From Candidatus Avidesulfovibrio excrementigallinarum (GTDB taxonomy: Bacteria > Desulfobacterota > Desulfovibrionia > Desulfovibrionales > Desulfovibrionaceae), in contig DVMI01000071.1 in assembly GCA_018715085.1 (NCBI GenBank), forward strand, positions 64,971-109,796: a stretch of 44,826 bases of DNA, in the 5' to 3' direction. This document shows, piece after piece, positions 1 to 44,826 of the stretch (its first letter is position 1; the number at the start of each line of letters is the position of its first letter). The notes under the pieces are model-generated. The model had not been told where the DNA came from. It did no database searches and saw only the letters and a list, made by a program, of their open reading frames with translations. The position numbers and the translations under genes are program-made.

Positions 1-1655
1 CCCAGCTGGCCTGGGAAACGCCGTTGTCGGCGCTCAAGGCGCGCATTGCCTCGGGCGAACCCGTGTTTGAGAATGCCATCCGCCGCTGGTTCCTGGACAA
101 TCCCCCGGCGACCGTGCTGCTGTTGCCGGATGCCGATCTGGCCACCCGCCGCGAAGAGGCCGAGCGCGCGCATCTTGCGGCCATTCAGGCAACACTGACC
201 CAGGACGAAAAAGTCCGGCTGGCCGCGGAGGTCGACGCCTTCCGCAAGGCCCAGCAGACGCCGGACAGCCCCGAGGCCCTGGCCACCATTCCCGGCCTGA
301 CCCTTGTCGACCTGCCGGCCAAAAACCGGCTGATTCCTACGGATATGGCGTCGGCCGACGGGGTGACAACGCTGGTCCACGACCTTGACACCACCGGGAT
401 TGTCTATCCGGCGCTGCTGCTGTCTCTTGAAGCCGTACCCGCCGATCTGATGCCTCTGGTGCCGCTGTATGGCCGGGCACTGACCGAGCTGGGCACACAG
501 AGGCATGACTTTGTTACGCTGGGCACGCTGGTGGCCTCGCGGACGGGCGGGCTGGGCGCAGGGCCGTCGTTCCTGTCCCGCTGCGCCGACCGCGCGCCGG
601 TTGCGCATCTGGTGGTCAGCGGCAAGGCCACGGCTGAAAAAACGCCCGCGCTGTTTGAGCTGATGCAGGAAATTCTGCTGGAGCCGGCGTTTGACAACCG
701 CGAGCGTTTTGCCCAGATGGCCCTTGAAGAACGCGCCCGTCTGGAACAGGGGCTCATTCCCTCCGGGCACCGCGTGGTATCCGGACGGCTGCGGGCGCGG
801 CACAGCGTGGCCGGCTGGCTTGGGGAACTGACTTCCGGCGTGGAATATCTGGAGGCCATCCGGAAACTGACGGATCGCATCGCCGCCGACTGGGATGGCG
901 TGCGCGCCGATCTGGAGCGCCTCCACGCGCTGATTGTCCGGCGCAATAAGGCGCTGTTTAACCTGACCGCCGATCGGCAGGGGCTTGAGGTGGCGCTTTC
1001 CGCCGCCTCGGGACTGGCCCGCGCCCTGCCCGACAACACCCTGCCGCCCGCAGTCTGGACGCCCGGTCTTGCGCCGGACAAGGAAGCGCTGATTGTGCCT
1101 TCGCAGGTCAACTATGTGGGGGCCGGATGCAACCTGTACGACGCAGGCTACCGCTGGCACGGGTCGGCGGCGGTGGCGGCACGGCACCTGCGCATGGCTT
1201 GGCTGTGGGATCAGGTTCGTGTGCAGGGTGGCGCGTATGGCGCGTTCTGCACGGTCGACCGCATTACAGGCGCTGTGGCGCAGGTATCCTACCGCGATCC
1301 CAACGTTGAAAAGACCCTGGCGACGTACGCCGGATCGGCCGGCTACCTGCAACGGCTGTCACTGTCACAGAGGGATCTTGAGCTGGCCATTGTAGGCGCC
1401 ATTGGCGACATCGATGCCTATCAGCTGCCGGACGCCAGGGGCTGGACCGCACTTTCCCGCTATCTTGCCGGTGACGACGACGAATCGCGCCAGCGCCGTC
1501 GTGAAGAAGTGCTTGGAACGACAATCAAGGACTTCCATGCCTTTGGCGAAGCCCTGGCCGCGGCCATGGCCTCTTCGACCGTCTGCGCGCTGGGCGGCAA
1601 CAGCGTGTCAGAAGCTGCAGACGCTCACGGCTGGACGTCGCGCACACTGCTGTAA
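1..1655 (+). CDS. M16C-family zinc metalloprotease, C-terminal half (partial)
   Basis: The reading frame is already open at base 3 and the gene runs in from the left edge, so the TTG at 24 is not a real start. The visible 550 or so residues match the C-terminal half of presequence-protease/insulinase-like peptidases (PreP, Cym1, M16C). First comes an M16C-associated region with a charged helix and the stretch around IPGLTLVDLP, then the inactive second M16 repeat (LYGRALTELGTQ, TGGLGAG, and the VRVQGGAYGAF segment that closes the chamber). The HxxEH zinc site lies in the missing N-terminal half. The family degrades short unstructured peptides inside a closed chamber. The gene faces aroE tail to tail, with a shared hairpin at 1675-1725. 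The family is clear; the substrate is unknown. Confidence 0.85.
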   Translation, partial: QLAWETPLSALKARIASGEPVFENAIRRWFLDNPPATVLLLPDADLATRREEAERAHLAAIQATLTQDEKVRLAAEVDAFRKAQQTPDSPEALATIPGLTLVDLPAKNRLIPTDMASADGVTTLVHDLDTTGIVYPALLLSLEAVPADLMPLVPLYGRALTELGTQRHDFVTLGTLVASRTGGLGAGPSFLSRCADRAPVAHLVVSGKATAEKTPALFELMQEILLEPAFDNRERFAQMALEERARLEQGLIPSGHRVVSGRLRARHSVAGWLGELTSGVEYLEAIRKLTDRIAADWDGVRADLERLHALIVRRNKALFNLTADRQGLEVALSAASGLARALPDNTLPPAVWTPGLAPDKEALIVPSQVNYVGAGCNLYDAGYRWHGSAAVAARHLRMAWLWDQVRVQGGAYGAFCTVDRITGAVAQVSYRDPNVEKTLATYAGSAGYLQRLSLSQRDLELAIVGAIGDIDAYQLPDARGWTALSRYLAGDDDESRQRRREEVLGTTIKDFHAFGEALAAAMASSTVCALGGNSVSEAADAHGWTSRTLL

Positions 1656-1674
1656 CCTTTTCAGACAATGCCGC

Positions 1675-1725
1675 GGAGGAAGGAGCGCCCCTTTTGCAAG
1701 GGGGGGCGCTGCCCTTCCCTCCCGG
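1675..1725. terminator. Hairpin between convergent M16C and aroE genes
   Basis: The inner stem AGCGCCCC pairs with GGGGCGCT around a short T-rich loop. It is extended by GGAGG plus AAGG against CCTT plus CCTCC with small bulges. It sits exactly between two convergent genes and can fold from either strand, so it probably ends both transcripts. There is no long U-tract. It belongs to a set of purine-rich hairpins seen at several gene ends in the window. Confidence 0.6.
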
Positions 1726-1745
1726 CGTCAGAACAGCCGGCGCGT

Positions 1746-2606
1746 TCAGGCGTTTTCCAGCCTGGGGCGCAGCGCCTCCCACACCACGCGCGCCATGGCG
1801 GCGCGATCCAGATCGCAGTTCAGGAAATGCTCCAGCGCGAGAATGCCCTGATGGATCAGCATGCCCGTCCCGCCAACAGCCGTAAGCCCCAGCGCTTCAG
1901 CTGCGGCCAGCAGCGTTGTGCGCTGCGGACGGTAGACCACATCACACACCACGCCTGAGGCGGGCAGCGCCGCAAGAAACGCGGTGCTGGCAAAATCCTG
2001 CTGCATTCCCTGCATGCCCAGCGATGTGCCGTTGACAAGCATGTCGTGCCCGGCCAGATCGTCCGGCAGCCGCTGCCAGTCCAGCTGGCAGGCTTTGACA
2101 CCGCAGAAGGCGGCAGCCAGCTCTGCACTCTGCTCCGGACGGCGGCTGAACAGCGTCACTCCGGCCACACCGGCGGCCAGCAGCACCGCCACGATGGAGC
2201 GCACTGCGCCGCCCGCGCCCAGCAGGGCCACCCGCCGGCCCGCCGGATCGACGCCCTGTTCTTGGAGCGCAGCGACAAAGCCTGTACCGTCGGTATTGTG
2301 CCCGCAGAGGCGGCCGTTGCGGATTGCCACGGTATTGACCGCACCGATGGCCCTGGCCTGAGAGTCCAGTTCGTCCACCAGATCAAGCAGCATCAGTTTG
2401 TGGGGCATGGTGGCGTTAAAGCCGGCCAGGGTCCTGCAGGCCGGCGATCCCGTCCAGGCCGGCAGCGCGTCTGCCGCCACGCGCACGGCCTCATAGGATC
2501 CATCGAGGCCAAGCGCTTTAAGCATGGCTGTGTGCATGAGCGGCGACAGGCTATGCGCAATGGGATCGCCAATCACGGCCAGACGTAGTGGTGTTGCAGA
2601 GATCAC
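1746..2606 (-). CDS. aroE: Shikimate dehydrogenase (NADP)
   Basis: Reduces 3-dehydroshikimate to shikimate with NADPH in the cytoplasm. The protein has 286 residues, normal for AroE. Visible signatures are GDPIAHSLSP at the N-terminus (substrate-binding SxS), NATMPHK (catalytic Lys), the NTDGTGF block, and a Rossmann GAGGAVRSI motif. The frame is open for another 84 codons upstream, but I choose the GTG at 2606: a GGAGG ribosome site lies five bases before it, and the family-like sequence begins right there. That GTG overlaps the aroK stop as GTGA, so translation is probably coupled. It is the last gene of the aromatic cluster. Confidence 0.93.
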   Translation of the reverse strand: MISATPLRLAVIGDPIAHSLSPLMHTAMLKALGLDGSYEAVRVAADALPAWTGSPACRTLAGFNATMPHKLMLLDLVDELDSQARAIGAVNTVAIRNGRLCGHNTDGTGFVAALQEQGVDPAGRRVALLGAGGAVRSIVAVLLAAGVAGVTLFSRRPEQSAELAAAFCGVKACQLDWQRLPDDLAGHDMLVNGTSLGMQGMQQDFASTAFLAALPASGVVCDVVYRPQRTTLLAAAEALGLTAVGGTGMLIHQGILALEHFLNCDLDRAAMARVVWEALRPRLENA

Positions 2607-3184
2607 CGTTTCCTCCCCGGCTTTTTGTTCCAGTTGCTGCGTCCTGTACCGGACTGGTCCCCGGCCAGGCGATCCATCCTGCGTTGCAGCTTGAGCAGGG
2701 CCAGAAGCACCCGTTTCAGGCGCCGTCCGTTGTTGAGCACGCGGCAGTCGCAGCTGGCCCGGTAGACGGCCTTGCGTTGCCGGTAGAGCGCAAACAGCGC
2801 CTGGCCGCCTGCACGCAGCAGCGGCCGGTCGCTCAGTTCGGCGGTTTTCAGGATGCATTCCGGCGACCGGTCAAGAAACACAATCAGTCCGTCCGCGCGC
2901 AGCGCCCGCACATTGTCTTCCCGCAGCACCACACCGCCGCCCGTGGCGATGACAACGCCTTTGCGCGCCGCCGCCTCGCGCACGCAGCGCGCTTCAAGAT
3001 CCCTGAAGAAGGCCTCGCCGTCTTCGGCAAAAATGCGTTCGATGCTTTTGCCGGCTGCGGCGACGATCAGATCGTCCGTATCGATGAACGTCCGGCGCAG
3101 GCGCCTGGCCAGGCGTCTGCCCACGCTGCTCTTGCCGCTGCCAGGCATGCCCACCAGCACGATATTGGCACACACCCGCATCAT
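2603..3184 (-). CDS. aroK: Shikimate kinase
   Basis: Phosphorylates shikimate at the 3-hydroxyl using ATP. Residues 12-20 form the P-loop (GMPGSGKSS). They are followed by the DTD shikimate/Mg site near residue 35, the FFRDLEARC Arg/Glu block, the GGG loop in ATGGGVV, and DRPLL near the adenine site. The start is the first of two tandem ATGs, which overlaps the aroC stop as ATGA. The open frame extends further upstream but the extra residues do not resemble the family. At 193 residues it is slightly long because of a basic C-terminal tail rich in Arg and Lys. AroK and AroL cannot be told apart by sequence reading; the single-gene context favours the aroK name. Confidence 0.92.
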   Translation of the reverse strand: MMRVCANIVLVGMPGSGKSSVGRRLARRLRRTFIDTDDLIVAAAGKSIERIFAEDGEAFFRDLEARCVREAAARKGVVIATGGGVVLREDNVRALRADGLIVFLDRSPECILKTAELSDRPLLRAGGQALFALYRQRKAVYRASCDCRVLNNGRRLKRVLLALLKLQRRMDRLAGDQSGTGRSNWNKKPGRKR

Positions 3185-4251
3185 GACCGCGCTCCGCACG
3201 CCAGCAGGCTTTGCATGGTCAGCGCCGTGGCCGCCTCCACCACAGGCACGGCCCGGGGCAGGATACAGGGATCGTGGCGTCCGCCTACGCGCAGCCGGGC
3301 AGACTCGCCCGTGCGCATGTCGACGGTTTCCTGCTCCAGCGCAATGGAGGGCGTCGGCTTGATGGCGACAGCGCACACCAGCGGCATGCCGTTGGTAATG
3401 CCGCCGTTGATGCCGCCGTTGTTGTTGGTCCGTGTGCGGATGCGCCCTTCGCTGTCCCGGTAGAAAGGATCGTTGGCCTCGCTGCCGCGCATGGCGGCCA
3501 GGCGGAAGCCTGCGCCAAACTCAAGCCCTTTGACAGCCGGGATAGCCAGCAGATACCTTGCCCAGAGGCTTTCCACACTGTCGTCAAAGTCCGGACCGCC
3601 AAGTCCGGCAGGCATGCCGCAGACCAGGCATTCGATGACGCCGCCTACCGAGTCGCCGCAGGCACGCGCCTGAACAATCCGTTCGCGCATGGCTTCTCCG
3701 GCAGCGTCGTCCAGAACGGCCAGATCTTTTTGGGGCAGTGCGCGCAAGGCAGCCAGATCGGGATTGGCATAGTCGACGGGGCTGTCGGTCAGTCCGGCCA
3801 GTTCGCGAATATGGGCTGCAATTTCAATCCCATGGCCGCGCAACGCCAGCCTGGCCACCGCGCCGGCAAAGACCAGCGGCGCGGTGAGGCGTCCTGAAAA
3901 GTGGCCGCCGCCGCGCGGGTCGTTGCAGCCTGCGTAGCGCAGATGGCCGGTCCAGTCGGCATGGCCGGGCCGGGCGAGCCAGCGGGTGGCCTCGTAATCG
4001 CGCGAACGCATGTCGGTATTGCGGATGATTGCGCACAGGGGCGTGCCGCAGGTCCGGCCCTCAAAAACGCCGCTGACAATCTCCACGGCGTCCGCTTCCC
4101 GGCGGGCTGTCGCCAGCAGCGACCCCCCCGGCGCGCGGCGCGCCATCTGCGCCGCCACAAACGCCATGTCCAGCTCAATGCCGGCGGGGACGTCTTCCAG
4201 CACTACGCCGATGGCCGGGCCGTGCGATTCTCCAAACAGATGATAGTTCAT
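3181..4251 (-). CDS. aroC: Chorismate synthase
   Basis: Converts 5-enolpyruvylshikimate-3-phosphate to chorismate using reduced FMN. The 356 residues contain the family blocks FGESHGPAIG, RRAPGG, RSRDYE, GGHFSGRLTA and the Asn-rich NNNGGINGG segment. The ATG at 4251 has a GGAG ribosome site seven bases upstream. The N-terminus is short: most AroC proteins carry six to ten more residues before GESHG (a NSFG-like strand), and none are encoded here before an upstream stop. A gap of about 200 bases separates it from tyrA, so it may have its own weak promoter. Downstream, aroK overlaps by ATGA. Confidence 0.95.
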   Translation of the reverse strand: MNYHLFGESHGPAIGVVLEDVPAGIELDMAFVAAQMARRAPGGSLLATARREADAVEIVSGVFEGRTCGTPLCAIIRNTDMRSRDYEATRWLARPGHADWTGHLRYAGCNDPRGGGHFSGRLTAPLVFAGAVARLALRGHGIEIAAHIRELAGLTDSPVDYANPDLAALRALPQKDLAVLDDAAGEAMRERIVQARACGDSVGGVIECLVCGMPAGLGGPDFDDSVESLWARYLLAIPAVKGLEFGAGFRLAAMRGSEANDPFYRDSEGRIRTRTNNNGGINGGITNGMPLVCAVAIKPTPSIALEQETVDMRTGESARLRVGGRHDPCILPRAVPVVEAATALTMQSLLACGARS

Positions 4252-4450
4252 ACACTCTCCAAGACATCCGGTTCCCGGCCAGGGCTGCCGGCCGGCTCAG
4301 TGGCGCGAACGGCCAATGCGGTGCTGTCCGCGCGCGGTCTCATCTTCAGGGATGAGGGGTTGTTGTAGGGGACATAAGGGGCGGCAACCTGCTGTTGCAG
4401 GGGCTCCTTTTCCGTCAGGGTGCGGACGGTGCGGCGCCGTCCCGGCCCGT
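4252..4450 (-). other. tyrA-aroC intercistronic gap with alternative hairpins
   Basis: This is the only gap over 50 bases between pheA and aroE. It holds two overlapping, mutually exclusive short stems: CCTGC with GCAGG at 4388-4401, and GCAAC with GTTGC at 4384-4398. An open frame crosses the region (4248-4502) but resembles nothing and overlaps the tyrA end, so I do not call it a gene. I see no convincing promoter. Confidence 0.4.
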
Positions 4451-5275
4451 CTACCGTACAAACGGGGCCGACGCTTCCCGTTCGTGGTTTCGCCACCACC
4501 ACTGCGCTCTGTGCGTCAGCAGATCGATGTCGCCTGCCGCCGCAACGCCCAGCAGCGCGGTATACTGGCGCACGACCTCCTGACTGTACGGATTGGCCTC
4601 GAACAGACTCCTGAACAGCTGGGCGTCCTCCATGATCATCTTGCGTCCTGCGGCCAGCCTGCGCTGGAATGACGGCGTCAGAAACGGCAGCAGGCTGTCG
4701 TCTTCAGCCAGCATGGCCAGATAGACCATGGTCGAAATAAAGTTCATGCTCTGGATGCGCGCTGCGGCCTTGTCGTGCTGTTCTGCCGTCACCCTCAGCA
4801 CCTGGCAGCCGCAGCCGGCAAACAAGGCCTCGACACGGCGCAGGGCTGTTTCGGTTGACGATTTGCCGGGCGTCACGGCCACGCGCAGAGGCTGGCCGGG
4901 CGCGGTAACAGGGCCGAACAGCGGGTGCGTCCCCACCACAGGGCCGCTCCATGCGCGTTCCATCTGACGCATGGGCAGTTCCTTGACTGAAGTCACATCG
5001 GCCAGCACCGTTCCTGGCCGCATGTGCGGCGTCACACGCCGCAACACGTCGCCAAGCGCCGCGTAGGGCACGCACAGCAGCACAATCTGCACCTGGCCGC
5101 AGGCCTCGTGCAGCCGCGGTTCTTCAAGAGGCGTGTCCACTTCTACAGTCATACGGCCGCTTTCCCTGAAACGCCGGGAAAGCATGCTCCCCATCTGACC
5201 GCGCGCGCCCACAATCAACACGGCGTCGCGCTCGGCCGTTGTCAGTTCGAGACCGGGCATCGCAACATACTCCAT
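4451..5275 (-). CDS. tyrA: Prephenate dehydrogenase
   Basis: Oxidatively decarboxylates prephenate to 4-hydroxyphenylpyruvate, the tyrosine branch. At 274 residues it is a stand-alone enzyme with no fused chorismate mutase. It starts with a Rossmann motif (VLIVGARGQMGSML, residues about 19-32), continues with the strand/loop blocks VLADVTSVKE and VGTHPLFGP, and ends in the all-helical domain. The start overlaps the end of aroA by 34 bases. The ATG at 5275 gives the full frame; an in-frame ATG at 5260 is an alternative. Cofactor preference (NAD or NADP) cannot be read safely. Confidence 0.92.
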   Translation of the reverse strand: MEYVAMPGLELTTAERDAVLIVGARGQMGSMLSRRFRESGRMTVEVDTPLEEPRLHEACGQVQIVLLCVPYAALGDVLRRVTPHMRPGTVLADVTSVKELPMRQMERAWSGPVVGTHPLFGPVTAPGQPLRVAVTPGKSSTETALRRVEALFAGCGCQVLRVTAEQHDKAAARIQSMNFISTMVYLAMLAEDDSLLPFLTPSFQRRLAAGRKMIMEDAQLFRSLFEANPYSQEVVRQYTALLGVAAAGDIDLLTHRAQWWWRNHEREASAPFVR

Positions 5276-6582
5276 ACTTCCCAGAATCGAGGAAACGACT
5301 TGTTCACTACTGACGGATTGTCCACCACAACCGGCTGTTCACCGAGTCCGAACAGCGCCATGGACATGGCAATACGGTGATCGTTGTGGGTTTGGAACAC
5401 GGTTCCCTGCGGCACTGTTGGCTGCCGGCCAAGGCCGTGTACCGCCAGGCCATCCTCAAATTCATCCACCGTCACGCCTGCGCGCCGCAGTTCGCCTGCC
5501 GAGGCGGCCAGACGGTCGCTTTCCTTGAACCGCAGGTGCGCCACATTGCGGATCCGGGTCACACCGCCGGCTACCGCCGCCAGTGCGGCCACTGTAGGCA
5601 CCAGATCCGGGCAGTCTCCCATATCGACATCCACGCCATGCAGCGCCGCCGGAGAAACCCGCACGCCTTCAGGCGTCCATTCCACAGGCGCGCCCATGGC
5701 CCTCAGGATTTCTGCAATGGCCCGATCGCCCTGCAACGAGTTCTGGCGCAGTCCGGTCACACAAAGGGGATGAAGGCCCACGGCCCCGGCCGCCAGCAGG
5801 TAGGACGCGCCGGACCAGTCGCCTTCCACCGTGTGTTCGCCGCACGCATAGCGTCCCGGCTGTACGGTCAGGCGGATGTCGGCGGGGCGCACGCTGGCGA
5901 GTTTCCGCCAGTCGGCGGATTGCCAGATTCCCCCGGATCTGCGTTCCTCCACAAGCACGTGTAAGCCAAAATCTTCCAGCGTCTGAAGCGTCAGGCCCAC
6001 ATACGGCCAGGATACGGCCTTCTCCCCTGTGAGAGACAGGCGCAACGGGGTGCGGCAGAACGGCGCGGCCAGCAGCATGCCCGAAAGATACTGGCTTGAC
6101 TCGTCCATACGCAGCCGGACGTCGCCACCGGGGAGCCCGGCTGCACACAGGCGCAGTGGCGGGTAGCCTTCGCGCACTTCGCAGCGGCAGTCCACGCCCT
6201 GGCTCCGCAGCGCCTCGATCAGCGCGCCAAGGGGCCTTTCGTGCATGCGCGGCACTCCATGGATGCGGAAATATCCCCGCCCGGCCGACAGCACCGCCGA
6301 AAGCAGGCGGCAGGTTGTGCCGGACTCGTGCACGTCGCACGACAGGGGCGCGTTTGCCGACAGCGAGCCCCGGGGGCCTTCCGTCATGCCTTCGACACGC
6401 CAGTCGCCTGCTCCAAGCGGCTCGATCCGCGCGCCGGCGTCCGTAAGGATGGCGCGTGTGCGCTCAAGATCCACACAGTCCAGCACATGCCTGACCACCG
6501 AATGTCCCGGAGCCAGCGCAGCCGCAATCAGCATGCGGTGTGAAATAGATTTGGACGCCGGGGCCCGTACTTGCAGCGTCAT
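5242..6582 (-). CDS. aroA: 3-phosphoshikimate 1-carboxyvinyltransferase (EPSP synthase)
   Basis: Joins shikimate-3-phosphate and phosphoenolpyruvate. The 446-residue protein opens with the PEP/S3P-binding block APASKSISHR. It has SGTTCRLL in place of the usual NAGT-type loop, LRMDESSQYLSGML, and the C-terminal FKESDRLA and THNDHRIAMS signatures. The ATG at 6582 overlaps the pheA stop as ATGA; upstream in-frame residues do not match the family. The alternative loop around SGTT would place it near the class II group, but that class call is inference. Confidence 0.95.
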   Translation of the reverse strand: MTLQVRAPASKSISHRMLIAAALAPGHSVVRHVLDCVDLERTRAILTDAGARIEPLGAGDWRVEGMTEGPRGSLSANAPLSCDVHESGTTCRLLSAVLSAGRGYFRIHGVPRMHERPLGALIEALRSQGVDCRCEVREGYPPLRLCAAGLPGGDVRLRMDESSQYLSGMLLAAPFCRTPLRLSLTGEKAVSWPYVGLTLQTLEDFGLHVLVEERRSGGIWQSADWRKLASVRPADIRLTVQPGRYACGEHTVEGDWSGASYLLAAGAVGLHPLCVTGLRQNSLQGDRAIAEILRAMGAPVEWTPEGVRVSPAALHGVDVDMGDCPDLVPTVAALAAVAGGVTRIRNVAHLRFKESDRLAASAGELRRAGVTVDEFEDGLAVHGLGRQPTVPQGTVFQTHNDHRIAMSMALFGLGEQPVVVDNPSVVNKSFPRFWEVWSMLRCPVSN

Positions 6583-7742
6583 GATTTTGCCCCCGGCATT
6601 TCTTCGCCCAGTTTGGACAGCCGCGGTCCTTCGGGATAACTCCCCAGGATTCTGAAGGACGTGCACAGCTCGCCAAGCCGTTCGATAAGCGGCGCAAACG
6701 CCGGTTCGGCCATGTCACACTCCACGTCGGCAAAAAAGACGTATTTCCAGCATTCGCCGGCCAGAGGGCGCGATTCGAGCTTGCGCATGTTGACTCCGCG
6801 CCCGGCCAGCGCCTCAAGCACCGAGGCCAGCGCCCCCGGCTTGTCGCGCAGCGTGAACAGCAGCGAACTGCGGTGCGGTCCTTCGCTTCCTTTGCTGAGG
6901 GGGGCGTGATCCGGCGCGCCAATCAGCACAAACCGCGTCCAGTTGGAGGGGTTGTCTTCAATGCCGGTGGCCAGAGCTTCCAGCTGTATGAGTTCGCCAA
7001 GCCGGTAATGGCCTACGGCGGCGGCATGGGGATCTTCGGCAGCCAGCCGGGCGGCTGCGGCGGTGGATTCCACCGCGACAAGGCCGGCCTGAGGCAGGTG
7101 TGTTCTGAGCCAGGCGCCGCACTGTCCCAGAGGCTGCGGATGCGAATAGACCTTCTGAATTTCAAGCAGCGAGCGTGCCCGGCTCAGCAGGCTGTGGCTG
7201 ATCCGCGCAAAAAATTCGCCAAGGATGATCACGTTTGTCCGCGCAAACAGGTCAAAGCTCTGGCCTACGGTGCCCTGAAGAGAATTTTCAAGCGGCACGA
7301 TGCCGCAGTCGCATTGGCCGGAGGCCACGCGCTGGAAAATTTCAGAAAAATTGCCGCAGGGCTGAAAGCGTGTGGCGCTGCCCAGGTATTCGACGCCTGC
7401 AAAATACGAAAAGGTGCCTTCGGGCCCGAGATAGGCGGCGCTGTAAGGGCGTTGCAGCGCGCGGGACACAGACAGAATCTCGCGCCAGAGCATCATGACG
7501 TGCTCGTTGTCCAGCGGACCTTCGTTGCGTTCTGCCAGCCGCGCCAGCAGCTCGCTTTCCCGGCGCGGATCGAAAATGGGCATGGGCTTGCCCTGATTTG
7601 TGGTGGCCGCCTTCAGACGGCCGACTTCCAGGCTCAGCAGCGCGCGCTTGTTGAACAGGCGGAGCAGTTCGCCATCCACCTCGTCGATGGCCTGGCGCAA
7701 AACCGGCAGTGGACGCGGAGCAGCAGACATGTTGGCATTCAT
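6579..7742 (-). CDS. pheA: Bifunctional chorismate mutase / prephenate dehydratase (P-protein)
   Basis: Makes prephenate from chorismate, then phenylpyruvate, the phenylalanine branch. The 387 residues contain three domains in order: an AroQ-type chorismate mutase (about residues 10-100, IDEVDGELLRLFNKRA), a prephenate dehydratase (about 105-285, starting at LGPEGTFSY, with the ENSLQGTVGQ block and NWTRF), and a C-terminal ACT domain with the ESRP motif that normally binds phenylalanine for feedback inhibition. The ATG at 7742 has GGAGG just upstream and lies one base after the stop of the previous gene. Enzyme-level control by Phe would add to transcript-level control by the leader at the cluster front. 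Confidence 0.95.
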   Translation of the reverse strand: MNANMSAAPRPLPVLRQAIDEVDGELLRLFNKRALLSLEVGRLKAATTNQGKPMPIFDPRRESELLARLAERNEGPLDNEHVMMLWREILSVSRALQRPYSAAYLGPEGTFSYFAGVEYLGSATRFQPCGNFSEIFQRVASGQCDCGIVPLENSLQGTVGQSFDLFARTNVIILGEFFARISHSLLSRARSLLEIQKVYSHPQPLGQCGAWLRTHLPQAGLVAVESTAAAARLAAEDPHAAAVGHYRLGELIQLEALATGIEDNPSNWTRFVLIGAPDHAPLSKGSEGPHRSSLLFTLRDKPGALASVLEALAGRGVNMRKLESRPLAGECWKYVFFADVECDMAEPAFAPLIERLGELCTSFRILGSYPEGPRLSKLGEEMPGAKS

Positions 7743-7743
7743 C

Positions 7744-8715
7744 TTAGGCCTCCCGGATGTCTTCGCGGATACGCATGCCAAAGTGCCGCCCTGCTTCATC
7801 CAGGGCGCAAAGCACGGTGTCGCCAGGTTGCAGTTCCACCACGCTCAAGGGCGTGCCGTCGGGAGCGGTAAGGCGGATTGTTTCGGCATCCTGCAGGAAA
7901 ATGACGCCCTTGCGCTTGTCTGCCGTTTCGGCCTCAATCAGCAGCATGGGCCGGACTTCGGTCTTGATCCGGCCTGCGGTAACCTGCCATTCGCGTCCCT
8001 GGGCGTCCACCGCCAGCAGGGGTGCGCCGGGGCGCAGTTCTTCCAGATAGGAGGTTTTGTCGCCGGGCAGGCGGATATAGGCGTGCACCGCACCGGCATT
8101 GATGCGGAACGGACGGGCGGCCACATATTCGTTGGGCTCTGTTTCGGCATGAACCAGGAAAAGGAAGCCGCTTGTGTTGCCCACAAGCATGCCCTGGCCG
8201 CGCGCAAACAGGGACAGCGTGTCCACGCAGACGCGGTGCCCGAGACCCGCGCGCTCGACACGGGTTACCGTGGCGGGCACAAGATCGGCCTGGCCGCAGC
8301 CTACCTTGCACTGACGAACGATATCCTTCAGTTCCGCCAGACCGTCGGGAAGCACGACCACGCCGTCCACGCCTTTTTCCAGAATGCCTGCGGCACGGCG
8401 CGCCTCCTCAAGCGAGGCGACCTCGGCCAGCACTCCGGAGCACTGTGCCAGCAGGTTTTCCATGGGGATGACTTCCCAGCCGCGCTGGACGACGCACCGT
8501 CCGCCGCTTTGCAGCAGCGTGCAGATGGCTTCTTCATCGGCCTTGGCGTTGATGCCGCGCGAAGGAAGTTCCTCTTCAGAGACCACAGGCACGCGCGAAA
8601 GCGCGCTTACGGCTTCCACTTCACCGGAAGGGACAATGACGCCGTCGACGCCCGATTCAAGGGCAAGAGTGACGTTTTCTTTGCTGTAGGGGACGCTTTT
8701 GAACAAAATTTGCAT
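7744..8715 (-). CDS. 3-dehydroquinate synthase II (AroB', archaeal type)
   Basis: Belongs to the MJ1249-like family, which oxidatively deaminates and cyclises ADTH (2-amino-3,7-dideoxy-D-threo-hept-6-ulosonate) to 3-dehydroquinate. It replaces classical AroB. The protein has 323 residues from the ATG at 8715, which has AAGGAG six bases upstream. Recognisable blocks are ATVTRVERAGLGHRVC, SLFARGQGMLVGNTS, VAARPFRINAGAVHAY, and the C-terminal GVIFLQDAETIRL and PGDTVL stretch. It follows the ADTH synthase gene after 166 bases, as the two-step route requires. Confidence is high because both enzymes occur together. Confidence 0.93.
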   Translation of the reverse strand: MQILFKSVPYSKENVTLALESGVDGVIVPSGEVEAVSALSRVPVVSEEELPSRGINAKADEEAICTLLQSGGRCVVQRGWEVIPMENLLAQCSGVLAEVASLEEARRAAGILEKGVDGVVVLPDGLAELKDIVRQCKVGCGQADLVPATVTRVERAGLGHRVCVDTLSLFARGQGMLVGNTSGFLFLVHAETEPNEYVAARPFRINAGAVHAYIRLPGDKTSYLEELRPGAPLLAVDAQGREWQVTAGRIKTEVRPMLLIEAETADKRKGVIFLQDAETIRLTAPDGTPLSVVELQPGDTVLCALDEAGRHFGMRIREDIREA

Positions 8716-8881
8716 TTCTGACTCCTTCCGGAAAACTCGCACGTCCGGGAGCGAGGTCTTTTGAGCCTGTCCGGCTGCAAAAGGCGCGCTGCCCGCGCGC
8801 GGCGCAAAAAACGGTTTTTATTTTTTTGACGGTCAGCCCTGTTTTTGTGCGGCAGGACCGGACGTCTGTTGTGGGCTTGAG
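8716..8881 (-). other. Intercistronic gap with terminator-like hairpin
   Basis: The 166 bases between ADTH synthase and 3-dehydroquinate synthase II contain, read on the - strand, an A/T-run segment (8811-8834 region) followed by a stem GCGCGC, loop GGGCA, GCGCGC and then CTTTT (8780-8800). It resembles a weak intrinsic terminator and could reduce readthrough into the seven downstream genes. No internal promoter is obvious. Confidence 0.4.
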
Positions 8882-9703
8882 TTAGGCCGCCATGGAAACG
8901 GGGTGGCTTGCCAGCAGGTTCAGGGCTTCGTCAACGCCAAGGTTGTTGTGCACCATTGCCCGCAGGGCCGCCACCAGATCCCGGCGCTGGGGGTGCTGGA
9001 ACACGTTGCGGCCGATGGAAAGACCGGCGGCTCCGGCTGACAGGGCGTCGTGCACCATCTGGAGGATATCGGCTGTCGAATCCATCCGTTCTCCGCCGGC
9101 AATCAGCACCGGCACGCCGCACGAGCGCACAACGTGTGCAAACGTATCCGCGCGGCCCGTGTACGACACCTTGACCAAATCCGCACCCAGTTCAGCCCCC
9201 ACACGCGCGCAATGCGCCACCATTTCGGGGGCAAAACTGTCCTTGATGTGCGGGCCGCGTGCGTAGAGCATCATCAAAAGCGGCATGCCCCAGCGATCGC
9301 AGTCGTCCGCAATGCGTCCGGCGTCTTCAAGCATCTGGCGTTCGTTGTCGTCGCCAATATTGACGTGGATGGAAACGGCGTCGGCATCCAGGCGCAGGGC
9401 CTCCTCCACAGTGCCCACAATCCCCTTGGTGTTGCCGCCGGGCGCAAGCGAGGTGGAAGCCGAAAGATGCACAATGAGGGCTGTTCTGGAAACGCCGCCA
9501 CAGCTTTCCACCGAGCGGGCCAGCCCCTTGTGCATGATGACTGCGTCGGCGCCGCCGAGGGAAAGTTCGGCCACAGTGCCGTCGATGTCGCGGATACCCT
9601 GAATTGGACCGACTGTCATGCCGTGATCGAGAGGGACGATGACAGTGCGATGATCCTGAGGATTGAGGATGCGGTCCAGACGTCTGCGTTTGCCAAGTTC
9701 CAT
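8882..9703 (-). CDS. 2-amino-3,7-dideoxy-D-threo-hept-6-ulosonate (ADTH) synthase
   Basis: A class I aldolase of the FbaB/DeoC/LacD superfamily, related to archaeal AroA' (MJ0400). It condenses a deoxy-oxo-hexose phosphate with aspartate semialdehyde to make ADTH, bypassing DAHP synthase. The 273 residues show the TIM-barrel blocks VIVPLDHGMTVGPI, LSASTSLAPGG, VSIHVNIGDD, MMLYARGP, ADLVKVSYTG (probable Schiff-base Lys in this strand) and VLIAGGER plus GLSIGRNVFQH for phosphate binding. The start is the ATG at 9703 with AAGGA upstream. Generic annotation would call it fructose-bisphosphate aldolase. Its position before 3-dehydroquinate synthase II and pheA supports the aromatic role. It is the first structural gene behind the attenuator. 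Confidence 0.88.
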   Translation of the reverse strand: MELGKRRRLDRILNPQDHRTVIVPLDHGMTVGPIQGIRDIDGTVAELSLGGADAVIMHKGLARSVESCGGVSRTALIVHLSASTSLAPGGNTKGIVGTVEEALRLDADAVSIHVNIGDDNERQMLEDAGRIADDCDRWGMPLLMMLYARGPHIKDSFAPEMVAHCARVGAELGADLVKVSYTGRADTFAHVVRSCGVPVLIAGGERMDSTADILQMVHDALSAGAAGLSIGRNVFQHPQRRDLVAALRAMVHNNLGVDEALNLLASHPVSMAA

Positions 9704-9764
9704 GACGAGTTCCTTTTGCTGTGTTTTGCTCGGGTCAGGCACTTCGCGGGCTGCGGTCTGGGAT

Positions 9765-9796
9765 AAAAAAAGGCCGCCGGCGAAATGCCTGCGGCC
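9765..9796 (-). terminator. Attenuator terminator of the aromatic operon
   Basis: Read on the - strand, GGCCGC pairs with GCGGCC, the stem is extended inside by GGC with GCC, the loop is ATTTC, and seven T follow directly. This is a strong intrinsic terminator lying between the leader peptide stop (9821) and the first structural gene (9703). Its 5' arm is shared with the alternative antiterminator pairing, which marks it as conditional. Confidence 0.88.
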
Positions 9797-9844
9797 CGAA
9801 GTGTTGATGACGTATGCGTTTCAACAGAGCTTCCGACCACAGGC
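9787..9844 (-). promoter_or_regulatory. Antiterminator pairing of the aromatic leader
   Basis: GCCTGTGG at 9844-9837, overlapping the last codons of the leader peptide, can pair with CCGCAGGC at 9794-9787 (seven Watson-Crick pairs and one G-U). The second element takes up the 5' half of the terminator stem, so the two folds exclude each other. A ribosome stalled on the Phe/Tyr codons at 9868-9851 would leave this pairing free to form; a ribosome reaching the stop codon would cover it. The geometry is that of trp/phe-type attenuation. Confidence 0.8.
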
Positions 9845-9934
9845 CTCCGAATAAAAGTAAAAAAAGTATCCAGCGCCAAACTGGTAAGCCTGGCTGCTGA
9901 ACACAAAAGAGTGGCGGAAGCTGAAACGTTGCAT
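9821..9934 (-). CDS. Phe/Tyr-rich leader peptide of the aromatic operon
   Basis: A 37-codon reading frame from ATG 9934 to TGA 9821, with AAGGA ten bases upstream. Eight of its residues are Phe and four are Tyr; the densest run is YFFYFY at codons 23-28 (9868-9851). It lies after a promoter with a consensus -35 box (10000) and directly before a mutually exclusive antiterminator/terminator pair. The first structural genes behind it make Phe and Tyr. The peptide itself probably has no function; translating it is the sensor. It is too short for usual gene callers, so it would normally be missed. Family knowledge: pheA and pheST leaders in enterics work this way; a Desulfovibrio aromatic leader of this kind is my inference from sequence. 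Confidence 0.88.
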   Translation of the reverse strand: MQRFSFRHSFVFSSQAYQFGAGYFFYFYSEACGRKLC

Positions 9935-9970
9935 GGCAACAATATCCTTAATGGTCAAAAGTTCGGGAGA

Positions 9971-10000
9971 AACCTACGCCGCGAACCTGAAGGTTGTCAA
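9971..10000 (-). promoter_or_regulatory. Promoter of the aromatic operon
   Basis: A perfect -35 box TTGACA at 10000-9995 and a weak -10 box (GTAGGT at 9977-9972, 17-base spacer). The start of transcription would fall near 9965, about 30 bases before the leader peptide ATG. Upstream is an A-rich patch (CAAAAAATAT). A palindrome, AACCT with AGGTT, lies in the spacer. Confidence 0.65.
9984..9995. promoter_or_regulatory. Palindrome inside the aromatic promoter spacer
   Basis: AACCT, two bases, AGGTT: a perfect 5-bp inverted repeat starting at the last base of the -35 box. This is where a repressor would block RNA polymerase. No regulator is identifiable from the window. Confidence 0.4.
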
Positions 10001-10020
10001 GATGTTCGTGATATTTTTTG

Positions 10021-10453
10021 CATGAAGGGGGGGTGGGCAAAACACGTTCCCGCACGTCCGCCACAGACGGCGCAAGGGCAGATGCCGTGCCGGCGTGCCG
10101 GTTTGTAAAGCCCCGGGCGCCTGCCTGAGCCGGGTCGGCAGGAGGATGGCAAACGGGCCCGCCCTGCCCTGTGCGGCGTCATGGCGGCTGCGTGCTGCCC
10201 GCATGACAGTGCGGGAGAAGCCGACCCGTCAGCGCGTGCCGGACAGCAGGCCTCTGGGCGGGCTGTACCGGGTGCGGGCACCCCTGCAGAGGGGGCCGTT
10301 TTGCCCTTTCCCGGCGCCGGGGCAAGACGTTCTGCGCGCGGACGGGCGGCGCTTGTCTGGCGGCTTTTGGCGGAGATGCCGTCCGGCGCCGTCTTTAACT
10401 ATAAATAACATGGCGATATTTTATAGAAAATAGAAATTGCCACATCGATGCTT
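10021..10453. other. Divergent intergenic region with AT-rich palindrome
   Basis: About 430 bases between the divergent aromatic operon and fhs promoters, with no supportable gene. The left part is GC-rich with small stems (CCCGCA with TGCGGG; GGGTGC with GCACCC). At 10399-10426 an AT-rich imperfect palindrome (CTATAAATA against TATTTTATAG) stands out from the base composition and lies 28 bases before the fhs -35 box, a place suited to a regulator. Confidence 0.45.
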
Positions 10454-10481
10454 TTGCAAAGGCGGCAAGATGCGGTACAAT
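10454..10481 (+). promoter_or_regulatory. Promoter of fhs
   Basis: TTGCAA and TACAAT separated by 16 bases. The transcript would start near 10488, giving a 5' leader of about 215 bases before the fhs ATG. Confidence 0.65.
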
Positions 10482-10487
10482 GGCTGA

Positions 10488-10703
10488 CGACACGTTCTTG
10501 CCACGGCAACATGAATACGCATGATGTCAGTTGCACACAGTCATTTGAGCAAGGCCGCAGGCCTTTTGTCCGGATTTGCGCCGCCTTGCGGCGGTGGACG
10601 CTTTTGCGCCAGCGGAAGGCGTCTGTAACATGAACCTGCGCTGCGCGTTTTTTCCTTTAGCCCGCCGGAAGACTGGCGATTTTGTCGTGAAGGAAACACA
10701 AGT
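10488..10703 (+). promoter_or_regulatory. Structured 5' leader of fhs
   Basis: Three hairpins in series: AAGGCC with GGCCTT followed by TTT (10551-10567), CCGCC with GGCGG (10581-10594), and GACGC with GCGTC (10597-10623). A T6 run follows a GCGC-type micro-stem just before the gene. I see no match to known riboswitch cores, including the THF classes. A 40-codon frame (10511-10633) has no ribosome site and is not called. Confidence 0.4.
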
Positions 10704-12479
10704 ATGGCTCTTGACCCTACACAGCACGCCGACTGGGAAATTGCCAGGGATGCGGAATCCCGCATGAAAACCATCTACGAACTGGGCAGGGACGCAGGCC
10801 TGGAAGAAAAGGAACTGCTGCCCTATGGCCACTATATCGGCAAGGTCGACTACCGCGCCGTGCTCAAACGCCTTGAGAACAGGCCAAACGGCCGTTATGT
10901 GGATGTGACGGCCATCACCCCGACGCCGTTGGGCGAAGGCAAATCGACCACAACAATGGGGCTTGTCCAGGGCCTTGCCCGGCGCGGTATGCGCTCGTCG
11001 GCGGCCATCCGTCAGCCGTCCGGCGGCCCCACCATGGGGGTCAAGGGATCCGCGGCAGGGGGCGGACTTTCGCAGTGCATCCCGCTGACGCCGTATTCAC
11101 TGGGATTTACGGGCGACATCAATGCCGTCATGAATGCCCATAATCTGGCTATGGTTGCGCTGACTTCGCGGATGCAGCACGAACGCAATTACGATGACGA
11201 AAAGCTGCTTCGCCTGTCCGGCATGCCCCGCCTCAACATCGATCCGACCAGGGTCACGATCGGCTGGGTCATTGATTTTTGCTGCCAGGCGCTGCGCAAC
11301 ATCATCATTGGTATCGACGGCCCCGGCGGCCGCTCTGACGGATTCATGATGCGGTCGCATTTTGATATGGCGGTGTCTTCCGAAGTCATGGCAATTCTTT
11401 CTATCGCCAAGGATCTCGAAGACATGCGCGCGCGGATTGGCAAAATCATCGTGGCGTATGACCGCGGTGGCAATCCTGTGACCACGTCTGATCTCGAAGT
11501 GGCCGGAGCCATGACCGCCTGGATGGTCGACGCCATCAACCCCAACATCATCCAGACCATCGAAGGCCAGCCTGTCTTCGTCCATGCGGGCCCCTTTGCC
11601 AACATCGCCATCGGGCAGAGCTCGGTCATTGCTGACCGCGTGGGCCTCAAGCTCTCGGATTATCATGTGACGGAATCAGGCTTCGGCGCGGACATCGGCT
11701 ATGAAAAATTCTGGAACCTCAAGTGCCATTACAGCGGCCTGATTCCCGACGCCGCAGTCATTGTGGCCACCATCCGCGCGTTAAAGAGTCATGGCGGAGC
11801 GCCCGTTCCGATGCCCGGGCGGCCGCTTCCTGAAGAGTACCGGAAAGAAAACGTGGGGTTTGTGGAAGCAGGCTGCTGCAACTTGCTCCATCACATTGTC
11901 TCGGTGCGCAAATCCGGCGTTTCGCCGGTGGTGTGCATCAACTCCTTTGTTACGGACACGCCTGCCGAGATCGCCAAGGTCCGCGAACTCTGCGAAGCCG
12001 CAGGCGCGCGCGTGGCCCTGTCCCAGCATTGGGAACTGGGTGGCGAAGGCGCGCTGGAACTTGCCGATGCCGTGATGGACGCCTGCAACGACAAGCAGAC
12101 GTTCACTCCGCTGTATCTTTGGAGCATGCCGTTCAAGGAGCGGATCGAGCGCATTGCCCGCGAAATTTACGGCGCCAACGGCGTGGAATATTCCGAAAAG
12201 GCTTCAAAGGCGCTGGACAGCTTCCAGAAGCTGCCCAACGCCAGCGAACTGGGGCTGTGCATGGTCAAAACCCAGCTGTCCTTAAGCGACAATCCGGCGC
12301 TTAAGGGCGTGCCTAAAGGATGGATTCTGCATATCCGCGACGCGTTGCTGTATGGCGGGGCCGGATTTGTCGTGCCTGTGGCCGGCGACATCAACCTGAT
12401 GCCCGGCACAGGCTCCAATCCATCCTTCCGGAGGATCGACGTCGATACGCAGACCGGTCAGGTCCAGGGAATCTTCTAG
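10704..12479 (+). CDS. fhs: Formate--tetrahydrofolate ligase
   Basis: ATP-dependent synthesis of 10-formyl-THF from formate and THF in the cytoplasm, feeding purines, fMet and serine or the reductive one-carbon branch. The protein has 591 residues, in the range of the long bacterial form. The P-loop TPLGEGKST is at residues 74-82. Further family blocks are RQPSGGPTMGVKGSAAGGG, FTGDINAVMNAHNL, LSGMPRLNIDPT and the C-terminal VAGDINLMPGTGSNPS. ATG 10704 has AAGGAA eight bases upstream. It stands alone between its own promoter and a long hairpin at 12495-12552. Sulfate reducers often carry Fhs beside MetF (here at 25077) for C1 transfer. Confidence 0.97.
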   Translation: MALDPTQHADWEIARDAESRMKTIYELGRDAGLEEKELLPYGHYIGKVDYRAVLKRLENRPNGRYVDVTAITPTPLGEGKSTTTMGLVQGLARRGMRSSAAIRQPSGGPTMGVKGSAAGGGLSQCIPLTPYSLGFTGDINAVMNAHNLAMVALTSRMQHERNYDDEKLLRLSGMPRLNIDPTRVTIGWVIDFCCQALRNIIIGIDGPGGRSDGFMMRSHFDMAVSSEVMAILSIAKDLEDMRARIGKIIVAYDRGGNPVTTSDLEVAGAMTAWMVDAINPNIIQTIEGQPVFVHAGPFANIAIGQSSVIADRVGLKLSDYHVTESGFGADIGYEKFWNLKCHYSGLIPDAAVIVATIRALKSHGGAPVPMPGRPLPEEYRKENVGFVEAGCCNLLHHIVSVRKSGVSPVVCINSFVTDTPAEIAKVRELCEAAGARVALSQHWELGGEGALELADAVMDACNDKQTFTPLYLWSMPFKERIERIAREIYGANGVEYSEKASKALDSFQKLPNASELGLCMVKTQLSLSDNPALKGVPKGWILHIRDALLYGGAGFVVPVAGDINLMPGTGSNPSFRRIDVDTQTGQVQGIF

Positions 12480-12895
12480 ACGTCCTGCGCAGAGCACCCG
12501 GGGGAAGGAGCGCGGCCGGAACGGCAGAAAAACGCGGTCCTTTTCCCGGGTGTCCTGGTTCTGCCTGTGCCTGGACGCGTTTCATGCTGCCTGCCGGCGT
12601 TGCCGAGCGCATCAAGACGGACTGTTGCAAGGCGGAAAGTTCCGGCGCGGCCAGCGTGTTGCCGGCGCAGCGCGCTGCCAGTGCGCAAAAGGGACGCAGG
12701 CAGCATCAGGGAACGTGCAGTCTTTGTTCTTTAAGGTGCAGGCAAAGGGGGAGTCAGACGATTCTGCTCCCCCGCCCTGCTCTATGGCGTCGGATTGTTG
12801 AGAGGATGCCGCTGCACAGGAAAACGGCCCTGCCGGTTCTGGCGGGCTTGCGGGTGCCTGTGCGGCCGGCGCGACAAGCCTGCGTGCAAGACATA
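12480..12895. other. fhs-pal convergent gap with two long hairpins
   Basis: No gene is supportable here. It starts with a stem of about 20 bp at 12495-12552 (5' arm CACCCGGGGGAAGGAGCGCG; the 3' arm ends CCCGGGTG; two G-U pairs and one mismatch), the likely fhs end. A second stem at 12747-12773 pairs GGGGGAG with CTCCCCC and CAGA with TCTG around a CGAT loop. Neither has a U-tract. Confidence 0.5.
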
Positions 12896-12927
12896 AAAAA
12901 ACCGCCTCTCCGAAAAGAGGCGGTTTT
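12896..12927. terminator. Bidirectional terminator after pal
   Basis: AAAACCGCCTCT pairs with AGAGGCGGTTTT around a short loop, giving a U-tract on both strands. It lies 24 bases beyond the pal stop and is a clear intrinsic terminator for pal on the - strand. Confidence 0.9.
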
Positions 12928-12950
12928 CAACAGTGCGATATGGACCGTAT

Positions 12951-13442
12951 TTAGCGGGCAACGACGCGGAAGTCGTCACGACGGTTCTTGGCCCACACTT
13001 CAGGACCGGTGCCTTCAACAGCGGGGCGTTCCTTGCCGTAGCTGATGATGTCGAGCTGAGCAGGATTCACACCGAGCATGACCATGTAGTCATACGCAGC
13101 GCGGGCACGGCGTTCGCCAAGAGCGAGGTTGTATTCCTGGGTACCACGGGCGTCGCAGTTGCCTTCGATGCGCACGCGGATGCTGGGATACTGCTTCATC
13201 AGGTCAGCCTTTTCCTGCAGGACAGCGCGGTACTCGTCGCGGATGTCATACTTGTCGAAATCGAAGTACACGATACCGTCAGAAATGGTCTGAGCAGCTT
13301 CGTCGATCGCGGCAACATTGACGCTATCGCTCGTATCGCTCACCGGTTCGGTTTCGGTGATCTTCTTGCTCGAGCAGCCAGCGCCCAGGCCGAGCGCAAG
13401 CACCAGGGTCAGTACGATGCTCAACCGTTTAAAAATAGCCAT
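12951..13442 (-). CDS. pal: Peptidoglycan-associated lipoprotein (OmpA family)
   Basis: Outer-membrane lipoprotein that anchors to peptidoglycan through its OmpA domain. It begins with a signal peptide and lipobox LGAGC (lipidated Cys23), followed by a short linker and the OmpA fold from about residue 55: VYFDFDKYDIRDEY, then IEGNCDARGTQEYNLALGERRA (diaminopimelate-binding Asp and Arg), then ISYGKERP. 163 residues, normal for Pal. ATG 13442 has GGAGGG four bases upstream. No tol genes are nearby; it has its own promoter and terminator and is monocistronic. Confidence 0.93.
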   Translation of the reverse strand: MAIFKRLSIVLTLVLALGLGAGCSSKKITETEPVSDTSDSVNVAAIDEAAQTISDGIVYFDFDKYDIRDEYRAVLQEKADLMKQYPSIRVRIEGNCDARGTQEYNLALGERRARAAYDYMVMLGVNPAQLDIISYGKERPAVEGTGPEVWAKNRRDDFRVVAR

Positions 13443-13538
13443 AATTCCCTCCTAACTTCTCCATGAAGAAAAATATCTGCACGTGAGCCGCTCGCCCATC
13501 CTGTTTCCTTCGGGGCAAGGTCTCGCGCGCTGTCGGAT

Positions 13539-13567
13539 CCTTTAGTCTCCAGAACTGCGCTTGTCAA
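13539..13567 (-). promoter_or_regulatory. Promoter of pal
   Basis: A perfect TTGACA at 13567-13562, a 17-base spacer, and TAAAGG at 13544-13539. Transcription would start about 90 bases before the gene. Confidence 0.6.
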
Positions 13568-13610
13568 GGCAGTTACGACCTACTTTTCCGATAAATTATG
13601 TAAAAATCGA

Positions 13611-14441
13611 TTATTGGCACAACGTCCGTAAAAATTGGACTAATTGAGTATGCCTTGCCGGGCGGTGCTGCATGTCTTCAGCAAGCTGATCCACCCCGTG
13701 CAGCTGGACGAAGCGCACCCCGCCATGGATTACTGACTGCATGATGCCGATTTCCGGCAGGCACAGGGTTTTTGGGACTTGTTCGCACAGCAGAAGGACT
13801 GTCCGGGGACGCAGCACGCGCACGCCGCTGTGGAAGAACCGTCCGTCACAGATCATTCCGGGCTGCTCTGCGGTCTCTTCTGGGCCGTACAGCGGCGCAA
13901 GCGGCCAGAAGGCATGGCTGCCTCTGGGCAGCCTGAGATCGGCAAAGAGCCGGCGCAGGGCGTTGCCCCGTTCATGGCTGCCACGGCCGCTCAGATCATC
14001 GCGCAGTTCTGGATAACTCCACAGCAGCAGCGGCGTGCGCGCCGTTTTCTCTAACAGCCTTTTCCAGGATTCGGGCCAGCGCTCAAGAGGCAGAACCAGT
14101 TCGGAAGAGGCCGCCGCGCGTGCAGCCGTACCGGCCGGAGAACGGGCCGGCTGCTTTGGGGCAGAAGCAGGCATGGGGGGCCTGCCTGCCGGAGCGTGCG
14201 CGCTCCGGGCGCAGGTTTCTGCCGGTGTATTCCGGAAGGCGTTGACGGCGGGGGCTGGCGCGGCCTGCCTGTCTGCGGCGCGCCTGGCAGAAACAGAAGG
14301 CGCCGTCCCTGCCGGGGTGGCGGCTGTTCTGCACAGGGCGCGCAGTCCTTGAATGTCGGCTTCTTCGCAAAGCAGGTATTCCACGCCAGCCCGCTTCCAC
14401 GGCAAAAGGGCTCTGTTGATGCCTAAAGCGAAGCCAGCCAC
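13611..14441 (-). CDS. Conserved-looking protein of unknown function
   Basis: I do not recognise a family. The 276-residue frame has a folded-looking N-terminal 60 residues, then about 60 residues rich in Ala, Pro, Arg and Ser (a probable disordered linker), then a 150-residue globular part with LVLPLERWPESW, TPLLLWSYPELRDDL, HAFWPLAPLYGPEE and a hydrophobic strand VLLLCEQVP. GTG 14441 overlaps the end of coaBC by 19 bases, with GGAGG upstream, so it is probably translated in the coaBC operon. There is no signal peptide. Its C-terminal part looks strand-rich and enzyme-like, but I assign no function. Confidence 0.65.
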   Translation of the reverse strand: MAGFALGINRALLPWKRAGVEYLLCEEADIQGLRALCRTAATPAGTAPSVSARRAADRQAAPAPAVNAFRNTPAETCARSAHAPAGRPPMPASAPKQPARSPAGTAARAAASSELVLPLERWPESWKRLLEKTARTPLLLWSYPELRDDLSGRGSHERGNALRRLFADLRLPRGSHAFWPLAPLYGPEETAEQPGMICDGRFFHSGVRVLRPRTVLLLCEQVPKTLCLPEIGIMQSVIHGGVRFVQLHGVDQLAEDMQHRPARHTQLVQFLRTLCQ

Positions 14442-15694
14442 GACACCAGCCTCCAGGCCAGCACCGGCTTGGGCAGCCGGCTCCAGTCTGCCGTGCGTCC
14501 GTGCCGGTCGGCCACATGGACCGTATTTTCAGCCGTGCCAAACCCGTCGCCAAGCAGATTGCCCACGATCATGTCGGCGCGCTTGGAAAGCAGCTTGCCT
14601 TGAACGGCCGTGGCAAGATTGCCGGATTCTGCGGCAAACCCCATGACTTTTTGAGGAGATCCGTTTTTTCTCTTGGCGGCAAGTGTGCGCAGAATATCCG
14701 GATTTGGGGTAAAGCGCAGCGAAAACCCTTCTGGAGCTTCGCTTTTTTTGAACTTGGCCGGCCCGCGCGATTCCGGGGAATAGTCAGCCACGGCGGCGGT
14801 GAAGATGCCCATATCCATCTGGCTCCAGACCTCCATTGAGGCTTCAAGCATCTCCTTTGCCGAGGTGACGTCATGGCGGTACAGAGGCGCAACACCTTCA
14901 ATGGCGTTTTCTGACGGCAGCCATACGGCTCCGGGGCCGCACACGGCGTGCACTTCAGCCCCGCGCAGCCAGAGCGCCAGCGCCAGCGACGCGCCCATGG
15001 TGCCCGTGGAGGCGTTGGACCAGAAACGTACGCCGTCCCAGACTTCCCGCGTAGGCCCCAGCGTCACAAGCGCCCGTGTGCCGGCAAGATCCTGCGGCAG
15101 GGCCGCGCGCAGCCCGGCAAGATAGATATGCCGCAGATCGGCCAGACGCCCCTGTCCCAGATCGCCGCAGGCCGTCCGGCCTGTGCCGGGCGGCACGATC
15201 ATGACGCCGCGCGAACGCAGGATGTCGATATTATGCCTTGTGGCAGGGTGTTCCCACATGGCCGGATTCATGGCCGGGGCAACCACCAGCGGGCCGCGGA
15301 AGGCCAGCGCCTGACAGGGCAAAAGCTCGTCCGCCGCGCCGCGGACCAGCCGTTCCAGCGTTGCCGCCGAAGCCGGCGCCACGACAAAGGCCCGGCACGT
15401 CTGACCGGGTTCCAGATGCGCAAAGGGAGAAGACGCCCTTGGATCCTCAAACAACGAGGTATAGACCGGCGTGGCTCCCAGCGCTTCAAAGGGCAATGGC
15501 GTCACAAAGCGCTGGGCCGAAGGGGTCAGCGTCACTCCCACGCTGAAACCGGCGTCCTGCCACTGGCGCAGCAGATCAAGGGCCCTGTAGGCGGCCACTG
15601 AACCGCATACGCCAAGTTGCAGGCGCAGCCCTCTGCCGTTTTCGGCGTCCGGCACATCGGCCGGTGAGAAACGAAAGGCAAGATGGGCTTCCAT
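14423..15694 (-). CDS. coaBC: Bifunctional phosphopantothenoylcysteine decarboxylase / phosphopantothenate-cysteine ligase
   Basis: Two consecutive steps of coenzyme A synthesis. The N-terminal FMN-binding CoaC half (about residues 25-200) shows GVCGSVAAYRALDLLR, the active-site His in FAHLEP, VVAPASAATL, and the substrate loop APAMNPAMWEHPAT. The C-terminal CoaB half (about 205-423) shows ALVTLGPTREVWDGVRFWSN, STGTMGASLA, the ADYSPE segment and the Lys-rich PAKFKKSE motif that binds nucleotide. ATG 15694 lies just past the stop of the lipoprotein gene. 423 residues is normal. Confidence 0.95.
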   Translation of the reverse strand: MEAHLAFRFSPADVPDAENGRGLRLQLGVCGSVAAYRALDLLRQWQDAGFSVGVTLTPSAQRFVTPLPFEALGATPVYTSLFEDPRASSPFAHLEPGQTCRAFVVAPASAATLERLVRGAADELLPCQALAFRGPLVVAPAMNPAMWEHPATRHNIDILRSRGVMIVPPGTGRTACGDLGQGRLADLRHIYLAGLRAALPQDLAGTRALVTLGPTREVWDGVRFWSNASTGTMGASLALALWLRGAEVHAVCGPGAVWLPSENAIEGVAPLYRHDVTSAKEMLEASMEVWSQMDMGIFTAAVADYSPESRGPAKFKKSEAPEGFSLRFTPNPDILRTLAAKRKNGSPQKVMGFAAESGNLATAVQGKLLSKRADMIVGNLLGDGFGTAENTVHVADRHGRTADWSRLPKPVLAWRLVSWLASL

Positions 15695-15696
15695 AA

Positions 15697-16263
15697 TTAC
15701 TGCTGCAGCGGCACGCTGCCGGGAGAAGATTCAAAGCCGCCGTTCAGGCCCGGTTCCGTGCCCGCGCTGCCCCCGGTGGAAGGCGGCGTCATCACCAGCC
15801 CGGACGACATGTTCGAAATGTTTACCGCGCCTTCGTCCAGGGTGGAAACTACCCAGATTTCCATAAAGACCTGCGAGAGCACGTCTTCATAAAAATAGCA
15901 GACCGCGTAACGGGAATCCTTTTCATACAGCTGCATGGCCCGCGGGCCGCGCACCATGCCGCGCAGCGACCAGCCGTGCTTACCCATGCTGTGAATGGTT
16001 GCCGTGGTAAGCGACAGCTTGTCCACCCGGCCCTTGACCGTGACCAGCCCCACCTTGGTGCCGTCGGGCGTGACCGAGATCGTCGACTGGTCGGACACAA
16101 CGCTCATGTCCACCGGAATAGGCACGTCCTGGAATTCATCGAAATAGACGTCGTTGATGCTGGTAGTTGTCGATTGTTGTTTGTCAAACGGATTGGAAAT
16201 GCCCATATCTGCGCACCCTTGCAGCAGCAGCATCAGGGCCAGAAGGCAACCAAATTTTTTCAT
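15697..16263 (-). CDS. Small lipoprotein of unknown function
   Basis: 188 residues with a signal peptide and lipobox LLQGC (lipidated Cys17). The mature part begins with a Ser/Thr-rich linker, then a compact domain including DVPIPVDMSVV, GKVRV-like strands, the GKHGWSLRG block and AVCYFYEDV. The C-terminal 35 residues are rich in Gly, Pro and Ser. The pattern of short strands around a central WSL resembles DUF4810/DVU-type envelope lipoproteins, but I would not name it. ATG 16263 has AAGGAG seven bases upstream. It leads the coaBC unit. Confidence 0.8.
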   Translation of the reverse strand: MKKFGCLLALMLLLQGCADMGISNPFDKQQSTTTSINDVYFDEFQDVPIPVDMSVVSDQSTISVTPDGTKVGLVTVKGRVDKLSLTTATIHSMGKHGWSLRGMVRGPRAMQLYEKDSRYAVCYFYEDVLSQVFMEIWVVSTLDEGAVNISNMSSGLVMTPPSTGGSAGTEPGLNGGFESSPGSVPLQQ

Positions 16264-16804
16264 TGCGGGTCTCCTTGGCTGGGAAAACGGTCCGTTTGCC
16301 TTGCCTGCCTGCGCAGGCAGAAGAGGCTTGTCACAGATTTTCAGCCTAGCCTACTTTCCCTTGAATCGCAAACCGGGACAGCGGCATCTTGTTGTGCGGC
16401 CGGGCGGCCTTTGGCGGGCAAAAACGCCGTTTATACAGAGCAGGCCGGTCCGGCAGACGCGCCTGTCGCACTGTGGCCGTGCGGACGCGTCCGGGAGTGC
16501 TGCACCAGCCGTCTCGTTTTCCGTGGAAGGTCCGCAGGTTCAGGAAGCTGCGGTGGAAAGGCACCGGAAAGGACAGCGCGAAAAACTGTCAGGGCAGAAG
16601 CGAAAGGGCGGCCTTTGGCCGGAGAGTGCCAGTATGCCGCGCAGGGGCGAACGCAGACGGGAGAAGACGCCATGACCGGGGCAGGGGCCTTTGCCGTTTC
16701 CGGCGCGGGCAGGGCAAAGGGCCCCTTGGGGTTTGGAGGTGGCGTGGCTGCCGTTTTGGCCAATCGTCTCCGGCGTGTGGGAAGAACGGCGCACCACAGT
16801 CGTG
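16264..16804. other. Gap between thiE and lipoprotein gene
   Basis: 540 bases with no gene I can support; open frames here are low-complexity. It contains a stem at 16684-16725 (GGGGCCTTTGCC against GGCAAAGGGCCCC, one bulge), the probable end of the thi operon, and a palindrome CTGCCTGCGCAGGCAG at 16306-16321 in the lipoprotein leader. Confidence 0.5.
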
Positions 16805-17425
16805 TCACGCGTCTGGCAAAACGGCGTTCCAGGCCTGTTCGCAGGCGGCGAGCAGGGCCGCAGGATCTGCGGCTTTCATGAGTCCGGACATGATGCAGGC
16901 CCCTGCGGCGCCCGCTTTGCGCACGCCGGCGAGCACGTCCGGCGTGATTCCGCCAATGGCATACACGGGTACGTTGACAGCGGCGCAGACATCGCGCAGG
17001 AACGGCAGGCCTCTGGGGGCAAGACCGGCTTTGCAGTCTGTGGGAAACACATGTCCGGCGATCAGCCGTGTGGCGCCAAGCGCTACAGCCTCGCGGGCCT
17101 CGTCCAGGCTGTGCACGGAGGTACCCAGACTGGCAAAGTGCCGCCGTATGTCCGGCGCAGCGGCGCGCAGCGCCGGCAGAGGCGCGTGCACGGCCGCGCA
17201 GCCCAGTTCATAGGCCAGCTCCAGCGGGCCGTTGAGCACAAAGGGCACGCCGTTTGTTGCGCACAGCCGGGCGAGTTGCACGGCCAGGCGTTTCAGGGCG
17301 TCCGGCTCAAGCGCTTTTTCGCGCAGGATAACGGCTGCCGGGCGGGCTGCGACGATTTGCGCAACCCGCAGAGGCAGCGGTTCGGCACACTGTGCCTGAC
17401 AGGTCACGCAGACGATATCAGACAT
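16805..17425 (-). CDS. thiE: Thiamine-phosphate synthase-like protein (ThiE/TenI family)
   Basis: The ThiE fold joins the pyrimidine and thiazole halves of thiamine; TenI relatives isomerise the thiazole. 206 residues of TIM-barrel type with the blocks ILREKAL (conserved Arg and Lys), VFPTDCKAG (pyrophosphate Thr and Lys) and VYAIGGI. The usual NDR Asp and the GVHLGQxD stretch are replaced by LNGPLELA and AAVHAPLP, so it is divergent and could be a TenI-like tautomerase. The start ATG overlaps the thiH stop by eight bases. It is the last gene of the thi operon. The symbol is given for family, not proven reaction. Confidence 0.72.
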   Translation of the reverse strand: MSDIVCVTCQAQCAEPLPLRVAQIVAARPAAVILREKALEPDALKRLAVQLARLCATNGVPFVLNGPLELAYELGCAAVHAPLPALRAAAPDIRRHFASLGTSVHSLDEAREAVALGATRLIAGHVFPTDCKAGLAPRGLPFLRDVCAAVNVPVYAIGGITPDVLAGVRKAGAAGACIMSGLMKAADPAALLAACEQAWNAVLPDA

Positions 17426-18599
17426 AGATGGTGTCGCTCATGACAGGTTGCAGGCCGTGGGCCAGAACGGCAGACCGGACTTCTGGAACCGACCGGCTGT
17501 CGGAGATTTCGAACTGACCGTCGCCGCGATCGTCGTTTTCGCCGCTATGGCCGCCGATGCCCACATCCACGCCGGCGGAAATCTTGGTGGCCGCCATGCC
17601 GACAATGTGATCGCGGAAGCCCGCCCGTTCGCGCGTGGAGATGGTGATGCCTGCAAAGGGCATGAACAGCCGGTATGACAGGACGACCTGCAGCAGCTGA
17701 CGTTCGTGCACGTCTTTGGGATTGATGGTGTCGTCGTTGATGATGGGACGCAGGCGCGGACAGGAGAACGCAATTTCGGCGTGCGGATATTTTTTTTGCA
17801 GCAGCCAGGCGTGCATGCCCGTGGCCAGGGCGTCTTTGCGGAAGTCGGACAGGCCGAGCAGCGCGGCAAAGCCCACGCCGCGCATGCCGCCGCGCAGGGC
17901 GCGTTCCTGGGCGTTCAGCCGATAGGGGAAAATTCGCTTATGGCCGGCCAGGTGGAGCTGTTCGTAGCGATCAGGATCGTAGGTTTCCTGAAAAACGGTC
18001 ACATAATCGGCGCCACATTTGTGCAGGTAGGCGTATTCCTCGGTATTGAGGGGATAGATTTCCAGCCCCACAGCACGGAAATACTTGCGTGCCAGGCGGC
18101 AGGCTTCGCCGATATATTCCACGCTCGACGACGAACGGCTTTCACCGGTCAGGATGAGGATGTCCTGCAGGCCTGTGGCGGCAATGGCGCTCATTTCACG
18201 CTCAATGCCAGCGGGATCCAGTTTGGCCCGGCGGATGCGGTTGTGCCTGTTGAATCCACAGTAGACGCAGTAGTTTTCGCAGTAGTTGGAAATGTAGAGC
18301 GGCGTGAACAGCGTCACCGCATTGCCGAACCAGCGCTGTGTTTCGGCGGTGGCGAGTCTGGCCATTTCCTCGAGCATGGAATCGGCCGCCGGCGAAAGCA
18401 GCGCCGCAAAGTGCCGCGGCGTGCGCGTTGTGGCAGCCAGCGCCTCACGCACGTCGGCAGGGCCGAAGGCTTCCGGCGTGTAGGCCCGGCTTGCGGCCAG
18501 CACCTGATCCATGACGTCTGAATCGATCGCTTCCATATCCGGAAGATAGGTCATGTGATCGATGCGGTTCCGGGGGTCCAGTTCTCTGATTTGTTTCAT
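17418..18599 (-). CDS. thiH: 2-iminoacetate synthase (radical SAM)
   Basis: Cleaves tyrosine with a 5'-deoxyadenosyl radical to give dehydroglycine (2-iminoacetate) for the thiazole ring, releasing p-cresol. The 393-residue protein carries the cluster motif CENYCVYCG (CxxxCxxC), the RRAKL segment, ILTGESRS (SAM-binding GE motif) and SCPRLRPI. ATG 18599 has AAGGA seven bases before it; the longer open frame upstream is not family-like. Separated from thiG by 373 bases. ThiH use fits an anaerobe (oxygen-dependent ThiO is absent). Confidence 0.95.
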   Translation of the reverse strand: MKQIRELDPRNRIDHMTYLPDMEAIDSDVMDQVLAASRAYTPEAFGPADVREALAATTRTPRHFAALLSPAADSMLEEMARLATAETQRWFGNAVTLFTPLYISNYCENYCVYCGFNRHNRIRRAKLDPAGIEREMSAIAATGLQDILILTGESRSSSSVEYIGEACRLARKYFRAVGLEIYPLNTEEYAYLHKCGADYVTVFQETYDPDRYEQLHLAGHKRIFPYRLNAQERALRGGMRGVGFAALLGLSDFRKDALATGMHAWLLQKKYPHAEIAFSCPRLRPIINDDTINPKDVHERQLLQVVLSYRLFMPFAGITISTRERAGFRDHIVGMAATKISAGVDVGIGGHSGENDDRGDGQFEISDSRSVPEVRSAVLAHGLQPVMSDTIYV

Positions 18600-18972
18600 C
18601 AGAACGTCCTTTGTGGTTTGCAGTATTCCTTGTTGGGAGACCTGGCCGTTGACAGGCGGCAGAAGCCGATGAGCGCCGCAGTCGCATGATGTGGCAAAAG
18701 CGGCGCTCCCCCCAAAAAACACGGGGTTGCGTCCGGCGGACCGGCACGGCCAGCGCCGTCCTGCAGGATGTCCGCAGTACGGCAGAACCCGGCGTGCTTT
18801 TGGGCGGCTTCAACCCGGGGCGGCGTCGGGCTCTGACAGCTTATCCCGGCCTGCTGCCGTGAGCATGGCGCAGCGTCTGGCAGGCTGTGTTCCATATAAG
18901 CGTTGCGCAACGGTTGCCGTCCCCCGGGTGCGGGCAAAAGCCCGTCCGCACCCTCCCGGGGAGAAACACAGG
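18600..18972 (-). other. thiG-thiH gap with two large hairpins
   Basis: No gene seen. Read on the - strand, an interrupted stem of about 12 bp at 18922-18961 follows thiG (CCCCGGG ends with an internal TGCGG/CCGCA stem). Nearer thiH is a perfect 9-bp stem with a 20-base loop at 18671-18708 (GAGCGCCGC with GCGGCGCTC). No TPP aptamer core is visible. These could protect or attenuate the transcript between the two genes. Confidence 0.45.
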
Positions 18973-19746
18973 TCAGTTACGCAGGAAGCCCGTCAGCGGA
19001 TCCGAGGCTTCACCGCCGCAGGACAGCACGCGGCCCGGACGGGCCAGATAGGCCGCCCGTCCGGCCCGGATGGCCTGGCCAAAGGCTTCGGCCATGAGCG
19101 GCACGTCACCGGCTGTGGCAATGCCGGTATTGGCCATCACAGCGGCCACGCCCATTTCCATGGCTTCGCAGGCCTGCGAGGGCCGTCCGATCCCCGCGTC
19201 CACAATAATGGGCAGGGCGATTTCGTTGACCAGGATCTGGATGAAGTCGCGCGTGCTCAGTCCCCGGTTGGAGCCAATGGGCGCGCCAAGCGGCATGATG
19301 GCCGCTGCACCGGCTTCGACAAGGTCGCGGGCCACATAGAGATCGGGATACATATAGGGCAGGACAACAAACCCTTCTTTGCTGAGACGTTCGGTGGCGC
19401 GGATGGTTTCGGCGTTGTCCGGCAGCAGGTAGCGGGCGTCGCGCATGATTTCGAGCTTGATAAAGTCACCGCACCCCATTTCCCGGGCCAGCCGGGCAAT
19501 GCGCACGGCCTCGTCGGCGTTGCGCGCGCCGGAGGTGTTGGGCAGCAGCGTCACTTCCTTGGGGATGTAATCCAGAATATTGTCCGCGCCGCCAGGATTG
19601 GCACGCCGCACGGCCAGCGTCACGATCTGCGCGCCAGCCCGTTCCACCGCCGCACGGATGAGATCCAGGGAATATTTGCCGGAACCAAGGATGAAACGAG
19701 AAGAAAAGGTCTTGCCACCAAGAGTCAACGTGTCATTGCATTCCAT
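18973..19746 (-). CDS. thiG: Thiazole synthase
   Basis: Builds the thiazole phosphate of thiamine from deoxyxylulose-5-phosphate, ThiS-thiocarboxylate and iminoacetate. The 257-residue TIM barrel shows [30 protein letters not shown], the Schiff-base Lys in [15 protein letters not shown], the [11 protein letters not shown] phosphate loop and [12 protein letters not shown] choose ATG 19746, nine bases after an AGGA; the in-frame ATG at 19755 sits directly on that site. The open frame runs 75 codons further without family similarity. Confidence 0.95.
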
Positions 19747-19948
19747 GTCTGCCATTCCTGAAAAGTTGAAGTCCTGCCCGCGGCGGACGCGGGCCTGTGG
19801 CGCCGGTTGCGTTTGAAACTGCATGCGCCCGAAAGCTGGCGCGGCCGCGCGCTCTGGCAAATCGCGGCTTTTTTTGTTGGTGCGGGTCCGGCGTCCCGCG
19901 TCTGCCAGAGGGTATTTGTTCTGGACGGAAAAACCGTCCTGTTGCCGG

Positions 19949-20764
19949 TCAGGGCTCTGTTTCTCCGGCAATAAGCCGGAGGATCGTCAGAGCCTGGTGC
20001 CCGGCGCAAAGCATCACACGCGGAGCCATCAGACCCACGCCGTACCCTGCCTCGCTCTCGCCGTCTCCGCACAGGTAGAAGCGACGCGTAATCTTCCTGG
20101 TTGTCAGAGCGTTACCGGAGGCGTAACCCGCCATGCCCGACGCCGCGACAAGGGGTGTGTGCGGCAGCGTTGACAGCACCACGTCGGTCAGCATGGCCTT
20201 GGCTGTGGCGTCGTCCAGCGCTTCGCAGACGATATCGTCGCCGGCAAACAGCCGGTGCGCGTTGCCTGCGTCGATCCGCACCTGATCGGTGATTACCTTG
20301 CAGTAGGGCGCAATATCGGCAATCTCGCGCCGCAGGGCTTCGGTTTTGGGCAGCCCCAGCTGCGCAAGCCTGTAAACTTGACGGTTGAGGTTGCTTGGCT
20401 CCACAATGTCAAAATCCACCAGATGCAGACAGCCGACGCCTGTGCGGGCCAGGGCTGTGGCCACATGGGAGCCAAGTCCGCCAAGTCCGGCAATGCCCAC
20501 GCGTGCCCGCGCCAGCCTGTCTGTCAGCTCCGGCGTGTTGCGCGCCGCCAGCATGGCCCTGAGCTCCCCGGAGGGCGGATAGACGCCCCGGGGCACGAGA
20601 ACGACCTGATCGTTTTCGTGCAGGACGGGGTTGTCTGCCGTCTGATAGCCGTTCAGAATACGGACAAGATCCGCCTGCACGCTGCCGGCGTGCCGCGCGG
20701 AAAGGTCTTGCAGCCGTGTCCCCTCCGGCATTTCGACCGGTTCTCCATTGACCCGGATGCGCAT
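19949..20764 (-). CDS. thiF: ThiF family 2 protein with fused ThiS-like domain
   Basis: E1-like enzyme expected to adenylate the C-terminal Gly of ThiS so that sulfur can be loaded. It has an unusual layout: residues 1-60 are a ubiquitin/ThiS-like domain ([25 protein letters not shown]), followed by the E1 domain (about 78-271) with the nucleotide motif [11 protein letters not shown] (90-100), [13 protein letters not shown] and EALDDATAK. No zinc CxxC pairs are seen. The fused domain lacks a terminal GlyGly. ATG 20764 overlaps the thiS stop as ATGA, after GGAGG. This matches the family 2 ThiF type known in anaerobes. Confidence 0.9.
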
Positions 20765-20958
20765 CAGCCTCCTCCCACAAAGCGCACAATTTCCACGCTG
20801 TCGCCATCTTGCAGCACAGTGTCTGCATAACGGGCGCGCGGCACGATGTCGCCATTGCGCTCCACAGCCACCCGATCGTGCAAAAAGCCCTCCTGCTCAA
20901 GCAGGGCCGCCACGGTCAGTCCGCTAGCGTCGCGCTCCGTGCCGTTCACTTGCAGCAT
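20764..20958 (-). CDS. thiS: Sulfur carrier protein ThiS
   Basis: 64-residue ubiquitin-like carrier that brings sulfur to the thiazole as a C-terminal thiocarboxylate. It starts [10 protein letters not shown], has the hydrophobic core strands around [11 protein letters not shown], and ends [13 protein letters not shown], providing the required C-terminal GlyGly. ATG 20958 has AGGAGG six bases upstream. First gene of the thi operon. Confidence 0.93.
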
Positions 20959-21016
20959 TCTGTTCCTCCTGCATGTTTGTGAAGGTGTTTGCGTTTCGCC
21001 TAAAAAAGGGTCGCAT

Positions 21017-21076
21017 AAAAAAAGGTCGCACGAAAGGATACTACACCCGAGGTGGTGTACCCCTTCGTGCGACCTT
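21017..21076 (-). terminator. Strong terminator in the thi leader
   Basis: Read on the - strand: a perfect 13-bp stem (AAGGTCGCACGAA with TTCGTGCGACCTT) topped by a second short stem (TACACC with GGTGTA), then seven T. A second T6 run preceded by GCGACCC follows. It lies between the thi promoter (21135-21108) and thiS, so expression of the operon needs readthrough, or the segment is a separate small RNA of about 85 nt. Confidence 0.85.
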
Positions 21077-21101
21077 CACTCGCAGAAGCGTCTGCACTCT
21101 G
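21017..21101 (-). ncRNA. Candidate leader RNA or small RNA upstream of thiS
   Basis: A predicted transcript of about 85 nt from a TTGACT/TACCTT promoter to a U7 terminator. It begins with a small hairpin (GCAGA, loop CGCT, TCTGC at 21081-21095) and then the large terminator stem. I looked for the TPP aptamer core (CTGAGA and the ACCTGATCTGG-type block) and did not find it. It may be an attenuator for thiSFGHE or an independent sRNA. Confidence 0.5.
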
Positions 21102-21107
21102 AAACGC

Positions 21108-21135
21108 AAGGTAGCGGGTTTTTCAAAAAAGTCAA
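21108..21135 (-). promoter_or_regulatory. Promoter upstream of the thi leader
   Basis: TTGACT at 21135-21130 and TACCTT at 21113-21108 with a 16-base spacer. T- and A-runs in the spacer break with the GC-rich surroundings. Confidence 0.6.
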
Positions 21136-21149
21136 CAAGGCGGCCCGGC

Positions 21150-21217
21150 GTCAGGCGCGGACGCAGTCAGCGCCTGACTCGCCGGAGGACAGGCCTGGCA
21201 AAAACCTTCTGCCAGGC
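21150..21217. terminator. Tandem hairpins after hypE
   Basis: Two perfect stems: GCCTGGCA with TGCCAGGC (21193-21217) and GTCAGGCGC with GCGCCTGAC (21150-21178). Both follow the hypE stop on the - strand and precede the thi promoter. U-runs are weak, so termination strength is uncertain. Confidence 0.5.
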
Positions 21218-21304
21218 GTCTTCCGTCATTTTTTATGGTGGCGCCAGAAGGCGCAGGTATGCGGAGGGCTGCCATGGCGCAAACCGCACATGGCAGAAAG
21301 CGCG

Positions 21305-22321
21305 TCAGCAGATGCGCGGCAGTTGCGCGCCTTCCGCCATGGCCAGCAGGCGGCGCCCGCCGATGGCGGTTTGCAGCACCACCTGGCCGGGCTTGAAGGG
21401 CGCTTCGGGGGCCTGTACCGTACCGATGCGCGCGGCTTCTGCGCCGTAAGGCAGCCCGCGCAGCACGCGCAAGGCGGCCTCGGCCTTTGCTTCCGGCAGG
21501 ATGCAGATCAGTTTGCCCTCGTTGGCCAGGTACAGCGGGTCAAGTCCCAGCACGTCACAGCCTGCGGCCACCGCGGGGTGAATCGGGATGGCGTCTTGTT
21601 CGATCAGGCAGGCCACGCCGGACTGTCCGGCAATTTCGTTGAGCGTTGTCGCAAGCCCCCCGCGTGTGGGATCGCGCAGCACATGGATGTCGCCAACCTC
21701 AAGCATCAGGGCTTCAACAAGGCCGTTGAGCGGTGCGCTGTCGCTTTCAACCCCTGCAAGAAACGACAGGCTGTCGCGCTGGCCAAGCACGGCCAGACCG
21801 TGATCCCCCATGGCGCCGCTGATCAGAATGGCGTCGCCCGGACAGGCCCGGCTGCCGGACGGCGCAGGCTCGGCCAGGCGTTCGCCAATGCCCGTTGTGG
21901 TGACAAAAAGCTTGTCGCACATGCCGCGGGGCACCACCTTGGTGTCGCCGGAAACAATCTGCACGCCGGCGTTTCTTGCCGCGCGGCCCATGGATTCCGC
22001 CACGCGCTCCAGAATATCCAGGTCGAGCCCTTCTTCCAGAATGAACGCGCACGTCAGCCACAACGGCCGTGCGCCCAGCATGGACACGTCATTCACCGTG
22101 CCGTGGATGGCCAGAGAGCCGATGTCGCCGCCGGGAAAAAACAACGGCGTGACCGTATACCCGTCCGTACTCATGGCGAGCCGTCCGTGAGGCAGAGTCA
22201 GGTTTGCCGCGTCGTCCATGGTCCGCAGGACGGGGTTGTCAAAATGCCGCAAAAAAACGTCGCTGATCAGGCGTTGCGAGGCCCTGCCTCCGCTGCCGCA
22301 GTCAAGAAGAAGCGTGTCCAT
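21305..22321 (-). CDS. hypE: Hydrogenase expression/formation protein HypE
   Basis: ATP-dependent dehydration of a thiocarbamoyl group to thiocyanate, making the CN ligands of [NiFe] hydrogenase with HypF, HypC and HypD. 338 residues; it opens with the Gly-rich LLLDCGSGG (usually HGSGG), then MSTDGYTVTPLFFPGGDIG, GTVNDVSMLGARP, VSGDTKVVPRG, DPTRGGLATTLNE, and ends exactly in PRIC with the required C-terminal Cys. The AIR-synthase fold can be mistaken for SelD, but SelD lacks this terminal Cys. ATG 22321 has AAGGAC upstream. No other hyp genes are in the window. Confidence 0.95.
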   Translation of the reverse strand: MDTLLLDCGSGGRASQRLISDVFLRHFDNPVLRTMDDAANLTLPHGRLAMSTDGYTVTPLFFPGGDIGSLAIHGTVNDVSMLGARPLWLTCAFILEEGLDLDILERVAESMGRAARNAGVQIVSGDTKVVPRGMCDKLFVTTTGIGERLAEPAPSGSRACPGDAILISGAMGDHGLAVLGQRDSLSFLAGVESDSAPLNGLVEALMLEVGDIHVLRDPTRGGLATTLNEIAGQSGVACLIEQDAIPIHPAVAAGCDVLGLDPLYLANEGKLICILPEAKAEAALRVLRGLPYGAEAARIGTVQAPEAPFKPGQVVLQTAIGGRRLLAMAEGAQLPRIC

Positions 22322-22455
22322 TCTGCGTCCTTTATGGTTTGAGCTCCCGGCTTTTCAGGCCGGGCGGCACCCTGTCCCACGCAACAGAGCGGAATATTTA
22401 TAAACTCCAGGAAAGGGCCCTTATGCGCGGAACGCAGCACCCCGGGCAGAGCCTG

Positions 22456-23922
22456 CTATTGTACAGTCTGCTTTGTCTCTGCTGGTTCTTGAGGCCGGCG
22501 CAACAGCCGCCAGCTGAGGATCAGTGCGATGCAGTTCAGCAGGCTGAACACGGTAAAATCCCAGCGCATGGCAGCAACAAACAAATCTGCGTTAGCCCGG
22601 CTGACGGCGCCGTCTCCAAAATAGAAGCTCATGGTCAGCGACACAATGACAAGACTTGTCATCATGCCCATGGTGCGCATGGTGCCCACGACGGCCGAAG
22701 CCTGGCTCAAATGGGAGGTTTGCACACTGCCCATGATGGCGCTGGTGTTGGGGGCGCCGAAAAAGCCGAGGCCCATGCCGATGAAGGCAAGGCAGATTGA
22801 CGTGAGCCAGACGGGGGATGTCATGCCAAGAAATCCCGCGATGAAAAGGCCGATGCCGCAGAACACAAGCCCGATGGTGGCAACACGGACGGGGCCGTGC
22901 TTGTCACCAAGCCGCCCGGCCACCGGGGCAAGGATCAGCTGCGCCAGAGGCTGGATGCTCAGCAGAATGCCCGCTTGCATCATGCTCAGCCCCTGTGCAA
23001 ACTGCACATACAGCCCAAACAGGAAGACCTGACCCAGCACCGTGCTGTAGTTGATGAGCGCAATGGCCCCGTTGAACAGAAACTGCCGGTTGTGGGAAAC
23101 CATGTACAGGTCAAGAACCGGGATGTCCCCCCGCCGGTGCACACGCCATTCTGTCCGCAGAAACAGCCACAGGAACAGAATGCCCGCCGCCATCAGCAGG
23201 AGGGGCCAGGTTCCCTGGCGAATCCAGGTGATGCCGCACACCAGGCCGGTCATGCCAAAAAACCAGCAGGCAGCGCCGCACCAGTCAAAAGGCCGGTCAG
23301 GCTCGTTGGTCCATTCGCCCTTGACAGTGAAGGCCATCAGGCACCACGCCACAAGGCCGATGGGGACAACCCCCCAGAACAGCCACTGCCAGCCCAGAGT
23401 GCTGGCCACAAAACCGCCGATGGCCGGGCCGCATGAAATGCCGGCAAATACGCCGATTGTGGCAATGCCGATAAGCCGGCCGCGAATGGCCGGCGGCGCA
23501 CAGGCCACCAGAATGGCCAGCACCGAAGTGTTCATCATGGCTGTGCCTACGGCCTGGGCAAAGCGCAGGCACAAAAAAACCGCCATGTTTGGCGAAAAGG
23601 GAAGCAGAGCCGCCACCCCCAAAAAAATGCTCAGCCCTGTCAAAAACAGTTTCCGCCGGCCGATCATGTCGCCCAGGCGCCCGGCCGGCAAATGGAAAAT
23701 AGCCAGGGACAACGAGTAGACCGCACCCACAAGGCCCAGCTCCATGGCGCCCGCAGAGAGATCCGTACCGATGGCTGGCAGCATGGGAGTCAGGCCGGCG
23801 ACCATGAACGGCAGCAGAAATTGGGCGACCCCAGCTGCGATGACGACAGAGCGCAGTCCCGGCGCGGAAGAAAGCGTCCCGCCTGTAGAAGGACGGGGCA
23901 GCAAAGGAGGTTGAAACGGCAT
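22456..23922 (-). CDS. MFS transporter, DHA2-like (14 TM)
   Basis: 488-residue integral membrane protein with about 14 hydrophobic spans. Visible MFS motifs are the loop 2-3 signature GRLGDMIGRRKLFLTG, RFAQAVGTAMMNTS, GPAIGGFVASTLGWQWLFW (motif C, antiporter type) and AGRLGDKHGPVRV in the second half. These suit proton-driven efflux of drugs or metabolites; the substrate is unknown. It lies between hypE and a GT9 glycosyltransferase, all on the - strand but separated by gaps of 45-130 bases. Confidence 0.9.
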   Translation of the reverse strand: MPFQPPLLPRPSTGGTLSSAPGLRSVVIAAGVAQFLLPFMVAGLTPMLPAIGTDLSAGAMELGLVGAVYSLSLAIFHLPAGRLGDMIGRRKLFLTGLSIFLGVAALLPFSPNMAVFLCLRFAQAVGTAMMNTSVLAILVACAPPAIRGRLIGIATIGVFAGISCGPAIGGFVASTLGWQWLFWGVVPIGLVAWCLMAFTVKGEWTNEPDRPFDWCGAACWFFGMTGLVCGITWIRQGTWPLLLMAAGILFLWLFLRTEWRVHRRGDIPVLDLYMVSHNRQFLFNGAIALINYSTVLGQVFLFGLYVQFAQGLSMMQAGILLSIQPLAQLILAPVAGRLGDKHGPVRVATIGLVFCGIGLFIAGFLGMTSPVWLTSICLAFIGMGLGFFGAPNTSAIMGSVQTSHLSQASAVVGTMRTMGMMTSLVIVSLTMSFYFGDGAVSRANADLFVAAMRWDFTVFSLLNCIALILSWRLLRRPQEPAETKQTVQ

Positions 23923-23967
23923 AACTCCCCCTGTCTGCGAAAAGGAATGGAAAGGTGTCTTCGTTTC

Positions 23968-25080
23968 TTATCCTGTGTAGGCTTGAACGGCAGAGCCGTC
24001 AAGCCGGGCGCCCATGTCAGGGGCCGGTTCAGATAAAAAACGTTTGCGCAGAAGCGCCAGCGCCGTGCCAAGCACTGCGTCAGGCCGCAGCTCGCGCAGA
24101 CAGCGGAAGTTTTCCTGGCAGCTGTCGCCGCGGCAGGGCTGGCAGGGCAGCCCCAGGCGCACTGTCTGATGCCAGGGAGAAGGATACGTCCAGGCATCGC
24201 TGGACGCACCAAGCACGATGCACGACGGCGTGTCCACCGCCACCGCCATGTGGCGCGGAGCCGAGCAGTTGCCAATGTGCAGGCTGGCTTCGGCGATGCA
24301 GGCTGCCATGCGCCGCAGGGTGGGTTTGTGCTGCAGAAGGAGCGTTGCCGCACGCACGGCCGGCGGCATGGCGGCAAGCAGCGCTTTGATGGTGCCCTCT
24401 TCGCCAGGCCCCCACAGAGGGAGGAACACAATGCCTGGCTCGGCTTCAAGAAGATTGGCGGCCAGCTGGGCATAGTACTCAGCGGGCCAGCGCCGGGCGT
24501 TATCCTTGTGGGTGACGCCCAGCGTCACAACCGGCTGGCCTGGGGCGCGCCCCAGCTGCGCAAGGGCTTGCCTGATCTCGAGGCGCTCCTCCTCTGAAAG
24601 ATAGATTCGCGGAGGCTCGTCATGGCACTGGATGCCCAGCGGCTCGAGCATACTGGCCTTGTGGAACGCGGAATAGGTGTACTTGAGAGTCACTATGTCC
24701 GTATAGAGCAGGCGGTTATACCACGGCCCGGCAAAGGACAGGCGCACCGGCGCGCCGCTGAATCCTACAATCCAGCGGCAGCGCGGCAGCTGCTGAAAGT
24801 CGATCACAAGATCAAAGTGTTGCCGGGCGACTTTCCAGTACCAGGCCAGTTCGCGGTTCAGCGGTGACAGGGCGGACTTGTCCAGGTCCCAGAGGGTGTC
24901 AATATGAGGGTTGCCATACAGCACCGGCGCGCATTTTTTTTCGGTGACCATATGCACCGCCGCATCAGGAAAGCGGCGCTTGAGCAGCGCCAGCGCCGGC
25001 GTGGTCAGAATGACGTCGCCGATCTGGCGGAGCTGGCAGACGAGAATGCGCCTGGGGTGCAGGGAGGCCAGTGTGCTCAC
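23968..25080 (-). CDS. Glycosyltransferase family 9 (heptosyltransferase-like)
   Basis: GT-B fold enzyme of the ADP-heptose:LPS heptosyltransferase type. 370 residues; the N-terminal RILVCQLRQIGDVILTTPAL is the family signature, with DLVIDFQQLPR in the acceptor domain. The C-terminal donor domain has VTLGVTHKDNARRWPAEYYAQL, LHIGNCSAPRHMAVAVDTPSCIVLGASS and a Cys-rich LPCQPCRGDSCQENFRCL loop typical of the family. GTG 25080 overlaps the metF stop as GTGA. Likely involved in LPS core or cell-surface glycan assembly; donor and acceptor are unknown. Confidence 0.88.
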   Translation of the reverse strand: MSTLASLHPRRILVCQLRQIGDVILTTPALALLKRRFPDAAVHMVTEKKCAPVLYGNPHIDTLWDLDKSALSPLNRELAWYWKVARQHFDLVIDFQQLPRCRWIVGFSGAPVRLSFAGPWYNRLLYTDIVTLKYTYSAFHKASMLEPLGIQCHDEPPRIYLSEEERLEIRQALAQLGRAPGQPVVTLGVTHKDNARRWPAEYYAQLAANLLEAEPGIVFLPLWGPGEEGTIKALLAAMPPAVRAATLLLQHKPTLRRMAACIAEASLHIGNCSAPRHMAVAVDTPSCIVLGASSDAWTYPSPWHQTVRLGLPCQPCRGDSCQENFRCLRELRPDAVLGTALALLRKRFLSEPAPDMGARLDGSAVQAYTG

Positions 25081-25952
25081 AGCAGTCCTACCTCTTTGGC
25101 AATGCGCAGGCAGAGCGCAGACTTGTTGAGCGTGTACAGGTGAATGCCCGGCGCGCCGCCATCAAGAAGTCTGCGGATTTGTTCCACGGCATAGCGGATG
25201 CCCACTTCGCGCACGGCTTCGGCGCCGCCTCGTTCGTGAGCCGCTTCCATTTCAAGGTAAAGCCTGCCGGGAATGTTGGCTCCGCACATGGAGAGAATGC
25301 GCCGGAGCGATTCAAAGTTCTGGATGGTCATGATACCGGGGATGACAGGGACGTCTACGCCAAGTTCGCGCAATCTTTCGACAAAGGAAAAGTATTCCCG
25401 GACGTCAAAAAACATCTGCGTGACAACGAAATCTGCGCCTTCGCGGATTTTGCCCACAGTATGCCGCCAGTCGCTGGAAAAGGAAGGCGATTCCGGATGC
25501 GGCGCAGGGTATCCCGCAACGCCGATCCCCATATGAGGAAAGCGCGCCCGGACAAAGCGCACCAGATCCGACGCGTGCAGAAACGGCGACTGCGTCCAGT
25601 CAACGGCGCCGTCGTGGGGCGGATCGCCGCGCAGGGCCAGCACGTTGTCCACTCCTGCGGCCTCAAGCTGCGAGAGGAAATCTGTGATGCGCTGTTCCGA
25701 TGCGGCCACGCAGGTCAGATGCGCCATGATTTCCAGCTGAAAGATTTTTTTGAGGCGAATCACCATGTCCAGCGTCGAATCCTGACGGGATCCGCCGGCG
25801 CCATACGTCACTGAGGCAAAAAGCGGCTTCAGTGTGCAGATGCGGCGCGCTTCTTCAAGAAACGGTTCCCACTGGGCTTCGTCACGGGGTGGGAAGAATT
25901 CTACAGAGCAGAAAGGAGTGCTGCGTTGCGCGATGAGCTGGGCAATGTTCAT
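25077..25952 (-). CDS. metF: Methylenetetrahydrofolate reductase
   Basis: Flavin enzyme reducing 5,10-methylene-THF to 5-methyl-THF for methionine and the methyl branch of one-carbon metabolism. The 291-residue TIM barrel has CSVEFFPPRDEAQW (catalytic Glu), ASVTYGAGGSRQD, HLTCVAASEQRI, VLALRGDPP, DFVVTQMFFD and VPVIPGIMTIQNF. ATG 25952 has GAGGA six bases upstream; the frame extends 22 codons further but no ribosome site supports that. Overlaps the following gene by GTGA. Confidence 0.95.
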   Translation of the reverse strand: MNIAQLIAQRSTPFCSVEFFPPRDEAQWEPFLEEARRICTLKPLFASVTYGAGGSRQDSTLDMVIRLKKIFQLEIMAHLTCVAASEQRITDFLSQLEAAGVDNVLALRGDPPHDGAVDWTQSPFLHASDLVRFVRARFPHMGIGVAGYPAPHPESPSFSSDWRHTVGKIREGADFVVTQMFFDVREYFSFVERLRELGVDVPVIPGIMTIQNFESLRRILSMCGANIPGRLYLEMEAAHERGGAEAVREVGIRYAVEQIRRLLDGGAPGIHLYTLNKSALCLRIAKEVGLL

Positions 25953-25989
25953 GGTGCGTCCTCTGGTTGAGTCCTGATGTCGTCGGGGC

Positions 25990-26018
25990 AGTATAGATAG
26001 CTTTGTTTGTGAGTGCAA
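25990..26018 (-). promoter_or_regulatory. Promoter of metF
   Basis: TTGCAC at 26018-26013, a 17-base spacer, and TATACT at 25995-25990, just upstream of the metF gene. No SAM riboswitch core was found. Confidence 0.65.
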
Positions 26019-26019
26019 A

Positions 26020-26925
26020 CTGTATTACGGCAGAAGGAGCGGGTGCAACGGCAGGCGGCGCTGAGCTGGCGCCCCTTGTTAACAGAAAAAATCCTTTCCC
26101 GGCACGCTGTTGCCCTGGACGGCTCCGATTGTGTGCCAGGAATTGAAAAATTCCACAATGCCGGACGTCCTCCTTCACATAAAACGGGTATGCCGTGCGT
26201 AAAGGGCAGAGGATCGTTTTCCAGGCGCCGGTATCCGGACAGCTCGTCTTATTTTGCGGGCAGACCCGTGTCCTTCCTTGCCTGCGCGGAAGGCCGGCGG
26301 ACAGCCGCGCCATAAGGTTACGCCGGATTTACCCGGTTGATGTTGCATATGGCCTCGTCTGCAGCCTGTCCGTCTGGCTCTTGAGACAACGCGTTCCTGC
26401 AAGGGCATTCAGGCTGTTTTGCGCCCCCGGCCTGTTCGGTGCAGCCTGCAACGGCGGAGGAGGCACAAGCGAGGTGCGCGCCGATGGCGTAACCCTGTCA
26501 GAAATAACGCCTTCAACATGGACTGCGCCCTGTGCCTGTTGGGAAGCGCCGCCGGGTTCTGCCGCCGGACGCCAAACAGTCTGGGCGCTTTTTCACGGGA
26601 GCCGCCTGATGCCAGATGCGGTTTTACCCCATGACACAAGCATGGCTGCCCGCAAATTATATTAATTTTATATAAAAATCAATATATTATTTGATTTTTC
26701 AGGCGCTGTGCGGGCGTATCCGTGTTTCCCTGTCAGACATGGGCCGCATGCCGGAATGCCCGAATCCCGGCGGCATACCGGAAAGTCTGGCGCAGGGGGG
26801 CGATTTCAGACGATGCGTTTAGCGTCCGGTGGAATGCCCTGCGCGAGCCGGCAGGCGCCGATGCCGGAGGAAACGCCGTGTCCGCCTGGCCCGGAGATAT
26901 GCGGCCGTGTTTTTTTGCATCAACG
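26020..26925. other. Gene-poor stretch with AT-rich palindrome
   Basis: About 900 bases without a gene I can support. It holds a small palindrome at 26139-26154 (GGAATT, GAAA, AATTCC) and a 46-base AT island at 26656-26701, with a perfect 9-bp inverted repeat AAAAATCAA/TTGATTTTT around eight bases (26675-26700). The AT island may be the old control region of the degraded opine dehydrogenase that follows. Confidence 0.4.
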
Positions 26926-27156
26926 GAGGCGCGCAGGGCCGGAGGAATTGCCGGATTTGCCCCTTTTACGATGCGGCTCCCAGCGTTTCGGTCCGGCTGA
27001 CGCGCGATAAAAGTGATGATCACCTCGTCGGGGCGTTCCTGCGGCTTCGTAACAGGCTGTGCCGCCAGCCAGCAGTGTTGTCCGGATCCGTGCCGCAAGG
27101 CACTGCCAACAGCCTGGCGCTGCACAACGTGTTTCCGGCCATACAGCGTGCCATGA

Positions 27157-27822
27157 CGGATCACCGGGAACAGTCAGGAGAATCTCTCTGCGCTGGAAGG
27201 ATTCCAGAAGGTGTACGCCACGGCCTTCGTCATGGATACTGTGCCTGAGGTGGCCTTGTGCAATGCCAGCATCCTGCTGTACCCCATTCCGGCCTTGCTG
27301 CGTCTCTGCCGCATCGAGCTCAGCAACGGCGAATTCCATGTATGGCACGAAGCCTGTACCCCCGGCGTGGAGAAGGCCGTCGCCGCGCCGGAAGGCAAAA
27401 TTGCCGCCATCCTCCGGGCGCTGGATTTCCCCGTACCTTTCTGCAAGATCCTCTTTGAGAAGCGCTATGCGGGAATCTTGGATGAAAAGCGGACACTGTT
27501 CCGCAAGATAGGCAGCAAGGGACCTTCCAAGTCCACGGACCGCCACATCAGCGAGGACGTTCCCGGCGTGGTTGCTCCTGTTTCCTCGCCGTGAAGGCAG
27601 CAGGGGATTCCCGTGCCTGTCGCCGGTGCCGTGGTTGCGCTGACCAGCGAAATCCGTGGAACAGATTCCATGGCCAAGGGCCGGAGCATGGAAAGCCTTG
27701 GACCTGCCGGGCTGGATTGTGAAGGGCTCAGGCGCACGTTCCATGAAGGTTTTGCCGCCCAGCCAGCGCGTCCAAAAAAGCAGGCCGCGTTTCCTCCAGC
27801 GGCAGCGCCGTGGTCTGACTGA
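27157..27822 (+). pseudogene. Opine (octopine/nopaline) dehydrogenase relic, C-terminal domain
   Basis: One frame runs 222 codons with a single stop, TGA at 27592-27594. It matches the C-terminal helical domain of NAD(P)-dependent opine dehydrogenases: EGFQKVYATAFVMDT, ILLYPIPALLRLCRIE (usually a HPAP-type block), CTPGVEKAV, DRHISEDVPGVVAPVSS just before the stop, then PVPVAGAVVAL, KGRSMESLGPAGLD and GLRRTFHEGF after it. The stop replaces a usual Gly. Another in-frame stop lies at 27154, and the NAD-binding N-terminal half is missing; traces before it in the same frame are too weak to align. It is the only + strand coding trace between metF and recR. Reading is by motif memory, so the exact family member is uncertain. 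Confidence 0.62.
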
Positions 27823-27921
27823 CCGGAAGGATTCGCACGACTGCCCGCCATATTGAGCACAATGCGTTCTGCGCACCATGAGGGCAGAGGGGCCTGACCG
27901 GATTTGCCAGGACCCGCTGCC

Positions 27922-28527
27922 TTAAAAATCCTGGCGGTATTGAAGCGCCTGGCGCAACGTTTCGCGATCCATGAATTTGACTTCAGCCCCCAGAGGGATC
28001 CCCTGGGCCAGACGGCAGACTCTGACGTTGGGAAAGCGGCGTGTCAGCTTTGCCCTCAGGTGCGCGGCGGTGCTTTCTGCTTCGACGGTGGCGCCCAGTG
28101 CCAGAATGACTTCCCTGACCTGCCCTTCGGCAAGCCGGGCTTCAAGATGCCGGATGTCGGGCTGCCCTTCCTCCTGCGCGCCCAACGGCGAAAGCAGGCC
28201 GCCAAGAATGAAATAGCGCCCTTTGAAGAAGCCGCCTTCTTCAAGCGTCAGCATGCTGTCCCACTCGCTGACAACACAAAGCTGTTCCTCGTTGCGCGTT
28301 GCGTCGGTGCAGATGGCGCAGGGGTCGGTTTCAGTCAGCGCGCCGCAACGGGAGCACAGATGCAGTTCGTCGCGCAGTCTGGCGATGCTTTCGCCAAGCT
28401 GGCGGGTTTCTGTTTCGGGCCACTTGAGCAGGGTCATGGCCACGCGCATGGCCGACTTGGGCCCCAGCCCGGGGAGACGGCCGAGACGGCGCACCAGCGC
28501 CTGCAACGGTTCAGGAATGCGTTCCAC
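27922..28527 (-). CDS. recR: Recombination mediator RecR
   Basis: Works with RecO (and RecF) to load RecA at gaps. 201 residues from GTG 28527, normal for the family. It opens with the helix-hairpin-helix region (RLGRLPGLGPKSAMRVA), then the zinc finger CSRCGALTETDPCAIC, then a Toprim domain (VVSEWDSMLTLEEGGFFKGRYFILGG, LSPL) and the Walker-B-like tail. The Toprim start reads SEWDS where VEEPxD is common. It follows ybaB and dnaX, the widely conserved dnaX-ybaB-recR order. Confidence 0.94.
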   Translation of the reverse strand: MERIPEPLQALVRRLGRLPGLGPKSAMRVAMTLLKWPETETRQLGESIARLRDELHLCSRCGALTETDPCAICTDATRNEEQLCVVSEWDSMLTLEEGGFFKGRYFILGGLLSPLGAQEEGQPDIRHLEARLAEGQVREVILALGATVEAESTAAHLRAKLTRRFPNVRVCRLAQGIPLGAEVKFMDRETLRQALQYRQDF

Positions 28528-28630
28528 AAGACACCTTTGAGACGAAAACAAGGCCGGAGCTGAGCCCCGACCTCGGATGAACGTGGGTAAAACAGGGTGC
28601 CGGCGTCGCTGCCGGCGCGCCCCGCCGTTG

Positions 28631-28942
28631 TTACATGATGCCCGGCAGACGGATGCCGCCAGTGATGGAGGCCATTTCGCGTTCCATGGTGGCCTTGCCG
28701 ACGCGCAGGGCTTCGTTGACCGCCGTCAGCACCAAATCCTGCAGCATTTCGGCGTCACCGCCTTCCAGAGCCTTGGGATCAATGGTGATTGACTTGATTT
28801 CCTGTTTGCAGTTGGCCACGACCTTGACCATCCCGCCGCCGCTGGATGCTTCAACGGTGTTGTCGGCCATCTGCTGCTGGAGCTTGGCGAGCTTGTTTTG
28901 CATGACGTTGGCCTGACGCAGAATATCATTCATGTTGGGCAT
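28631..28942 (-). CDS. YbaB/EbfC nucleoid-associated protein
   Basis: Small DNA-binding dimer. 103 residues: an N-terminal helix MNDILRQANVMQNKLAKLQQQM, then the GGGMVKVVANCKQEIKSITIDP sheet and the C-terminal helix VNEALRVGKATMEREM. It sits between dnaX and recR as in most bacteria, with short gaps on both sides. ATG 28942 is preceded by a GGAG-like site. Confidence 0.93.
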   Translation of the reverse strand: MPNMNDILRQANVMQNKLAKLQQQMADNTVEASSGGGMVKVVANCKQEIKSITIDPKALEGGDAEMLQDLVLTAVNEALRVGKATMEREMASITGGIRLPGIM

Positions 28943-28963
28943 GGAATTCTCCAGAAGTGTGGG

Positions 28964-30931
28964 TTAACGGGAAGCCGGAGCGTCCTTGTCGGCGCTGGTG
29001 GCCGGGGTGAGCGGCAGACAGCGCAGCAGTGACGCGCCAAAATGTTCCTGCAACAGGCGCACAGCCGCATGCTCGGCCATGCGCTTTTTGCGATCGCCTT
29101 CCGTGACGAGGTTTTTTTCCGGCGGCATGAGCCGCAGTTCAACGTCCCTGCCGGCACACTGGCGGATCAGATCCCGCAGGCAGGCCTGTCTGTCCGCAGC
29201 GGCAAGATTATCGTATTCAATCCGGCTGCCAACATGCAGCGTGACCGCGTCGGCTTCGCAGTCGCCCCGCACATACTGCAGGTGCATGCTGCGCAGGGGC
29301 ATGTCCGGCTGAAGATGCGCAAGGCAGAACTTGCGCAGCGCATCCCATGGGCAGGGCCATGGCTCGCTCTCCGGGCCGGGGTCGTCCCGGGCTTCGCCCG
29401 AGGCCGAATCCGCTGCTTCTTTCGACGGCGCCTGCGGCGTCACAGCGCGCGCTGCCTCCATCCGGGGAGCGCCAGCAGCCTGCGGATGCGGCGCGGCGTC
29501 TGTGCGGGGCCGGCCGGCCGGGGCAGCATTGGGCAGCGGGGCGCTCTGGGGGGCAGCATGCCGTTCTGTTCCCTGTCCCCGGCGAGCCTGGGAAACCTGG
29601 CTGACTGCGGCAGGCTGGGCCGGTGTTGCTGCGGACGGCGGCAGGGAGGACGCGCAACTCCGGGCAGGCTGAGGCGGAGTCATACGCCGGTCTGACACGG
29701 GCGCCGGGGCTGCGGGACGGACGGAACCGGCCTGTGCCGGGCCTGCGGCGGCGGTGCTGCCGGACGCGTTTGAACCGGCCTGGTCTGCTTTGGGCCCGCT
29801 GGCAAGTTTAGCCCGCGACAAAAGCTCCATGGATGCCAGGCGCGGCAGCAGCGCAAGATTGAGCAGCAGCAGTTCCAGCGCGGCGGACGGCTCGAGGCTG
29901 GTGAGCACCTGGCGCTGGCCTTCAAGCGTCATTTGCCAGGCCGCATGGATGACGGAAAGTTCAAAACTGTCCGCCAGGGACAGAAGGCGCGCCTTTTCGC
30001 CCTCGGGCATGTCAATGAGCGGCAGTGCCTGGCTACCGCCCTGGCGCAGCAGAAACAGGTTGCGCCACAGCAGGCCCAGCTCGCGCAGGAAAAAGCCGAT
30101 GTCCGCGCCAGCTCCCAGCAGGCTGCGGGTCAGTGCGGCTACAGCCACGCAGTCCTGACGGGCAATGGCGTCAAGCAGTTCGGTATACAGCTCCTGTCCT
30201 GCCAGTCCCAGCACGGTGCGCGTGGCGGCTTCGGTCAGTTTATTTTCGCCCAGAGCCAGGGTCTGCCCCAGCAGCGACATGCTGTCGCGGACGCTGCCTG
30301 CAGCGCGCCTGGCAAGCAGGCGCACGGCAGCCTCTTCGTAGGGAAGCTGTTCGCGGTCGAGCACGCGTTCAAGATGCCCGACGAGCTCTGCCTCTGTGAG
30401 GGCCTTGAAAACAAAATGCTGGCAGCGGCTGACGATGGTTACCGGAAATTTGTGCGGCTCGGTTGTTGCAAGAATGAATGTGGCGTGTGGCGGCGGTTCC
30501 TCCAGCGTTTTCAAAAGAGCGTTGAAGGACTCCTTGGTGAGCATGTGGGCTTCGTCAATGATGAAGACCTTATAGCGGCCTTCCATGGGCGCATAGCCGA
30601 TGGTTTCGCGCAGCCGCCTGGCGTCGTCAATGCCGCGGTTGGACGCGCCGTCGATTTCGACCACGTCCACATAGCTGCCTTGCGTGATGCTTCTGCACGC
30701 TTCACACTGGTTGCAGGGTTCGCCGACCGGGGCGTGGGCGCAGTTGAGCGCCTTGGCAAAAATTCTGGCAATGGTTGTCTTGCCGACGCCGCGCGTCCCG
30801 CTGAGCAGGTAGGCGGGGGCCACTTTGTCCTCTGCGGCGGCGCGCGACAGGATGGCCTTCACCGTATCCTGCCCGGTCACTTCGGCAAAGGTTTGCGGAC
30901 GGTAACGGGCTGCCAGCGAAGCGTGACTCAT
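28964..30931 (-). CDS. dnaX: DNA polymerase III subunit gamma/tau
   Basis: Clamp-loader ATPase. 655 residues from ATG 30931. Domain I has the Walker A GTRGVGKTT (45-53), zinc ligands Cys64, Cys73, Cys76 and Cys79, IDEAHML (Walker B) and the SRC sensor SRCQHF. Domains II and III reach about residue 370. A linker of about 150 residues rich in Ala, Pro and Arg follows, then a C-terminal tau-type domain. I see no A-rich slippery heptamer, so gamma is probably not made by frameshifting here. Upstream residues of the open frame are not family-like. Confidence 0.95.
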   Translation of the reverse strand: MSHASLAARYRPQTFAEVTGQDTVKAILSRAAAEDKVAPAYLLSGTRGVGKTTIARIFAKALNCAHAPVGEPCNQCEACRSITQGSYVDVVEIDGASNRGIDDARRLRETIGYAPMEGRYKVFIIDEAHMLTKESFNALLKTLEEPPPHATFILATTEPHKFPVTIVSRCQHFVFKALTEAELVGHLERVLDREQLPYEEAAVRLLARRAAGSVRDSMSLLGQTLALGENKLTEAATRTVLGLAGQELYTELLDAIARQDCVAVAALTRSLLGAGADIGFFLRELGLLWRNLFLLRQGGSQALPLIDMPEGEKARLLSLADSFELSVIHAAWQMTLEGQRQVLTSLEPSAALELLLLNLALLPRLASMELLSRAKLASGPKADQAGSNASGSTAAAGPAQAGSVRPAAPAPVSDRRMTPPQPARSCASSLPPSAATPAQPAAVSQVSQARRGQGTERHAAPQSAPLPNAAPAGRPRTDAAPHPQAAGAPRMEAARAVTPQAPSKEAADSASGEARDDPGPESEPWPCPWDALRKFCLAHLQPDMPLRSMHLQYVRGDCEADAVTLHVGSRIEYDNLAAADRQACLRDLIRQCAGRDVELRLMPPEKNLVTEGDRKKRMAEHAAVRLLQEHFGASLLRCLPLTPATSADKDAPASR

Positions 30932-30982
30932 GTGCGGTTCGATTCGTGAGGGTCGTCTGACCCCCCGGGGTTGTGTCCCGGC

Positions 30983-31019
30983 GCGCGCCGGCAGCCTGCG
31001 GACAGGCACGCCGGCGCGC
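30983..31019. other. Intercistronic hairpin between ilvE and dnaX
   Basis: A perfect 10-bp stem, GCGCGCCGGC with GCCGGCGCGC, with a nested GCCTG/CAGGC stem. It starts 13 bases past the ilvE stop and lacks a U-tract on either strand, so it may stabilise the ilvE 3' end rather than terminate. Confidence 0.5.
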
Positions 31020-31031
31020 AAAGAGACAAAG

Positions 31032-31955
31032 TTAGAACGTATAGTGGGTCAGCCACTGGGCGTAGCGGGGATCCTGTCCCTTGGCGACCTTGAAGAACGC
31101 AGCCTGCAGGGCCTTGGCCACCGGGCCGGCCTTGCCTTCGCCGATGACGCGGTGATCCATTTCGCGGATCGGGGTGATTTCGGCGGCGGTGCCGCTGAAG
31201 AACGCTTCGTCGGCCACATAGACTTCGTCACGGGTGAAGAGCTGTTCTTCCACGGTGTAGCCCATGTCGCGGGCCAGCGTGATGATCGAGTTGCGGGTGA
31301 TCCCGTCCAGCACGGAGGTCAGCGGCGGGGTCTTGATGATGCCGTCGCGCACCATGAAGAAGTTTTCGCCCGTGGCTTCAGACACATAGCCTGCGCTGTC
31401 GAGCATAACGGCTTCGTCATAGCCGTCCTGCTTGGCTTCGATCTTGGCCAGCACGGAGTTCACATAGTTGCCGGCGGCCTTGGACTTGCTCATCATGCTG
31501 TTCACGGCATTGCGGGTGAAGGTACTGGTCTTGACACGAATGCCCTTTTCCAGGGCTTCGGCGCCAAGATAGGCTCCCCAGGCCCACACGGCAATGATGG
31601 TCTGCACGGGGTTGTCGCCGGGGTAGACGCCCATGTTGCCCAGGCCCACAAACGACAGAGGACGGATATAGCCTTCGGCCAGCTTGTTGGCCTTGAGCGT
31701 GTCCACAATGCCGTTGAAAATTTCGTCGTACGTATGGGGAATCGCAAAGCCGAGAATCTTCGCCGAGTTAAAGAAGCGCTTGACGTGGGCGTCAAGGCGG
31801 AACACGGCGGAAGAGCCGTCCTGGCACTTGTAGGCACGAATGCCTTCAAACACGCTGGTGCTGTAGTGCAGGGCATGGGTGAGCACATGCACTTTGGCGT
31901 CATTCCAGGGGACCAGTTTCCCGTCGAACCAGATTTTTTCGTTTTCGTGAGCCAT
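31032..31955 (-). CDS. ilvE: Branched-chain amino acid aminotransferase
   Basis: PLP fold-type IV enzyme that makes valine, leucine and isoleucine from their 2-oxo acids. 307 residues with KIWFDGKLVPW at the N-terminus, HYSTSVFEGIRAYK, SMMSKSKAAGNYVNSVLAK (PLP-binding Lys close by), EATGENFFMVRDG, TRNSIITLA and SGTAAEITPI. ATG 31955 has GAGG seven bases upstream. It has its own promoter. Confidence 0.96.
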   Translation of the reverse strand: MAHENEKIWFDGKLVPWNDAKVHVLTHALHYSTSVFEGIRAYKCQDGSSAVFRLDAHVKRFFNSAKILGFAIPHTYDEIFNGIVDTLKANKLAEGYIRPLSFVGLGNMGVYPGDNPVQTIIAVWAWGAYLGAEALEKGIRVKTSTFTRNAVNSMMSKSKAAGNYVNSVLAKIEAKQDGYDEAVMLDSAGYVSEATGENFFMVRDGIIKTPPLTSVLDGITRNSIITLARDMGYTVEEQLFTRDEVYVADEAFFSGTAAEITPIREMDHRVIGEGKAGPVAKALQAAFFKVAKGQDPRYAQWLTHYTF

Positions 31956-32051
31956 GACAATACCTCGTTTATCCGAAATTACTCCGAAATTACGCAGTAT
32001 CGACCGTCTTCGGCATAAAGGCGATCCACAGGGAACAGCGGAGAAAGACTT

Positions 32052-32080
32052 ACCCTAGTGTAAAGCGCTATGGCGGTCAA
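32052..32080 (-). promoter_or_regulatory. Promoter of ilvE
   Basis: TTGACC at 32080-32075, a 17-base spacer, and TAGGGT at 32057-32052, leaving a leader of about 90 bases before ilvE. Confidence 0.5.
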
Positions 32081-32086
32081 GCGGGG

Positions 32087-32552
32087 GAATTCTGCCCCGG
32101 CAGCACTGGCGAACGCCAGCAATACGGCGGGGATGTGCGCGGGCAGGACAGGCGTGCCCTGGCGGGAAGAGTTAAGCCCCGGCCGCTAAGGCCCGCCGGC
32201 GGCCAGGAAGGGAGGGGGCCTTATCCCGCAAGGCCTGCATGCGCTTTTGCCTTTCCTTTGCGTCGCCGGGATGTTGCTGCGCCGTTCATGCCCAAAGGGT
32301 ACGGTACTGTTCTTCGCCTGGCAGGGCAGGCAGAAAGGGAATGCCGCGTTATGGCAGAACGCGCTGACAGGCCCTTGCGCAGGAACAGCGTGCCCGCAGG
32401 GCGCAGTGCCGGGCTTTTGGGGCTCTGCGGGTTTTCTCTTCTGGCGCGCATCGCCTGGCCTGCCGGCACAACCGGTGAAAGCGCCATGACAGCCGTCTTT
32501 TCCGGGCTGCCCTGCCTTTGCGGCAGGGCATGCCTGCGCGGCGCAGGGCCGG
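32087..32552. other. Gap between ilvE and NlpC/P60 gene
   Basis: 465 bases with no gene seen. A GC-rich stem (AAGGCCC with GGGCCTT, at 32187-32221) surrounds a GGAAGGGAGG stretch and may end the NlpC/P60 transcript. Open frames here are low-complexity. Confidence 0.45.
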
Positions 32553-33962
32553 TTAACGGAGGATCGTCATTCTGGCCATGCGATCAATCAGTAGTGTGCC
32601 GTCCTTGACTCTGTCGAGCTCCTGCCCCGGCTGGGTGGAGGTGATCATTGTGCGGCCAAGAATAAACCGGCCGGAAATTTTGCCGTTCCCCTGGGTGCGC
32701 ACGCCCCAGACTGAATGGAAGATGGCGGGATCGCCATGCTGTTGGCCGACATACAAGGTGATGTGCCCCGGCAGCCAGAGCAATGTGGCAAACGGCTTGC
32801 CCTGTGTGAGGATTTTATCGATTTTGGCGGCGGGGGACAGCCCTTCCAGCGACACGGTTTGCCAGCTGCGGCTTTGCGCCGCCGAGTTGCGCGGCAGCCA
32901 GATGCCAAAGGGCACAAACAGATCGCGCAGCATGGACGAGCAGTCTCTGTTGCCGAACATGCCGCCCCAGCCATAAGGCTGCCCCATGAACTGATTGCCG
33001 ATGGCCGCAAGGCGGCCGGCCGTCAGAGGCAGCGGCTTGCGCGCGGCCACGTTTGCGGCAAGGCGCACGGTGCTGAACACGGCGCGCCCTGTAATGGGAT
33101 CGCGCGAGGGCACCAGCACGTCGAGGGAACTGCCGCTCTGGCCCACAATGGGCAGGACCGTACCAACCCGCGCCATGGTCAGGAACGTGCCGATGGTGTC
33201 GCACAGGGGCACGTCGTCGCGCAGAATGGCCGCATAGGATCCCGTTCTGTACAGGGCCATGGCCTGTTCGTCGACCAGAGCTACCGAATCCACAGGCAGC
33301 CAGCCGCCAAACAGCGCAGTTTCCACATAGATCCAGGCTCCGTCGCGCGAGGTGTGCGTGATCAGCACCGGCATGCCCGGGGGCAGCAGGGACATTTGGA
33401 AGGAGTCAAAGGGGAATCCCTGGCCGGGATGGAAGGGATGGCCGTACCACGGACGTTCTGTCGGCAGTTCGCGCACGGAAACCTGTCTGACGGTCACGCC
33501 TTTATCAAGACGCGACGGAAAATGATCCCGGCGGGTGTTGGTTACCAGGGTGTCCCAGCGGACACTGTCCCAGAGGCGGAGATTTTCGGCATAGCCTTTG
33601 GGGTTTTTGCTGCGGATCCGCAGGCGGCTGTATTGATCCATGCCTGCAAAGGCGTCTGCCGCCTTGATGCTGGCGCGTTTGCTCCCCCAGGGGCTGAAGA
33701 AGAGCCGGTCAAAACGCTGGTTGCGTTCGGCCTGCGAAGCAGGGCCGATGAGCGGGCGATCCGCGCCGGCCTGCGCGGCAAAGACACTCAAATTCTGAGG
33801 AAAGACGCGTGCGTCGCGCACGTCAGAAAGGTGATCGGCGTCAAGATCAAAATGCGGGACTTTGTTTCCGCCACAAGCGGCAAGCAGAACGGTCAGGGCG
33901 ATCGTGACCAGCAGGCGGACGCCGGAGATACCGCCCCGGGCGGGGCAAAAAAGTGCTGTCAT
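32553..33962 (-). CDS. SH3-domain NlpC/P60 lipoprotein (probable gamma-D-Glu-L-diamino acid endopeptidase)
   Basis: Cell-wall peptidase predicted to cut the D-Glu/diamino acid bond of peptidoglycan peptides in the periplasm. 469 residues from ATG 33962 (GGAGGA five bases upstream): signal peptide with lipobox LLAAC (lipidated Cys30), an N-terminal stabilising domain (about 45-190), two SH3b domains (about 195-345), and a C-terminal NlpC/P60 domain with the catalytic Cys in NRDCSSML and the His in GHITLYVG. The layout matches the Desulfovibrio DvLysin-type protein whose structure is known. The frame runs 76 codons upstream, but the lipobox fixes the start. Confidence 0.9.
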   Translation of the reverse strand: MTALFCPARGGISGVRLLVTIALTVLLAACGGNKVPHFDLDADHLSDVRDARVFPQNLSVFAAQAGADRPLIGPASQAERNQRFDRLFFSPWGSKRASIKAADAFAGMDQYSRLRIRSKNPKGYAENLRLWDSVRWDTLVTNTRRDHFPSRLDKGVTVRQVSVRELPTERPWYGHPFHPGQGFPFDSFQMSLLPPGMPVLITHTSRDGAWIYVETALFGGWLPVDSVALVDEQAMALYRTGSYAAILRDDVPLCDTIGTFLTMARVGTVLPIVGQSGSSLDVLVPSRDPITGRAVFSTVRLAANVAARKPLPLTAGRLAAIGNQFMGQPYGWGGMFGNRDCSSMLRDLFVPFGIWLPRNSAAQSRSWQTVSLEGLSPAAKIDKILTQGKPFATLLWLPGHITLYVGQQHGDPAIFHSVWGVRTQGNGKISGRFILGRTMITSTQPGQELDRVKDGTLLIDRMARMTILR

Positions 33963-34213
33963 GCGGATCCTCCTCTGGCTGGAACCGTTTTTTTGGGAAG
34001 TGCCGCCCTCGGGCCGGGCACGTCGCACACATTCAGCAACGCGCCAAGCATAGTCCAAAAACAGCGTACCCGCCACCCCGTGACACGCCGCCGCAAAACT
34101 TCTTGCCGGGATCACTTGCCAATCCATGAGATTTGATGTACCCCTGTTTGTTCCGAATTCGCTTGCGGGAGGGGTTGCTTCTTCCCGCATTCAGATACCC
34201 GAAGGAGTTTGTC

Positions 34214-34423
34214 ATGAAAGACAAGATTCATCCCAAAGTGTTCAAGGCGAAAATCTGCTGCGCCTGCGGTTTTGAAGTGGAAGCCCTGACCACCAAGGGC
34301 GAAAACGTGCACGTCGAAGTCTGCTCCAACTGCCATCCGTTCTTTACGGGCAAGCAGCGCTTCCTCGACACCGCCGGTCGTATTGACCGCTTCCGCAAGA
34401 AGTACGCCAAGGTTCAGAAGTAG
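34214..34423 (+). CDS. rpmE: 50S ribosomal protein L31 (zinc form)
   Basis: 69 residues with Cys pairs in KICCACGF and [11 protein letters not shown], so this is the zinc-binding (C+) form. MKDKIHP at the start is typical. ATG 34214 has AAGGAG six bases upstream; the frame upstream is non-family. Ends KRF-type basic residues. It is divergent from the NlpC/P60 gene. Confidence 0.96.
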
Positions 34424-34471
34424 CTCTTCTTCGCTTCGTTGCGAAGCCGCGCTGTTTTTCGCACGATAACA

Positions 34472-34503
34472 AACCTCCCCGGGAAGCCCCCTGGGGAGGT
34501 TTT
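34472..34503 (+). terminator. Terminator of rpmE
   Basis: AACCTCCCC pairs with GGGGAGGTT around a loop, and a T-run follows (to 34503). A smaller stem, CTTCGC with GCGAAG, precedes it right after the stop. Confidence 0.85.
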
Positions 34504-34647
34504 GGCGCAGTCTGCCGGTGTGCGTGGCTGCGGGTGTCCAGGTCCGTTTTGCCTGTGACGGCCGCGGTTCTCTGGTGTGTTGTCTGACAGAGACGGCCCG
34601 GCCGGAATTTTCCGGGCGGTTGCCGTATAAACGTTTCCGGGAGCGTT

Positions 34648-35622
34648 ATGGGTACAGTGCCACGGATTGGCGGACAGGCGGTCATGGAAGGCGTCATGAT
34701 GCATCATGGCGACGCCTATGCCATGGCTGTCCGGCAGCCTGACGGGGCTATTGCCGTGGAACGGCATCCCTGGTTCCGGCTGACAGGGCTTGCGTTGTTA
34801 CGGCGCCCGCTGCTGCGCGGTTTTCCTATCCTGGCCGAGACGCTGGTCAACGGCGTCCGCTGTCTGAACCGTTCGACGTGTTATGCCGTACAGGGCGAGA
34901 CCGGTCAGGATCTCAAGAACTGGCAGCTTATGCTCACGCTGCTGGTTTCTTTGCTGATTGCTGTAGGGCTGTTTGTGCTTCTGCCCCACCTGCTGTCGAT
35001 GCTCATGCACTGGCTTGAGCTGGGCGGCGATGTGGACGGCGTGGTCTTTCACCTCTGGGACGGCCTGTTCAAGGTGCTGATCCTGCTGGGGTATCTTGCC
35101 GCCATCGGTTTTATGCCCGATATCCACCGGATGTTTTGCTATCACGGGGCGGAACACAAGACGCTTGCGGCCTTTGAAGCGGGAGGATGCGTCTCGGCTG
35201 AGACGGCCCGCGGGTTCACCCGGCTGCATCCGCGCTGCGGCACCACGTTTTTGCTGTTTGTCCTGGTTGTGGCCGTGCTGGCACACACGGTGCTTGTCCC
35301 GGCGTTGCTGCTGCTGTGGACGCCGGAATCTTTCTGGGTCAAGCACCTGCTGACAGTGGTGTTCAAGCTGGCACTGCTGGTGCCCATCAGCTGTCTGTCA
35401 TACGAGATCATTCAATATGCGGCGCGCATGGGGGACAGTATCTGCGGACGCTGCCTGCGTGCGCCGGGACTTTTTTTGCAGCGCCTGACCACAAGGGAGC
35501 CGGACAGCGCTCAGCTTGAAGTCGCCGTGGCCGCGCTGGCCGCCGTCCTCGGACCGGAAGCCCGCGATCGGTTTGTCCTGCCGCAGGATGTCATTCATGT
35601 CACTCATCTCCCACGGAGTTGA
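34648..35622 (+). CDS. DUF1385 / YqhQ-like membrane protein
   Basis: 324 residues. The N-terminal block GTVPRIGGQAVMEGVMM is the family signature. Several hydrophobic spans follow (about residues 95-130, 145-165, 205-235, 245-265). Between them lies MFCYHGAEHKTLAAFE and then RLHPRCGTTFLLF, both typical of YqhQ. Function is unresolved; homologues often sit beside rpmE and prfA as here. ATG 34648 has GGGAG upstream. Its stop overlaps the prfA ribosome site. Confidence 0.9.
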   Translation: MGTVPRIGGQAVMEGVMMHHGDAYAMAVRQPDGAIAVERHPWFRLTGLALLRRPLLRGFPILAETLVNGVRCLNRSTCYAVQGETGQDLKNWQLMLTLLVSLLIAVGLFVLLPHLLSMLMHWLELGGDVDGVVFHLWDGLFKVLILLGYLAAIGFMPDIHRMFCYHGAEHKTLAAFEAGGCVSAETARGFTRLHPRCGTTFLLFVLVVAVLAHTVLVPALLLLWTPESFWVKHLLTVVFKLALLVPISCLSYEIIQYAARMGDSICGRCLRAPGLFLQRLTTREPDSAQLEVAVAALAAVLGPEARDRFVLPQDVIHVTHLPRS

Positions 35623-35624
35623 TC

Positions 35625-36692
35625 ATGTTCGCCAAACTGGAAAGTCTGGAACGCAAATATGAAGATCTGGAGCGCTCGCTTGCCGCTCCCGACGTCTTTG
35701 AGGATCAGGAGCGCTACCGCAAGCTGACCAAGGCTCACGCGGATTTGCGCGAAGTTGTCGAACTGTTCCGCCGTTACAAGAGCCTGGAGCAGAACCTCAA
35801 GGACAATCACGAGCTCGAGCACGACGCCGATCCTGACATCCGCGCCATGGCCCAGGAAGAAATCCACGCCATCGAAGCGGAGCTGCCCGGCATTGAGCAC
35901 GCGCTCAAGGTCGCGCTGCTGCCGACAGACCCGCTGGACGAAAAGAACATCCTGCTTGAAATCCGTGCCGGAACCGGCGGCGAAGAAGCGGCGCTGTTTG
36001 CTGCCGACTTGTTCCGCATGTATTCGCGCTACGCCGAAAAAATGGGCTGGAAAGTGGAAATCATGAGCGAAAGCCCTTCGGACTCCGGGGGCTATAAGGA
36101 AATCATCGCCATGATTTCCGGTGACAAAGTCTACAGCCGCCTGAAGTTTGAGTCGGGCACCCACCGCGTGCAGCGCGTGCCTGCCACCGAATCTCAGGGC
36201 CGCATTCACACGTCTGCCGCCACCGTCGCCATCATGCCCGAAGCCGAGGAAGTGGATATCGACCTCAAGCCCGAAGATCTGCGCTTTGACGTGTACCGTT
36301 CGTCCGGCCCGGGCGGGCAGAGCGTCAACACGACCGACTCGGCCGTCCGCGTGACCCATATTCCTACCGGCCTTGTGGTTTGCTGCCAGGACGAAAAGTC
36401 GCAGCACAAGAATAAGGCCAAGGGCCTTAAAATTCTGATGTCGCGCCTGTTGCAGATGAAGCAGGAAGAGCAGAACGCCGCGCAGGCCGACCAGCGCCGC
36501 GCACAGGTGGGATCCGGTGACCGTTCCGAACGCATCCGTACATACAACTTCCCGCAGGGGCGCGTGACCGATCACCGCATCAATCTTACGCTGTATAACC
36601 TGCCCAAAGTGCTTGAAGGAGAAATTCAGGAACTGGTGGACGGCCTTGTCACCGCCGCTCAGACCGAAGCGCTCAAGGCCCAGGCCGAATAG
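35625..36692 (+). CDS. prfA: Peptide chain release factor 1
   Basis: Recognises UAA and UAG and releases the nascent chain. 355 residues from ATG 35625 (GGAG six bases upstream, overlapping the previous gene's stop). It carries the RF1 tripeptide PAT in VQRVPATESQ and the catalytic GGQ in SGPGGQSVNTTDSAVR, plus HTSAATVAI. The PAT motif separates it from RF2 (SPF). The methyltransferase gene prmC, which often follows, is not here. Confidence 0.97.
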   Translation: MFAKLESLERKYEDLERSLAAPDVFEDQERYRKLTKAHADLREVVELFRRYKSLEQNLKDNHELEHDADPDIRAMAQEEIHAIEAELPGIEHALKVALLPTDPLDEKNILLEIRAGTGGEEAALFAADLFRMYSRYAEKMGWKVEIMSESPSDSGGYKEIIAMISGDKVYSRLKFESGTHRVQRVPATESQGRIHTSAATVAIMPEAEEVDIDLKPEDLRFDVYRSSGPGGQSVNTTDSAVRVTHIPTGLVVCCQDEKSQHKNKAKGLKILMSRLLQMKQEEQNAAQADQRRAQVGSGDRSERIRTYNFPQGRVTDHRINLTLYNLPKVLEGEIQELVDGLVTAAQTEALKAQAE

Positions 36693-36744
36693 CGCCAGTG
36701 CAGAGCGGTGCGGCTGGCAGACTGCCAGAACGCAATGATGAACC

Positions 36745-36790
36745 AGGGGGAAGGGAACACGCCCTATATGCGGCGTGCTCCCTTCCCCCT
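36745..36790 (+). terminator. Long hairpin after prfA
   Basis: A 19-bp stem with one mismatch: AGGGGGAAGGGAACACGCC against GGCGTGCTCCCTTCCCCCT, loop CTATATGC. No U-tract follows. It is 53 bases past the prfA stop and is the best example of the purine-arm hairpin set. Confidence 0.65.
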
Positions 36791-37172
36791 GAATGTTTTT
36801 GAATGGCCTGAAACGGCACGCCATACGGCTGGAGCGCAGTACACCGCGCGCAGCAAGGCATTGAAGAGGGGACGGGGAAAAGGTTTTTGGGGAAGCGTGT
36901 CGGAGTGCCGCATTTCACGCAGGCAAGCGCTGACGTTGAAAGAGCGTTGCAGCGGGTTGCCGGCACACAGTCTTGCACGGCCGCGGAGGGCAGGCAGGCG
37001 TACAGCAGCGGCAGGGCGGCTTGAGCGCCGCGTTCAGACTGGCAGGGCGGCAGCTGGCGTTATGGCGGCACAAAAGGTCGCGTGCGCTTGCGGCGTGACG
37101 TCTTTGTCAGCGCGCCGGCGCGTGGGCCGCAGCGGTTTTATCCTGAGGGCTGGTTGAAGGAAGAAAACAGCG
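36791..37172. other. prfA-ribF convergent gap
   Basis: About 380 bases between two convergent genes and their hairpins. I find no gene, no tRNA-like fold and no RNase P, tmRNA or SRP core. Confidence 0.5.
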
Positions 37173-37218
37173 CGGGGGAAAGAAGGCGTTCTGCAACAGG
37201 CAGGTCTTCTTTCCCCCG
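37173..37218 (-). terminator. Long hairpin after ribF
   Basis: A perfect 13-bp stem, CGGGGGAAAGAAG with CTTCTTTCCCCCG, 30 bases past the ribF stop. Same style as the one after prfA, without a U-tract. Confidence 0.6.
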
Positions 37219-37247
37219 GAAAAGTGCCTTGAAAGCGTTCTGGAAGG

Positions 37248-38273
37248 TCAGCCGGCAAGGCGCAGGGCCTGATCGGTATCCCGGCGGATCTGCGCCTTGA
37301 GTTCGTCAATGCCGTTGAACTTGCGCTCGTCGCGCAGGCGGTACAGGAAGGCCAGCTCCATGGGCAGATCGTACAGTTCGCGGCTGAAGTTGGGAATGTG
37401 CGTTTCAACGCTCAGGGCGTTGCGGCCAAACGTTTTGTTATGTCCCACGCTGGTCACGGCAGGCAGGACGCAGGCCCCCTTTTCCAGAGGTCCCACAGGC
37501 CGCGTGGTCAGCGAAATGGGCGGCAGTGTGCCGTCTGGCCCGGGGATGACAACCCGTGTGGCGTAGACGCCGGGCAGGGCAAGTCCGATGGCTTCCATGC
37601 CGGGAACGGTCGGATCCAGGTTGGCGGTAGGAAAACCGAGATCGTGGCCGCGCCGGAAGCCGTGCACGACAGTGCCGCGCACGCTGTGAGCCCGGCCGAG
37701 GAGATTGGCGGCGCCCTGTACGTCGCCCGCGCCAAGGCAGTCGCGAATGCGGGTAGAGCTGACGGGGATGCCGTCTGGTGTGAGCAGGCAGGGCAGCTGC
37801 ATGACGTCAAAGCCCAGCGCCGCGCCCAGCTCGCGCAGGCGGTCGCCGTTGCCGGAACGGCCCCTGCCAAGGCTGAAGTCGTGCCCGATGACAAGCTTGC
37901 GCATCTTGAGGCGTTCACACAGGATGCTGCGTACAAAGACGTCGGTGTCCAAGGCGGCAAATTCCCGCGTGAAGGCAATAAGCAGGGTATGGCGGGCGCC
38001 GGCGCTGGCCAGCAGCTGCAGGCGATCGTCGGTGGAGAGAAGGCGTGGAGGCGCGGAGGCCGAGAGCACTTCACGCGGGTGCGGCGCAAAGGTGACGGCC
38101 ACAACGGGCAATCCTGTCCGGGCGGCGGCCTCAAACAGCGCCAAATGCCCGCGATGGACGCCATCGAAGTTGCCGATGACCACACAGACGCCCTGTTCGC
38201 AGACAGGGTCCGGCGTCAAAAACTGACCTGCAGGCGCGGCCTGCAGGTCAGCAAGAGAATACGAAAGCAGCAT
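37248..38273 (-). CDS. ribF: Bifunctional riboflavin kinase / FAD synthetase
   Basis: Makes FMN from riboflavin and then FAD. 341 residues: the N-terminal nucleotidyltransferase (about 1-190) with IGNFDGVHRGH, VTFAPHPREVL, GHDFSLGRGRSG and ISSTRIR-type VSSTRIRDCL; the C-terminal flavokinase (about 195-341) with HGFRRGHDLGFPTANL and PGVYATRV. ATG 38273 lies 12 bases after the stop of the DsbA-like gene, so the two are probably cotranscribed. Confidence 0.95.
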   Translation of the reverse strand: MLLSYSLADLQAAPAGQFLTPDPVCEQGVCVVIGNFDGVHRGHLALFEAAARTGLPVVAVTFAPHPREVLSASAPPRLLSTDDRLQLLASAGARHTLLIAFTREFAALDTDVFVRSILCERLKMRKLVIGHDFSLGRGRSGNGDRLRELGAALGFDVMQLPCLLTPDGIPVSSTRIRDCLGAGDVQGAANLLGRAHSVRGTVVHGFRRGHDLGFPTANLDPTVPGMEAIGLALPGVYATRVVIPGPDGTLPPISLTTRPVGPLEKGACVLPAVTSVGHNKTFGRNALSVETHIPNFSRELYDLPMELAFLYRLRDERKFNGIDELKAQIRRDTDQALRLAG

Positions 38274-38285
38274 GATACTCTCTGA

Positions 38286-39077
38286 TTAGCGGCGGGAGGA
38301 AGAGGTTGCATCAAGGGCCATGGACAGGGCCCTGGCAAACAGATCCTGGGAAACCGCGCCGCGCACAACAAGGTCATTGATGAAGAAAGTGGGCGTGCCG
38401 TCTACGCCCAGGCGTTCGCCTTCGGCAATATCCGCTTCCAGCAGATCCTGAATTCTGGCGCTGGCGGCGTCCTTTTCCAGACGGGCTGTGTCAAGGCCGG
38501 CCTTGGCGGCCAGCGCGCGCAGATCGGCAGGTGTTCCCTGCGTGACGACATCGTACGAATCAAAGAACAGATCGTACAGGGCCCAGGCCTTTTCGGGGCT
38601 TTGCAGGGCTGCGGCGGCGAAATATTCTGCGGAGAGTTTGGCTGTGCCCGTGTTATTGAGAGGCATAGCCTTGAAGATGTATTTGATTTTATCTGGGTTG
38701 TTGGCCATAAGCGTCCGGATTTCCTTTGAAGCTCTTTGGCAGTAAGGGCAGGTGAAATCCGAGAACGCCACAATGGTTACCGGAGCGGATGCGTCGCCGC
38801 GCACAGCATGACCGCGCACGTTAATTTGTTTGGGAACGGTCAGATCTTTTTCCCATGCGGCAATGGCGGCCTTATGACGCTGCAGCACAGAGCCTTCGCG
38901 CACGATGTCCAGCAGTTCTTCGCTGTGATCGCGCAGGAAATCCAGCATTACGTCGGGATGGTTGGCCAGCGCGTCGCGCAGCTGGGCCTCGGTGAGAGGA
39001 GCCGGAGCGGCCACGGCGGCCACCGGCAGCGCTGCCGCAAGAATGCAGGCCGTCAGAAAGCGGAAGAGTCTGTTCAT
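38286..39077 (-). CDS. DsbA/Com1-like thiol:disulfide protein
   Basis: Secreted thioredoxin-fold protein. 263 residues with a signal peptide (about 1-23, cleaved near AVAAP), an N-terminal helical region like Com1/ScsC-type proteins, then the CPYC active site in FSDFTCPYC near residue 113, and the cis-Pro loop VDGTPTFFIND near residue 230. It may oxidise or isomerise disulfides in the periplasm; the redox direction cannot be read. It lies between the small membrane gene and ribF. Confidence 0.88.
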   Translation of the reverse strand: MNRLFRFLTACILAAALPVAAVAAPAPLTEAQLRDALANHPDVMLDFLRDHSEELLDIVREGSVLQRHKAAIAAWEKDLTVPKQINVRGHAVRGDASAPVTIVAFSDFTCPYCQRASKEIRTLMANNPDKIKYIFKAMPLNNTGTAKLSAEYFAAAALQSPEKAWALYDLFFDSYDVVTQGTPADLRALAAKAGLDTARLEKDAASARIQDLLEADIAEGERLGVDGTPTFFINDLVVRGAVSQDLFARALSMALDATSSSRR

Positions 39078-39105
39078 GGAAACTCCGGAAGCAAACCGAA
39101 TTGCC

Positions 39106-39204
39106 TTAGGCCGAGGCGCTGGTCACAGCCCAGTACAGCAGCAGGACGGTCAAAAGTCCCCATACGACAGCCATAATGAGGCGGACGGTTTTTTTTGTAT
39201 TCAT
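39106..39204 (-). CDS. Small single-pass membrane protein (32 residues)
   Basis: Too short for standard gene calling. ATG 39204 to TAA 39106, with an AAAGG ribosome site eight bases upstream. The N-terminus is basic (MNTKKTVRL), followed by a continuous hydrophobic span of about 20 residues containing VVWGLLTVLLLYWAV, then a short polar end TSASA. It is placed between the rpoC terminator and the DsbA-like gene, with sensible spacing (28 bases to the next start). Function unknown; the compact, well-spaced frame supports it being real, but there is no homology evidence. Confidence 0.6.
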   Translation of the reverse strand: MNTKKTVRLIMAVVWGLLTVLLLYWAVTSASA

Positions 39205-39239
39205 GGTACAGGCCTTTTCTATGAGGGGAAAAGCAGCAA

Positions 39240-39272
39240 GGGCCCCGGAGAGGCGGCGCCTCCCCGGAGCCC
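39240..39272 (-). terminator. Hairpin after rpoC
   Basis: Read on the - strand: GGGCTCCGGGGAGGC against GCCTCTCCGGGGCCC with a 3-base loop, one mismatch and one wobble, followed by TTGCTGCTTTT. It lies eight bases past the rpoC stop and probably ends most rpoBC transcripts. Confidence 0.7.
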
Positions 39273-39279
39273 TGAATCA

Positions 39280-42200
39280 TCAACGTTCGTCGATGTCGCT
39301 GGTGGAAACACCCAGCTCTTCCATTTCGGCAAGATACCGGCTGGGCCGCTTTTTCTGCTCGGGCACATTGATGCCCTGTTCGACGTATTCGCGGTAGCCG
39401 GTGCCTGCCGGGATGAGCCGGCCGACAATGACGTTTTCCTTAAGGCCGCGCAGCGGGTCGCGCTTGCCCTTGAGCGCCGCTTCTGTAAGCACCTTGGTGG
39501 TTTCCTGGAAGGAAGCCGCCGAGATGAACGACGACGTGGTCAGCGAGGCCTGCGTGATGCCCAGCACCAGCGGTTCGGCGGTGGCAGGGGCGCGCCCTTC
39601 GGCAATGGTCTTTTCGTTTTCGCTCTTGAACTCGGCCTTGTCGACCTGTTCGCCCACAAGGAAGCTCGTTCCGCCCGGATCAAGGACGGTCACCTTGCGC
39701 AGCATCTGGCGCACAATGACTTCGATGTGCTTGTCGTCGATGCCCACGCCCTGATGGCGGTACACTTCCTGAATTTCGTCCACCAGATAGGCGGCCAGGA
39801 ACTTTTCGCCGCGGGTGCGCAAAATGTCGTGCAGTTCGGGATTGCCTTCAGTGAGCAGGTCGCCGGACTCAACAAAGTCGCCGTCGGAAACGGTGACGTG
39901 CTTGCCCTTGGGCACGAGGTATTCCTTGGGCTCGCCTACTTCAGGCGTGACAATGAGCTTGCGCTTGCCTTTGGATTCTCCGGCGTAGGTCACGGTCCCG
40001 GCAATTTCGGAAACCACGGCCATGTCCTTGGGCTTGCGGACTTCAAAGAGTTCGGCCACGCGCGGCAGACCACCCACGATATCGCGGGTCTTGGAGGTTT
40101 CACGCGGCTTACGGGCGATGACGTCACCGGCGTGGACTTCCTGACCATCCCTGATCATGATGATGGCGCCCACGGGCAGGCTGTAGACAGCCGGCATGAG
40201 GCTGTTGGGGCGCTGCTTGGGGTTGCCGTCTTCATCGCAGACCGAAATGGACGGCCGCAGGCCGGTAGTCCGGTATTCGATGATGGTCATGGTCGTCTGG
40301 TGGGTGGCTTCGTCCAGTTTTTCCTGGTAGGTCTTGCCGTCCACAATGTCCGTGAACTTGATGATCCCGTCCATTTCCGAAACAAAGGGTTCGTTGAACG
40401 GGTCCCATTCGGCCAGCAGCGTCCCCTTGTTCACCACCTGCTGATCCGAGACCAGCAGACGGGCGCCGTTGGGCAGGGTGTAGCGTTCGCGTTCGCGGCC
40501 CTGTTCGTCCACAATGGCCAGCTGGCCGCTCTTGCCCATGACCAGGGACACGCCGTCGCGGTTTTCGACCTTCTTCACGCGGGTGAAGACAACGTGACCG
40601 TTGTTCTGGGCTTCGTAGTTGGAGCGTTCGATCTGCCGCGAGGCCGTCCCGCCGATGTGGAAGGTACGCATGGTCAGCTGCGTGCCAGGCTCGCCGATGG
40701 ACTGCGCCGCGATGATCCCGACGGTTTCGCCGATGTTGACCATATGGCCGCGGGCCAGGTCGCGCCCGTAACAGAGCGAGCAGATGCCGCGTTCGGCCTG
40801 GCAGGTCAGGGCAGAGCGGATCATGACCGAGGTCACGCCGCGTTCTTCAAGGTGGGCGGCCACCTTTTCGTCAATGAGCGTGTTTTCGGGATAGAGCAGC
40901 TCGTTGGTCACCGGATCGTGCACGTCAAGCAGCAGCACGCGGCCCAGAGCGCGGTCGGAAAGCCGCTGCTTGATTTCGCCGCCTTCACGAATCTGCTTGA
41001 TTTCAATGCCGTCAGCCGTGCCGCAGTCATGTTCAGAGACGATCACGTCCTGCACGACGTCCACAAGGCGGCGGGTCAGGTAGCCGGAGTTGGCCGTCTT
41101 AAGGGCGGTGTCGGCAAGACCCTTGCGCGCGCCGTGGGTGGAGGTGAAGTACTGCAACACCGTAAGCCCTTCGCGGAAGCTGGCGGTGATCGGGGTTTCG
41201 ATGATTTCGCCGGACGGCTTGGCCATCAGGCCGCGCATGCCGGCGAGCTGGCGCATCTGGTCGGCGTTACCGCGCGCGCCCGAGTTGGACATCATGAAGA
41301 TCGGGTTGAAGCTCTGGTTGACTTCGGTCTTGCCGGTCTTGGGATCGGTGAGCACTTCCGTCGAAATTTCCTTCATCATTTCGGCAGAAACGTTCTGGGT
41401 GACCTTGGTCCAGACGTCAACGACCTTGTTGTATTTTTCCGTGCGGGTGATGATCCCGTCGCGGTACTGGCGTTCGATGTCGTCCACTTCGGCGGTGGCG
41501 GCGTCGATAAGGGCCTTTTTGGTCTTGGGGATGGTCAGGTCCTTGACGCCCACGGTGATGCCGGCGCGGGTGGCGTATTCGTAGCCCAGGTTCTTGATGC
41601 TGTCGCACAGAAGAACCGTGGCCTTGATGCCCAGCTCGCGATAGGTGTTGCCCACCAGACGGGCGATGTTCTTCTTGGTCAGCACACAGTTGACATACTC
41701 GAAGGAAACGCCCTTGGGCAGAATTTCAGACACCAGGATACGGCCAGGCGTCGTCTTGACGCGCTGTCCGTCGGGCATGCGCACCGTGACGCGCGAATGC
41801 AGGCTGACCCTGTCGGCGTCAAGCGCGGCCACCACTTCCCACGGCGCGCAGAAGATCATGCCTTCGCCCTTCTCGAACGCGCGTTCGACGGTCAGGTAGT
41901 ACAGACCAAGAACGATATCCTGAGAAGGTACGATGACAGGGCTGCCGTTGGCCGGCGACAGAATGTTGTTGGTGCTCATCATGAGCACGCGGCATTCGAT
42001 CTGCGCTTCCACGGACAGAGGAATATGCACGGCCATCTGGTCACCGTCAAAGTCGGCGTTATAGGCGGTGCACACCAGCGGGTGCAGGCGGATGGCCTTG
42101 CCTTCTACGAGGAGCGGCTCAAACGCCTGAATGCCAAGACGGTGCAGCGTCGGGGCGCGGTTGAGCAGAATGGGGTATTCCTTCACCACGTCGGACAGGA

Positions 42201-43452
42201 TGTCCCAGACTACCAGCTCTTCGCGCTCCACCATCTTTTTGGCGCTCTTGATGGTGGAGGCGTGGCCTCTTTTTTCGAGCTCCGAGTAGATGAAGGGCTT
42301 GAACAGTTCAAGCGCCATCTTCTTGGGCAGACCGCACTGATGGAGCTTAAGGTTCGGGCCCACGACGATGACCGAACGGCCGGAATAGTCCACGCGTTTG
42401 CCGAGCAGGTTCTGACGGAACCGGCCCTGCTTGCCCTTGATCATGTCGGACAAGGACTTGAGCGGACGGCCGTTGGTGCCGGCGATGGCGCGGCCGCGGC
42501 GGCCGTTGTCGAACAGGGCGTCAACGGCTTCCTGGAGCATGCGCTTTTCGTTGCGGATGATGATTTCCGGCGCGCCAAGCTCCATGAGACGCTTGAGGCG
42601 GTTGTTGCGGTTGATCACCCGGCGGTACAGGTCGTTCAGGTCGGAGGTGGCAAAACGGCCGCCATCGAGCGGCACAAGAGGACGCAGTTCCGGCGGAATG
42701 ACCGGGATGACCTCGAGGATCATCCATTCCGGACGGTTGCCCGACTCGATAAAGGCTTCAACAACCTTGAGCCGCTTGGTCAGCTTCTTTTTCTTGGTCT
42801 GCGACTTGGTGGTCTGCGATTCCTCGCGCAGCTCGACTTTGAGCTTTTCCAGATCCAGCTCTTCAAGCAGCCCGCGGATGGATTCGGCGCCCATGCCCAC
42901 GGTAAGGGCGTCTTCGCCGAAATGTTCGATGATCTGCAGGTACTGATCTTCAGAAATGACCTGCATGCGCTGCAGGTTGGTGCTGCCGGGATCCAGAACG
43001 ATATAGGAATCGAAATAGAGCACCTTTTCCAGATCGGCCATGGTCATGTCAAGCAGTGTGCCGATCTTGGAAGGCAGGGTTTTCAAAAACCAGATGTGCG
43101 CCACGGGCGCGGCAAGTTCAATATGACCCATGCGCTCGCGGCGGACTTTGGAGGCAATGACTTCCACGCCGCATTTTTCGCAGACGATGCCACGGTGCTT
43201 CATGCGTTTGTATTTGCCGCAGTTGCACTCGTAGTCTTTGACGGGGCCGAAGATTTTGGCGCAGAACAGACCGTCGCGTTCAGGCTTGAACGTGCGGTAG
43301 TTGATGGTCTCGGGCTTTTTGACTTCGCCGTAGGACCATTCGCGAATATTTTCAGGCGAGGCGATGGAAATCTGGATGGCCTGGAGGTTGCGGACGCTGG
43401 AAGCGTTGGCCATCGCCGCGCTGCGCATGGAAAACAATTCGTCAAGGCTCAT
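39280..43452 (-). CDS. rpoC: RNA polymerase beta' subunit
   Basis: 1390 residues, full length. The N-terminal zinc ligands are Cys76, Cys78, Cys91 and Cys94. The catalytic NADFDGDQ is at 465-472 (Asp467, Asp469, Asp471 hold the Mg). Downstream are the bridge helix region ([22 protein letters not shown]), the trigger loop and the second zinc site ([13 protein letters not shown]). ATG 43452 has AAGGAG six bases upstream; the 11 extra codons in the open frame are not family-like. It follows rpoB after a hairpin-containing gap. Confidence 0.98.
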
Positions 43453-43563
43453 TGGGCGCTCCTTGTCTGATGAGCGTTGTATCACACATACGACCGGGCC
43501 TTGTTTCCCGGGGCATGCCGCGCAAAACCGGCGCGGACGCCAATGCCCGCCGGCGGGCGGACA

Positions 43564-43592
43564 GGCCGTCCGGTCGGCAGAACCGGACGGCC
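43564..43592 (-). other. Intercistronic hairpin between rpoB and rpoC
   Basis: A perfect 11-bp stem, GGCCGTCCGGT with ACCGGACGGCC, loop of seven, no U-tract; a second palindrome CCCGCCGGCGGG lies just downstream. The rpoB-rpoC gap of 152 bases is longer than usual. Possible processing or stabilising element. Confidence 0.5.
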
Positions 43593-43604
43593 ATGGTGGA
43601 TCTG

Positions 43605-44826
43605 TTACAGGGGTTCGACGCCTTCTTCCTCGAACTTCACGTCTTCCATAAACGTGATGCTCTTGGGCTTCTTGGCCGTTTCGTCCTGGTGCAGCGTGAC
43701 GTTGAGGCCCAGGGACATCAGTTCCTTGACCAGCACGTTGAAGGACTCGGGCAATCCGGCTTCGAGGAAGTTGTCGCCCTTGACGATCTTTTCGTACATC
43801 TTGACGCGGCCGGTCACGTCGTCGGACTTGACTGTCAGGAATTCCTGCAGCAGGTACGACGCGCCGTAGGCTTCAAGCGCCCAGACTTCCATTTCCCCGA
43901 GGCGCTGGCCGCCGAACTGGGCCTTGCCGCCCAGAGGCTGCTGTGTCACCAGCGAGTAGGGGCCCGTGGAACGGGCGTGGATCTTTTCGTCAACCAGGTG
44001 GTGGAGCTTTAAGTAGTACATCACGCCCGTGGTCACCCGGTTCTTAAACGGTTCACCGGTACGCCCGTCGTACAACACGGACTTGCCGTCGTCGGCAAGG
44101 CCGGCGCGCGACAGCCAGCTCCAGATTTCGTCTTCAGACGCGCCGTCGAACACCGGGGTCTTGGTCAGGATGCCGTTGCGCAGCGCAAGCACGGACTTGC
44201 GGAATTCCTCGTCATCCATGGCGTCGACTTCGGCCGAGATTTCGGGCGAGTTGAACACGTCCTTCACTTCGGTGCGCAACACGTCAAGAGCCGTACCGGA
44301 ATCCACCATTTCGGCCAGCTGCCGGCCAAGTTCCTTGGCGGCCCAGCCGAGGTGCGTTTCCATAATCTGGCCGATGTTCATACGCGACGGCACGCCAAGC
44401 GGATTGAGCACCACGTCCACGGGACGTCCGTCGGCAAAGAAGGGCATGTCCTCTTCCGGCAGGATGCAGGAAACAACACCCTTGTTCCCGTGACGGCCGG
44501 CCATCTTGTCGCCCACCGACAGCTTACGCTTTACGGCGATATGCACCTTGACCATCTTGATCACGCCTGGCGGCAGATCGTCGCCTTCAACAGCCTTTTC
44601 GCGCTTGGAGTCGTAAATCGCCTTGATGTAGACGAGCTGCCGGTCATAATTCTGCAGGTACTCGTCAACCTGGGCGTTGACGTCACGGCTGGCAAACAGC
44701 CCGGCCAGCTTCTTGATAGGCAGATCAGCCAGCACCTCTTCGGTCATGGCCGAACCGGCAGCCAGCAGGACTTCGTCCTTGCGCGCGCCGGACAAGTCCA
44801 CGGCCAGCGCCTGTCCTACCACGACG
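43605..44826 (-). CDS. rpoB: RNA polymerase beta subunit, C-terminal part (partial)
   Basis: The gene runs off the right edge; about 406 residues are visible and the 5' two thirds are outside. The C-terminal blocks are typical: [33 protein letters not shown], the [22 protein letters not shown] switch region and [27 protein letters not shown]. It ends [10 protein letters not shown]. rpoC follows in the same direction. Confidence 0.97.

Follow-up and report, generated by a model that had tools for sequence, protein, structure and literature searches.

How Desulfovibrio-type bacteria tune the archaeal-type ADTH route of aromatic synthesis to demand is the question raised by this locus. The window (the whole 44,826-nucleotide stretch of DNA that was analysed) carries an aromatic gene cluster headed by ADTH synthase, and the region upstream of this gene offers a testable answer. 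Judging from its sequence and from modelling of its RNA, we hold with high confidence that this region is a classical ribosome-mediated transcription attenuator for Phe and Tyr. The features involved are collected in Table 1.

The leader frame reads from an ATG at 9934 to a TGA at 9821 on the minus strand and encodes the peptide MQRFSFRHSFVFSSQAYQFGAGYFFYFYSEACGRKLC. It sits between a TTGACA hexamer and the start of the ADTH-synthase gene at 9703. The 37 codons, the 12 aromatic residues and the YFFYFY block at codons 23-28 given in the initial annotation are confirmed from the sequence. On both strands of the 44.8-kb window this is the sole start-to-stop frame of 12-70 codons with at least five aromatic codons (F/Y/W) among six consecutive ones. 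Among 2000 dinucleotide shuffles of 9704-10003, a 6/6 aromatic run arose in one, and an ATG frame of at most 45 codons with 12 aromatics in none. Use of Phe codons in the leader (TTT/TTC 5/3, versus 30/24 in the operon genes) shows no clear rare-codon bias. The -35 was described as consensus, and this is true of the perfect TTGACA; after an 18-nt spacer the -10 element is weak (TAGGTT), and because it is poor only the -35 counts as consensus.

The RNA of this region is strongly structured. The fold of 9760-9960 has an energy of -78.3 kcal/mol, compared with -51.2 ± 4.1 kcal/mol for shuffles (z = -6.65). The stem-loop with its U7 tract is present where it had been proposed, and its hairpin energy is -19.4 kcal/mol. 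The antiterminator pairing was also correctly recognized, but its extent was not: it comprises 10 bp (9844-9835 with 9796-9787) rather than 8 bp at 9844-9837, with complementarity over the full length when G-U pairs are included. Region 2 also pairs with the A of the terminator 5' arm that stays mispaired in the terminator itself. The aromatic block ends 6 nt before region 2, equal to the family median, and the leader stop codon lies 11 nt past region 2. Upstream, region 1 can form a protector stem with 9840-9829. Equilibrium folding of the window leader without a ribosome yields this stem; for the nascent transcript, prior to synthesis of region 4, it is not predicted. Across the family it is only partly conserved and weakly supported, and we do not claim it family-wide because the median z is -1.8 and only 43 of 95 leaders fall below -2. 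A leader-internal hairpin followed by a U-rich stretch of Phe codons might, according to the fold, be a pause site, or an early terminator if the leader is untranslated. Of 94 leaders, 16 have a hairpin energy below -10, and values below -20 are confined to the window genus. As it is strong only in the window and its sister species, it is treated as a local feature, and the hairpin with its U-stretch was rejected as a general second terminator.

Table 1. Features of the leader region and of the gene cluster in the window (window positions)
Feature	Position	Strand	Basis and remarks
-35 element TTGACA	9995..10000	-	sequence; perfect TTGACA
Leader peptide frame	9821..9934	-	37 codons, 8 Phe + 4 Tyr, no Trp; homologous leaders in family
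Region 1 GCUUCCGCCAC	9911..9921	-	can pair with 9840-9829 (protector stem)
Leader-internal hairpin, then U-rich Phe-codon stretch	9866..9904	-	fold, -22.6 kcal/mol
Stall codons YFFYFY (codons 23-28)	9851..9868	-	sequence
Region 2, antiterminator 5' arm GCCUGUGGUC	9835..9844	-	inside leader frame, codons 31-34
Terminator GGCCGC-A-GGC/ATTTC/GCC-G-GCGGCC-U7	9796-9765	-	sequence; GC hairpin + U7
Region 3 GGCCGCAGGC	9787..9796	-	shared arm, pairs with region 2 (antiterminator) or region 4 (terminator)
Region 4 GCCGGCGGCC (9781-9772) and terminator U-run	9765..9781	-	sequence
ADTH synthase (2-amino-3,7-dideoxy-D-threo-hept-6-ulosonate synthase, aroA'), first structural gene	8882..9703	-	TIGR01949, 352.7 bits (cutoff 299.45)
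3-Dehydroquinate synthase II (aroB')	7744..8742	-	NF002628, 487 bits, slightly under 508 cutoff
Chorismate mutase/prephenate dehydratase (pheA)	6579..7799	-	NF008865, above cutoff
EPSP synthase (aroA)	5242..6666	-	TIGR01356, above cutoff
Prephenate dehydrogenase (tyrA)	4451..5275	-	NF008400, 1.9e-32, under cutoff
Chorismate synthase (aroC)	3181..4251	-	TIGR00033, above cutoff
Shikimate kinase (aroK), probable start near 3184	2603..3184	-	NF010553, 2.7e-40, under cutoff
Shikimate dehydrogenase (aroE), end of co-directional cluster	1746..2858	-	TIGR00507, just above cutoff

The two structures share region 3, and the position of the ribosome decides between them in the model. For stall folding, the leading edge of the ribosome was set some 15 nt downstream of the P site and the free RNA was folded at equilibrium. 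With a ribosome at aromatic codons 4-27 the antiterminator is predicted, P(2:3) being 0.85-1.00. When the ribosome stands at codon 28, further along or at the stop, or when there is none, the terminator is predicted with P(3:4) of about 0.9. For codon 28 itself, a stall is predicted to favour the terminator at equilibrium and not to antiterminate. By stall folding and the family alignment together, the regulatory codons and the stop are placed such that stalling would free region 2 and completion would mask it. We infer the following course of events. Transcription would begin upstream of the leader frame, with a ribosome trailing RNA polymerase. Under a shortage of charged tRNA-Phe or tRNA-Tyr, the ribosome would stall on one of the aromatic codons (4-27) and leave region 2 free to pair with region 3; no terminator would form and the aromatic genes would be transcribed. 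According to the model, antitermination should follow a stall on a Phe codon as well as one on a Tyr codon. When both tRNAs are plentiful, the ribosome would reach the stop and cover region 2, and regions 3 and 4 would then form the terminator. A leader that is not translated would likewise end in the terminator fold.

Conservation of the element was computed from ADTH-synthase homologues in the named genomes and in 119 Desulfovibrionaceae genomes (44 genera), with a match in 108. Of 134 upstream regions, a set that includes outgroups, secondary paralogues and second tandem copies, 98 contain a frame that begins with ATG, is about 24-41 codons long and has a dense block of F/Y/W codons. Dense aromatic leaders thus precede most ADTH-synthase operons in some 40 genera of the family. 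A terminator follows the leader in 95 of the 98 leader-bearing regions, usually 18-38 nt past the stop and nearly always of the same design. All 91 family leaders have a TTGAC no more than 110 nt upstream of their ATG. The Phe/Tyr attenuation proposed initially is therefore supported, since frame, antiterminator, terminator and TTGAC -35 are all kept across the family; the suggested check was made, and an aromatic frame and a terminator are both conserved in front of orthologous operons. In four leaders (L078, L093, L104 and L124) only about 8-12 nt separate the end of the best -10 match from the ATG, so in these genera the peptide may be translated from an mRNA that is leaderless or almost so.

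The pairing itself covaries. In an alignment of 58 sequences, 93.8% of the cells of the region 2:3 antiterminator are paired, with 28 double changes compared with a shuffle mean of 6.7, and sliding the two regions by 1-3 columns leaves only 37-45% paired. The terminator stem has 91.7% of its cells paired. Antiterminator pair 25:101 is kept in 56 of 58 sequences (as UA, CG, UG, AU or GC), although terminator pair 101:118 is mispaired in 40 of 58, which argues that the antiterminator, and not a perfect terminator, is what selection maintains in the shared arm. The geometry is equally regular. In all 58 sequences region 2 keeps frame 0 of the leader and is followed by the stop codon after 8-20 nt, and the last aromatic codon ends at a median of 6 nt before region 2. 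Because region 2 is fixed in frame and position, the peptides have a common ACGR/ACGL/ARGR-like end.

These features also bear on other readings of the leader. The hairpin is strong and ribosome-free RNA adopts the terminator, as would be expected if the element were a constitutive premature terminator or the source of a small RNA, free of translational control and with an incidental aromatic frame. We consider this highly unlikely: aromatic density is far above chance and is repeated in dozens of genera, the aromatic block keeps a fixed distance and frame to region 2, the codons track operon content, and the antiterminator pairing is kept even where the terminator is mispaired. Aromatic operons of other phyla are regulated by T-box, riboswitch or leader-binding protein, and the leader might similarly sense something other than the ribosome, as a T-box-like tRNA-binding RNA, a riboswitch or the target of a TRAP- or TyrR-like protein. 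Against this, no Rfam family (including Phe_leader, Trp_leader, T-box and riboswitches) reaches its gathering score in the window and seven related loci, where permissive settings return only sub-threshold, chance-like matches, and the codon content of the frame would have no reason to track the controlled genes. Such sensing is exceedingly improbable.

A third reading keeps the frame and gives the peptide itself a function in trans, besides or instead of attenuation, as for peTrpL of Sinorhizobium; leader peptides with trans roles are reported (PMC7298713). However, the length and sequence of the peptide are poorly conserved except in the aromatic block and in the ACGR/ACGL/ARGR segment, which the RNA constrains, and the leader codons of the window and its sister species differ by seven amino-acid-changing and four silent changes, so that a trans-acting peptide is very doubtful.

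Preferring ribosome-mediated attenuation, we next consider how far its control reaches. The initial annotation counted nine controlled genes; the cluster consists of eight co-directional genes (ADTH synthase, DHQ synthase II, pheA, aroA, tyrA, aroC, aroK and aroE). Between tyrA and aroC there is a gap of 199 nt (4252-4450). The attenuator could be real and yet limited to the genes from ADTH synthase to tyrA, with aroC-aroK-aroE having their own start in this gap. The gap itself speaks for this arrangement, as does the trp-linked order in relatives, which places other genes after tyrA. On the other side, the genes are co-directional, and in the gap there is neither a recognisable promoter nor a terminator on the gene strand nor an unusual fold. 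A separate start is possible but, on balance, unlikely, and attenuator control likely extends past the gap to aroC-aroK-aroE. A search of 1500-9900 found no promoter-like site, and transcription starting downstream of 9765, named initially as a refuting case, is without support.

The design has well-known relatives. In the enteric pheA attenuator (pheL) a Phe-rich leader peptide sets the choice between antiterminator and terminator and a phenylalanine gene is controlled, as would be the case in the window. The window element is nevertheless unlike pheL (Rfam Phe_leader): it has no Rfam match and mixed Phe/Tyr codons, occurs in another phylum and serves a common-pathway, Phe and Tyr operon that starts with the ADTH route. 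One leader peptide reports several amino acids in ilvGMEDA (Ile/Val/Leu) and thrABC (Thr/Ile), and the window element would be multivalent in the same way for Phe and Tyr (and Trp in relatives). The trp attenuators of Actinobacteria (PMC1262725) have repeated regulatory codons and GC-rich antiterminators and terminators with shared complementary segments, the same design as in the window, but they sense Trp only and belong to another phylum and other downstream genes. The uORFC-13-1 motif (PMC8632094; 24 representatives) is a proposed Phe-sensing leader before aroF in Acholeplasma; like the window leader it precedes the first aromatic-synthesis enzyme, whereas phylum, sequence and downstream enzyme differ.

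The closest precedent is that of Song et al. 2005 (PMC1173090, Table 7), who list, with Merino's site as the source, a putative attenuator before D. vulgaris aroA'>aroB'>aroQ-pheA>aroF>tyrA>[trp operon]. The claim that no example had been described for this gene set in a sulfate reducer fails, since this predicted attenuator stands before the homologue in D. vulgaris. The operon type is that of the window and the organism is a related sulfate reducer, and the two elements are very probably orthologues. The word 'leader' does not occur in the text of PMC1173090, which says nothing about a leader peptide or its codons, and the entry covers one Desulfovibrio species in a putative-attenuator database with no conservation test. 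The D. vulgaris cluster ends in trp genes, while the window operon ends in aroC-aroK-aroE. In RNA-seq of D. hydrothermalis (PMC4162548) the homologous ten-gene ADTH...trpF block shifts together by about 2.5-3.9 log2 under pressure, and this joint change fits one control located upstream. Neither the relevant Desulfovibrio gene nor any attenuation is mentioned by Price et al. 2018 (PMC5764234). In a search of largely open-access literature, no paper was found that describes the leader, the codons in it or how widely it is spread.

The element is nearly class-wide and absent from Rfam. A covariance model of the leader end and the terminator matches 286 of 297 genomes of the class Desulfovibrionia, including five other families of the order. 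When the 30 best loci of this search were fetched, an aromatic leader was directly upstream of the ADTH gene in 29; the thirtieth has the leader on a short contig. In a phylum-level sample the model threshold is reached in 10 of 148 genomes, five of which are outside the class. These five are not counted as members because no ADTH gene is near the match, and spread beyond the class was rejected. Further model matches in the window's own genome, at 23-29 bits, were set aside as chance; one is the complementary strand of the terminator on contig C83 (see below) and the others are without an aromatic leader.

Three loci from other classes of the phylum (L176, L177 and L178) have short aromatic frames, MKHNQLSQANFYYFYYNEGRNLPAY, MDNNQQRRKYYFYYRRLGLPSL and MVRRNFVKSDFFYFYFFSGSGLPMG plus a second one, that lie close to weak model matches but not close to ADTH, and these are possibly other aromatic-sensing leaders. 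The next gene downstream in L176 and L177 is acyl-CoA-synthetase-like or beta-lactamase-fold-like, named by eye.

The codons of the leader vary with the operon. With trp linkage assigned from trpC positions, Trp occurs in the aromatic core of 35/35 leaders on operons running into trp genes versus 17/40 others (Fisher p = 1.2e-8 per leader, counts that are not independent by descent). Taking one leader per genus, the figures are 19/19 versus 8/19 (p = 1.3e-4). On the enzyme tree, well-supported branches force at least nine changes of the Trp label, with a few Mailhella labels, set by gene order, being unsure. The leader is Trp-free in five of six cases from genomes where no trpC was found; the sixth case, with Trp, is the sister species' second copy in a genome that is 83% complete. 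The window follows the same pattern, since both a trp gene in its operon and Trp in its leader are absent. The agreement is a tendency and not a rule, because 17/40 non-linked leaders still carry Trp; the common aromatic pathway feeds Trp too.

Within single genomes the two copies differ accordingly in their cores. The trp-linked leader and that of the other copy read FFTYWYYW versus FFFFFFF in G028 and G060, FWYWYWYY versus FFSFSFFFFF in G071, FYFGYWY versus FFFFFSFYF in G090, FWYYYWF versus YFSFFFFF in G016, and FYFWYWF versus Tyr-rich FGPYYYYG in G025. We think it likely that control of the ADTH route in Desulfovibrionales works through interchangeable leader codons, with paralogues tuned by the attached genes (Phe, FFFFFFF; Tyr-rich, YYYY; Phe+Tyr; Phe+Tyr+Trp), which would be isozyme-specific sensing by attenuation. 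In E. coli, isozyme-specific sensing for the DAHP synthases is achieved via TyrR and TrpR. Leader codons tend to match the controlled genes, and the element recurs in nearly all Desulfovibrio-type bacteria. For annotation, the codons predict which amino acids an operon, isozyme or transporter gene senses, and Trp codons, which have been gained and lost repeatedly in nature along with trp linkage, offer a ready comparative experiment on attenuator retuning.

Several individual loci add to this variety. An ADTH paralogue of G025 (L196; contig C1, near 2023376, minus strand) has the Tyr-rich leader MNARQTALRTVSFGPYYYYGLRARGLAGGAAD and, from this sequence, is possibly a Tyr-sensing copy. In Mailhella (L003, L004, L134 and L135) tandem ADTH-synthase genes with one attenuator each lie beside a divergent trpC; the first leader contains Trp and the second is Phe/Tyr-only. 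In genus g5 (L179 and L180) the attenuator recurs, its leader being Phe-only (e.g. MHINQNRFRFFFFFSFRFFRSACGLGVCA), in front of a membrane transporter that by eye resembles sodium:solute symporters, and the leader suggests that this transporter carries phenylalanine.

The window's own genome holds other leaders on contig C83. A second ADTH synthase (61% identical) is divergent from trpE-trpGD-trpC (L132:4923-5090, 5151 onward) and has its own leader MKALQQNSFFFTNAPAKFFGWQFFYFTESCGRKLC, with an FFGWQFFYF core, and its own terminator. On the trp side, two tandem Trp-type leaders stand before trpE (L132:4005-4560, minus strand). The distal one ends in ...FACNWWWRIDSFGRGCGLGA and the proximal one is MLAQTVFNPLFAVLFAGNWWRTVSLGRGCGPDA; each is followed by a near-identical AGCCGTC...GACGGCT-Un terminator, so that the pair is apparently a duplicated Trp attenuator in series.
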